Assembly (NCBI GenBank): GCA_937138395.1
Contig: CAKZPB010000036.1
Location: forward strand, 1-46,782
DNA from: an uncultured Pseudomonadota bacterium
Lineage (GTDB): Bacteria > Pseudomonadota > Gammaproteobacteria > Xanthomonadales > Wenzhouxiangellaceae
DNA: 46,782 bases
Direction: 5' to 3'
Of the stretch, positions 1-46,782 are shown piece after piece (the stretch's first letter is position 1; each line of letters begins with the position of its first letter). The position numbers and the translations under genes were made by a program. Under the pieces are notes generated by a model that saw only the letters and a program-made list of their open reading frames with translations, was not told where the DNA came from and searched no databases.

Positions 1-6
1 ATTGAC

Positions 7-915
7 ATGAGCGTTACTCAGAACCGTACCAAACCTGAAACGGCGCTGCTGCTGATCAATGCCAACAGCCGGCGTGGCCAGAACCCGGCCTGCGATCAGC
101 TCGAACATCAGTTGGGCCAGCACCTCAAGATCATTCGGGTCGACAGCCAATCCATCGAAGAAACCGAGACTGCGTTCAAACAGCATCACGATGCCGTTGA
201 CCGCGTGATTGTTGCTGGAGGCGACGGCACGGTGCACTCCACGTTGCCGCTGATACGAGCCTATCAGTTACCGCTGGCCATTATTCCAATGGGTACGGCC
301 AATGACCTGGCCAGGACCATTGACGTGCACGGCGATTACGAGCGCGCAATCCAGGTCGCAGTTGCTGGTCATGCACAGCGCGTCGATCTCGGTTCAGTCA
401 ACGATGAACTGTTTATCAACGTTGCGCATCTTGGCCTGGGCGTGCGGGTGACCAAACGCCTGGATGCCGATTCGAAGTTGAGTTGGGGCGTGTTCAGTTA
501 TCTGAAAGCGATCCTGCAATCGCTGGTTCGTTTGCGCGGCTTCAGCGCAGAAATCACGGTCGATGGTCATCAGCACATCGTGCGTTCGGTTGAAATTGCC
601 ATCGGCAATGGCCGGTTTTTTGGCGGCGGCAATATTGTCGACCAGGCCTCCGAACTGGACGACGGCACGCTGAACCTGTTCAGCGTACCGCCGCGTCCGG
701 TCTGGCAACAGCTGCTGCTCGCGCCGGTGTTGCGCAGCGGCCGCCACCGCAATGATCCCCGCGTGCTGAGTGCGAATGGCGCTTCGATACAGATTCGCAC
801 GAAGCGATCGATGGCCGTGCATGCAGACGGCGAATCGGTCACGCATACGCCGTTGGACATCCGACTACTGCCTGGAGCCATCGAGCTGTGTGTGCCCGGC
901 GCAAGAAATGCATGA
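7..915 (+). CDS. YegS/DAGK-family lipid kinase
   Basis: A 302-residue member of the diacylglycerol/sphingosine kinase catalytic family (YegS/BmrU type), which phosphorylates a lipid hydroxyl with ATP at the membrane face. The nucleotide-binding signature GGDGTVH is at residues 71-77, and the family block PMGTANDLART follows at about 94-104. A C-terminal beta domain contains GNGRFFGGG. Length is normal for bacterial YegS-like kinases. There is no signal peptide or membrane span, so it is cytosolic or peripheral. Only six bases precede the ATG in the window, so neither a ribosome site nor an upstream partner can be judged. The DUF3047 gene follows 46 bases downstream on the same strand and may be co-transcribed. 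The lipid substrate cannot be read from sequence. Family assignment is secure. Confidence 0.9.
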   Translation: MSVTQNRTKPETALLLINANSRRGQNPACDQLEHQLGQHLKIIRVDSQSIEETETAFKQHHDAVDRVIVAGGDGTVHSTLPLIRAYQLPLAIIPMGTANDLARTIDVHGDYERAIQVAVAGHAQRVDLGSVNDELFINVAHLGLGVRVTKRLDADSKLSWGVFSYLKAILQSLVRLRGFSAEITVDGHQHIVRSVEIAIGNGRFFGGGNIVDQASELDDGTLNLFSVPPRPVWQQLLLAPVLRSGRHRNDPRVLSANGASIQIRTKRSMAVHADGESVTHTPLDIRLLPGAIELCVPGARNA

Positions 916-961
916 ACAAACCGGTCAGCTATCTCGACATAAATTAAGTTTGGAGTACCTG

Positions 962-1600
962 ATGCGCTGCGTTGCATTCCTGTTGATTCTTGCGTTTCCA
1001 TTCTCGTCGGCATCTGCTAAGTCGATCGCGCTTGACGAAGAACAGTTTGAGCACGTCGTGTTCGACAATATTCCCGAAACGAGCTATACGTTCGAAGACG
1101 GCGTGTTGACGATGTCGGTGCAGCGCTCATCGTCGTTCCTGCTGCTTCCTTTTTCGTCGCAAAAGCAGGTCGAGCGCCTGCGGTTTTCCTGGAAATCGAC
1201 CGGTGAGCTGAATACCCGCTCGGCTGAACATGAACGAGAAAAAGAGGGCGACGACAGCCGCCTGCGCATTGGTCTTGTGCTCGCCGGTAAGGCCCCGCGC
1301 GTGCCTTTTTTTGCGCCAGCGTGGATCAAGGCCATCCGCGACACGATGGAATTACCATCGGATCAGTTGGTGTACTTCACGCTGGGTTCCAAGAACGAAC
1401 CGGGTTCGGTGTGGAATAGCCCCTACAGCGATTCGATCGAGCTGCGTGCAATTCAGGGAGAAATATCCAGCGACCCCTGGACGACTGTCGATCACGAATT
1501 GAGTCGGCCACTCAAGGCTGTGGGCCTTTGGATCATGGCCGATGGCGATAATACTGCGTCCACGTTCACCACTGAGCTTCGCGCGCTGGAGCTTCTGTAA
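962..1600 (+). CDS. Secreted DUF3047-family protein
   Basis: A 212-residue protein resembling the DUF3047 family, whose function is not established. I chose the ATG at 962 because it gives a clean signal peptide (MRCVAFLLILAFPFSSASA, cleavage near residue 19) and has a GGAG about 8 bases upstream. A longer reading frame from 770 lies inside the lipid kinase gene and is unlikely. The mature part is rich in beta strand and aromatic residues (RLRFSWKSTGELN, SDQLVYFTLGSKNEPGSVWNSPY, VGLWIMADGDNT), which is typical of this periplasmic family. It sits 46 bases after the lipid kinase on the same strand, so a shared transcript is plausible. No catalytic motif is evident. Confidence is high that it is a real exported protein and moderate for the family name. 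Confidence 0.8.
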   Translation: MRCVAFLLILAFPFSSASAKSIALDEEQFEHVVFDNIPETSYTFEDGVLTMSVQRSSSFLLLPFSSQKQVERLRFSWKSTGELNTRSAEHEREKEGDDSRLRIGLVLAGKAPRVPFFAPAWIKAIRDTMELPSDQLVYFTLGSKNEPGSVWNSPYSDSIELRAIQGEISSDPWTTVDHELSRPLKAVGLWIMADGDNTASTFTTELRALELL

Positions 1601-1741
1601 TTACAGCGTATTGATTGCCGCCAGCGCTCCGGAACCAACCTGCTTCAGGTAGTCAATGATTTCCATCGCCCACCGTTCATTGAAATTCACCACAGGACCT
1701 CCAGCCTTGGTATGCTCATCCGCTGAGGCACCAACGTCAGA
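1601..1741 (-). other. Startless 46-codon frame, possible gene remnant
   Basis: The 151-base gap between the DUF3047 gene and the next gene holds an open minus-strand frame of 46 codons between an upstream TGA and a TAA. Its end reads like a normal soluble protein C-terminus (NERWAMEIIDYLKQVGSGAL, then AAINTL). No ATG precedes the well-behaved part; the first in-frame candidates are two GTG codons (residues 17-18) and an internal ATG (residue 26). It could be the 3' remnant of a deleted gene, a very short gene with a GTG start, or chance. No family was recognised. Confidence 0.2.
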
Positions 1742-1751
1742 TCACTGCTCC

Positions 1752-2222
1752 ATGTCGCTGATCCGCAACAATCAACAGCTCGTGCTGAATGAACTGTATC
1801 GGCAGCTGAATGCCAGCACGGAGGTCATGCGCGAATTAATCGAGTTCTTTCAGCAGCCCGGCCAACAGGTTGAGACCACTCAGCGTGGCATCCAGCAGGC
1901 GTTTGCCGATGTTCTGGATGCGCGTGAACCGTTGCTGGCGCCGCTGGAGGCATTGATTCGCAAGCTGGATGACCTACCCAGAGCGTCTGACCCTGAGCAA
2001 TCCGGTCTCGAGGCATTGACCGAGCGCTTGCGCAGCCTCCTATCGCAAGAGGGCATTGAGGCGGTCCTGGAACACCGACTCGAACAGGAACAGGTACTGC
2101 TGAACACGACGCGACAGGCACAGCAGGAATTTCAGGACGAGGCCATGCCCAGCGCACTGGAACGGCTGGAGCAACATTTGCAGCGCGCGATCGAGCGGTT
2201 GAAAACCTGCGTTCAATCCTGA
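1752..2222 (+). CDS. Small helical/coiled-coil hypothetical protein
   Basis: A 156-residue protein of no recognised family. The ATG at 1752 was preferred to the open frame from 1656, because the first residues after 1752 (MSLIRNNQQLVLNELYRQLN) look like a normal start and the upstream extension is low-complexity. The whole product is predicted helical and rich in Leu, Glu and Gln, with long amphipathic stretches at about residues 10-35, 55-95 and 100-150. That suggests a coiled-coil or helical-bundle protein. There is no signal peptide or membrane segment, so it is probably cytosolic. Its neighbours, a secreted DUF3047 protein and an MgtC-like protein, give no functional link. Coding potential is supported by the uninterrupted frame and codon use like its neighbours. 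Confidence 0.6.
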   Translation: MSLIRNNQQLVLNELYRQLNASTEVMRELIEFFQQPGQQVETTQRGIQQAFADVLDAREPLLAPLEALIRKLDDLPRASDPEQSGLEALTERLRSLLSQEGIEAVLEHRLEQEQVLLNTTRQAQQEFQDEAMPSALERLEQHLQRAIERLKTCVQS

Positions 2223-2297
2223 TCCGTAGCTACAGTACTGCAAAGTCGCAGTAGCCGATTCGCCGGCCGGATTGATCGCAGGACCGATCGGCACGAG

Positions 2298-2762
2298 TCA
2301 GTCGTCGTCATCCTCTTCGGGCAGGGACTTGAGATTCTTGCCCTCCAGTTCTTTCTTCCAGACAAAAAACAAATTCAGTACAAGCCATGCGGTCAGGCTG
2401 AGTACGACTGCGATCAGCCATTGACCGTGGGCACAGGCCAGGCCGACGGCGCCGAAGATCCAGATACACACGGCCGAAGCCGTGCCCTCGACGCGGTCAT
2501 TGTTCTGGATGATGGCGCCGGCACCGAGGAACCCAAGCCCACCGAGCAAGCCCTGAATAATCCGCGCCTGGGCATCCACGCTCAGATCGCCGATGAAGCC
2601 AATGCCGATCAACATGTACGCACAGGCTCCCATGGACATCAATGGGTAGGTTCGCAGCCCCATCACCCGGCTGTGTTTTTCGCGGTTGATGGCGACTGGC
2701 AGTGCCAGCAAGAAGGCAGCCAGCAGTTTAAGGATTACGGTCAGTTCAAATTCAAAAGTCAT
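2298..2762 (-). CDS. MgtC/SapB-family membrane protein
   Basis: A 154-residue inner-membrane protein of the MgtC/SapB family, whose N-terminal domain has several transmembrane helices. The family block AINREKHSRVMGLRTYPLMS is at about residues 24-43, followed by GLLGGLGFLGAGAII at about 72-86, both characteristic. Four to five hydrophobic helices cover residues 6-132. A short acidic tail (SLPEEDDDD) replaces the ACT-like domain of classical MgtC. Family members are linked to magnesium limitation and acid or virulence phenotypes, but many such short proteins have unknown roles. The gene stands alone, with the hypothetical gene converging on it. No riboswitch-like or long leader is apparent upstream of the ATG at 2762. 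Confidence 0.85.
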   Translation of the reverse strand: MTFEFELTVILKLLAAFLLALPVAINREKHSRVMGLRTYPLMSMGACAYMLIGIGFIGDLSVDAQARIIQGLLGGLGFLGAGAIIQNNDRVEGTASAVCIWIFGAVGLACAHGQWLIAVVLSLTAWLVLNLFFVWKKELEGKNLKSLPEEDDDD

Positions 2763-3201
2763 CGCGATAGAGTAAAGGACGCTGGTTGGTTCATTATGAC
2801 CAGTTCCCGACGAGATGTATTGTGGCCGACTTTAGAGTCTCACTGTAAGCACCCCTTGTCAGGGTCGATTCCATAGTGCCAACAACATTCCATGCGGTGA
2901 TCACCATTACTAGTGAATGGAAAAGAGCAATGGGACCTAAGGAACCTCTGAAAAACGCTGTACGGTGCGCGGCCCGTTCCGCTCGCTACGGATAGGCCCA
3001 TGCCGGTAACAGCACTTCTGGTCTGGCACGGCTCCGGATAGTGCTGGTCATCGAGAAAAAGGGCGGTTATGCTTCGTCTGCTGAACGTGCGATTCAAGAT
3101 GCCAATGGCACACGGAGTGCATAATGGATCAACCCTCGTATCGGTAGTTGAGTGGCCCACACTGTATCGGGGTCAAATTGAGATCAATAAGTGAGATTAC
3201 T
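2763..3201. other. Intergenic region without a convincing gene
   Basis: About 440 bases lie between the divergent MgtC-like and beta-helix genes. Open frames here are short and have atypical composition. A stretch near 2939-2956 (GGAACCTCTGAAAAACG) resembles the terminal-repeat style of some insertion sequences, but no partner repeat or transposase is present. The last part should contain the promoter of the beta-helix gene. I could not pick a convincing -35/-10 pair. Confidence 0.4.
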
Positions 3202-3924
3202 ATGTTTGCCCAAAAGCTGCTGTTTACCGTTATTCTGATTGTATTGAACTCGAGTGCCAAAGCCGATGGTGCCATCGAGATCAATGAATTCTGCGTTGAA
3301 ACGGGCTGTTTTGCGGGTGACGCGCCCGGTTTCCCAGTGAACATTTCCGAAGCTGGAAGCTACCGGCTCACCTCCGGTTTAGACCTGACCGAAATCACAA
3401 GTGGCGCTATACGATTGGGCATCGACATCAGCGCTTCCGACGTACATCTGGACTTGTCCGGATTCAGCCTGAACGGCTCTTCAGTCTGCACTGGCGGCAA
3501 TCCCGATTGCACGGTGCCTCCGTTCGATGAGATCGGAATCATCGTTGCTCCGGAAACGGCAAATATCGTTATAGAGCAGGGTTCGATCAACGGAATGGGA
3601 CGAGGAATTCGCATTGATGGCACTCGAGACCTGGTCGTGCGCGATGTTCGGATCAGCGATACGGCAGGACCCGGCCTGGAGGCCACCGGCACGGGATTGA
3701 TCGATCACGTTCGAATCGGAAACAACGGGGACCGTGGGATCTTTTTGAACTCGCCAAGCTTTCATGTGCGTAACAGCTTGTTCGTCAACAATGGAGCCTT
3801 TGGCGTAGAGGGTGGCTATTGCAGCGGCAACGTCTTTGTCACCAACAGCACGTTGACCGGACAAACCCAGGAAGCGTGCCTGTTTCAACCTGAAACCAAC
3901 TGTTGCGATGCTGCGCCATGCTGA
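3202..3924 (+). CDS. Secreted right-handed parallel beta-helix protein
   Basis: A 240-residue exported protein. Residues 1-22 form a signal peptide (MFAQKLLFTVILIVLNSSAKA). The rest reads as successive beta-helix coils with repeated hydrophobic-x-hydrophobic strands: VHLDLSGFSLNGSS, IGIIVAPETANIVIEQGSI, RGIRIDGTRDLVVRDVRIS, GLIDHVRIGNNGDRGIFL, FHVRNSLFVNNGAFGVEGG. This pattern is typical of pectate-lyase-like or NosD/CASH-type folds. Several cysteines, including a C-terminal CC pair, suggest disulfides. The protein is short and has no recognisable catalytic residues, so binding or structural roles are as likely as polysaccharide cleavage. The ATG at 3202 is chosen for the signal peptide. It is followed by a methyltransferase gene 156 bases downstream with no evident link. 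Confidence 0.8.
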   Translation: MFAQKLLFTVILIVLNSSAKADGAIEINEFCVETGCFAGDAPGFPVNISEAGSYRLTSGLDLTEITSGAIRLGIDISASDVHLDLSGFSLNGSSVCTGGNPDCTVPPFDEIGIIVAPETANIVIEQGSINGMGRGIRIDGTRDLVVRDVRISDTAGPGLEATGTGLIDHVRIGNNGDRGIFLNSPSFHVRNSLFVNNGAFGVEGGYCSGNVFVTNSTLTGQTQEACLFQPETNCCDAAPC

Positions 3925-4080
3925 ACGCGTCAACCCGTTGCGACCCGTACCATCATTGGGCCATGCACTGTTGGACGTTGAGCTGATTTCGGGCAGGCTC
4001 ATCGCTGCGCGTTGGGTGTCTGCGTTTTTCAGCCATCCCGGATGCATCCATTGACTCGTTCCCACTCGCAAATCAAGACC

Positions 4081-4899
4081 ATGAAGCTCTATACGCACGT
4101 AGATCGTGTGGAACGCGAGCTAGGTGCGCGTGGATTCGGGCTGGACGACCCGCTGTCGATCGAGACGCTGTTTGATCTCGACCAGCTTCACTACCACGGG
4201 CCGGCGGCCGTGCGTGCGGCGATCGATCGTCTTGGCCTGGTCGAGGGTGACCGGGTGATTGACGTCGGGTCCGGGTTGGGCGGCCCGGCTCGCCTGCTGG
4301 CCGCGGAGGGCGGATGCCGGGTCACGGCGATCGAACTCCAGCCGGACCTGAATCAACTGGCCGCAGACCTGACGCGGCGAACGGGACTCGAGGAGCAGAT
4401 CGAGCATCACTGCGCTGACTTTTTGACCATCGAGCAGCCCGGGCAACACTTCGATGCGCTGGTGAGCTGGTTGACGTTTTTGCATATCCCTGACCGCGCG
4501 GCGCTGCTGGAACGCTGCTTTGGGTGCCTCCGGCCGGGCGGCTCGATTCTGGTCGAGGATTTCTATGCCCGTCCCGGCCTCGGGCCGGAGCATCGCGCCA
4601 TGCTTGAAAACGAGGTCTACTGCCGTGCGCTTCCGTCCTGGGAGCGCTATCGTGATCAAATCGAAACAGCCGGTTTCGAAAGGATTGAAATGGAAGACAT
4701 GAGCGCAGCATGGGGCCGGTTTGTCCGTGACCGTCTGGATGAATTCCTCGAACGCAAGGCGCAGTATGTCGCCATCCATGGCCACGACGCATTCCAGGCC
4801 TTAGCGCATTTCTACGCGGTGATGGTCGAACTGTTCCAATCCGATGGGCTCGGTGGTCTGCGCTGGTGCGCGCGGCGGCCCGACGCTACCCCAACCTGA
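4081..4899 (+). CDS. Class I SAM-dependent methyltransferase
   Basis: A 272-residue class I methyltransferase. Motif I, VIDVGSGLGGPARLLA, is at about residues 60-75. The motif II acidic end (AIELQP) and the post-motif block LRPGGSILVEDFY follow in the usual order. The preceding DQLHYHGPAAVRAAIDRLGL resembles the substrate-gate region of small-molecule N- or C-methyltransferases related to the sarcosine/dimethylglycine and sterol methyltransferase groups, so the acceptor is probably a small molecule or lipid rather than protein or RNA. The ATG at 4081 begins just before the conserved region. An upstream in-frame extension to 4012 looks non-coding. The gene converges with the isoprenoid-lipid operon across 220 bases, so any functional link to that operon is conjecture. 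The substrate is unknown. Confidence 0.85.
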   Translation: MKLYTHVDRVERELGARGFGLDDPLSIETLFDLDQLHYHGPAAVRAAIDRLGLVEGDRVIDVGSGLGGPARLLAAEGGCRVTAIELQPDLNQLAADLTRRTGLEEQIEHHCADFLTIEQPGQHFDALVSWLTFLHIPDRAALLERCFGCLRPGGSILVEDFYARPGLGPEHRAMLENEVYCRALPSWERYRDQIETAGFERIEMEDMSAAWGRFVRDRLDEFLERKAQYVAIHGHDAFQALAHFYAVMVELFQSDGLGGLRWCARRPDATPT

Positions 4900-5119
4900 C
4901 TCGCCGAGACTGTCATCGGACAGCTGGCACCGTTTGCGCTGCCACCGAAACTGCCTTGGCGATACTTGAACACAGGCCCATGCCCCTCGACGGGTCAGAA
5001 TTCTGCCGCGATCTTGAAGCTGCACTCATGCCTTCGATTTGATTCCGGTTCTACGCCGGATCCCGAGTCGATGCTGACTGGATTGTGCGTGCCCCTGCAT
5101 TCGTTCTTTTGATATCGCA

Positions 5120-5668
5120 TTACGTCCAGGCGCGTTTCAGACCGGCCGCGTACAGCAGAATATTCATTGAAAAATGCACCGATACAGCGATGACCGCAAG
5201 TGCCATCAGGTCTAATAGAGAGTAGGCTGTGGTGAAGGCAAGGACTACGATGCAGCCGAGCACGGAGTCTGCCTGATCGACGATCAGCTGTAGCAAGCGG
5301 ACACGGTTGCTGGCGCAAAGCTGGCCGGGATGAATATCGAGCCGACGCTTGACAAAACTGTTGGGCAGTTCTGCCGCTACGTATGCAAGGCCCAGCGCTG
5401 CGCCGATCATGCCGGCCTCGAACAGTGTTCGACCGGGCAACACGCCGAGGCTGCAAGCGGCAAGCGTGGCGAGTGCTGTCGTGCCGATCATGCCAACAAA
5501 ACCCTTCCACGTTTTATTGTCGCCAAACAGGCGCCGTCCATCGCCGAAGTATCGTCCGCCGTCGATCGGGGCTTCAAGCAGCGCTGGCCAGCGATATCGG
5601 ATCAGCATCATGTTCAGGGCGCCGCCCAGTGCGACAGCGGCCAGCAGGACCATCAGTTCAGTACTCAC
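5120..5668 (-). CDS. CDP-archaeol synthase-like cytidylyltransferase
   Basis: A 182-residue membrane protein of the CarS/DUF46 family. Archaeal members transfer CMP from CTP to unsaturated archaetidic acid, giving CDP-archaeol. The signature GDGRRLFGDNKTWKGFVG lies at about residues 40-57, preceded by APIDGG. Hydrophobic helices occur at about residues 4-20, 55-75, 82-100 and 130-165. The GTG at 5668 is chosen because it overlaps the UbiA stop by four bases (GTGA), matching the overlaps seen throughout this operon; an ATG four codons inside is an alternative. It is the last gene of the four-gene unit. Bacterial homologues of this family exist without assigned substrate. Whether this one activates an isoprenoid ether lipid or a normal phosphatidic acid analogue cannot be told. 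Confidence 0.82.
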   Translation of the reverse strand: MSTELMVLLAAVALGGALNMMLIRYRWPALLEAPIDGGRYFGDGRRLFGDNKTWKGFVGMIGTTALATLAACSLGVLPGRTLFEAGMIGAALGLAYVAAELPNSFVKRRLDIHPGQLCASNRVRLLQLIVDQADSVLGCIVVLAFTTAYSLLDLMALAVIAVSVHFSMNILLYAAGLKRAWT

Positions 5669-6471
5669 AGCATAATCCTGGCAGGGCCGCGAGCAAGACA
5701 CCAGAGTGCCAGTGGGAACAGAAAGGCGCAATAGCCCCAGATGTACAGCAGCTGACTGCGTCCGGCATATGCAGGACGAAGGGGCCATGCAAGCGCAACC
5801 GTCATGGCATAACAGGCCACAGCAGCCATCAGTGGCGCAAGGGCAATGGCCGGAGCAACGATCAAAGCCGTAATGATAACCACGGTTCCTGCTGTACTCA
5901 GTACGAGTCCAAGCCATAAATCTACACCAGCGCTGGCGGGGTCTTCGGTGTGCAACCAGTGATGAGCAGCGCTGCCCAGCCACAGTGTCAGCGCGATCGG
6001 CAGGGTTGCCGGCCCGCCCCGATCCGGTGCAAGAAGGCACCAGAAACCCGGCATCAAGAACACCGCGTTGCTGACCATTGGCCATAGTCTGGCTGCCAGC
6101 CTGTGTCGCAAGGAGAACGCAAGACCGAGAAATACAGTACCGGCCGTGCTCAGTGCCAATGTGCTCAGGTTCGGCGAGAGGGATAGAACGCCCATCGCTG
6201 CCGCTCCGAGCCACAGGCTGAGTACGGCCGGTTTTATTGCGCCGGTCACCAGGCCTCGATGGCCATGCCGCAATCGATCTTCGTCCAGCGATGTCAGGTC
6301 ATCGATACCACGAGCCAATAGCAGTACCAGCCAGGTGTACAGCGTGGTTTCCAACACAACGTATAGCGTTGCATGCGCCGGATCGGCGAGCGCCGCGGCG
6401 ATGATCAGCGACATTGGAATCGTGATCGTCGGCGAAAACCGTTCCGAGACAAAGGCGCGCAGCGCGGTCAT
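5665..6471 (-). CDS. UbiA-superfamily prenyltransferase
   Basis: A 268-residue polytopic membrane protein of the UbiA superfamily, which transfers a prenyl diphosphate to an aromatic, heme or glycerol-lipid acceptor. Eight to nine hydrophobic helices are visible. The first Asp-rich motif is ARGIDDLTSLDEDR (residues 53-66) and the second is HTEDPASAGVD (about residues 155-165), both in loops between helices as expected. The first motif departs from the canonical NDxxDxxxD because Asn is Asp57 and the middle Asp is Ser61, while Asp63 and Asp65 remain. The start ATG overlaps the stop of the upstream dikinase gene (ATGA), and the stop overlaps the GTG of the CarS-like gene. By company it could be a DGGGP-synthase-like enzyme that alkylates a glycerol lipid, but the acceptor is inferred only from context. 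Confidence 0.85.
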   Translation of the reverse strand: MTALRAFVSERFSPTITIPMSLIIAAALADPAHATLYVVLETTLYTWLVLLLARGIDDLTSLDEDRLRHGHRGLVTGAIKPAVLSLWLGAAAMGVLSLSPNLSTLALSTAGTVFLGLAFSLRHRLAARLWPMVSNAVFLMPGFWCLLAPDRGGPATLPIALTLWLGSAAHHWLHTEDPASAGVDLWLGLVLSTAGTVVIITALIVAPAIALAPLMAAVACYAMTVALAWPLRPAYAGRSQLLYIWGYCAFLFPLALWCLARGPARIML

Positions 6472-8828
6472 CCGTCTGCGGCCTCCACAACGCCCTTGTA
6501 GCCATCGACCGTGACGGTTGACAGGTGCTGCATCCGTTGCATCGCGTCAGCGACGCCCGTCACTGCCGGTATGCCGAACTCGCGGGCAACGATCGCTGCG
6601 TGCGACAACACGCCACCTTTCTCGAGCACGATGCCACTACAAAGCGTTAGCAGCGCAGTCCAACCGGGATCAACCGCATAGGCGACGAGAATATCACCGG
6701 GCTCGAACGGATCGGACAATGGGCAGCGGACGACGCGAACGCGACCGGTCGCACGACCGGTTGCAACGGGAATGCCGCTAATGGCGCCATCGGCAGACGG
6801 TGCTGCCGGCAGCGCGGAGCGCACCCCGCGACCCGCATCCACGAACACGAGTTCGGGTAGTCGCTCATTTCGCGCTTCATCCAGCGCCAAGGCACGTGCG
6901 TTGACTGTTGCATCAACTGACTGGTCGAGATGTCCGCGGCCCGCGGCGAGTTCCCGCAGCTCGGACCAGCGCAACAGAAAAATACGCTGTGGGTCATCCA
7001 GTTGTCCGGCTTCGACCAAATGCTGACCGATCGCAAGAAACAGCTGGCGCAGCTCGCCGAATAACAAACTGCGGACTATGCGACCGCGCTCACGAAGGCC
7101 GATCGCCCGCCGGGCCCGGTTCCTGAGCATACGCAGCATCGGTCCGTAGGCCTTGTGATCGTTGCTTTCGTCCGCTGCGTGGACCCTGCCGACAGGTTTG
7201 GAAACCGAACGCTGCACCAGCGACCAGTACAGGGAAGGGTTTTCCTCGAACGTTGGTGAGACCAGTTGGCAGTCGTGGTAACAGCGCGACCCGAACGAAT
7301 CCATGAACTGTTCGTATAACTGTCGTCCATCACGCCCGATTTCCGTCAGCACAGCAGCGGTATTCCCGGTCTCGAGCGCCGCCTGTGCTGCGGGTCGGTG
7401 ACGAATCAGGTCGGCCATCGACTGGACCAGCGAGGCCTGTTGTGCACTTTCTGCACCGACGCCGCCAAGGTCACGCAACACGGCATTACGTTCAATGCCT
7501 GCGCGTTGAGCAGACGCTGCGAAGAGTGCCGGGAAGATCAGCACTTCAAGATCGGCTACGCACTGGGCATGATATTCCCTTCTGGCAAAACCGAGCAGTG
7601 CCTCGACATGCTCAATCAGATCGCTAATCGGTTGTTCGGCGTAAGGCGTGCTTCGCCAGTCGCAGCGGGCGAGGTGGAATCTTCGCTGGAATCGCCTCAC
7701 CGTGTGGTCCGCGCGCAGGTGCTGGCCGAGCAGTCTCAGACCCAGCCCCAGAACCCGCCAGGGCTGACGCCAGCGCGCTGCAATCTGTTGGCTGACCGGG
7801 GGTGGTTTGAGCGTTAGCGGCACGCGCATACCCAGGAAATGCTCCATGCCCTTGCGCAGCGTATCGGCGCATGGAAAACAGGCTGTCAGTCCATACCAGG
7901 CACGAAGGTTGTAGTGCAATCGGCCCTGTACGGTGCCAACCCAGTCTCCGAGTTCCCGTTCGAAGTCCAGTGCCGATGATCCGGAAACGCCAGCCAGCGA
8001 AAGATAGCCACGCATATAGGCACTGTAGAATCGCCGAATCATGGACCAGGCCAGGGGCGCAAGGGGCTCCGGAAAGTTCTCGTTCAGATTCACGCTCGAC
8101 CAGGCGCTTACACCAGGTCGCTCAATGGCTGTAATGGGCCGCGCCTGGACCAGCAGCAGACCACTCGCGTCGACGCACCACTCCACATCCACTGGAGTAC
8201 CGAGATGGCGTTCAATGCTCAGGGCGGCCGCGACCAACTTCGGCATTTCAGCGGCCAGTGTTTGCGGCAATGTTGCGTCCATTTGTCCGCTGGCCCGATC
8301 GATCCGGACCCGCCGAGCATCTTCCCGTCCGGCAATGCGGGCGTCACCAAGACCCTCGCCCCACTCGCATACCAGCGCGTCGGTGTCGCGCAGTGTTGGG
8401 TCGAGCGTGAACAGCACGCCGGCAAACCGGGGCTTGACCTGCTGCTGCACGATGACACCCATCGTGGCCTCCGTTCGATCACCGGTAAAAATCTGTTCGC
8501 CGCTGGCCACCACGCGTTTGATTGCGTCGGGCAGCGCGCTGCCCGGCACGTTCAGCTCACTGTGAAACTGGCCGGCCATTGCACAGTCGAGCCCGTCTTC
8601 GATCGTGCTGGAGGAGCGGACGGCGAAACGTTCACCCGGCAGGCGTTCGACCAGTACGTCAACGGCCCGTTGAAGCGAACCGGAACCGGCATGTGCCGCA
8701 CCGGCGATGACGCCCCAATCCGGTACCGGCAGACCCAGGCTTCGTATGGTCTTGAGACCCACAGCCTTGGCGCCCACAGCAGTCGATCGATAGGGGCCAT
8801 GATCAGGCCACAGCACGCGGGCACTCAT
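6468..8828 (-). CDS. Rifampin-phosphotransferase/PEP-synthase-like dikinase
   Basis: A 786-residue protein with the layout of the PEP-synthase/rifampin phosphotransferase superfamily. The N-terminal ATP-grasp part shows GAKAVGLKTIRSLGLPVP (19-36), VRSSSTIEDG (70-79), AMAGQFHSELNV (83-94) and DVEWCVDASGLLLVQARPIT (214-233). A middle domain opens with NLNENFPEPLAPLAWS (247-262). The C-terminal swivelling domain carries the phospho-acceptor histidine His743 in KGGVLSHAAIVARE. The PEP/pyruvate-binding barrel of true PEP synthase is missing, as in rifampin phosphotransferase. Such enzymes move the beta-phosphate of ATP through the histidine to an alcohol. The ATG at 8828 was selected over the upstream frame because it overlaps the previous stop by four bases (ATGA). 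In this operon the acceptor is likely an isoprenoid or lipid alcohol; this is inference. Confidence 0.85.
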   Translation of the reverse strand: MSARVLWPDHGPYRSTAVGAKAVGLKTIRSLGLPVPDWGVIAGAAHAGSGSLQRAVDVLVERLPGERFAVRSSSTIEDGLDCAMAGQFHSELNVPGSALPDAIKRVVASGEQIFTGDRTEATMGVIVQQQVKPRFAGVLFTLDPTLRDTDALVCEWGEGLGDARIAGREDARRVRIDRASGQMDATLPQTLAAEMPKLVAAALSIERHLGTPVDVEWCVDASGLLLVQARPITAIERPGVSAWSSVNLNENFPEPLAPLAWSMIRRFYSAYMRGYLSLAGVSGSSALDFERELGDWVGTVQGRLHYNLRAWYGLTACFPCADTLRKGMEHFLGMRVPLTLKPPPVSQQIAARWRQPWRVLGLGLRLLGQHLRADHTVRRFQRRFHLARCDWRSTPYAEQPISDLIEHVEALLGFARREYHAQCVADLEVLIFPALFAASAQRAGIERNAVLRDLGGVGAESAQQASLVQSMADLIRHRPAAQAALETGNTAAVLTEIGRDGRQLYEQFMDSFGSRCYHDCQLVSPTFEENPSLYWSLVQRSVSKPVGRVHAADESNDHKAYGPMLRMLRNRARRAIGLRERGRIVRSLLFGELRQLFLAIGQHLVEAGQLDDPQRIFLLRWSELRELAAGRGHLDQSVDATVNARALALDEARNERLPELVFVDAGRGVRSALPAAPSADGAISGIPVATGRATGRVRVVRCPLSDPFEPGDILVAYAVDPGWTALLTLCSGIVLEKGGVLSHAAIVAREFGIPAVTGVADAMQRMQHLSTVTVDGYKGVVEAADG

Positions 8829-11224
8829 GCTGCACGCTCCAGCACGATGCCGGATTGAAGCAGCGAACCCATGTTGGCAAGCACCGGTGGGAACCACGCC
8901 AATCCAAGGGCCTCACGGAGCAGCGCTAGCGGCACTGTCCGACTCAGAAACAGCTCGCCGGCAACAGACATGAGTTCGCGGCGGAATGCCCATTGAGACG
9001 GCGCATCCGGCAACACCTCAGTCAGTGCATCGTGATAATGACGAACACCATCCTCGAAGCCTGCCTGAAAATGCGTCGGTGCGAGCACGTGCGTCAGAAA
9101 CTCGATCACATCACGCTGCGGCGCACCCCAGGTGACGAACTCCCAGTCATAAAAAACCGGCTCTAGTCCTTGTTTTGTGCTGCGCAGGCAAATGTTGCGC
9201 GTGCTGAGGTCGTTGTGTATGACGGTCCGGAAGCGAACGTCACTGGCACAGTCAGCTGCCTGATTTTCCGAAATCAACCAGGCATGCACGGCAGCGGGCA
9301 GGGTGATTTCGCTGGAATCAATTGCCCGGGCGAGCAGGCGATGGCGAAGTTCGCGGCCCACTGCATGGCAGGCCTTGTCCTCTGGTTCTCTGACCCTGTC
9401 CATCCATGCGGGACGGTGTTGCCAGCCCAGCGCGTGGAATCGAGCCATTGCAGTCAAGGTGATGTGCATTTCTTCTCTTGTCCAGGGTTGTCCGGGCGCA
9501 AGGTGTCTGCAGCCTTCAAGATCTTCGAGTGCAATGGTGTAGGCCGGAGAGGGGTGATTTCCAGACGCGGGCTCGCTCAGTCCCAGGGCTTCTGGCATAT
9601 AGGCCCGATAGGCGGTGTCGGCATGGCGGTAAAAGGCCCATTCGCGGCCAGCAGAACCGCCAAGATCCAGCGAGTCCAGACCGCCTTCAAGCAACCCGGT
9701 CAGGCTGTCATCACCCGCGATAGTGGCAAGACATTGCGCCAGCGGACCTGTGCCGTCGACCGGCACGCTGTGCTTGACCACGGCTACGCGCGGTTGTTGT
9801 TCGCCTTGGACGTGCATGCGGCATCGCGACAACGAACCACCGCCGACGCGTGATCGGATTCGACACATCACATCATCGGTTGAATCCAGCGGGCTTTGCT
9901 CAAACCGGTTCAGCGATTCGGGATCGATGCCGACCAGGCGGGCAACGTCATCCTGTGTGCTCGACGCGGGTGGCGGGTTGCGGCCCAGTCGTTGATGTGC
10001 CGAAGCAAACTGACCGCCAGCAATGGCACCGCCGGTGGAGAGATCGAGCGCAAGACAGGCTGCAGCCACGATGGCCGCCAGTCGAACGGCGCCACCGGAG
10101 CCCTGGCAGCCGACCAGAGACAAACACTCGGCCTGCGTAGGAAGGCCGGTCCCGCCTCCGACAGAACCGACAGGCAACGACGGCAAATGGGCGGCGATCG
10201 CGATCCCGCCGTCGGCCGGTGTTACCTGAAAGAAGCCGCCACTGGCCTCGTGCACACTGGCCACATCCTGGCCACAGGCAAGAAAAATACCGGCGATGGC
10301 ATTGGCAAAATTCACATTGAATGCCGCCAGGCCTGCATGGGCCGCACCCGCCTGTGCGACCTGGTAAGCATCGAGGAATGTCGACGCGTCGACGCCAAAG
10401 AAACGCTTCAGCAAACGCTCCGGAATCACGCAGCGCGCGGTCACTGCGTGGCCTCGCCCAAGCGTCAGGGATCGTCCGGAGAGCTTCTTGTCAGCAGAAA
10501 GATTCCCTTCGATCTGGTAGCGTTCAAAGCCAAGAGATGGGTCGAGCTCCAGCTGCTGCTTGATCCACTCACAGGCGCCCCAGGTGCAAGCAGTGACCAT
10601 GTTCTGGCCCGCTGCGTCCCGGGTCGAGAAGGCAAATTCCACGTGCACGGTTCGATCGAATACGACCGTTTCGAGCTGCAGGAGCCGGGCGTGTCCCGAA
10701 CATGCTTCTGCTTGATGCCGAATCTGGTCCTTGTGTTCGTCAATCCACCGTTCAAGCTCCAGCGCCTGGCCAAAGGATTGGCAAACAAACACCGGTGCCC
10801 GGCTGATGCGCTGACCACGAGCATGAACCTGAATGCCACCGGCAAGGTTGCAAATCAATGCGCCTCGATGCAGCGAACGCACCAGCGCACCCTCGGTCGT
10901 TGCCAGTGGCAATGGAACATGGTCATCGATGCCAGCTCCGATCACGTGCAGGGGGCCGGCGATGCCCACAGGGACTTGCAAGGTGCCAATAAAATTCTCG
11001 ATATTGCCTGCGCACGCTTCGGCATTGAGATGGCCGCGGAACAATTCGTTCGAGTGGCTGCCAGTGACTGCGTTCAACCAGCGGCGACGCAGGCCCACTT
11101 CCTCAGGTCCGAAATGCCGCTTCAGGCTTGCAGCCGGCATACGGTCGCGTCGAACGCGTGCCTGTCCTGCATTGGACGCGCCAGGTCTGGCCTTCCACTC
11201 CGTTTGATTGGTTCGAATCGTCAT
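8825..11224 (-). CDS. Class I HMG-CoA reductase fused to APH/choline-kinase-like domain
   Basis: A 799-residue two-domain protein. Residues about 30-420 are a class I HMG-CoA reductase, which makes mevalonate with NADPH: PVGIAGPL (85-92), PLATTEGALV (105-114), DAAGQNM (203-209), EGNLSADKK (239-247), GQDVASVHEASG (318-329), GSVGGGTGLPTQAE (353-366) and SAHQRLGRN (408-416). The catalytic set Glu111, Lys246, Asp320 and His410 is present. There is no N-terminal membrane region. Residues about 475-799 form an aminoglycoside-phosphotransferase/choline-kinase-type fold: AVVKH with Lys484, the catalytic loop VIHNDLSTRNICL (His670, Asp672, Asn677) and metal-binding FYDWE (Asp693). The two domains share one uninterrupted frame. 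A strong GAGGAG sits 8 bases before the ATG. This gene heads the operon. The kinase substrate (mevalonate, a prenyl alcohol or another product) is unknown. Confidence 0.88.
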   Translation of the reverse strand: MTIRTNQTEWKARPGASNAGQARVRRDRMPAASLKRHFGPEEVGLRRRWLNAVTGSHSNELFRGHLNAEACAGNIENFIGTLQVPVGIAGPLHVIGAGIDDHVPLPLATTEGALVRSLHRGALICNLAGGIQVHARGQRISRAPVFVCQSFGQALELERWIDEHKDQIRHQAEACSGHARLLQLETVVFDRTVHVEFAFSTRDAAGQNMVTACTWGACEWIKQQLELDPSLGFERYQIEGNLSADKKLSGRSLTLGRGHAVTARCVIPERLLKRFFGVDASTFLDAYQVAQAGAAHAGLAAFNVNFANAIAGIFLACGQDVASVHEASGGFFQVTPADGGIAIAAHLPSLPVGSVGGGTGLPTQAECLSLVGCQGSGGAVRLAAIVAAACLALDLSTGGAIAGGQFASAHQRLGRNPPPASSTQDDVARLVGIDPESLNRFEQSPLDSTDDVMCRIRSRVGGGSLSRCRMHVQGEQQPRVAVVKHSVPVDGTGPLAQCLATIAGDDSLTGLLEGGLDSLDLGGSAGREWAFYRHADTAYRAYMPEALGLSEPASGNHPSPAYTIALEDLEGCRHLAPGQPWTREEMHITLTAMARFHALGWQHRPAWMDRVREPEDKACHAVGRELRHRLLARAIDSSEITLPAAVHAWLISENQAADCASDVRFRTVIHNDLSTRNICLRSTKQGLEPVFYDWEFVTWGAPQRDVIEFLTHVLAPTHFQAGFEDGVRHYHDALTEVLPDAPSQWAFRRELMSVAGELFLSRTVPLALLREALGLAWFPPVLANMGSLLQSGIVLERAA

Positions 11225-11423
11225 GCTCGAGGCTCCTCAAGAAAATTATGGTTCGCGAGGTTCATACGTGAGCGAATCGGCTTGTGTGTCATCGGCGAAC
11301 AGCTGCGCCCGGCTCACAAGGGTTGAACAGCCGCCTTTTCCTGGCGGCTGCCGATGATGAGCGGGGGTCTTATACTTGCAAGCAGGCTGATCGATTGCCG
11401 GTTTTGATTATTGGAGCTTAGCC
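11225..11423. promoter_or_regulatory. Divergent promoter region with inverted repeat
   Basis: The 199 bases between the HMG-CoA reductase operon (minus) and the Ser/Thr kinase gene (plus) must hold both promoters. A perfect inverted repeat CAGCCGCC/GGCGGCTG lies at 11328-11335 and 11343-11350 with a 7-base spacer. It has no run of T after either arm, so an operator is as likely as a terminator. A TATACT at about 11371-11376 could be the kinase -10. GGAG at 11413-11416 serves the kinase ATG, and GAGGAG serves the reductase ATG on the other strand. Confidence 0.45.
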
Positions 11424-13859
11424 ATGCCAGCAAAATCATTGCGCGAATGGTTTGATGCGTACTGTGACGCAGATCCCGCTGACCGTGAATCAATATTGCG
11501 CAAGGTCGAGGCTGAAGATGTGGTGTTAGCCGGGCGGTTGCGTGAATTGATCGCTGCGGATACTGATGACGCGACAATCGCTGCCGCACCGTCGATACTG
11601 GCGACGGCCGAGCCGGGGCGTCTTATCGGCGATTTCCGTATTGCGGAACTGCTGGGATCCGGCGGCATGGGCAGCGTCTTCCTGGCTGATCAGGTGCATC
11701 CTGTCCAGCGCCGGGTCGCGCTGAAAGTGATGCCCTGGCAAGCCGGCCTGGATCCGGAACAGCGCTTGCGTTTCACGGCAGAGCGGCAGGCCCTGGCAAG
11801 CCTGTCTCATCCCAATGTGGCCAGTTTCTATGCTGCTGGCGAGACCGAGGATGGTCTCGCTTTTTTTGCAATGGAGCATGTGAACGGCCAACATATTGAT
11901 GACTACTGTCAGGCACATCAGCTCGATATCCGTGCACGCCTCGAGTTGATGCTGCAGGTGTGTGCTGGCGTGACTCACGCGCACCGTAAAGGGGTCATTC
12001 ATCGTGATATGAAGCCGGCCAATATTCTGGTTTCTGGTGATGCCGAACAGCCAGTGGTCAAGATCATCGATTTCGGGATCGCAAAAGCTACCGCGGGGCT
12101 TCGGCCTGAGACCTTCGAGACGCATGCCGGACGAATTATCGGCACGCTGAACTACATGAGTCCGGAGCAGGCACGAGGTGATTCCAGTGCCGACACCAGA
12201 GTCGATGTCTATGCGTTGGGCGCACTGCTGTATCGACTGCTGATCGGGCGAACGCCGCTTGACAGCCAGCCGGGTGATCAAAACCTTGTCGAAATTTTAA
12301 AAAAACTTGAGCGAGAGGACCCGCGCCGGCCCTCGGAACTAGTATCAAAGCATGGTGCGGCAAGCGTTCTAGGTGTTGAGGATTCCTATGCCCTGTCGTC
12401 CAGATTGCGTGGCGATCTTGATTGGATATGTCTGCGCGCAGTAGAACGTGACCCGGCTCGACGCTACGGATCGGCAGAAGATTTGGCGCGTGATTTGCGC
12501 GCATTTCTGGAGGATCGTCCGGTTGAAGCGCGCCCGCCGACGTTGTCGTATCGCTGGTCCAAATTCTTCGCTCGTAACCGGGCGCCAGTCATCACCTTTG
12601 CCTCGATCCTGTTTGCCGCGGTATTGACTGCCGCGTGGTCCTATCATCAGGCGCGTCTGGTGCGAATTGAAGCGGCCACCGCCAACGAAGTCATCGCACT
12701 GATGCGGGAAGCATTTTCGGCTGCCGACCCAAGCCACGGACCTGAGCTCGGCGTTGAAGACGTCCTCGATCGGGCAGCAGCCAATCTGGAATCTCTGCAG
12801 CAAGCGAATCCGGCGCGAGCCCGGCTGGCGATGGAATTGGGTGATGTGTATACCAACCTTGGAATGCCCGATAAGGCGCTGCCGCTCTGGGAGTCCGCTC
12901 TGAACTTGACGATTGACCTCGAGTCAGCCGACAGTGACGAGGCTGTTAGAGCGCTTCAGGGCAAGGCCATGGCGCTCAGAGACCTGTCACGTTTCGAGGA
13001 ATCCGAAGAAGCCCTGCTTGAAGTGCTGGCACTGGTTGAGGCCAGCAAGGGGACGGAAAGTCGAGAAGCGTTGCATTCGCGCATCAATCTGGCCGGTCAC
13101 TACCAGGAGCAGCGGCTTCATGATCGTGCCAGGCCCCTGCTCGAAGAGGCCTTAACAATTGCTCGAGCACTATATGGCGATGACCATCGCGATCCGCTGC
13201 GTATTGCCGCCAACCTGGCGGTTGCAGTCAAATATGACGACCCCGAGCGTGCAATTGAGTTAACTGAATATGCGCTGGATGGACTTGCGCAACAGCCGGA
13301 TTCCGATCGAATCATGCTGCTTGGACTGGAATTCAATCTGACCACGCTGTACAAGCGAGTTGGACGATTATCCGAGGCGATGGACCGAACCGGATCACTC
13401 TACGAACGTGCGCTGAATATCCTTGATCCAGCCCATCCCATGGTATTGATGATCCGCGAGCAACAGGGCCACCTGTTCGCGGCTGCAGGCGAGGCTGAAC
13501 AAGCCGTGTCAGTGATCGAGGAGGTGCTTGCCCAGCGACAGAGACAGGTGGGGCCTGAGCATCTGGACACTTTGCGCCTGGAGGCCAATCTGATCGAATT
13601 CCAGGCCGCTACCGACACCGACGTTGCCGAACTGGCCAACGCAATCGACGGGCTGCTTGTGAGGCTTGATGTACTGGTCGAGCCTGAGAGCGAGATTATG
13701 CGCCAGGTGTGGCTTAACGCCGTTGAATTGAATTTCAGGGCAGGCAGGCTTGACCGCGCGTCCGAGTTGCTCGATGCGGGCGTATTACAAGAAGACGAGC
13801 TTGAACGGCTCAGGCAACGCAAGTCCACTGCTGCCTGGATGGCTCAAAGGGTCAACTGA
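11424..13859 (+). CDS. Membrane Ser/Thr protein kinase with TPR sensor half
   Basis: An 811-residue PknB-like kinase. After an 65-residue helical N-terminus, the kinase domain runs from about 70 to 365: glycine loop LLGSGGMGSVF (77-87), ATP-binding Lys101, catalytic HRDMKPAN (193-200), DFG at 216-218 and activation-segment end YMSPEQARG. A single transmembrane helix lies at about 388-406, and residues 420-800 are tetratricopeptide-like helical repeats, which would be periplasmic. Its activity would transmit an envelope signal by phosphorylating cytosolic targets. GGAG seven bases before the ATG supports the start. It is transcribed away from the isoprenoid operon and followed 98 bases later by a sterol-desaturase-type gene. 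The ECF sigma factor at 14763-15356 lies close by; such kinases are often encoded beside this sigma class, so a regulatory pair is plausible. Confidence 0.9.
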   Translation: MPAKSLREWFDAYCDADPADRESILRKVEAEDVVLAGRLRELIAADTDDATIAAAPSILATAEPGRLIGDFRIAELLGSGGMGSVFLADQVHPVQRRVALKVMPWQAGLDPEQRLRFTAERQALASLSHPNVASFYAAGETEDGLAFFAMEHVNGQHIDDYCQAHQLDIRARLELMLQVCAGVTHAHRKGVIHRDMKPANILVSGDAEQPVVKIIDFGIAKATAGLRPETFETHAGRIIGTLNYMSPEQARGDSSADTRVDVYALGALLYRLLIGRTPLDSQPGDQNLVEILKKLEREDPRRPSELVSKHGAASVLGVEDSYALSSRLRGDLDWICLRAVERDPARRYGSAEDLARDLRAFLEDRPVEARPPTLSYRWSKFFARNRAPVITFASILFAAVLTAAWSYHQARLVRIEAATANEVIALMREAFSAADPSHGPELGVEDVLDRAAANLESLQQANPARARLAMELGDVYTNLGMPDKALPLWESALNLTIDLESADSDEAVRALQGKAMALRDLSRFEESEEALLEVLALVEASKGTESREALHSRINLAGHYQEQRLHDRARPLLEEALTIARALYGDDHRDPLRIAANLAVAVKYDDPERAIELTEYALDGLAQQPDSDRIMLLGLEFNLTTLYKRVGRLSEAMDRTGSLYERALNILDPAHPMVLMIREQQGHLFAAAGEAEQAVSVIEEVLAQRQRQVGPEHLDTLRLEANLIEFQAATDTDVAELANAIDGLLVRLDVLVEPESEIMRQVWLNAVELNFRAGRLDRASELLDAGVLQEDELERLRQRKSTAAWMAQRVN

Positions 13860-13957
13860 CATTATTCAGCTTTGATAGGTTTTCAAGATGGTTCCCGTAT
13901 GGGTCTCCTGCCCGGTCGAACAACCGGATGATTCGGTCATGTCAACAGGAGAACACC

Positions 13958-14743
13958 ATGCCTACACCACTCGAACTAGTACTACACCCGGTCAACCTGA
14001 CCATCCTCGCCTTGTATGGCGCACTTGCGCTGGCTGAATTCTTGAAGCCGGCGCGCAAACTGCCTGGACAACCCTGGTGGCGAGTCCGCGGGATGCTGGC
14101 GTTTGCACTTTTTTTCTTTGCTTCTAGCTATCTGCCCCTGATCTGGGACGGCTGGTTGGCCCGTTTTCAGGTCCTGGATCTGACAGGCTTGCCGTTTGCG
14201 CTGCAATTTGCGATCGGCTTTCTGGTCTATGAACTTGCTGTTTACACTTGGCATCGCTGTCTGCATGAATCGGACTTCCTGTGGCGGTATTTTCACCAAT
14301 TTCACCACAGCGCCGAACGCCTGGACACCTTCGGTGCTTTCTGGTTCTCACCACTGGATATGTTCGGATGGATCGTGCTTGGCAGTCTCGCGCTGGTTCT
14401 GTTTGTTGGTGTCGGCCCTCAAGCGGCCACGGCAATCATTCTGTTGACCACTTTCCTGTCGATTTTCACCCACGCCAATATTCGAACACCGCGTTGGTTG
14501 GGTTATTTGATTCAGCGCCCGGAAAGCCACGGCGTGCATCACGCTCGCGGATTTCACCGGCGAAATTACTGCGATCTGCCGGTGATCGACGCCATTTTTG
14601 GCACGCTCGAGAATCCAGTCGAACACCGCGAGCAGTTTGGTCTGGTAGACGGCGGTTCCATGCGTATCGGTACGATGCTTCTGGGTCGCGATATCACGCG
14701 TGCTGGGCCGGTAGAGGAAAAAGCATCGGCCGGTATCAGCTGA
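13958..14743 (+). CDS. Sterol desaturase/fatty acid hydroxylase-family protein
   Basis: A 261-residue integral membrane di-iron oxygenase of the sterol desaturase/fatty acid hydroxylase superfamily. The histidine clusters are in the expected order: HRCLH (His99, His103), HQFHH (His113, His116, His117), THANI (His172) and HGVHHARGFH (His191, His194, His195, His200). Hydrophobic helices lie at about residues 8-26, 47-62, 82-97 and 133-170. Members hydroxylate or desaturate sterols, carotenoids, fatty acids or alkylglycerols. The ATG at 13958 has AGGAG about 8 bases upstream. The gene converges with the ECF sigma gene; a hairpin separates them. It is only 2.7 kb from the isoprenoid-lipid operon, so a lipid-modification role in the same chemistry is conceivable but unproven. 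Confidence 0.87.
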   Translation: MPTPLELVLHPVNLTILALYGALALAEFLKPARKLPGQPWWRVRGMLAFALFFFASSYLPLIWDGWLARFQVLDLTGLPFALQFAIGFLVYELAVYTWHRCLHESDFLWRYFHQFHHSAERLDTFGAFWFSPLDMFGWIVLGSLALVLFVGVGPQAATAIILLTTFLSIFTHANIRTPRWLGYLIQRPESHGVHHARGFHRRNYCDLPVIDAIFGTLENPVEHREQFGLVDGGSMRIGTMLLGRDITRAGPVEEKASAGIS

Positions 14744-14749
14744 CCGGTT

Positions 14750-14778
14750 GGACCCCGTGGGACTAATCCCCGGGGTCC
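14750..14778. terminator. Hairpin between convergent genes
   Basis: GGACCCCG (14750-14757) pairs with CGGGGTCC (14771-14778) around a 13-base loop. It lies between the hydroxylase stop and the sigma factor stop, overlapping the last sigma codons. There is no T tract on either side, so it is a weak or bidirectional terminator candidate. Confidence 0.45.
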
Positions 14779-15356
14779 GGCACTCCACCCAGGTGATCGG
14801 CCAGCCAGGCACGCGCAAATCGCCAGTCACGGTTTGCTGTAGCCACGGATACTTCGGTGACGGCCGCCGCTTCTTCGATACTCAGGCCACCAAAGTATCG
14901 AAGTTCCAGGATGTCCGCCGAGCGCTCACTTTCAAGCCGCAGTTTTTCAATGGCCAGGCTGACATCGAACACATCTGTTCGATTGGACTGTCCGGGAATA
15001 CGTTCTTCGTCGAGCTCCACTGGCCGCTCGCCGCTACCGCGTTTTTCGCTCATTCGACGGCGCGCGTGATCGGCCATTACCTGACGCATGGCTTGTGCGC
15101 AGGCGCCAAAGAAATGGCGCCGATTCTCGAACTGATGTGCCGACCCTTCGAGTTTCAGATACAGCTCGGCGACCAGTTCGGTTGGCTGTAACGTGACCGG
15201 TGAACGCCGCAGCCAGGACGCCGCCTGGCGGCGCAGTTCACTATAAACCTGAGCATACAACGCCTCAAGCCCGCGTCCATCATCCGCAATACCTTGAAGT
15301 ACCCGGGTGAGTTCGGCGACTTCAGGACGGTCGCTGTTCTTGTCATCTTTGCGCAT
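14763..15356 (-). CDS. ECF-type RNA polymerase sigma factor
   Basis: A 197-residue ECF sigma factor. Region 2 spans about residues 28-110 (LYAQVYSELRRQAASWLRR, TELVAELYLKLEG, HFFGACAQAMRQVMADHARRR), and region 4 spans about 140-190 (ADILELRYFGGLSIEEAAAV then SVATANRDWRFARAWL). It belongs to the sigma-70 ECF-like subclass that commonly accompanies TPR-containing Ser/Thr kinases. The ATG at 15356 is chosen because AAGGAG precedes it by about 8 bases. A longer frame to 15470 has no ribosome site. No anti-sigma gene is adjacent, consistent with kinase-based control in this subclass. The kinase at 11424-13859 is the nearest candidate partner. It is divergent from the export operon; the shared 325-base region contains a dyad and a sigma54 promoter belonging to that operon. 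Confidence 0.87.
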   Translation of the reverse strand: MRKDDKNSDRPEVAELTRVLQGIADDGRGLEALYAQVYSELRRQAASWLRRSPVTLQPTELVAELYLKLEGSAHQFENRRHFFGACAQAMRQVMADHARRRMSEKRGSGERPVELDEERIPGQSNRTDVFDVSLAIEKLRLESERSADILELRYFGGLSIEEAAAVTEVSVATANRDWRFARAWLADHLGGVPDPGD

Positions 15357-15531
15357 CGCCAATCTCCTTGTGTGAGTCGCTGGCTGCATCGACACAGGCA
15401 GATCATAAGGCAAATGATCAGTGCTTGCGAAAAGGGTCCATTGATTGGGCCAAACGATAGCACCTCTCAATCCGGCCTGATCCAGACGCCAAGTATTACG
15501 CTCAGGGAGTCAGTCACGTGATTGATCATGT

Positions 15532-15568
15532 TGTTCGATATTGGGACGCGCGGTCCCGGAATCGAACA
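15532..15568. promoter_or_regulatory. Large interrupted dyad, candidate enhancer (UAS)
   Basis: TGTTCGAT (15532-15539) is an exact reverse complement of ATCGAACA (15561-15568). Inside, GGGAC (15543-15547) pairs with GTCCC (15553-15557) around GCGCG. The spacings are symmetrical about position 15550. The centre is about 130 bases upstream of the predicted sigma54 start, the usual distance for an NtrC-type activator site. An AT-rich stretch (15590-15650) between it and the promoter could bend to bring them together. The likely binder is the response regulator at the end of the operon; this is inference. Confidence 0.6.
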
Positions 15569-15653
15569 GTTTCAAGTCTGTCGATTGACTCGAAAATAAA
15601 ACCATTAAAAATAATATCAATAAAAACAATAATCTATAAAAAATAAGAACCAC

Positions 15654-15670
15654 TTGGTCCACGTCTTGCA
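15654..15670 (+). promoter_or_regulatory. Sigma54 (-24/-12) promoter
   Basis: TTGGTCCACGTCTTGCA matches the sigma54 pattern with GG (15656-15657) and GC (15668-15669) separated by exactly 10 bases, and TTGCA at the -12 element. Counting 12 bases from the C at 15669 places the transcription start at about 15681, the A of the adaptor gene's ATG. It fits with the operon encoding its own sigma54-dependent activator. The -24 element lacks the usual CAC after TGG, so strength is uncertain. Confidence 0.65.
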
Positions 15671-15680
15671 CTAGCAGGGC

Positions 15681-16934
15681 ATGGATATCGCACGCCCCGA
15701 ACTCAAGCGCAGGAAGCGCATCAAGCAAACCGCCTGGATCACTTCATCGATCATTGTGGCGGTCATTCTGATTATTGCTCTGACCGGTCTCGAGCCAGCA
15801 GCTCCTGCGGTGGATCGGGCGACGGTATGGACCGATACCGTCCAACGCGGCGATATGGTGCGCCGTGTGCGTGGCCCCGGCGTATTGGCGCCAAGCGAGA
15901 TTCGCTGGATTGCGGCAACGACCGAGGCGCGCGTCGATCGTGTGCTGGTCCAGCCCGGCGCTGTGGTCGAAGCCGACACGGTGCTGGTTGAGATGAGCAA
16001 CCCGACGCTGGCGCAACAGGTGCTCGAAGCGCGCTCGGAAGTGGTCGCTGCTGAAGCCGATCTGGCTGCACTAGAAGTTCGTTTGCAATCTCAGGTGCTG
16101 GATCAACGGGCAACGCTGGCTCAGATTCGCGCCGATGCCGAGGGCGCTCGTCTTCAGGTAGAGGCCGAAGCTCAGCTGCTGGAGAAAAACATCCTGCCGC
16201 GTATCCAATACCAGCGCAGCGTGTTGAACGCAAACCAGCTGGAAGAGCGGCTGGACATCGAGCAGCAGCGAATTGAACAGTTTCAGAACTCGGTGGATGC
16301 GCAAGTGCGCGCAGCTCGTGCACGCATCGAGCAGCTTGAAACGATGGCCAATTTCCGTGCCCATCAGCTCGAGGCATTGAACGTCACGGCGGGTATACGT
16401 GGCGTGCTGCAGGAGCTGACGGTGGAGTCCGGTCAGCGTCTGGCGGCGGGGGACAACATCGCGCGAGTCGCCCGTCCGGATACGCTGCTGGCTGAATTGC
16501 GCATCCCCGAGACCCAAGCCAAAGACGTGCAGCTGGGTCAGGATGTGGAAGTGGATACCCGCAATGGCGTGATCCCCGGTCGTGTCATGCGGATCGACCC
16601 GCGCGTAGCCAACGGCACTGTTCAGGTCGACGTCACGCTGACCGGTGACCTGCCGCCCGGCGCCCGTCCTGACCTCTCGGTCGACGGCACCATACAGATT
16701 GAACGACTCGATGAGGTGCTCTACGTCGGTCGACCAGCGTTTGGAACTCCTGAATCCACGGTGCACCTGTTTCGCATCGATCCAAGCGATGGCACTGCGA
16801 TCAGAGTGCCCGTTGAGTTGGGACGAAGCTCGGTCAATGTCATCGAGGTGCGTCAGGGTCTGACCGAAGGCGACGAAATCATTCTTTCTGACACCGCAGC
16901 ATGGGATGACCATGACCGCATCCGGCTGCAGTGA
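15681..16934 (+). CDS. HlyD/RND-type periplasmic adaptor protein
   Basis: A 417-residue membrane-fusion protein that would link the inner-membrane ABC permeases to an outer-membrane channel. The N-terminus is basic (KRRKRIK), followed by one membrane anchor at about residues 18-36. The first lipoyl half follows (IAATTEARVDRVLVQPGAVV), then a long coiled coil at about residues 110-235 (AEADLAALEVRLQSQVLDQR onwards) and the second lipoyl half GIRGVLQELTVESGQRLAAG. Beta-barrel and membrane-proximal parts make up the remainder. It heads the MacB-type operon. The ATG lies at the predicted sigma54 transcription start, so the mRNA may be leaderless. The next in-frame Met is past the membrane anchor and would delete it, which supports this start. 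Confidence 0.88.
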   Translation: MDIARPELKRRKRIKQTAWITSSIIVAVILIIALTGLEPAAPAVDRATVWTDTVQRGDMVRRVRGPGVLAPSEIRWIAATTEARVDRVLVQPGAVVEADTVLVEMSNPTLAQQVLEARSEVVAAEADLAALEVRLQSQVLDQRATLAQIRADAEGARLQVEAEAQLLEKNILPRIQYQRSVLNANQLEERLDIEQQRIEQFQNSVDAQVRAARARIEQLETMANFRAHQLEALNVTAGIRGVLQELTVESGQRLAAGDNIARVARPDTLLAELRIPETQAKDVQLGQDVEVDTRNGVIPGRVMRIDPRVANGTVQVDVTLTGDLPPGARPDLSVDGTIQIERLDEVLYVGRPAFGTPESTVHLFRIDPSDGTAIRVPVELGRSSVNVIEVRQGLTEGDEIILSDTAAWDDHDRIRLQ

Positions 16935-16938
16935 GGTA

Positions 16939-17055
16939 ATGACGATGCTTGAATTTCTTCAACTATTTGATGTGCTGCGCTGCCTGACCTGTCAGTACGC
17001 GCCCTGGCTGATGTTCCTGCCCGGCGTGCTGTTGATGCGGTGGATCGGGAAGTAA
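16939..17055 (+). CDS. 38-residue hydrophobic membrane microprotein
   Basis: A short frame begins 4 bases after the adaptor stop, with GAGG (16932-16935) as a ribosome site just upstream. The product starts MTMLEFLQLFDVLRCLTC and continues with a hydrophobic segment (APWLMFLPGVLLMRWIGK) that would form one membrane helix with a basic C-terminal end. It sits between the adaptor and the ATPase, so it may be a small subunit or regulator of the exporter. There is no family I recognise. An alternative start is the ATG at 16945. Confidence rests on position, ribosome site and membrane-like composition. Confidence 0.5.
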   Translation: MTMLEFLQLFDVLRCLTCQYAPWLMFLPGVLLMRWIGK

Positions 17056-17108
17056 ACCACGGCAGCAAGGATCTGGGTGCCAATGCCACGAATCGAGACT
17101 TACATTCC

Positions 17109-17124
17109 GTCGTTACGTAACGAC
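17109..17124. promoter_or_regulatory. 16-base perfect palindrome
   Basis: GTCGTTACGTAACGAC is perfectly self-complementary. It lies in the 113-base gap between the microprotein and the ATPase gene, the largest gap among the transport genes of the operon. It could be an operator for an internal promoter or a structured mRNA element. No matching copy was noticed elsewhere in the window. Confidence 0.4.
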
Positions 17125-17168
17125 CAAGCGACAAAACACCTCAACGACCATACGACATGGAGCTTTAA

Positions 17169-17942
17169 ATGAACGAGTCATCAAACTCCCTGATTCACCT
17201 CGAAGACATCACCAAGGTCTTTCTGACGGATGAAGTTGAAACGCATGCCCTTGGCGGCATTCATCTGGACGTGCGCGAAGGCGAATACGTATCCATTTCA
17301 GGCCCATCGGGCTGCGGTAAGTCCACCTTGCTATCGATTCTTGGCTTATTGGATACGGCCACCAGCGGTGCCTATACCTTGAACGGAACGCCGGTGCAGT
17401 CGCTGAGTGCGGCAGATCGTGCGCGGGTTCGAAACCGCGAGATCGGCTTTATTTTCCAGGCCTTCAACCTGATTGGCGATTTGACCGTATTCGAAAATGT
17501 GGAACTGCCGCTGACCTATCGCGACGGCATCGGCAAGGCCGAGCGCAAGCAGCGCGTGGTCGAGGCGCTCGAACGGGTCGGCATGGCCCATCGACTGCAG
17601 CATTACCCGGCCCAGCTCTCGGGCGGTCAGCAACAGCGCGTCGCCGTGGCGCGTGCTCTGGTCGGCAAGCCGGCCATTCTGCTGGCTGATGAGCCGACCG
17701 GTAACCTGGATTCGCGCAACGGTGAGGCCGTCATGGCCCTGCTTGATGAACTGCATCAGGCCGGCTCGACGATCTGCATGGTGACCCACGATCCGCGCTA
17801 TGCCGAGTTTGCCCAACGCAAGATCCATTTGTTCGATGGTCGCGTCGTGGACGAAGAGACGCTGGACCGACTGCGTCAGGAGGAAGAGCAGCGCATCGAA
17901 CAGCAGATTGCCGAGCGCAAAAAAACCGTCAGCGCGGCTTGA
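17169..17942 (+). CDS. MacB/LolD-type ABC transporter ATPase
   Basis: A 257-residue ATP-binding subunit of the MacB/LolD class, which powers mechanotransmission-type export. Walker A GPSGCGKS is at residues 45-52, the Q-loop region IFQAFNLI at about 95-102, signature LSGGQQQR at 150-157, Walker B LLADEP at 171-176 and the switch histidine in MVTHD near 208. The C-terminal 30 residues are charged and helical (LRQEEEQRIEQQIAERKK), an extension beyond the core fold. GGAG six bases upstream supports the ATG. It is the only ATPase in the operon and should serve all three permeases. Substrate cannot be predicted; family members move macrolides, peptides, lipoproteins or siderophores. Confidence 0.92.
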   Translation: MNESSNSLIHLEDITKVFLTDEVETHALGGIHLDVREGEYVSISGPSGCGKSTLLSILGLLDTATSGAYTLNGTPVQSLSAADRARVRNREIGFIFQAFNLIGDLTVFENVELPLTYRDGIGKAERKQRVVEALERVGMAHRLQHYPAQLSGGQQQRVAVARALVGKPAILLADEPTGNLDSRNGEAVMALLDELHQAGSTICMVTHDPRYAEFAQRKIHLFDGRVVDEETLDRLRQEEEQRIEQQIAERKKTVSAA

Positions 17943-17976
17943 TTGAACGCCGCGAAGATCACCTGGAGAACTGACG

Positions 17977-20481
17977 ATGACTTTCCTGAATGACTTGAAT
18001 CGCGCGCTACGCCAGCTAGTCCAGCGGCCGGCTTTCACACTGGCGGTAATTATTACGTTGGCGTTGGGTATCGGCGCCAATTCTGCCATCTATTCGCTGT
18101 ATTACCAGATGCTGATCGAACCGATTCCTGTTTTTGAGCCTGAGCGACTGGTCAATCTGGAGTCACCGGGACCCAAACAGGGCTCGATTTCGACGACAAC
18201 CCCGGGGAATATCGAATCCATTTTCAGTTATCCAATGTTGCGCGATCTTCAGCAGGTTGAGGGCGGACTGACAGGCTTGGCGGGTCACCGCGGCTTTGGC
18301 GCCAATTTTGCGTTTGATGGGGTTACGACCAGCGGCTTTGGTCTGCAGGTCACCGGTAATTATTTCCAGGTCCTTGGTTTGACTCCTACGCTTGGCCGCT
18401 TGTTGGACGAAAACGATGAACAAGCCATCGGCGAAAGCCGGGTTGCCGTGCTGGATCACAGGTATTGGACCAATGAGCTCGGTGCTGATCCCGGTATCGT
18501 CGGACGCGATCTGATCGTAAACGGCATTCGTTTGGAAGTCGTTGGCATTGGGCCCGAAGGGTTTCGCGGCACCACGATTGGAAACCCGGCGGACGTGTAT
18601 GTACCGATTACGCTGCGCTGGCTTCTGCAGCCGCGATTACCTTCGGAATACGAAGACCGGACCAGTTATTGGGTGTATCTGTTTGGTCGATTGGCACCAG
18701 GAGTTGATGCCGAACAGGCCCGCACTGCATTGGAAGCCCGCTATCAGGCCATTCTTGAAGAGATCGAAGCGTCGCTCCAGAACATGTCGCAAGACCGTCT
18801 AGAGCAATTCATCAATAAGCCGTTACTGCTGACTGATGGCCAATTGGGTCAGAGTAACGTTCGGACGGGCAGTCAGGCGCCGATGACCATGCTGCTGACC
18901 GTATCCGCATTTGTACTGCTGATTGCCTGTGTCAACGTGGCTAACCTTTTGCTGCTTCGCGGCGCATCACGCTCTGCCGAACTGGCAGTCCGATCATCGA
19001 TCGGTGCCAGCCGAATTCGCCTGATGCTGCAATTACTGACCGAAGCGCTGGTGCTGGCGCTGATGGGTGGCGTGCTCGGCATACTCGTGGCAGGCGTTAC
19101 GCTGTATCTGATCGGCGGGTTGCTGCCACCCTTCGCGGCGTCTACCGTCGAGTTGACCATTTCTCCGGCAGTCATCACTTCAGCGATGGCCTGCTCGCTG
19201 ATTGCGGTGCTGGTCTTTGGTTTGATCCCCGCGGTCCATGCTGCACGCGTTCAACCGGCCCTGGTACTGCGGGGTCAGGCCGGCCAACCCGGTGGTGGGC
19301 GCGCGCTGACCCGCTTCCGCAATGGGCTGGTGCTGGTTCAAATTGCGCTGGGCATGACGCTGCTGATCACCTCGGGCCTGTTCATCAAGAGTCTGAGCAA
19401 CCTGCAAAATGCCGATCTGGGCATGCAGGTGGAGTCTGTGGTGTCGTTCGGAGTCAGCCCGGTGCGCAATGGCTACTCGGCTGAACAATCGACACAGCTA
19501 TACGAACAAATTGAGGAAGAACTGAGCAATCTGCCGGGCGTAACATCGGCCACGGCATCCATGGTACCGCTGCTGTCTGATAGCAACTGGACCCAGAATG
19601 TTTCCGTTGAGGGCTTCGAGGGCGGTCCGGGCGTCAATACCAATTCGGCCCTGAACGAGGTCGGTCCCGGTTTCTTCAATACCTTGGGTATTCCATTGCT
19701 GTCCGGTCGCACATTTGACGAGACCGACCGCGATGATTCGCCAGCCGTAGCCATTGTCAATCAGGCCTTTGCTGAACAATTCGGCATGCAAGGCGATGTG
19801 ATCGGCAAGCGCATGGCGATTGGCGAGACTCAAGAACTCGACATGGAAATTATCGGCCTGGTCGGCGATACGCGCTACGCCAACGTTCGGGACGGGATGA
19901 TTCCGGTGTTCTATATGCCCAGCCGACAGAACAGCGGCATTTCCTACATGAATTTCTATGTGCGCAGCGCACTGCCGGCTGAACAGACCATGCCGGCTAT
20001 ACGCGAACTGATTCGGCGAATCGATTCGAATCTCCCGGTCGATAATCTGAACACGATGGACATTGTCGTTCGCGACAACATCTTTATCGAGCGCTTTGTC
20101 GGCATGTTGTCCAGTGGTTTTGCGCTGCTGGCCACGGCGCTTGCTGCGGTAGGTTTATATGGCGTGTTGTCGTATTCGGTGACTCAGCGGACGCGCGAGT
20201 TGGGTCTGCGCATGGCGCTGGGTGCGGCGCCGAATGGACTGGCTCGCAGCGTGCTGATGCAGATCGCGCGTATCGGCGCCTTGGGTGCGGTCATTGGCAT
20301 CGCCGCCGCGTTGTTGCTTGGTCGCCTGGCGTCGTCCTTGCTCTACGAATTATCACCGTATGACCCGATCGTGTTTATTACAGCCATGCTGGTATTGGCC
20401 GTCGTCGCACTGGTCGCCGGTTACTTACCGGCCCGCCGTGTGTCACGCATTCATCCGAACGAAGCGCTTCGCTACGAATAG
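17977..20481 (+). CDS. MacB/FtsX-type ABC permease (duplicated form) 1
   Basis: An 834-residue permease containing two copies of the MacB periplasmic core plus FtsX module, the ADOP arrangement. The first membrane helix is in the typical motif RPAFTLAVIITLALGIGANS (residues 18-37). A periplasmic domain and a three-helix FtsX block follow at about 300-430 (CVNVANLLLLRGASRSAELAVR). A second helix occurs near 455 (LVLVQIALGMTLLITSGLFI), then a second periplasmic domain and FtsX block at about 710-825 with GLRMALGA. The end PARRVSRIHPNEALRYE is the family tail. GGAG lies about 8 bases before the ATG. Because each polypeptide already has both halves, it could pair with the single ATPase as one half-symmetrical unit. 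Confidence 0.92.
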   Translation: MTFLNDLNRALRQLVQRPAFTLAVIITLALGIGANSAIYSLYYQMLIEPIPVFEPERLVNLESPGPKQGSISTTTPGNIESIFSYPMLRDLQQVEGGLTGLAGHRGFGANFAFDGVTTSGFGLQVTGNYFQVLGLTPTLGRLLDENDEQAIGESRVAVLDHRYWTNELGADPGIVGRDLIVNGIRLEVVGIGPEGFRGTTIGNPADVYVPITLRWLLQPRLPSEYEDRTSYWVYLFGRLAPGVDAEQARTALEARYQAILEEIEASLQNMSQDRLEQFINKPLLLTDGQLGQSNVRTGSQAPMTMLLTVSAFVLLIACVNVANLLLLRGASRSAELAVRSSIGASRIRLMLQLLTEALVLALMGGVLGILVAGVTLYLIGGLLPPFAASTVELTISPAVITSAMACSLIAVLVFGLIPAVHAARVQPALVLRGQAGQPGGGRALTRFRNGLVLVQIALGMTLLITSGLFIKSLSNLQNADLGMQVESVVSFGVSPVRNGYSAEQSTQLYEQIEEELSNLPGVTSATASMVPLLSDSNWTQNVSVEGFEGGPGVNTNSALNEVGPGFFNTLGIPLLSGRTFDETDRDDSPAVAIVNQAFAEQFGMQGDVIGKRMAIGETQELDMEIIGLVGDTRYANVRDGMIPVFYMPSRQNSGISYMNFYVRSALPAEQTMPAIRELIRRIDSNLPVDNLNTMDIVVRDNIFIERFVGMLSSGFALLATALAAVGLYGVLSYSVTQRTRELGLRMALGAAPNGLARSVLMQIARIGALGAVIGIAAALLLGRLASSLLYELSPYDPIVFITAMLVLAVVALVAGYLPARRVSRIHPNEALRYE

Positions 20482-20491
20482 GAGCATTCAT

Positions 20492-22885
20492 ATGTTTATG
20501 CAAACGTCAGCACTTTGGCACTCCATCCGCCGGCTGGCCCGGGCCCCGGGCTATGCCGCCGGATTGATCGCGACGCTGGCCCTGGGCATTGCAGTTTGCA
20601 TTGTCGCCTTCAGCGTGCTGTACGGCATCCTGCTGCGATCACTACCGTACCCGGAACAGCAGCAAGTGGTCCGGCTCGAATCTGCGAATCCGGTACAAGG
20701 AGTTTCGCAGGCCAACCTGACGCCGGCTCAGGCGGAAACATTTGCAGAGCTGGCATCGAGCTTCGATCACTTTGGGTTTTTCATGTGGGGTGGCGTCACG
20801 CTCATGCACGACGGCAGGCCTGAGGAAATTACCAGCAACCGGGTCAGTGCTGGCCTGTTTCCTGCACTTGGCGTACGACCGCATCTGGGCCGATTCATCG
20901 ACGTCAGCGATATAGAATCCGATGCTGCAGTGTCGGTGTTGTCCTTCGATACGTGGCAATCCCTGTTTGGAGGTTCGCCGGACATCATTGGCCAGGTCAT
21001 GGATACATCGAGTGGTGCGCGGGAAATCATCGGCGTGATGCCAGCGGCGTTTCAATTCCCGAGCGAGGACGTCGGTGTCTGGCTGCCATTATCACCTGCA
21101 TCACTTCAGCCAGAAAGCCCAACCTACTGGAATGCGCGGTATATCGAGGGTGTCGGTCGCTTGTCGGCGAACGTGGATCCAGAAACTGCGCGCGCTGAGC
21201 TGGAAACGCTAGCCGAAGACGTGCGGATTCGTTTCGGCATGAATGATTCGGGATGGTCCATTCAGCTGCAGTCTGTACTGGACGAACTGGTAGGCGATGT
21301 GCGATGGGTGCTTTGGAGCGTGTTCGCGGTTTCTTTGTTGGTCCTGCTTGTGGCCTGCGCCAATGTTGCTGCGTTGGTCGGTGGCCGGGTGGCCGAACGT
21401 CGTCGCCAACTGGTGATTTCGATGGCGGTAGGCGCAACGCGTGCCCGATTGCGAATGGAACTGGCCCTTGAGCTGGCAATAGCGGCCATCGTAGCGTCGG
21501 TCATCGGCATTTTGATTGCGTTGGTCGCGGTTGATCTGGTGCGTGCCATGGCGCCCGATCAATTGCCCAGAATCGATGCCATTGCAGTGGACTGGCCAGT
21601 TGTAGCGTTTACCGTTGCGATTGCCGTTGGTATCCCGTTTCTTGTGCTGGCGCTCGGCGCAACCGTCGGCATGCCCAATCCGTCTGCCATCCGCGAAACG
21701 GGTCGCGGCAGCATGGGTGCAGGCACGCGCCGCACCTGGCTGCCCGTGATCGGACTCGCGCTGTCGACAACGGCACTCATTTCAGCTGCTGCACTTGCGC
21801 TGAGCCTGGTTCGACTGGCCCAGGTTGATCCCGGATACCGCACCGATGATGTACAGGCTCTGCAGCTGTTTCGCGGTGGTGGTCCGGAGGAATGGGGCCG
21901 CTTTGCCGTGCAGGTAAAAGAGGGCTTGCGTGCTTTGCCTGGCGTCTCGGATGTTGCAGTCACGACCAGCACGCCGGCCGCAATCATCGGTGGCTTTGAC
22001 GTCGACGTACAGGTGCCCGGAAGAGAGCTGCCAGAAGCCATGCAGGCATCACTCCGCCGCATTGATTCGAACTATCTGTCGTTACTGGACATACCGCTGG
22101 AGGCCGGTCGTCAATTCGCGGCCACCGATCACGCCGATGCCCCTGCAGTTGCCATCATCAATCGAACGCTCGCCCGGCGTGTATTCGGTGACACCGATCC
22201 GTTGGGGCGGGAACTGAGCCTGCCGCTGGGCAACGGTCCGCGCGTGCCGGTACGTATCGTGGGCATTGCTGCCGATGTACGGAATGAAGGCCTTCGCGCT
22301 GATCCGGGACCCGAGATTCTGGTGTCGTTTGATCAATTTCCCTGGGTGGGCATGACCTTTATCGTGCGTGCACCGGACGGTTTGGCCGGACTGCCTGAGC
22401 AGATGCGCGAAGTCATCTGGGACATCGCGCCGGGCGAGGGCATCACCCGCGAATACAAGCTCGATGAGGATGTTGCTGCCCAGACCCGCTCGCTGGAATT
22501 CTTTACTTCATCCGTGTCGTTTTTTGCTGTCGCTTCTCTGGTGCTGGGTGCCTTGGGCATGTATTCGGTGCTGGCTTTTATCCAGCGCAGGCGGATGCCG
22601 GAACTGGGTATGCGACTGGCGCTGGGCGCGTCACCGCGACGCTTGTTCGGATCGGTCGTCGTGGATGCGGGCCGTATTGTGCTGCTTGGCCTGCTCGGTG
22701 GTGTCATTGGCGCCATTGTGCTACTCCGGCTGATGCAGGCCCAGCTGTTCGGGTTGGGTGCACTGCCCTGGTCTGCCATCGCCATAGGCACCCTGGTGAT
22801 GGCCGGAACGGGTCTGTTTGCAGCTTTGTTGCCCGCCTGGAAGGCCGCGACGGTCAGCCCGGTTGAAGCCATGCGGTACGAATAA
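20492..22885 (+). CDS. MacB/FtsX-type ABC permease (duplicated form) 2
   Basis: A 797-residue second permease of the same duplicated type. The ATG at 20492 follows AGGAG and starts 10 bases after the first permease stop. An upstream extension to 20285 lies within that gene and is discarded. Helix 1 is in APGYAAGLIATLALGIAVCI. The first FtsX block includes CANVAALVGGRVAERRRQLVISMAVGATRARLRMEL, and the last includes ELGMRLALGASPRRLFGSV and the tail AATVSPVEAMRYE. It is more diverged from permeases 1 and 3 than they are from each other at the N-terminal motif (AVCIVAFSV instead of ANSAIFSM). The three permeases might form alternative or heteromeric transporters with the shared ATPase. Confidence 0.92.
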   Translation: MFMQTSALWHSIRRLARAPGYAAGLIATLALGIAVCIVAFSVLYGILLRSLPYPEQQQVVRLESANPVQGVSQANLTPAQAETFAELASSFDHFGFFMWGGVTLMHDGRPEEITSNRVSAGLFPALGVRPHLGRFIDVSDIESDAAVSVLSFDTWQSLFGGSPDIIGQVMDTSSGAREIIGVMPAAFQFPSEDVGVWLPLSPASLQPESPTYWNARYIEGVGRLSANVDPETARAELETLAEDVRIRFGMNDSGWSIQLQSVLDELVGDVRWVLWSVFAVSLLVLLVACANVAALVGGRVAERRRQLVISMAVGATRARLRMELALELAIAAIVASVIGILIALVAVDLVRAMAPDQLPRIDAIAVDWPVVAFTVAIAVGIPFLVLALGATVGMPNPSAIRETGRGSMGAGTRRTWLPVIGLALSTTALISAAALALSLVRLAQVDPGYRTDDVQALQLFRGGGPEEWGRFAVQVKEGLRALPGVSDVAVTTSTPAAIIGGFDVDVQVPGRELPEAMQASLRRIDSNYLSLLDIPLEAGRQFAATDHADAPAVAIINRTLARRVFGDTDPLGRELSLPLGNGPRVPVRIVGIAADVRNEGLRADPGPEILVSFDQFPWVGMTFIVRAPDGLAGLPEQMREVIWDIAPGEGITREYKLDEDVAAQTRSLEFFTSSVSFFAVASLVLGALGMYSVLAFIQRRRMPELGMRLALGASPRRLFGSVVVDAGRIVLLGLLGGVIGAIVLLRLMQAQLFGLGALPWSAIAIGTLVMAGTGLFAALLPAWKAATVSPVEAMRYE

Positions 22886-22903
22886 ATCGAAAGGAGAACA
22901 ACC

Positions 22904-25342
<2,439 letters not shown>

Positions 25343-25367
25343 GCCAGCGGAACAGCGGCAACTTCGA

Positions 25368-25389
25368 CCCCGGCGTCTCGACGCCGGGG
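25368..25389 (+). terminator. GC hairpin before regulator genes
   Basis: CCCCGGCGT (25368-25376) pairs perfectly with ACGCCGGGG (25381-25389) around the tetraloop CTCG. No T run follows, so it is more likely a partial terminator or mRNA-stabilising hairpin that lowers expression of the downstream regulator and kinase relative to the transporter. Confidence 0.5.
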
Positions 25390-25438
25390 GCATAATCGAC
25401 AGCATGCCCACTGGCCATGAAGGGACCCGACCGTTTTT

Positions 25439-26821
25439 ATGAGTGACTCCGTTACGAATCAGGCTCGACTAATGATCATTGATGATCAACGCGACGTGCT
25501 CGAAGCGCTGCGCCTGTTGTTCAAGCCTGAAGGTTTCCGCGTAGACCCGGTCCAGTCGCCGGCCGCAGCGCTCGAGGCTCTGAAAGGCAGGCACTATGAC
25601 GCTGTGCTGTCCGACCTGAACTTCACCCGCGATACAACCTCGGGCGAGGAGGGACTCGAGCTTGTGCAGCAGCTGCATGCGTTGAATCCTGACCTGCCGG
25701 TCGTGGTCATGACGGCCTGGGCTTCGGTCGATGTCGCGGTCGAGGCCATGCGCCGCGGCGCGCGCGACTTTGTTGAAAAGCCCTGGGACAATCGCCGCCT
25801 GCTCAGCATTGTTCGTAACCAGGTCGAGCTGGGTCGGGCGCTGCAGCGATCGAAACGGCTCGAGGCCGAGAATGACCTGCTGCGCCACAGCGATCCTGAT
25901 TTTATTGCCGAGTCGCCGGTCATGCGCGAGGTTGTCGATATGGTGCAGCGGGTTGCACGCGCCGATGTCGCCGTGCTGATTACCGGCGAGGCCGGCACCG
26001 GCAAAGGCATGGTCGCGCGTTTACTGCATCGCCATTCATCACGCGCTGAGCAGCCGATGATCAGCGTCAATATGGGCAGCGTGCCCGAAGCCGTCTACGA
26101 AAGCGAAATGTTCGGCCACGTCAAGGGTGCATTTACCGATGCCAGCAGTGATCGAACCGGTCGATTCGAACTGGCTGATGACGGCACGCTGTTTCTGGAT
26201 GAAATCGGCAACGTGCCAATCAACCAGCAGGCCAAGCTGCTGCGGGTGCTGGAAACCGGCGAGTACGAACCGGTCGGCTCGTCCAGGACCCGCACGGCTG
26301 ATGTACGGTTGATCAGCGCAACCAATGCTGACCTCGGGGCTTTGTCCGAGTCGGGCGAGTTCCGCAAGGACCTGCTGTTTCGGATCAACACCGTTGAGAT
26401 CCCGCTGCCGCCGCTGCGTAAACGACGAGAAGATATCCTGCCGCTGGCCCGTCAGGCCTTGAGCCGATTGTCCGCCCGCCACCGTGATTCCGAGGCCGAG
26501 TTGGGCCGTGATGCAGCCGAAGCGCTGCAGGCCTATGACTGGCCGGGCAACGTCAGGGAGTTACAGCATGTGATTGAACGCGCCGTGCTGCTGTCGAGCA
26601 ATGACCGCATCGCTGCGGCTGATCTGCGACTGTCACCTGCAACTCATCGCACGACATCATCCACCGCTCTCGGTGCCATGACCCTCGATGACGCTGAGCG
26701 CATGCTGATCCGTGACGCGCTTGAACGCGCCGACGGCAACATCCATCAGGCTGCAGATGCACTCGGTATTAGCCGTAGCGCTCTTTACCGCCGGATCGAA
26801 AAGCATGATCTGGGCGATTGA
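25439..26821 (+). CDS. NtrC-type sigma54-dependent response regulator
   Basis: A 460-residue response regulator. The receiver domain (about 1-130) has the acid pair Asp15-Asp16, phospho-acceptor Asp59, Thr92 and Lys114. The AAA+ domain (about 155-385) has Walker A GEAGTGKG (183-190), loop 1 GAFTDA (230-235), Walker B LFLDEIG (251-257) and the arginine-rich sensor RKDLLFRIN. A Fis-type helix-turn-helix is at the C-terminus (about 420-458, IHQAADALGISRSALYRRI). Loop 1 normally reads GAFTGA, and the second Gly is Asp234 here. The gene follows the third permease and precedes its histidine kinase by 15 bases. Together with the sigma54 promoter and dyad at 15532-15670 this indicates that it activates its own operon. 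The start is ATG with a weak ribosome site. Confidence 0.92.
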   Translation: MSDSVTNQARLMIIDDQRDVLEALRLLFKPEGFRVDPVQSPAAALEALKGRHYDAVLSDLNFTRDTTSGEEGLELVQQLHALNPDLPVVVMTAWASVDVAVEAMRRGARDFVEKPWDNRRLLSIVRNQVELGRALQRSKRLEAENDLLRHSDPDFIAESPVMREVVDMVQRVARADVAVLITGEAGTGKGMVARLLHRHSSRAEQPMISVNMGSVPEAVYESEMFGHVKGAFTDASSDRTGRFELADDGTLFLDEIGNVPINQQAKLLRVLETGEYEPVGSSRTRTADVRLISATNADLGALSESGEFRKDLLFRINTVEIPLPPLRKRREDILPLARQALSRLSARHRDSEAELGRDAAEALQAYDWPGNVRELQHVIERAVLLSSNDRIAAADLRLSPATHRTTSSTALGAMTLDDAERMLIRDALERADGNIHQAADALGISRSALYRRIEKHDLGD

Positions 26822-26836
26822 CGGCCAACCGACTTC

Positions 26837-28189
26837 ATGCCAGTGGAGTTTGTTGAGGTGACCCGGCCACCACCGCAACGCCTGGCTTTCGAAACCCGTC
26901 TGCTCTGGATGTGTCTGGCTGGTGGGCTGCCGGCGATTGTAATGCTGGCCTGGTTGCTGTACTCAGCGACGGCGATGGATGCTGCACTGAACGCGCTATT
27001 GATGACGATCGCGGTTGGCGCCTGGCTGGGCTTCGGCTTAGCCGCCCGGCGCTTTGTGGTCTTTCATCTTCAGACGCTCAGCAACCTGATGGAAGCCCTG
27101 CGCGAAGGCGATTATTCCCTGCGCGGAAGGCGCGCGCGAATCAATGATTCCCTCGGCGAAGTCGTGCGAGAGGTCAATCAGCTGGCTGAAAATCTGCGGG
27201 TCGAGCGGCTGGGTGCTCGCGAGGCTTCGGCGTTGCTCGGCAAAGTCATCGACGTGATCGACATTGCCGTGTTCGCCTTTGACAGCGGCCGGCGCCTGCG
27301 CATGGTCAATCCGGCCGGTGAGCGCTTATTGAAGCAAACGGGCGATGCGCTGCGCGGTGTCCGCGCCGACACTTTGGGCCTGGATGAATTCATGCAGGGT
27401 AAGGACCGACAAACCATCCGCCATCGGTTCCCGATCGGCCATGGCCAGTGGGAAATCCGACAGGCTCGTTTTCGCGAGGACGGCATCGCGCACGAACTGC
27501 TGGTCATTACCGACCTGAGCTGGGCCCTGCGCGAAGAAGAGCGGCGCGCCTGGCAGCGACTGATTCGCGTGATTGGTCATGAGCTGAACAATTCGTTGGC
27601 ACCGATCCAGTCCATGAGCAGCTCGCTGGCCAGTCTGTTGCAGCGCGATCCATTGCCGGAAGACTGGAAGGATGATGCGTCCAGCGCGCTGGACGTCATC
27701 GGCAATCGTGCCGAAGCGCTGGGCCGGTTTATGGCCGCCTATGCCATGTTGGCCCGATTGCCGGCGCCGAAGAAACGAATGACGCCACTGCGTGCGCTGG
27801 TTGAACGTGCGGTTGCGCTGGACGATCGTCGAGTAGTGAAGATTCAAGGCGAAGACGTGTCAGTCAATATCGATCCGGACCAACTCGAGCAGCTGATGAT
27901 CAACCTGCTGAAAAACGCGCACGACGCCGCCGATCAGACCGATGGGACGGTGGACGTTCGGCTGCACGAGCAGGGCGATGTGGTTGTGATTGATGTTATC
28001 GACACCGGCCCCGGCATCGCCAATACGGACAATCTGTTCGTGCCGTTTTTCACCACCAAGCCGGGCGGCACCGGCGTGGGCCTGGTGCTGTGCCGCCAGA
28101 TTGCCGAAGGGCACGGTGGCTCACTGACGCTTGCTAATCGATCGAATCAATCGGGCTGTTTTGCCCGACTCCAGCTGCCATATGCCTGA
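26837..28189 (+). CDS. Sensor histidine kinase (NtrB/NtrY-like)
   Basis: A 450-residue membrane kinase predicted to phosphorylate the adjacent regulator. Two transmembrane helices at about residues 22-42 and 53-70 enclose only a very short external loop. This suggests sensing within the membrane or of a transporter state rather than of a periplasmic ligand. A HAMP-like linker and a PAS-like domain (about 130-230, AVFAFDSGRRLRMVNPAGERLL) follow. The H-box VIGHELNNSLAPI carries His248. The ATPase has N-box INLLKNAHDAA (Asn360), DTGPGI (389-394) and GGTGVGL (410-416). It ends 8 bases before the convergent FG-GAP gene. The signal is unknown; an envelope or antimicrobial cue detected with the exporter is a reasonable inference. 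Confidence 0.9.
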   Translation: MPVEFVEVTRPPPQRLAFETRLLWMCLAGGLPAIVMLAWLLYSATAMDAALNALLMTIAVGAWLGFGLAARRFVVFHLQTLSNLMEALREGDYSLRGRRARINDSLGEVVREVNQLAENLRVERLGAREASALLGKVIDVIDIAVFAFDSGRRLRMVNPAGERLLKQTGDALRGVRADTLGLDEFMQGKDRQTIRHRFPIGHGQWEIRQARFREDGIAHELLVITDLSWALREEERRAWQRLIRVIGHELNNSLAPIQSMSSSLASLLQRDPLPEDWKDDASSALDVIGNRAEALGRFMAAYAMLARLPAPKKRMTPLRALVERAVALDDRRVVKIQGEDVSVNIDPDQLEQLMINLLKNAHDAADQTDGTVDVRLHEQGDVVVIDVIDTGPGIANTDNLFVPFFTTKPGGTGVGLVLCRQIAEGHGGSLTLANRSNQSGCFARLQLPYA

Positions 28190-28197
28190 TTTGTCGA

Positions 28198-29085
28198 TTA
28201 TTCAGTTTCAAAGTCATCGGCAAATAGCCCGACGGGGTCTGTATCGGTCGCGCTGTTGTCGGCCGGGTTGATGTCGGTCTGGCCGGCGGCCAGCGTGATC
28301 GTCGCCGTGTTGCTGACCGAGTCGCCCTCGACCGCGGTGACCGTTGCAGTGAACTCGTACATCAGGCTGGCGCCGGCCGGCAGGTCGACATTCTCGCTGA
28401 TGCCGCCGCTACCGCTCGGGTTGGCGCAAACGGCGCCGCCGAAGGCCGTGCAGGTCCAGGTCGCAACGGTCACGCCGGTCGGGACCGGGTCGCTCAGCGT
28501 CGCACCGGCAATGTCGGCGGCGCCGACGTTGGCGACATCGATGAACCAGGTGGTCGGCAGGCCGGTGTCGACAAAGGCCGCGCCGTTGGACTTGCTGACC
28601 GCCAGGTCCCGCGAGCTTCGCCCGAACACCACGTAGCTGCGGCCCGAGTAGAGGCCGTTCGGGTCGGCGCCAATAGCGCCGATGATCAGGTCATCGATGC
28701 CGTCGCCGTTGATGTCATCGGCGGCACTGACCGAACCCCCGGAGAAGTCATAGGTCGTTTCACCGTTGAGCACAACACCATTGCTGCCATCAAGGCCGGA
28801 CAGCTCGAAGGGGCTGGCGAAGCCGGTGTCCGAACCGAACACCACGTAGCTGCGGCCCGAAACGTTACCGTTCGGGCCGGCACCATCGGCCCCGATGATC
28901 AGATCATCGATGCCGTCGCCGTTGATATCGCCGGCAGCGCTGACCGAGTAACCCGAGGAGTCCGATGCCGCTTCGCCGTTGATCACGAAGCCGTTCGTGC
29001 CGTCCAGCGCCGACAGTTCGAGCTCGGCCGGGAACGACTGGGCTTCGGCATGAGCCTGAACACCAAGCCCAAGTGCACTGGCCAA
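28198..29085 (-). CDS. FG-GAP repeat/DUF11 secreted protein, start unclear
   Basis: Roughly 295 residues with two FG-GAP (integrin-alpha-like) repeats (SAAGDINGDGIDDLIIGADG and SAADDINGDGIDDLIIGAIG, each followed by SGRSYVVFG), then a DUF11-like surface domain and the terminus GLFADDFETE. The tail resembles the IFADGFE-type ending common on exported proteins of Xanthomonadales relatives. No ATG or GTG opens the frame. The first permitted start is TTG at 29085, but the signal-peptide-like sequence (LLRFRRRALSLALASALGLG) begins upstream, in a frame open to a TAG near 29183. The start may be a rare codon, or the 5' end was lost by mutation. Family members usually carry more FG-GAP repeats, so this may be a shortened copy. 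Confidence 0.6.
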   Translation of the reverse strand: MASALGLGVQAHAEAQSFPAELELSALDGTNGFVINGEAASDSSGYSVSAAGDINGDGIDDLIIGADGAGPNGNVSGRSYVVFGSDTGFASPFELSGLDGSNGVVLNGETTYDFSGGSVSAADDINGDGIDDLIIGAIGADPNGLYSGRSYVVFGRSSRDLAVSKSNGAAFVDTGLPTTWFIDVANVGAADIAGATLSDPVPTGVTVATWTCTAFGGAVCANPSGSGGISENVDLPAGASLMYEFTATVTAVEGDSVSNTATITLAAGQTDINPADNSATDTDPVGLFADDFETE

Positions 29086-29368
29086 GGCGAGTGAGAGGGC
29101 GCGGCGACGGAAACGCAGCAGGTCGAATGACCCACCGTTTGCGGCGAGATGATCTAAGGCTTGGATGCGTACTTGCGTAGCCTAGGGCCTGAAGGCGTGA
29201 AAAGTCAATCAGAATAATGACGTATTCTTCAAATGGTTACTGCCCGGGCCAAAGTTGAAGACAATTCTTGTCAGATTCCAATTATCGACGGATAGCAACT
29301 ATACGGTCGACTTTGCTCGAAATCAGCTCTGCGGTAAACTGATTTTTTTTGTCAGGCCGATTGTTTCT

Positions 29369-29932
29369 ATGAATGATTCCAGGGGGGAACTGACTCAACT
29401 GTTGCGGCGCTGGTCCGATGGCGACACGGACTCGCGTGACCGTCTCATCGAAGGGGTCTATCTTGAGCTTAAGCAGATTGCGCGACGGCACTTGTCGCGC
29501 GAGGCCAACAAGGGCGTGCTGCAGCCCACCGCGTTGGTGCATGAAGCCTATCTGAAGTTGGCCAACGTCAGCGAAGTCGACTGGCAGGATCGCGTGCACT
29601 TCATTGCCGTGGCTGCGCGCGCGATGCGCCAGGTGCTGGTTGATCGCGGTCGACGGCGCAGCGCGCAGCGGCGAGACTTCGGCCATCGGGTGACGCTGAT
29701 GACCAACCTGGAGGGCGTGCAGAGCAGCGTCGATCTGATCGAACTGGACCAGGCGCTGGAGCGGCTTGAGCAGATTGATGAACGCCAGGTACGAATAGTA
29801 GAACTGCGTTTTTTCGGCGGCTTGACCATTCCTGAAATTTCAATGGTTATGGATACCTCTGAAGCTACCGTCAGCCGGAGCTGGCGTGCGGCGCGGGCCT
29901 GGCTGTTTCAGCATCTCGAAATGCAACCATGA
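29369..29932 (+). CDS. ECF-type RNA polymerase sigma factor
   Basis: A 187-residue ECF sigma factor of the same subclass as the one at 14763-15356. Region 2 covers LTQLLRRWSDGDTDSRDRLI through HFIAVAARAMRQVLVDRGRRR, and region 4 has RIVELRFFGGLTIPEISMVM and ATVSRSWRAARAWLFQHL. The ATG at 29369 is chosen because homologues start just before this point; the frame extends upstream to 29255 without conserved sequence. Its stop overlaps the start of the following kinase gene by four bases (ATGA), so the two are translationally coupled and almost certainly form one signalling module. The kinase would activate the sigma factor, directly or through a partner. Confidence 0.9.
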   Translation: MNDSRGELTQLLRRWSDGDTDSRDRLIEGVYLELKQIARRHLSREANKGVLQPTALVHEAYLKLANVSEVDWQDRVHFIAVAARAMRQVLVDRGRRRSAQRRDFGHRVTLMTNLEGVQSSVDLIELDQALERLEQIDERQVRIVELRFFGGLTIPEISMVMDTSEATVSRSWRAARAWLFQHLEMQP

Positions 29933-32301
29933 GCAACCCGGACCACGGCGTTGAGCTCGAAGCCGAAGCGCTGAACCTGTTTCTGGCCAGCCTGGAACAG
30001 CCGGAAGACGAGCGCGCCGCCTGGATCCAGCGCGAAACAGTGGCCCGTCCGGAGCTACAGGCGGCTGTCGAAGCACTGGCGCGTGCCGATGCACTGGCTG
30101 AAGGCTACCTGGAGTCCGGGCCGGTGCTACTGCAGAAAGACCGAACCGGCGAGCGCGTCGGTCGTTTCGAACTATTGGCCGAGCTTGGCCAGGGCGGCAT
30201 GGGGACGGTGTATCGCGGTCGTCGCGCCGACGGGACATTTGAACAAAGCGTGGCCGTCAAGCTGTTTCGGGCTGAGCTGCTAAATGATTCAGCACGGCTG
30301 CGGTTTGATGCCGAGCGCCAGATTCTTGCATCGCTGGAGCATCCCGGCATCGCCCGTCTGATCGATGGCGGCATGACCGATGACGGAACGCCGTTCGTGG
30401 TCATGGAGCTGATTGAAGGGGTCTCGATAACCGAATACTGCGACCGCGAAGCGTTGGATTTGCGCTCGAGGCTGCAGCTCTTTCAGCGCGTTTGCGATGC
30501 GCTTGCACAAGCGCATCAGAAAGGGATCGTGCACCGCGATATCAAGCCATCCAATGTGCTGGTAACGCAGGACGGGCGGCCCAAGCTGATTGACTTTGGT
30601 ATTGCCAAGGTGCTTGAAGACGCTGAGCTGGAGTCCACGACGCCGGAAACCCAGTTCGGCCTGCTGGCCCTGACGCCCGAGTATGCCAGCCCGGAGCAGG
30701 TGCAGGCTCAGTCGCAGTCGCCCGCCAGCGATGTCTATGCGCTTGGCATTCTTTTATATGAATTACTGACTGGCGACCGACCGTACCGGACAGCCGGCCA
30801 GACCCCGGCCGAAATCGAGCGAACCGTGTGTGAAACCATTCCGCCGGATCCCAGCACGCGCGTTGCGCAGCGCAATGTGTCGGCCTCGAACGGCCTGGCC
30901 GATGCGCGCAAGTTGAAGTCAATGCTGCGCGGTGACCTGGATCGAATCGTGATGACCGCCTTGAGAAAATCGCCCGCTCAGCGCTTTGTTTCGGCGGCCG
31001 ATTTTGCCCAGGAGATCGACCGCTACCTGAATGGTCTGCCGGTCCGCGCTCGTGGTGCCTCTCGGTTGTATCGCGCCAGCAAGTTCATTCAGCGTAATCG
31101 AGGCGTTGTTGCAGTGACTGCATTGGCCTTTGTTGCGCTCAGCGTGGCACTGGTGGTTGTATTGCTTCAGGCCACCGAGGCGCAACAACAGCGTGACCGT
31201 GCGCGTGAGCAGGCCGCTGCAGCAGAATCCGCAGCTAATTTTCTGACCGAGATGATTTCGCGCAGTGATCCGTTTGCCAACGCTGAATCGGCAACGTTGG
31301 CTAACGCCATGCTGCAGGCCATTCCGACCATGGAAACGCGCTTTGAGGGGCAACCTGTACTGGAAGCCGATATGCGGTATGCGATTGGTTATGCGCTGCA
31401 GAATCTGGGTGAAACTGAACCGGCGCGGGCGCAGTTTGATCGTGCGCTGGTCCTGCGACAACAGCACGGCACACCGCTGGATGTTGCGGAGGCGCTGAGC
31501 GGGCTTGCGCTGGTCGACTGGTGGGACGGCGAATACGAGTCAGGCCACCGCCAGCATGAGGCGGCGCTCGAACTGATCCAGAATAATGCTGCCAATGCCA
31601 GCAGCCAGCGAGCGCTCAGGGTCCAATTCAATATCCTTTCAAACTGGTCGGCGATGCTGACGGAATCGGGGCAGCATACCGAAAGCATCCAGCGCGCCGA
31701 GCAGGGTCTGGCTCTGGCTGAAGGGCTGGAATTCATCAGCGATGAAAGCCGCGCGAATATCTGGGGCAATATTGCCACCGCCCAGGAAAGCAACGGTGAT
31801 TTCGAACAGGCGCGGACTGCCTTCGAAAACACACTGCGGTTGTTGGAGTCTTCGGTTGGCATTCTGCACCCAAGTTATGCCATCGCGCTGAATAATTTTT
31901 CGTTCCTGTACTTTGCCCAGCAAGACTATGCGAGCGCAATTGACCTGCTCGAGCAGTCGGTTGAAATCCGACGCGGGACGCTGGGTGAATCGCACCCGCA
32001 AACCGCGACAGCCTTGTCCAACCTGGCCGGTGTGCAGACGCGCGCGGGTCTGTTCGATGAAGCTGAAAGCAACGGCCTGGAAGCGCTTCGAGTGGCCGAA
32101 CAGGGGTATGCCTCGGGACACTGGCGAATCGGCAAGGCGCATCAGGCACTGGCGCGGCTATACGCCATGACCGAGCAGTTCGAGCCCGCTGTTATTCATG
32201 CACAAGCGGCACTGGCTATCTATCGGCAATCAGAAGGCGATTTCGAGGATGAGTTCACCGAAATGACTGGAATTCTCACCCGGGCCGCCGATGCTGAATA
32301 G
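29929..32301 (+). CDS. Membrane Ser/Thr protein kinase with TPR repeats
   Basis: A 790-residue kinase with the same plan as the one at 11424-13859. The kinase domain spans about 80-370: glycine loop LGQGGMGTVY (86-95), Lys111, catalytic HRDIKPSN (202-209), DFG (222-224) and EYASPEQ. One transmembrane helix is at about 392-413 and a TPR-like C-terminal half covers about 450-780, including FSFLYFAQQDYASAIDLLEQ and SNLAGVQTRAGLFDEAESN. It is translationally coupled to the ECF sigma gene. The probable role is to sense an envelope signal through the TPR half and control the sigma factor by phosphorylation. Confidence 0.9.
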   Translation: MSNPDHGVELEAEALNLFLASLEQPEDERAAWIQRETVARPELQAAVEALARADALAEGYLESGPVLLQKDRTGERVGRFELLAELGQGGMGTVYRGRRADGTFEQSVAVKLFRAELLNDSARLRFDAERQILASLEHPGIARLIDGGMTDDGTPFVVMELIEGVSITEYCDREALDLRSRLQLFQRVCDALAQAHQKGIVHRDIKPSNVLVTQDGRPKLIDFGIAKVLEDAELESTTPETQFGLLALTPEYASPEQVQAQSQSPASDVYALGILLYELLTGDRPYRTAGQTPAEIERTVCETIPPDPSTRVAQRNVSASNGLADARKLKSMLRGDLDRIVMTALRKSPAQRFVSAADFAQEIDRYLNGLPVRARGASRLYRASKFIQRNRGVVAVTALAFVALSVALVVVLLQATEAQQQRDRAREQAAAAESAANFLTEMISRSDPFANAESATLANAMLQAIPTMETRFEGQPVLEADMRYAIGYALQNLGETEPARAQFDRALVLRQQHGTPLDVAEALSGLALVDWWDGEYESGHRQHEAALELIQNNAANASSQRALRVQFNILSNWSAMLTESGQHTESIQRAEQGLALAEGLEFISDESRANIWGNIATAQESNGDFEQARTAFENTLRLLESSVGILHPSYAIALNNFSFLYFAQQDYASAIDLLEQSVEIRRGTLGESHPQTATALSNLAGVQTRAGLFDEAESNGLEALRVAEQGYASGHWRIGKAHQALARLYAMTEQFEPAVIHAQAALAIYRQSEGDFEDEFTEMTGILTRAADAE

Positions 32302-32402
32302 GCTTGATCTGAAATGCGTCATGCATGAATCAACCGCTGGAAGAATGACCTGATTCTGCAAAGGTGGTATAAAGAGAGGTTATTGAATTTGCACTGATAC
32401 GC

Positions 32403-33290
32403 ATGAACATTGCACCCAAAAGAGGTTTGGCTCTGGTTGGCATTGCGCTGCTGCTTGCAGTGGTGACCTGGCTGCATTTTCAGTGGCTTGCACCGATCGA
32501 AAACACCCGCATTTGGACGGTAGGCGGTATTTCAGAAATCATTGTCTGGTTACTGTTAGCCATCCTGTTGGCGGCGGCGCAAATCTGGTCGTTGCCTGAA
32601 CGCATTCGTGGCGCACTGACCCTCGGGCTGGCGCTCTGGCTGGTGGCCGCCACAGCCGACCTGCTCGATGAGCTCCTGGTCCAACCACTCTGGATGTCGA
32701 GTTGGATGGAAGACCTGATGCGCGTCACGGGCATGATGATCATCGCTTTTGCCTTGCTCGGTCTGTTTCGTCATACCAGTCGCGTGATGAGTGAGCTTGA
32801 GCATTTGAGTCTGGTCGATCCATTAACCGGTCTGGCCAATCGTCGATCGTTTCGTCAAACCATTGAACGGCGCAGCGAGGCCGGGTTTTCGATGATCCTG
32901 ATGGATCTGGATCATTTCAAGCACGTCAATGATCGCTATGGACATGATGTCGGCGACCAAGTACTCAATCAGGTCGCCAGCGCGTTGTCACAGTGCAGTC
33001 CCGGCAACGGCGAGGTGTTTCGACTGGGCGGCGAAGAGTTTGCGCTGATTGCCAGGCCGATGTCGACCAATGACCTTCGAAATCTGGCTGAAAGCATCCG
33101 CAGACACATCGAACAGTTGAAGCCGATGCCTGATCTAGCGCTAACGCTGAGTGCAGGCGCAGGCACACTGATCCAGGGCGAGCCACACGCCGAATTGATG
33201 CGTAGAATCGACCAGGCGCTGTATGCCGCCAAAGATAAAGGACGCAACCAGGTCGAGATGGCAGAAATACGGCCGGCTGCAGTCGCCTGA
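32403..33290 (+). CDS. Membrane diguanylate cyclase (GGDEF)
   Basis: A 295-residue diguanylate cyclase that makes cyclic di-GMP from two GTP. Four membrane helices lie at about residues 8-26, 43-61, 70-90 and 107-123. A GGDEF domain follows, beginning with LSLVDPLTGLANRRSF (135-150), with substrate residues DLDHFKHVND (168-177) and the active-site GGEEF (209-213). The RxxD product-inhibition site that normally precedes this motif is absent (SPGNGEVF instead), so feedback inhibition may be lacking. The membrane part is a short, uncharacterised sensor. The gene lies 101 bases after the kinase on the same strand and ends one base from the convergent AI-2E-type gene. Activity is likely given the intact signature. 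Confidence 0.9.
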   Translation: MNIAPKRGLALVGIALLLAVVTWLHFQWLAPIENTRIWTVGGISEIIVWLLLAILLAAAQIWSLPERIRGALTLGLALWLVAATADLLDELLVQPLWMSSWMEDLMRVTGMMIIAFALLGLFRHTSRVMSELEHLSLVDPLTGLANRRSFRQTIERRSEAGFSMILMDLDHFKHVNDRYGHDVGDQVLNQVASALSQCSPGNGEVFRLGGEEFALIARPMSTNDLRNLAESIRRHIEQLKPMPDLALTLSAGAGTLIQGEPHAELMRRIDQALYAAKDKGRNQVEMAEIRPAAVA

Positions 33291-33291
33291 T

Positions 33292-34410
33292 TTATTGATC
33301 CCGAGACTCTGCGGCCTTTGGGTCTTCCTCTGGGTCTTCTGCCGATTCGGCCAGGCTTTCGGCTTCGGGGTCCTGATAGAACTCGCTCCGAAAGATTTGC
33401 CAGAAGGCAATAAACAATGCGGCAATCAGTGGCCCGACGACAAATCCGCTGATGCCAACCAGGGCAATACCCCCAAGCGTGCTGAGCAGCACCAGCCAGT
33501 CCGGTAGTTTGGTATCGCGGCCGACCAGGATCGGGCGAAGAATGTTATCGGCCAGGCCGATGACAACAATGCCATAGGCGATCAGCACAATAGCAGATAC
33601 CCAGTCACCGACCGCCATCAGGTAAATTGCTGCAGGCAACCAGACCAGGCCGGCACCGACCGCGGGAATCAGCGACAGCACGGCCATGATCACACCCCAG
33701 AGCAGGGCGGCGGGGATACCCAGAATCCAGAAAATAATGCCGCCCAGTGCGCCCTGTACGATGGCCACGACCAGGTTGCCCTTGACGGTGGCCCGCATGA
33801 CTTCGGCAAATTTCTGGAACAATTGCCGTTCGCGCTCGTCGCCCAGCGGCAGCGTGGCAATCAGGTGTTCGGTCAGCCGCGTGCCGTCGCGTAGCAGGAA
33901 GAACGCCACGTACAGCATCAGGCCGAGCTTCAGCACAAATTCGAAGGTGCCCTGGCCCAGCGCGAAGGCGTTGGTCGCCAGAAAGCGACTGGCGCCGACT
34001 GCAGCCGAGGCGGCCTGTTCCCAGATCGATTCAAAGTTCAGGTCGAAGCGGTCAAACAGCGACTGTACAACCGGAAAGCCGTTGCGGATGCGTTCGATGA
34101 ACTGGGCCGGATCGATTTCCCCGGATTGAATGCGCTGATACAGGTTGACGCCTTCCTGCAGAAATTGGTAAAGCAGAAACAGGATCGGCAGCACCACCAG
34201 CACTACGCAGGCAAACAAGGTCGTCAGCGCCGTCAAGTTGGGACGATTGCCCCAGCGCTGATCCAGCCAGACCTGGACCGGATGAAACAGGATGGCGACG
34301 ATGCAGGCCCACAGCAGTGGTGCGAAGAATGGCTTCAGCAACCACAAAAACAAAATGCTGACCAGGGCCAGCAGCAGCAGAAAAAACCGTTGCTCCATCC
34401 GTTCGTTCAT
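33292..34410 (-). CDS. AI-2E/TqsA-family membrane transporter
   Basis: A 372-residue polytopic protein of the AI-2E transporter family (PerM/TqsA type), thought to export small molecules or act as a channel or antiporter. Helices include FFLLLLALVSILFLWLLKPF, LLWACIVAILFHPVQVWLDQ and the conserved GIPAALLWGVIMAVLSLIPAVGAGLVWLPAA at about residues 230-260, with GLADNILRPILVGR near 285. The tail is strongly acidic and charged (QDPEAESLAESAEDPEEDPK). The ATG at 34410 was taken because the hydrophobic part follows immediately; an upstream Met exists at 34470 but has no ribosome site. Its start lies close to the divergent glycosyltransferase gene. Confidence 0.87.
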   Translation of the reverse strand: MNERMEQRFFLLLLALVSILFLWLLKPFFAPLLWACIVAILFHPVQVWLDQRWGNRPNLTALTTLFACVVLVVLPILFLLYQFLQEGVNLYQRIQSGEIDPAQFIERIRNGFPVVQSLFDRFDLNFESIWEQAASAAVGASRFLATNAFALGQGTFEFVLKLGLMLYVAFFLLRDGTRLTEHLIATLPLGDERERQLFQKFAEVMRATVKGNLVVAIVQGALGGIIFWILGIPAALLWGVIMAVLSLIPAVGAGLVWLPAAIYLMAVGDWVSAIVLIAYGIVVIGLADNILRPILVGRDTKLPDWLVLLSTLGGIALVGISGFVVGPLIAALFIAFWQIFRSEFYQDPEAESLAESAEDPEEDPKAAESRDQ

Positions 34411-34514
34411 GTCGTACGAATCGCTTGATTCAAACCAGAGGCGACTATAGCGGTTCCGAATCGGAGTCACAAGCGTCGATCAACCCGCCACGCAGGTCCA
34501 GCGTTTGGTTTAGC

Positions 34515-36974
34515 ATGGCGCCTGACGCACCGTTTTCCCGGACCGTAGTGACCCACCCCAGCATTGTCATTCTGACCGAGTCGCCGCCGCTCGATCCATC
34601 CAGACTGGCCACCGGCTTGTCGGTGCGGCACACTCGGATGGCGCAAAGCTGGGCCAGCCAGGGACTGGACGTGCACTATGCCTGGCCACAGAACAATGGC
34701 TTATTCGAGCCATCCGACGCTGATCAGTTCTGTGCGGTGCCGCTGCATGATGCAGAACAGTTCGAGGCGTGGACGAAAGCGCATCCGCGCGCAATCATTG
34801 TGCTGGGTTACTGGGAACTGGCGAACTATCTGCCTGCAGCCATCGACGGTGTGCTGATTCTGGACCACGTTGCGCCGCGACTGTTGGAACGTCAGTTCGA
34901 ACAGCCCACGCAGCTATCGCACGATCTGCAGCGGCTGGTGCCTTTGCTGTCACGCTGTGATCAGGTCTGGGTCGGCAATCGTCAGCAGATTCGACTGATG
35001 ACTTCGCTGCTGAGGATGGCCGGTGTTGCTTCCAAGCCCGAAGCGTTCGTTCGCGTGGTGCCGATTTCAGCGCCTGTTGCCCATTCCGCCCGCAGGCCCG
35101 CCGAGGTCAACCCGCTGCGGATCTTTCATGGCGGTCGGGACTGGCCGTGGCGGAACAGTCAGCCCTGGATTCAGGCGCTGCAAGACGCGCAGCTTGCCGA
35201 GGTCGAGCTGATCGATGCCGCCGGGCCGGGCCGGTGGGACAGTTTTTCCGATTACCTGGCGGCTTATGAAACCATTCACCTGGCGCTGGAATGTTCCGAA
35301 GACAACATCGAGCGTCGCCACAGCCAATCGTTCAGGGCAACGGATGCGCTATGCCAGGGCGTGCCTGTGGTTGTGAATCGGTTTTTGCCGATCGCCGACT
35401 GGGTTGACCAGCACGGGGCAGGTTGGCTGCTGGATGAACCGGCGCAACTTCCTGAACTGATGCAGCACTTGATTCAGCACCCGGATGCGCTGCGCAAGGC
35501 CTCTGAAGGTGCCATTCAACTGGCGTCATTGCACCTGGATGTTTCCAGGCATTATGCATTGATGCCTGAGCAGATGATGGCCTTGGCTGCCCAGCCGCCG
35601 ACGTTGCCGCGGCAGCCGGTAGCACCATTTGATTCACCGGAGACCGCCGTTGATATGAATGCGGCACGACTCGGTCCGGTAAAACGGGGTATTCATCGAT
35701 GGATCGATCGGCGATTGCGCGACCGGCCCAGGCCCACAGCTGAACAATCGGCCTGGGTGGTGGTGAGCCGGGCCGATGTATTTCCAACCAATCACGGCGC
35801 CGCGGTCAAGATCGAGCGCACGGCCTGGGCGCTGTCCTTCCACGTCGATCGCGTGCTATTGCTGACCGACAACCGCTTTCATTTCTGGGAATACCGGGAC
35901 GGCGTACGCACGCAGCGGCCGTTTCCATTCTGGATGCGCATTCCCGGCTGGCCCAGCCGCGTCAATCTGCTGCGGCTGATCGCTCGCGGGCTGCCATATT
36001 CCAACGCGTTTCTGTATTTGCCGCTGGTCGATCGAGGCCTGCATATGCGGCTGGCCTGGCTATTCAGTCGATATCCAGTCGCCGTGGTGCAGGGTGATTT
36101 TCCGGCCTATGCGCACCCGGCCATCTGGGCCTCGATGCAGTTCGGGGCGCGCAGTTTGCTGGTTGAACACAACGTCGAGTTTCTTCGTATTCGTGAGCAG
36201 GTGCCGGACCTGTCCGACTCCGCTGCGCGGTGGCTGGAGCATCAGGAAGTTGGGCTGGCTAACGGCTGTCAGCAGGTCGTGACCGTGTCGGATCGAGATC
36301 GTTCGCTGCTGATTGAAGCCGGTGTTCAGGCCGACAAGATCCGGACGATTCCGCACGGCGTTGACCTGGACGCCTTTCAGCAGGCCAGTGCGGTGGATGT
36401 GCATGCGTTGTACGACATCGACGTGAACCATCGCATTCTGGTCTACCACGGCATTTTCAACTATCCGCCCAACCTCCAGGCGGTTCAGGAGCTGTCGTCC
36501 AGCCTGCTGCCGCAGTTGAAACAGGCCGGCATTGCAGCCACCGTCCTGGCGATTGGCCCGAGACCGCCGTCGTCGAGTTTGCCTGGCGTGGTCTTTACCG
36601 GGCCGATCGATCCCTTGGCCGGTCATCTGAAAGCCGGTGATCTGGCCGTGATACCGCTGCGCGATGGCGGCGGCACGCGCATGAAGATTCTGGACGATTT
36701 TGCCGCTGGCGTGCCCGTGGTCACGACCGCCAAGGGCATGGAGGGAATTCCGGTCCGGCATGGCGAGCATCTGTGGATTGAAGACGATCCTCACGCCATG
36801 GCTGAAGCAGTCATCCAATTACTGAACGATCGGCCCATGCGTGATTCGCTCGCTGAAGAGGCGCTGGACTGGGTCAGCCTGTTCGACTGGAAAGCCATCG
36901 CCGCGCGTTACGTCGAGCTGGTCGGCTTGCCGGTCAGGGCAGGGGCGGCTGACCGACGCTCGTGCGAATCCTGA
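34515..36974 (+). CDS. Tandem GT-B glycosyltransferase fusion
   Basis: An 819-residue protein with two GT-B glycosyltransferase-like halves. The first half (about 15-380) contains LRIFHGGRDWPWRN and AADALCQGVPVVVNRF-like nucleotide-sugar-binding sequence (FRATDALCQGVPVVVNRFLP). The second half (about 420-810) is a better conserved GT4-type unit: HGAAVKIERTAWALS, HNVEFLRIREQ, IRTIPHGVDLDAFQ, ILVYHGIFNYPPNLQA and RDGGGTRMKILDDFAAGVPVV. In the last motif the usual catalytic-region Glu is Asp (ILDD). The first half appears more diverged and may only bind. The start ATG at 34515 leads straight into the first half; an upstream frame to 34425 overlaps the AI-2E gene promoter. Acceptor and sugar are unknown. 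It probably acts in surface polysaccharide synthesis. Confidence 0.82.
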   Translation: MAPDAPFSRTVVTHPSIVILTESPPLDPSRLATGLSVRHTRMAQSWASQGLDVHYAWPQNNGLFEPSDADQFCAVPLHDAEQFEAWTKAHPRAIIVLGYWELANYLPAAIDGVLILDHVAPRLLERQFEQPTQLSHDLQRLVPLLSRCDQVWVGNRQQIRLMTSLLRMAGVASKPEAFVRVVPISAPVAHSARRPAEVNPLRIFHGGRDWPWRNSQPWIQALQDAQLAEVELIDAAGPGRWDSFSDYLAAYETIHLALECSEDNIERRHSQSFRATDALCQGVPVVVNRFLPIADWVDQHGAGWLLDEPAQLPELMQHLIQHPDALRKASEGAIQLASLHLDVSRHYALMPEQMMALAAQPPTLPRQPVAPFDSPETAVDMNAARLGPVKRGIHRWIDRRLRDRPRPTAEQSAWVVVSRADVFPTNHGAAVKIERTAWALSFHVDRVLLLTDNRFHFWEYRDGVRTQRPFPFWMRIPGWPSRVNLLRLIARGLPYSNAFLYLPLVDRGLHMRLAWLFSRYPVAVVQGDFPAYAHPAIWASMQFGARSLLVEHNVEFLRIREQVPDLSDSAARWLEHQEVGLANGCQQVVTVSDRDRSLLIEAGVQADKIRTIPHGVDLDAFQQASAVDVHALYDIDVNHRILVYHGIFNYPPNLQAVQELSSSLLPQLKQAGIAATVLAIGPRPPSSSLPGVVFTGPIDPLAGHLKAGDLAVIPLRDGGGTRMKILDDFAAGVPVVTTAKGMEGIPVRHGEHLWIEDDPHAMAEAVIQLLNDRPMRDSLAEEALDWVSLFDWKAIAARYVELVGLPVRAGAADRRSCES

Positions 36975-36991
36975 TGAGCTGCAAGCTCATC
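36973..36991 (+). terminator. Hairpin after glycosyltransferase gene
   Basis: GATGAGCT (36973-36980) pairs perfectly with AGCTCATC (36984-36991) around GCA. It begins in the stop codon of the glycosyltransferase. No T run follows. Confidence 0.4.
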
Positions 36992-37011
36992 TGCCAAAGT
37001 CGGGCGCTCGG

Positions 37012-37017
37012 TATAAT
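37012..37017 (+). promoter_or_regulatory. -10 element (TATAAT) of ETF-QO gene
   Basis: A perfect TATAAT lies 33 bases upstream of the ATG at 37051, giving a leader of about 27 bases. The -35 region is poor (CTGCCA at a short spacing or ATCTGC at 17), so an activator or extended contact may be needed. Confidence 0.45.
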
Positions 37018-37050
37018 CAGCCCATACTTTGATCAAGGTCATCACAGATC

Positions 37051-38646
37051 ATGAGTGATCGGGAAATCATGGAATACGACGTCATCATTGTCGGTGCAGG
37101 GCCGGCGGGCTTGAGCTGCGCCATGCGCCTGCGACAGCTGAATGATGACCTGTCAGTCTGCGTGATTGAAAAGGCGGCCGAAATTGGTGGTCATATCCTG
37201 TCCGGTGCCGTCATCGAGCCTGAACCGCTGGATCGATTGATCGATGGCTGGCGCGATGACCCGCCGCCCATCTGCGTGCCGGCGACGACCGATACATTCC
37301 GCCTGCTGAGCAAGACCGGCAGCCGCAAATTGCCAACGCCGCCGCAGCAGAATAACCACGGTAATTTCATCGTTTCACTCGGCGCGATGTGTGCCTGGAT
37401 GGCACCAAAAGCCGAGGCGCTGGGCGTCGATGTATTTCCCGGCTTCGCCGCATCCGAGCTGGTCTTCGATGATGCCGGTGCCGTGGCCGGTGTGGTGATT
37501 GGCGATATGGGCGTGGCGCGCGACGGTGAACACAAGGACAGCTATGTCCAGGGGATTGAAATCCGGGCACCGATCACGATTTTGGGCGAGGGCTGCCGGG
37601 GTTCGTTGAGCAAGCAGGCCATTCGCCATTTCAATTTGGACCAGGACAGCGATCCGCAGACCTATGGCATCGGCTTGAAGGAGCTTTGGCAATTGCCCGA
37701 CGGGCGCGTTGATGCGGGTCATATTGAGCATACGGTGGGCTGGCCGCTGCCAAACTCGATTTACGGCGGTAGCTTTGTCTATCATCTGGACAACAACCGA
37801 TTGGCCGTTGGCTTTGTCTGTGGCCTGGATTATCAGGACCCGGCATTCTCACCGTTCGAGGCCTTCCAGCAGTTCAAGCATCATCCGAGCATGCATGAAT
37901 TACTCGAAGGCGGTGAAATTCTGTCGGCCGGCGCGCGGGCACTGGTCGAGGGCGGATACCAATCGCTGCCCCGCGTTGAAATGCCGGGCGCGATGTTGAT
38001 CGGCGACTCGGCCGGTTTGCTGAACGTGCCCAAGATCAAGGGCACACACCAGGCGATGAAGTCCGGCATGCTGGCGGCCGAGCACATCGCAGAAAATGGT
38101 ACGACCGAGGGTTTCGATACGCGCTTGCGTGCCTCCGATATCGTCGCCGAGTTGAAAAAAGTACGCAATATCCGGCCCGGCTTTCAAAACGGCCTGTGGA
38201 AGGGCATGGCCACAGCGGCCGTCGAAACCGTAACGGCAGGCAAGCTGCCGCGCACCTTATCGAATCACGCAGATCACCATCAGTATCGGAAGCTGGATCA
38301 AACCGGCTTTGAACTGGACTGGGTCGACCGTGAGCTTCCGCCCCGTGATCGCCTGGCCTCGGTGTATTTCGCATCCACCGAACATGATGAAGACCAGCCG
38401 ATCCACCTGAAGATCATCGAGCCGGATATCTGTTTCAGCCAATGCGAAGAAGAATTCGGCAATCCCTGTACGCGGTTCTGCCCGGCCGGCGTCTATGAGA
38501 AAGTCGAGGATGAAGCCGGCAAGCGTATCCAGATCAATGCAGCCAATTGCGTGCACTGCAAGACCTGTGATATTGCCGATCCGTATCAGGTGATCAACTG
38601 GGTAACGCCAGAGGGCGGCTCGGGGCCGAATTACTCCAACCTGTAG
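37051..38646 (+). CDS. Electron transfer flavoprotein-ubiquinone oxidoreductase
   Basis: A 531-residue ETF-QO that moves electrons from electron-transfer flavoprotein, reduced by fatty-acid and amino-acid dehydrogenases, to ubiquinone at the membrane. The FAD-binding motif GAGPAG is at residues 15-20 and the start VIIVGAGPAGLSCAMRL is typical. The ubiquinone and FAD regions GGSFVYHLDNNRLAVGFV, GEGCRGSLSKQ and GDSAGLLNVPKIKGTHQAMK are present. The C-terminal 4Fe-4S ligands are Cys477, Cys500, Cys503 and Cys506 (CPAGVYE and CVHCKTCDI). Length matches bacterial homologues, and the final GPNYSNL is the usual end. The gene stands alone, with its own promoter, and converges with an exonuclease gene. 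Assignment is secure. Confidence 0.95.
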   Translation: MSDREIMEYDVIIVGAGPAGLSCAMRLRQLNDDLSVCVIEKAAEIGGHILSGAVIEPEPLDRLIDGWRDDPPPICVPATTDTFRLLSKTGSRKLPTPPQQNNHGNFIVSLGAMCAWMAPKAEALGVDVFPGFAASELVFDDAGAVAGVVIGDMGVARDGEHKDSYVQGIEIRAPITILGEGCRGSLSKQAIRHFNLDQDSDPQTYGIGLKELWQLPDGRVDAGHIEHTVGWPLPNSIYGGSFVYHLDNNRLAVGFVCGLDYQDPAFSPFEAFQQFKHHPSMHELLEGGEILSAGARALVEGGYQSLPRVEMPGAMLIGDSAGLLNVPKIKGTHQAMKSGMLAAEHIAENGTTEGFDTRLRASDIVAELKKVRNIRPGFQNGLWKGMATAAVETVTAGKLPRTLSNHADHHQYRKLDQTGFELDWVDRELPPRDRLASVYFASTEHDEDQPIHLKIIEPDICFSQCEEEFGNPCTRFCPAGVYEKVEDEAGKRIQINAANCVHCKTCDIADPYQVINWVTPEGGSGPNYSNL

Positions 38647-38660
38647 CGCGCTCCGTGCGC

Positions 38661-38691
38661 CGCTGAATTACCCGGGACTCGAAATTCAGCG
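38661..38691. terminator. Hairpin between convergent genes
   Basis: CGCTGAATT (38661-38669) pairs perfectly with AATTCAGCG (38683-38691) around a 13-base loop. It lies between the ETF-QO stop and the exonuclease stop, overlapping the latter. A bidirectional terminator is the likely role, though no T tract is present. Confidence 0.45.
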
Positions 38692-39387
38692 CGCGACATC
38701 GCCCAGCCGAGGACGACCCTTGGCGTTCAGAATCAGCAGCAGTTCCGCGCACGACAGCGCATCATCCAGTGCGTGATGCGCATGGCGCGGTTCCAGCCTG
38801 TACCAGGCGCGAAGGGCATCCAGCCTGGTGACATTGGCGGCCTTGTCGTCATGCTGATTGATTTGACGCCGACGATGCCAGGCCAGCGTATCGATCACCG
38901 GACTGAGCCAGGGTGTGTTCCAGATACGGCGGCAGGCGCGGTCCAGGAATGCCCGATCCAGCGGCGCGTGGTGAAACACCGGAATCCGGTTTTCCAGCGC
39001 TGAATACAACGCCTCCAGTGCCTGCTCCAGACCGAGCCCCGGCAGTCGATCACAGTCCCGAATACCGTGCACGGTTGCCGAATGACCAACGCCGCCCCCG
39101 GCCTCGGACAACACCAGCACGTGACCCGTGTTTTTCAGGTCGATCGACAGGCCATAGCGGCCCGGGTTCAACGGCACCCATCCGATACTGACGATTTCGC
39201 CCTCGCTTGCATTCAGGCCGGTCATTTCGAGATCCACCGCAAGCAATGGCGTTTCGGCCAGCGGCAGGCGTGCTGCTGGCAGGGGTTGCAGGTAATTCGT
39301 TCGAAGACTGGATTCGGGCATTGTGCCCGCGGCCTGTTGACGCCGTCGCTGCAGCCGCCACCACCGCCAGCGCTGCCACGGGCTCAT
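38686..39387 (-). CDS. DEDDh 3'-5' exonuclease (DnaQ-like)
   Basis: A 233-residue 3'-5' exonuclease of the DNA polymerase III epsilon family. Motif ExoI is VDLEMTGLN with Asp52 and Glu54, ExoII-like VFHHAPLDRAFLD has Asp144, and ExoIII HHALDDA has His204 and Asp209. A basic N-terminus (WQRWRWWRLQRRRQQ) precedes the core and may contact nucleic acid or membrane. The start ATG overlaps the stop of the CNB-CBS-DUF294 gene by four bases, and this pairing with a DUF294 gene and acetate-type symporter recurs in gammaproteobacteria. It is probably not the replicative proofreader, but part of this metabolic or signalling cluster with an unproven substrate. Confidence 0.88.
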   Translation of the reverse strand: MSPWQRWRWWRLQRRRQQAAGTMPESSLRTNYLQPLPAARLPLAETPLLAVDLEMTGLNASEGEIVSIGWVPLNPGRYGLSIDLKNTGHVLVLSEAGGGVGHSATVHGIRDCDRLPGLGLEQALEALYSALENRIPVFHHAPLDRAFLDRACRRIWNTPWLSPVIDTLAWHRRRQINQHDDKAANVTRLDALRAWYRLEPRHAHHALDDALSCAELLLILNAKGRPRLGDVAR

Positions 39388-41216
39388 AGCTGGTAGCGCT
39401 GGGCCAGGGCCTGCTGAGCCGACTGCACGACCGAAAAGGCCGATTTCAGATAGCCCTTATGCAGGCCCGACAGCTCGGCCGGGTCGACCAGATGATTCGG
39501 TTGTTCACCACTACGCAGCAACGCGGACTGATGGCTGAGCCGGATGCTTGAAATAAATCGCAGTGCGTGAATCAGATCCTGGGCATCCCGCTCGGCCATA
39601 TGACCGGCTGCGGCACAGGCCAAGAGACGTTCTTCGGTGTGTATTTCGGTCAGGCCATTTTCCAGCGCGCGTACGCGCGCCATGTCGACAATCGGAATCA
39701 CACCACGTTTTTTCAGGTTCAGGCCCTGGCTGTGTGCACCGTCTTTTTCCTGAACGAAGGTGCGAAAGAAGCCGATCGGCGGGCGGTGCGTTATCGATTC
39801 AGCGGCCAGGAATCGGCGGAATATTTCGCTGTCCTGGGCTTGGGTCAATACGTCGGCTTGCAGCTGATCGACCAGATCCATGCGCCCATAGATGCCGCGC
39901 AGATCAAAAAAGATGCTGGTTTTCATAACCGATTCGGGCGTTGGCTCGCGCATCCACTGGGCAAAGCGCTCTCGCCAGTCGTCCAGGGCCATGCGCCATG
40001 CGCCCTTGGCCATAATGCCGCCGGGGCAGTGAATATAGCCGCACTCGTTCAAGTCATCGCAGACCTGAGTTGCCAACGATTCGAAGTAGCGCGCTGCGTC
40101 GTCATCCGGCGTTTCGGCCAGCAGTAGCCCGTTATCCTGATCGCTGATCAGACCTTGTTCCAGCCGGGCCTGGGAACCGAAGGCCAGCCAGGCATAAGGC
40201 ATCGGTGCTGAACCCAGCTCGGACTCGGCCAGCTGCAGTAACCGGCGCGTGCAGGCATCGGTAATCAGGCCGGCAATGCGACCGATCTGGGTCACATCAG
40301 CCCTGGACTCGGCCATGCCGGCCAGTACCTCGGGGCCCAGATGGGCCAAAGCAATGACATCCGCGCGCCGTTCGGCTCTCGAGATATCCCGGACCAGGCG
40401 CAGCGGGTGGGGCGACTGCAACCGCAGGAGGTCGCCGGCGCTGACAACGCCGGCCAGGCCGCCCTGGTCGTCAACGACCGGCAGGTGATGCACACCAAGC
40501 CTGAGCATTTCGACCATGGCCGATTCGTGACGAGCCGAACGCGCGACCGACACCGGATTCGGGGTCATGATGTCGGCGACGGGCCGCTCGGCGTCCAGGC
40601 CTTGCGCAACAACGCGCGAGCGCAGATCGCGGTCGGTCAGAATACCGACCAGGCCTTCGTCGCCCACGATCGGCAGGCTGCTGACCTTGTGCTGTGACAT
40701 TTGCTCGGCGCAGTGTCGGATTGAATCCTCCGGCCCGGCCGTACAGGGCGGCCGCAGATTCAGCTGGTCCAAGGTGTCGATTGGGCCGGATACCAGCGCA
40801 TCGGAACGCAGCCGCTGTCCATGGTCGCTGGAGAAGTGGTCTGCCAGCTCCGGCTGTTGGTCCAGCAGCTTGGCCAGTGCTGGCTGCTTGAGCTGCCAGA
40901 TCAACGCATCTTCACTGGCCTGCACGCGGTAGTCGATCTGGCTTGATTCAAATCGAATCGGGTGGCCGAACAGATCGCCTTCACCGCGAAGCTCCAACAG
41001 CTGATCATGTAGGTTATGCAAACCGACCGCACCCTTGCGAATGATGAACAGTTCATTCAGTGGGCCCGTCCCAGGAAAATCGCCAATTGCCTGCGCTTTG
41101 CGGAAATACAGAATCTCGATATCGCGGGCGATGGCTTCGAGTGTCGCCTGCTCGAGTCCTGAAAACGGTCGGACCGTTTTCAGGAACTGGGTGATGTCGG
41201 CCGGCACCTGGCTCAT
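39384..41216 (-). CDS. CNB-CBS-DUF294 putative nucleotidyltransferase
   Basis: A 610-residue multidomain protein. The N-terminal cyclic-nucleotide-binding fold is at about 10-130 and a pair of CBS domains at about 150-275 (VSSLPIVGDEGLVGILTDRD and GVHHLPVVDDQGGLAGVVSA). Next comes a DUF294 nucleotidyltransferase domain at about 300-440 with AFGSQARLEQGLISDQDNG, the polymerase-beta-like GS and DxD signature, and a helical C-terminal substrate-binding domain at about 455-600. The likely chemistry is nucleotidyl transfer to a protein or small molecule, controlled by nucleotide binding at the CNB and CBS parts. It lies 52 bases after the symporter gene and overlaps the exonuclease, in a conserved neighbourhood with acetate/cation symporters, where it probably regulates transport. 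Confidence 0.87.
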   Translation of the reverse strand: MSQVPADITQFLKTVRPFSGLEQATLEAIARDIEILYFRKAQAIGDFPGTGPLNELFIIRKGAVGLHNLHDQLLELRGEGDLFGHPIRFESSQIDYRVQASEDALIWQLKQPALAKLLDQQPELADHFSSDHGQRLRSDALVSGPIDTLDQLNLRPPCTAGPEDSIRHCAEQMSQHKVSSLPIVGDEGLVGILTDRDLRSRVVAQGLDAERPVADIMTPNPVSVARSARHESAMVEMLRLGVHHLPVVDDQGGLAGVVSAGDLLRLQSPHPLRLVRDISRAERRADVIALAHLGPEVLAGMAESRADVTQIGRIAGLITDACTRRLLQLAESELGSAPMPYAWLAFGSQARLEQGLISDQDNGLLLAETPDDDAARYFESLATQVCDDLNECGYIHCPGGIMAKGAWRMALDDWRERFAQWMREPTPESVMKTSIFFDLRGIYGRMDLVDQLQADVLTQAQDSEIFRRFLAAESITHRPPIGFFRTFVQEKDGAHSQGLNLKKRGVIPIVDMARVRALENGLTEIHTEERLLACAAAGHMAERDAQDLIHALRFISSIRLSHQSALLRSGEQPNHLVDPAELSGLHKGYLKSAFSVVQSAQQALAQRYQL

Positions 41217-41267
41217 TGTTTCATTGTATCGAGCCAGGGTTCCACGTCGCTTGTGGCCATGTAACGA

Positions 41268-43031
41268 TCAGTGTGAGTGGGCGTGGCCGGCACCGCGCGG
41301 CACGCGGATGTCTTCGATCAGCTCCTGGATGTGCTCTGGAGGAGCACTGGTCAGGCGGCTGACAATGAAGGCCACGCCGAAGTTGATCAGCATGCCGACG
41401 ACACCGATGCCTTCCGGCGAGATGCCGAACAGCCAGTTCTCGGGCGTGTTCTCGGCCAGCGGCTGGATGAATACGCCCTTGAAGTAGATGATGTAGCCGA
41501 ACGTGAAGATCAGACCGGTCAGCATGCCGGCAATGGCACCCTCGCGATTGATGCGCTTGGAGAAGATGCCCATGATAATGGCCGGAAACAGCGAGGCCGC
41601 CGCCAGCCCGAACGCGAAGGCGACCACCTGGGCGACAAAGCCGGGCGGGTTGTAACCCAGATAGCCGGCAATCAGGATGGCCACGGCTGCGGCCAGGCGC
41701 CCGACCATCAGCTCGGCCTTGTCGCTGATATTCGGCGCAATGACCGATTTGACCAGGTCATGCGAGACCGCGGCCGAAATGACCAGCAGCAGACCGGCCG
41801 CCGTTGACAGTGCGGCGGCCACGCCACCGGCGGCAACCAGCGCGATGACCCAGTCCGGCAGGTTGGCAATCTCCGGGTTGGCCAGCACCATGATGTCGCG
41901 GTCGACGTCGAGCTCGTTGCCGTTCCAGCCGCGTGACTCGGCAATCGGTGTGAACTCGGGGTTGGTGTCGTTGTAGTACTGGATGCGGCCGTCGCCGTTC
42001 TTGTCTTCGAAGCTCAACAGGCCGGTGTCTTCCCAGGTGCGGAACCAGTCCGGCCGCTCGTCATAGGCCAGGTTCGGCGCTGTGGCCACCGCACCGGGCT
42101 GAATGGTGTTGATCAGGTTCAGGCGCGCCATGGCACCCACGGCCGGTGCCGTGGTGTAGAGCAGGGCGATGAACAGCAGTGCCCAGCCTGCGGATTTGCG
42201 AGCGTCCGATACTTTCGGTACGGTGAAGAAACGCACGATGACGTGCGGCAGGCCGGCGGTGCCCACCATCAGCGCCAGCGTAATCGCAAACATGTCGATC
42301 ATCGATTTACTGCCATCGGTGTACTCGCCGAAGCCGAGATCCTGGATGACCGTATTGAGTTTATCCAACAGATAGACCGATTCCCCGGTGACCTGGCCGC
42401 CGAGGCCGGTCTGCGGCAGCACGTGCCCGGTCAATTGAATCGAGATAAAGATCGCCGGCACGGTATAGGCAAAGATCAGCACGCAATACTGCGCCACCTG
42501 GGTGTAGGTAATGCCTTTCATGCCGCCGAGCACCGCGTAGAAGAACACGATGCCCATGCCGATGATCAGACCGGTCAGGATGTCCACTTCAAGGAAGCGC
42601 GAGAACACGATGCCAACGCCGCGCATCTGGCCGGCGACATAGGTAAACGAAATAAAGATCAGGCAGATGACTGCCACAATGCGGGCTGCGCTGGAGTAAT
42701 AGCGATCGCCGATGAAGGACGGCACCGTGAACTTGCCGTACTTTCTCAAGTAGGGCGCCAGCAATAATGCCAATAGCACGTAGCCGCCGGTCCAGCCCAT
42801 CAGGTACACCGAGCCGTCATAGCCCAGAAACGCAATCAGGCCGGCCATCGAAATGAACGAGGCCGCCGACATCCAGTCGGCTGCCGTGGCCATGCCGTTG
42901 GCCACCGGGTGCACACCCTTGCCGGCCACGTAGAAATCGCCCGTGCTCTTGGCGCGCGACCACACCGCGATGCCGATATAGATGACAAAAGTAAAGCCAA
43001 CAACAATAAAAGTGAGTGTTTGCAGTTCCAT
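41268..43031 (-). CDS. Sodium:solute symporter (acetate/monocarboxylate type)
   Basis: A 587-residue member of the sodium:solute symporter family, closest in look to ActP-like acetate/cation symporters of the VC2705 type. About 13 membrane helices are present, beginning TLTFIVVGFTFVIYIGIAVW. Family blocks include GNGMATAADWMSAASFISMAGL-like sequence (NGMATAADWMSAASFISM), GGMKGITYTQVAQY and GTAGLPHVIVRFFTVPKVSDA. A soluble insertion at about residues 325-390 (DERPDWFRTWEDTGLLSFED and following) contains an EF-hand-like DKNGDGRIQ, suggesting calcium binding. AAGGAG precedes the ATG by 8 bases. It follows the DUF4212 gene by 12 bases, the usual arrangement, and probably takes up acetate or related short acids. 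Confidence 0.92.
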   Translation of the reverse strand: MELQTLTFIVVGFTFVIYIGIAVWSRAKSTGDFYVAGKGVHPVANGMATAADWMSAASFISMAGLIAFLGYDGSVYLMGWTGGYVLLALLLAPYLRKYGKFTVPSFIGDRYYSSAARIVAVICLIFISFTYVAGQMRGVGIVFSRFLEVDILTGLIIGMGIVFFYAVLGGMKGITYTQVAQYCVLIFAYTVPAIFISIQLTGHVLPQTGLGGQVTGESVYLLDKLNTVIQDLGFGEYTDGSKSMIDMFAITLALMVGTAGLPHVIVRFFTVPKVSDARKSAGWALLFIALLYTTAPAVGAMARLNLINTIQPGAVATAPNLAYDERPDWFRTWEDTGLLSFEDKNGDGRIQYYNDTNPEFTPIAESRGWNGNELDVDRDIMVLANPEIANLPDWVIALVAAGGVAAALSTAAGLLLVISAAVSHDLVKSVIAPNISDKAELMVGRLAAAVAILIAGYLGYNPPGFVAQVVAFAFGLAAASLFPAIIMGIFSKRINREGAIAGMLTGLIFTFGYIIYFKGVFIQPLAENTPENWLFGISPEGIGVVGMLINFGVAFIVSRLTSAPPEHIQELIEDIRVPRGAGHAHSH

Positions 43032-43043
43032 GCCCAGCGCTCC

Positions 43044-43304
43044 TTATTCTTCGTGTACGTCGAATTCGCGATCCAGACGATTCATACGCCAGGCGTAATA
43101 GAAGATCAGAATCAGAAAGGTGTAGATCGAACCCTGCTGGGCAAACCAGAAGCCCAGCGGAAAGCCAAATAGCTGAATGCCGTTCAACGGTCCGGCAAAC
43201 AGGATCCCAAGCCCGAACGAGGCAATGAACCAAACAGAAAGACAGACGGCCATGATTTTCAAATTGGCCTGCCAGTACTGATTGCGTTGTGTTTGTTCTG
43301 ACAT
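43044..43304 (-). CDS. DUF4212 small membrane partner of symporter
   Basis: An 86-residue membrane protein of the DUF4212 family. Two helices (about residues 18-37 and 58-76) are joined by a short loop containing FGFPLGFWFAQQGSIYTF, the family hallmark. It ends with a charged tail (MNRLDREFDVHEE). The ATG at 43304 has AGGAG about 8 bases upstream; a longer frame to 43400 lies in the promoter region and is not used. It is encoded directly before the symporter, as in other genomes, and probably forms a small subunit that supports its assembly or activity. Confidence 0.9.
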   Translation of the reverse strand: MSEQTQRNQYWQANLKIMAVCLSVWFIASFGLGILFAGPLNGIQLFGFPLGFWFAQQGSIYTFLILIFYYAWRMNRLDREFDVHEE

Positions 43305-43460
43305 GCGGAGTGCTCCTGATCCAGGGTTTGACTTTATTTGTTGGGAGCAATGTAGCAGTGGGGGGAGGGGATTGCCTTTCGACTTTAGTCGAAGGAGCAT
43401 TTTTTATCATTAAAATCAATGGCTAAGATCGATTTAGCCTCCGTTTTGAAGGCCTTAGAC
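43305..43460. promoter_or_regulatory. Upstream region of symporter operon
   Basis: About 150 bases that should hold the promoter of the DUF4212-symporter operon. A perfect TTCGACT/AGTCGAA inverted repeat at 43378-43393 with a two-base loop lies in it and could be a regulator site or a hairpin. No clear -35/-10 pair was identified. Confidence 0.35.
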
Positions 43461-43489
43461 CGAATTCTTGGAATGGAAGGCAAAGTCAA

Positions 43490-43700
43490 CGGCTTTCCGC
43501 CGCTCACTGCGTGAGCTGATGCGGATTACTTTTGTCGCGCAAAAGTAATCAAAACGCTGTGGCCGGTGTCGGTGCCCGGCTGCGCCGGGTTCCCTGTGGT
43601 GCTCGCCGATTGTCATAACAAGCGCGGGGCGCGCCGAACTCGCTGCGCTCAAACATGCGGCACCTCCTTCCGTGGCGCTCCTCGGCACCGTCAAGGCTCA
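43490..43700. repeat. Multi-hairpin intergenic repeat element
   Basis: A GC-rich stretch packed with perfect hairpins: GCTCAC/GTGAGC at 43502-43516, an 11-base stem GATTACTTTTG/CAAAAGTAATC at 43524-43550 with a 5-base loop, and CCCGGC/GCCGGG at 43575-43589. From memory, this looks like a dispersed extragenic repeat of Xanthomonadales relatives that is often mis-called as small ORFs. No gene is supported. It marks the boundary between the chromosome and the AT-rich island that follows. Confidence 0.5.
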
Positions 43701-43965
43701 CGAACTTCAAAAGCAATTTCAAAACCAAACTTGTCGTGAATCGCTAGTCCTAGTAGTATCTTGACTAAGGATTTTAGTTTGGCTAAAGAAGTGGATTATT
43801 TCCGATTGCTCCAAGCTAAATCGGCAATTAATCAGTAAAGAAATTTATTCTTGAGATTTTGCTGGGTATTTGGAAAATCTATATATTGATTTGTTCATTA
43901 ATAGTACCCTTCTGAATTTTTTTATAGTTTGAAGTTATATGTCTTAGAAAAAAATTAAGGAATAC
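43701..43965. other. AT-rich intergenic DNA
   Basis: About 260 bases of markedly AT-rich sequence starting after the hairpin repeat. No convincing gene is seen. It presumably carries the promoter of the small coupled ORF and the 348-residue gene. An ATG at 43939 opens only to a TAG two codons later. Confidence 0.4.
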
Positions 43966-44079
43966 TTGGAAAAAGCTGTCCGAGCTAGTCTCGCGACTGA
44001 ATATTTAGAAAAAGTCGATTACCAGCTAGAGGTAAACGTCTGTGGCGGCTCCCCTCTACGTGAGCAAAGTAAATTATGA
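43966..44079 (+). CDS. Small ORF coupled to downstream unknown gene
   Basis: A 37-codon frame from TTG (43966) to TGA at 44077-44079, overlapping the ATG of the next gene as ATGA. AAGGA (43957-43961) lies 4 bases before the TTG. The product is charged and helical at first (LEKAVRASLATEYLEKVDYQ) and then contains VNVCGGSPLREQ. In the same frame an ATG sits at 43939, but TAG interrupts at codon 3 (43945-43947), so an originally 46-residue gene may have acquired a nonsense codon. Coupling by overlap and amino-acid-like composition support reality; no family was recognised. It could be a leader peptide, an antitoxin-like partner or a gene remnant. Confidence 0.4.
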   Translation: MEKAVRASLATEYLEKVDYQLEVNVCGGSPLREQSKL

Positions 44080-45122
44080 GCACAGAAGGCAAATTTACAG
44101 GGGTAATTTTTGCATTATTAGGTGAATTCAATGTATGGCCTGCGCCACAGGAGGGTCTAATATTTCATGAAGAGTTGGATGAAGGGGTTATTGATTTTTT
44201 TGGGATTCCCAATTTGGCTATAAAAGTTGTATTAACTCAAAAAAATGGAGAGACATCGCAAGTTGAAACCTGCCCGATAATCAGTGGGCCGGAGATATCG
44301 TTGTTTATTTTTTCTGTCACTTGGGATTTTCCTGAAATAGATGTGCATATCAATGGTCATCATGTCGCATCGACTGATACAACGAAAGTCATTGAAGAAA
44401 ATCTTAAATGGTCCGCAACTGAAAACGATAACAAGTCAATAATTTTCACCGATATAACTGTAGATAATGAACAATACAGGACTCAACGAATCAAAGAAAG
44501 TTGCTCTCTGCAAACAAGAGCAGATCGGTTGCCCGCTAATAATGAAAAGCCATACGAAGACCTGTCTAATGCACTGAAACAACTGCGAGACCAGATAGCC
44601 GCGATCAAACGCGGAGAAATGCATCAAGACACGGCGCTTGCCGCTCGATTACGTGCGCTCATATGTCGTTCCAAGAGTCAATCTCCACTTCTCCAAAGGT
44701 GTGCTGGAGAATTAAAACTACCCCTTATTTTTTATGGTATTCCGCCTCTGCTACCTCAATATTGGGATCCAATTCGAGATGGTGATCTTTCTTCTCCCAT
44801 TGCTTTTTCTATTAAGTTGTCTGCTTCGCCTACAAAAACAATTGCTACACAAGTGGCGATGGATTTAGATTACTGGTTGCAAATGCAATCGGCCAATATG
44901 AATGAAAAACTATACACAAATGACGAAGTTGTCCGCGCTTTTGCTGATACGGAGGGGGCACACTATGACAATGGTGTCGAGCCATTAGTGCAAGCGCTAA
45001 AACGTATAAACCACTTCCGTGCAGAAATGACCATGTTGCATAAATTCTTTCTAATGACTGCTGAATGTGTCTTGGCGATCGGCGAGTACGTTCTCCAAGA
45101 AAAGTTAAAGTTAACTAACTAG
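44076..45122 (+). CDS. Unknown 348-residue protein in AT-rich island
   Basis: A protein without a family I recognise. The N-terminal about 120 residues look beta-rich (EISLFIFSVTWDFPEIDVHIN), like a small sandwich or binding domain. A helical segment with a heptad-like pattern follows at about residues 160-195 (YEDLSNALKQLRDQIAAIKR). The C-terminal half mixes helices and strands and ends helical (ECVLAIGEYVLQEKLKL). No signal peptide or clear membrane segment is present. Base composition is much more AT-rich than the surrounding chromosome, and the gene lies next to an attC-like site, so it was probably acquired as a cassette or island gene. The upstream small ORF overlaps its start. Defence or stress roles are common for such cargo but not shown here. 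Confidence 0.7.
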   Translation: MSTEGKFTGVIFALLGEFNVWPAPQEGLIFHEELDEGVIDFFGIPNLAIKVVLTQKNGETSQVETCPIISGPEISLFIFSVTWDFPEIDVHINGHHVASTDTTKVIEENLKWSATENDNKSIIFTDITVDNEQYRTQRIKESCSLQTRADRLPANNEKPYEDLSNALKQLRDQIAAIKRGEMHQDTALAARLRALICRSKSQSPLLQRCAGELKLPLIFYGIPPLLPQYWDPIRDGDLSSPIAFSIKLSASPTKTIATQVAMDLDYWLQMQSANMNEKLYTNDEVVRAFADTEGAHYDNGVEPLVQALKRINHFRAEMTMLHKFFLMTAECVLAIGEYVLQEKLKLTN

Positions 45123-45155
45123 TAAAACCATGCAATCTATTAAAGTGAAATATAC

Positions 45156-45218
45156 ACACAACAATCGGTTGCAGTGGACGAGCCGCTACGTGGCCCGCCG
45201 CTGAACAAAGCATTATGC
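45156..45218 (+). mobile_element. Integron attC-like recombination site
   Basis: The segment folds as an imperfect inverted repeat typical of attC. GTTGCAGTGG (45169-45178 region) matches the reverse complement of CCGCTGAAC (45199-45207) except for one extra G, the extrahelical base, with a further stem (CGAGCC/GGCCCG) around the loop GCTACGT. The 3' end reads AAAGCATTATGC. Active sites have GTTRRRY here, but the crossover G is A at 45212. The left box (ACACAAC) only loosely matches RYYYAAC. It immediately follows the 348-residue gene as expected for a cassette, but no integrase gene is in the window. Confidence 0.55.
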
Positions 45219-45276
45219 GGGTTGACCCTGATTTTTCTTACACGAGCTAGGCTTCAAATTTGTATGGAGAGTTTTT

Positions 45277-45776
45277 TTGAACGCTGAACCAATCATCCGT
45301 CAGGCGTTACGGAATGATCTCCCTGATATTGTCCGGCTGCTTGCCGATGATGCGCTCGGTTCAGGGCGAGAAGAATGCATGTCGCCACAACTGTATAGCT
45401 ACTACACGGCATTTAAGGCGATTGAGTAGGATCCGAACAATGAGCTGATTGTGGTGGAGTTGGATGGTGCTGTGGTCGGGGTACTTCAGTTGACGTTTAT
45501 TCAAACATCACCTGTCGGGGCAGCTGGCGGGCGTTGATTGAGGGTGTTCGTGTTGATTCGTCGGTGCGGAACAAGGGAATTGGCCGCAAGTTGTTTCCCT
45601 GGGCAATCGAACGGGCGAGTCAAAATGGATGCCGGTTGGTTCAGCTCACCTCGGACAAGTCTCGGCCGGAGGCGATTCGGTTTTTCGAATCTTTGGGCTT
45701 TGTGGCGTCTCATGAGGGGTTCAAATTGCAGCTGGAGCCATCCAAGACGGTGCTGGAAGCGAATACAGAGCCGTAG
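45277..45776 (+). pseudogene. GNAT acetyltransferase pseudogene
   Basis: The remains of a GNAT-family N-acetyltransferase. A probable TTG start at 45277 (GGAG about 8 bases before) begins AEPIIRQALRNDLPDIVRLL, the usual first helix. A TAG at 45427-45429 interrupts the frame before DPNNELIVVELDGAVVGVLQL. After TFI the frame shifts: restoring one C near 45502 gives PNITCRGSWRALIEGVRVDS, which reconnects to the acetyl-CoA-binding part VRNKGIGRKLFPWAIERA and SRPEAIRFFESLGF. An upstream ATG at 45264 would be in frame if the run of seven T were six. Two or three lesions make loss of function likely. It lies immediately downstream of the attC-like site, so it is probably a decayed cassette gene. Confidence 0.8.
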
Positions 45777-45908
45777 ATTCCCATTCATTTTCACGCCTGA
45801 GCCTAGTTTTCAGCTCTGTTTGGCGTGCTGGTGGCGTAAGGATGGCGTGTTCAGTTGGTCAGGAGTGTTGAACAATGGCTGAACAGATATCCATTCGAGA
45901 GAACGATC

Positions 45909-46544
45909 ATGACGATTACCGTTGATACGAAAAAGCTGATAGTCGAACGGAAAAAGCGCGCTTGGACGCAGGAGCATTTGGCGGAAGTTTCAGATTTGGG
46001 GATTCGCACCATCCAGCGAATCGAGAAATCCGGCTCCGCCTCACCAGAATCAGTCCGCGCATTGGCCAGTTGCTTTGATCTGAGCGCGCCCGATCTGGTG
46101 GTCGATTCCTTATCAAATCAATCTCAGCCGAACGGGCTCTTCAGGTTTGGATATGCCCCGGTTGCGCTGGCGCTTGCGCTGTTGGTACTGATTTTCTTCT
46201 ACGCGAACCGGCCCGCGGTAGCGAACGACATCAAGCTGAGTTTCAATGCAGTCGTCACCGCTCAGGATGATCAATATGAGCACGTCGGGGAAATGACGAT
46301 TGAAAATGGGGAGGAATCGCAGTTCCAGATGGACGGCGTATTCAAGGTGCTGGTCTCTCCCAGCGATTTGGGCAATAACCAGGTGCTGATCGCGCTCAAG
46401 ATCTTCACGATGACCGATGGCGACTATGCGCTGGTGAGTGAGCCAAGTTTGATTACATCGGACGGGAATGAGGCTGTATTCAGTTTGGGACTGAACGACG
46501 AGAATGGAAGCCAGATCCGAGTCGCAGTGACACCAGAAATGTAG
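45909..46544 (+). CDS. Membrane-anchored XRE-type HTH protein
   Basis: A 211-residue protein with an N-terminal XRE/Cro-type helix-turn-helix (about residues 8-65, KLIVERKKRAWTQEHLAEVS with GIRTIQRIE). A single membrane helix at about 82-100 (YAPVALALALLVLIFFYAN) leads to an extracytoplasmic beta-rich domain (about 105-211, KLSFNAVVTAQDDQYEHVGE and following). The layout suggests a one-component transmembrane regulator that reads an outside or envelope signal, though HTH-membrane proteins can also act in scaffolding. The ATG at 45909 is chosen because it starts the HTH directly. Composition resembles the chromosome more than the AT-rich cassette. Its target genes are not evident; the secreted protein starting at 46616 is a candidate. 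Confidence 0.78.
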   Translation: MTITVDTKKLIVERKKRAWTQEHLAEVSDLGIRTIQRIEKSGSASPESVRALASCFDLSAPDLVVDSLSNQSQPNGLFRFGYAPVALALALLVLIFFYANRPAVANDIKLSFNAVVTAQDDQYEHVGEMTIENGEESQFQMDGVFKVLVSPSDLGNNQVLIALKIFTMTDGDYALVSEPSLITSDGNEAVFSLGLNDENGSQIRVAVTPEM

Positions 46545-46615
46545 TCCGCAACCGTCTAGGTTGATGGTATGTTGGGGCTTGGAGTGACTAGAAATCTTTT
46601 TGCGGGGATGGCTGC

Positions 46616-46782
46616 ATGACCACATTGCATCGCGGATTCATACTGTTTAGCGCTGCATTACTGGCATTCAGTGCCAATGCAGACGAATCCAATCGCCTGG
46701 CAGCGGGTCATTCTCCGGTGCAGGCCGAGTTCCTGCAGGCCTTTATACCGTTCTGCGGCAACGCGTACGCGGCCACGATTGT
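46616..46782 (+). CDS. Secreted protein, 3' end beyond window
   Basis: The first 55 codons of a gene that runs off the window. Residues 1-22 form a clear signal peptide (LHRGFILFSAALLAFSANA), and the mature part begins DESNRLAAGHSPVQAEF, then LQAFIPFCGNAYAATI. The protein would be periplasmic or outer membrane. The family cannot be named from this fragment. It follows the membrane HTH gene by 71 bases on the same strand and may be co-transcribed with it. Confidence 0.65.
   Translation, partial: MTTLHRGFILFSAALLAFSANADESNRLAAGHSPVQAEFLQAFIPFCGNAYAATI

Follow-up and report, generated by a model that had tools for sequence, protein, structure and literature searches.

An AT-rich island in the window (the whole stretch of DNA analysed here, 46,782 nt, which is the entire contig C36) is best, though by no means firmly, explained as a former integron cassette, now stranded, whose gene would encode a two-part accessory protein acting against mobile DNA or phage. 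In this protein, a C-terminal domain derived from PHROG 7805, a family recognised by its DGGAHVD motif, is preceded by a strand-rich N-terminal extension. We favour a degenerate cassette because of the attC-like site found behind the gene, taken with the settings in which the family recurs, and the cassette origin is moderately supported. A defence role, a division of labour between a recognition and an effector part, and translational coupling are put forward far more tentatively. The features on which the argument turns are collected in Table 1.

Table 1. Features of the AT-rich island and its surroundings; positions refer to the window unless a locus is named.
Feature	Position	Strand	Basis or remark
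DUF4212 gene	43044..43346	-	Pfam DUF4212 E 3.2e-36, ORF read from 43400; adjoins transporter gene; conserved left flank
Dispersed repeat at left edge of AT-rich insert	43482..43730	.	Genome matching
ATG-TCT-TAG, in the frame of the 37-codon ORF	43939..43947	+	Direct reading
37-codon TTG frame; AAGGA 5' of start, ATGA overlap with 348-aa gene	43966..44079	+	ORF list
Gene for 348-aa orphan two-part protein, ATG start	44076..45122	+	ORF list
Strand-rich N-terminal extension, about residues 1-146; no relatives found in the searches made	44076..44513	+	
C-terminal domain, related to PHROG 7805 (DGGAHVD family) but diverged from it; residues 147-318 match the profile	44514..45119	+	
attC-like site, degenerate; pairing retained in inner stem, partly lost in outer boxes	45156..45218	+	R1 and R2 models
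Broken GNAT acetyltransferase gene	45277..45776	+	Acetyltransf_1 E 2.4e-11 for 45534-45776
Family genes lodged among type I restriction genes	L086 2992-3802; L089 2995-3791; L088 2971-3798		

The island differs sharply in composition from the DNA to its left, as the earlier note had remarked. The G+C content is 0.412 in the 348-codon gene and 0.392 between 43740 and 45155, against 0.59 for positions 1-43400 of the window; at third codon positions, the gene shows 0.353 versus 0.816 in the neighbouring transporter gene. The transporter and DUF4212 genes occur together in all six stretches fetched from related genomes, and none of these six yielded the 348-codon gene, the GNAT gene or the HTH gene (tblastn, E<=1e-3; one stretch is only 5.7 kb long). 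The repeat at the left edge has eight other matches, whole or partial, in the same genome and many in the genomes of relatives. The island is a local insertion carrying the 348-codon gene, with its right side visible only as far as the contig end at 46782. The adjoining GNAT gene is broken: an in-frame TAG stands at 45427, and the remainder is read in a different frame. Promoter predictions at the locus do not exceed chance (three found, 4.2 expected), and a search of Rfam returned a single match, below threshold.

Searched as a whole, the 348-residue protein gave nothing above cut-off in Pfam and nothing in NCBIfam or PADLOC. Among 369 genomes of the class, close relatives over its entire length were confined to its own genome, and none appeared in the plasmid, phage or viral-contig collections; in the genome-contig collection, ten stretches fitted a pattern and none was confirmed as a whole-protein relative. 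Profile A1, which includes the window protein, matched six of 398 genomes of the order and profile A6 three of 398 genomes of the phylum, the own genome being counted in both. Leaving aside L120 (a 352-codon frame), the same two-part architecture was recognised in none of these matches. The pattern TGAACAAAGCNTTATGC occurred at two places of the own genome, one of them in the window, and its backward control also at two.

A relationship emerged for the C-terminal half, which matched phrog_7805 at E 0.0021, followed by three further PHROGs of unknown function, of which the best reached E 0.006. A profile of 67 relatives, built without the window protein, aligned at its positions 5-177 (of 237) to residues 147-318 with a score of 21.8 bits; the best of 2000 shuffles scored 6.4. 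Since the C-terminal half lies so far above the shuffle maximum, the large ORF is, on this comparison, beyond chance. The profile leaves out eight of 63 loci (L059, L060, L074, L079, L091, L104, L111 and L113) as well as L016, and includes 12 added plasmid, phage and genome relatives. For the structure alignments ten of the 63 loci were set aside, namely the same eight plus L081 and L102. The dropped loci have cut, broken or doubtful frames.

The kinship is a loose one. The window protein shares 15 of the 33 columns that show at least 80% conservation across 53 relatives. Of the six columns invariant in these relatives (R, D, G, G, H and E) it keeps four: D is changed to E, one G is absent and the last E falls beyond the reliable part of the alignment, which is unsure past residue 318. 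Because only four of the six are kept, we regard the C-terminal half, from its sequence, as a diverged relative of the DGGAHVD family and not as a member. In the R-x3-H arrangement of the second helix, where H is found in 49 of the 53 relatives, the R is kept (R193) and the H is replaced by C197. The residues G294, H296, D298 and W267 are likewise held in common with the family. In contrast, besides the change at 197, R has given way to N at 282 and D to E at 293, the motif is short of one G, and about 146 extra N-terminal residues are present that were not seen in the relatives examined. As conserved family residues have been lost, the function of the family may not carry over to the window protein.

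The predicted structure of the window protein has an overall pLDDT of 61.7, being good in the helices at 158-213 and 282-347 and poor in the first 146 residues. In this extension, strands are predicted at 7-101 with low confidence (means of 10-residue blocks mostly between 29 and 65), and the searches made gave no usable match to it. Assignments of the N-terminal part as lectin-like or Ig-like, suggested by sequence patterns, were discarded since the model is poor there; the best VIA-align rows, with Z up to 6.1, were mixed beta sandwiches and stayed under the level at which this tool is meaningful. Remote homology and structure prediction, which the earlier note had proposed as a check on the protein, thus related the C-terminal half to PHROG 7805 and left the N-terminal part unmatched.

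The DGGAHVD family is uncharacterised and found across many bacterial phyla as well as in phages and plasmids. Relatives were collected from 24 plasmid records and three phage records, from 13 of 55 candidate stretches in viral contigs and from 50 of 101 candidate stretches in genomes. The organism titles of the genome relatives include Vibrio, Marinobacter, Luteimonas, Clostridium, Streptococcus and Flavobacterium, as well as Acidobacteria, Chloroflexi, Patescibacteria and Planctomycetota. An ordinary member of the family is modelled with confidence by AlphaFold (pLDDT 94.2, pTM 0.91). Compared with the PDB by Foldseek, this model gave 17 matches, none at E<=0.001, and its best VIA-align result (AadA, Z 3.4 over 95 residues) is not meaningful. 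Two matches at E<=0.001 were obtained among viral structures, one to an uncharacterised Gordonia phage protein and one to an unnamed protein. For a predicted structure, such absence of a solved match is no proof of a new fold. Two apparent leads were dropped. The 720-aa frame of L060 could be taken for a fusion; its first 500 residues, judged by eye, resemble a non-coding open frame and are probably a false extension. RptR, a restriction-system repressor described as a dimeric DNA-binding protein in the available part of PMC12255303, was considered as a possible family match, and nothing in that part ties it to the DGGAHVD family.

Members of the family are repeatedly found in integrons. Sites were sought with two attC models, R1 (a covariance model trained on ten L044 and L045 sites) and R2. 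An attC lies directly 3' of the family gene in seven loci: in L066, L068, L071 and L073 its first base lies inside the ORF, 5-47 nt short of the ORF end, and in L044, L045 and L047 the family gene is one of several cassettes in an array. A search of 18 loci, which include L123, not a family locus, gave attC matches at E<=0.05 in seven (L044, L065, L066, L068, L071, L072 and L073). This count is a lower bound because the attCs of L047, which were read by eye, were missed by R1 and R2 alike. The nearest family relatives, 56-76% identical to each other, are integron cassettes time and again. One site of the otherwise regular attC array of L045 (2136-2192) has ATT instead of GTT at its core, as is also seen in the window.

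In the window, an attC-like site begins 33 nt past the stop of the 348-codon gene, on the same strand. R1 ranked it first in the 46.8-kb window (12.6 bits, E 0.87), and R2 (13.5 bits, E 0.87) placed it second to a match of 14.0 bits at another position. Taken alone and over the whole window, the site is not significant. For comparison, R1 returned nine matches (E up to 5) in the vicinity of integrase genes from genomes of the same genus and family; seven of them scored 19.8-38.8 bits (E<=0.025) and were spread over four of seven integrase-neighbouring stretches, the two weaker ones reaching 16.1 and 14.0 bits. The number of matches of this quality to be expected in the 100 nt 3' of the gene, counting its strand only, is estimated at about 0.001, but the site had been picked for its attC resemblance. 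The inner stem is kept, GTT-G-CAGTGG facing CCGCTGAAC with one extra-helical base. Of the seven pairs between the outer boxes ACACAAC and ATTATGC four are formed and three broken, and R' (ATTATGC) is devoid of the GTT core. Folding of the region as a single strand shows nothing unusual (z 0.11 and -0.74). The attC-like site that the earlier note placed behind the gene is present, in degenerate form.

The arrangement resembles that of chromosomal integron cassettes in having a single gene followed, on the same strand, by an attC-like site whose inner stem is paired. Unlike these, it has degenerate outer boxes, no left boundary and no adjacent integron. Neither an attI nor a second attC was detected between 43400 and 44100 (R1 at E<=10, R2 at E<=5, models by which the sites of L047 were missed), and R1 run on the whole own genome, window included, returned no attC at the sensitivity of that search. 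Judging by this blank result of R1 and by the failure of both models on L047, the sensitivity of the attC models is limited. Two scanners of our own making were put aside: one found the window site alone, with none in 40 shuffles, but had been designed once that site was known and failed on the true sites of L044 and L045; the other gave 15 chance-like matches in the window, the attC-like site not among them.

A catalytically complete integron integrase was not found in the own genome, where the integron-integrase model made six partial matches, none over the cut-off. An integrase might lie in an unassembled part since the genome is in 142 contigs. The best match, on contig C31 (170.6 bits), is without the terminal catalytic Tyr motif. 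When the product of G000:C31:29166-30143 (L010, L115) is aligned with integrase-like proteins of three genomes of the same genus (L116, L117 and L118), the catalytic Tyr motif is absent and RHS is changed to RNS; both neighbours of the L010 gene are kept in L116 and L117 and one in L118. The best match in all five same-genus genomes shows 36-41% identity, and each of the five has a second, more distant integrase match besides it. The C31 protein looks like a retained, catalytically dead relative of the integrase. At the edge of contig C79 (4-138, L014) an integrase-type frame fragment runs into a stop; by eye and from its motifs we take it to read like an ordinary integron integrase, and it is possibly the remnant of a lost or unassembled integron.

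The earlier note had also called attention to the small frame preceding the gene, and the ATGA overlap between the two ORFs is plain to see. Equally evident is the ATG with a TAG at codon 3 in the frame of the small ORF, possibly the relic of a decayed longer first gene as that note surmised. Because AAGGA precedes its TTG, translation of the 37-codon frame is possible, and the ribosome site of the main gene looks weak by eye. The case against chance is weaker here than for the large ORF: in dinucleotide shuffles of the 346 nt upstream, a frame of at least 37 codons ending at exactly the same place arose in 24 of 2000 cases, a count that covers this one layout, other layouts equally remarkable adding to the chance; ORFs of 33-63 aa in other frames are also present inside the 348-codon gene. 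One could imagine a toxin-antitoxin or two-gene defence pair, as the earlier note proposed, in which the 37-residue product neutralises or activates the large protein and is co-translated with it through the ATGA. The rarity of such frames among the shuffles and the AAGGA speak for a pair, as does the frequency of toxin-antitoxin cassettes in integrons, described as common in the available text of PMC12444791. We nonetheless consider it highly improbable. Searches with the small frame gave no Pfam match up to E 1 (its extended form has one, below threshold at E 0.13), nothing in NCBIfam and no convincing tblastn match in the fetched loci (best E 0.45), and the large protein is without a PADLOC match. 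Among the 63 loci of C-terminal-domain relatives, an upstream frame of at least 25 aa with an exact 4-nt overlap occurs in five, with lengths of 387 (L086), 385 (L089), 947 (L097), 28 (L098) and 95 aa (L110); of the three products that could be identified two are HsdS and one is UvrA-like, and a small partner was identified in none. From its sequence, the 37-codon frame is probably a chance occurrence or a leader rather than a partner gene.

Two further explanations must be weighed against a stranded cassette. The gene could be an AT-rich orphan brought in by another mobile element, such as a phage or plasmid fragment or a repeat-mediated insertion, and the attC-like site a chance hairpin. The presence of the family in phages and plasmids, the dispersed repeat bordering the insert on its left, and the E value of 0.87 for a site placed first by one model and second by another would all fit this. 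However, where the site lies, the strand it is on and the build of its inner stem suit a cassette, and so does the recurrence of cassettes among the nearest family relatives; we hold such an origin to be unlikely, though worth keeping in mind. A similar, rather low probability attaches to the idea that the cassette is no longer selected and is on its way to becoming a pseudogene, like the adjacent GNAT gene, with an inert product. The broken state of that neighbour, the loss of conserved family residues and the lack of promoters in excess of chance are as this idea would have them, whereas a frame of 348 codons has stayed intact at 41% G+C. The earlier view of the island as foreign cargo is upheld by the attC-like site 3' of the gene and by kinship to a family borne on integrons, phages and plasmids.

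If the island is indeed a stranded cassette, it would have entered through the attC that now survives, degenerate, 3' of the gene, and loss of the outer pairing would have left this site poorly mobile or immobile. The product would be a stand-alone intracellular accessory protein directed against mobile DNA or phage, in which the N-terminal part might recognise something and the C-terminal part perform the activity of the family; at most, the 37-codon frame would serve as a leader coupling translation of the main gene. The locus invites comparison with integron-borne anti-phage cassettes, its cargo having no known function and an integron-type setting. It also resembles the integron cassette genes of Xanthomonas, most of which, according to the available portion of PMC12444791, have no known function and which are frequently singletons.

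A defence role of the window protein is plausible through the family only. In L086 and L089 the family gene shares 4 nt with HsdS and is followed by HsdR, with an additional frame intervening in L089; in L088 the family gene is set between HsdM and HsdR. These three loci come from metagenome-assembled genomes assigned to Patescibacteria/Parcubacteria and Bacteroidales. Annotated defence-type genes lie near four of 12 fetched plasmid or phage relatives (L020, L022, L024 and L030; a raw, uncontrolled count) and comprise type I genes, a type II system, an ABC-three-component system or an ATPase-helicase pair. The neighbours in L097, L110 and L103 are a UvrA-like protein, ParB and an unknown protein, respectively. 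The 119 neighbours of the 63 loci matched 173 PADLOC families, an uncontrolled figure that does not count proteins; among the matches listed, mad2, type I specificity and type IIG appear in three members each. A bolder proposal, which we regard as doubtful, is that the DGGAHVD family constitutes an unrecognised module against mobile elements, with a fold not among the solved structures, that is deployed as a solo integron cassette, as phage or plasmid cargo or as an extra subunit of type I restriction operons. The window protein would then be a fused form with a new N-terminal recognition domain, in which the presumed active residues have drifted.

By itself, the locus is a minor orphan, ordinary in kind, and its value lies in the family reached from it. 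Present in many phyla, modelled with confidence, without a solved match in Foldseek and recurrent in integrons and type I operons, this family is a candidate for a new component of defence or counter-defence.
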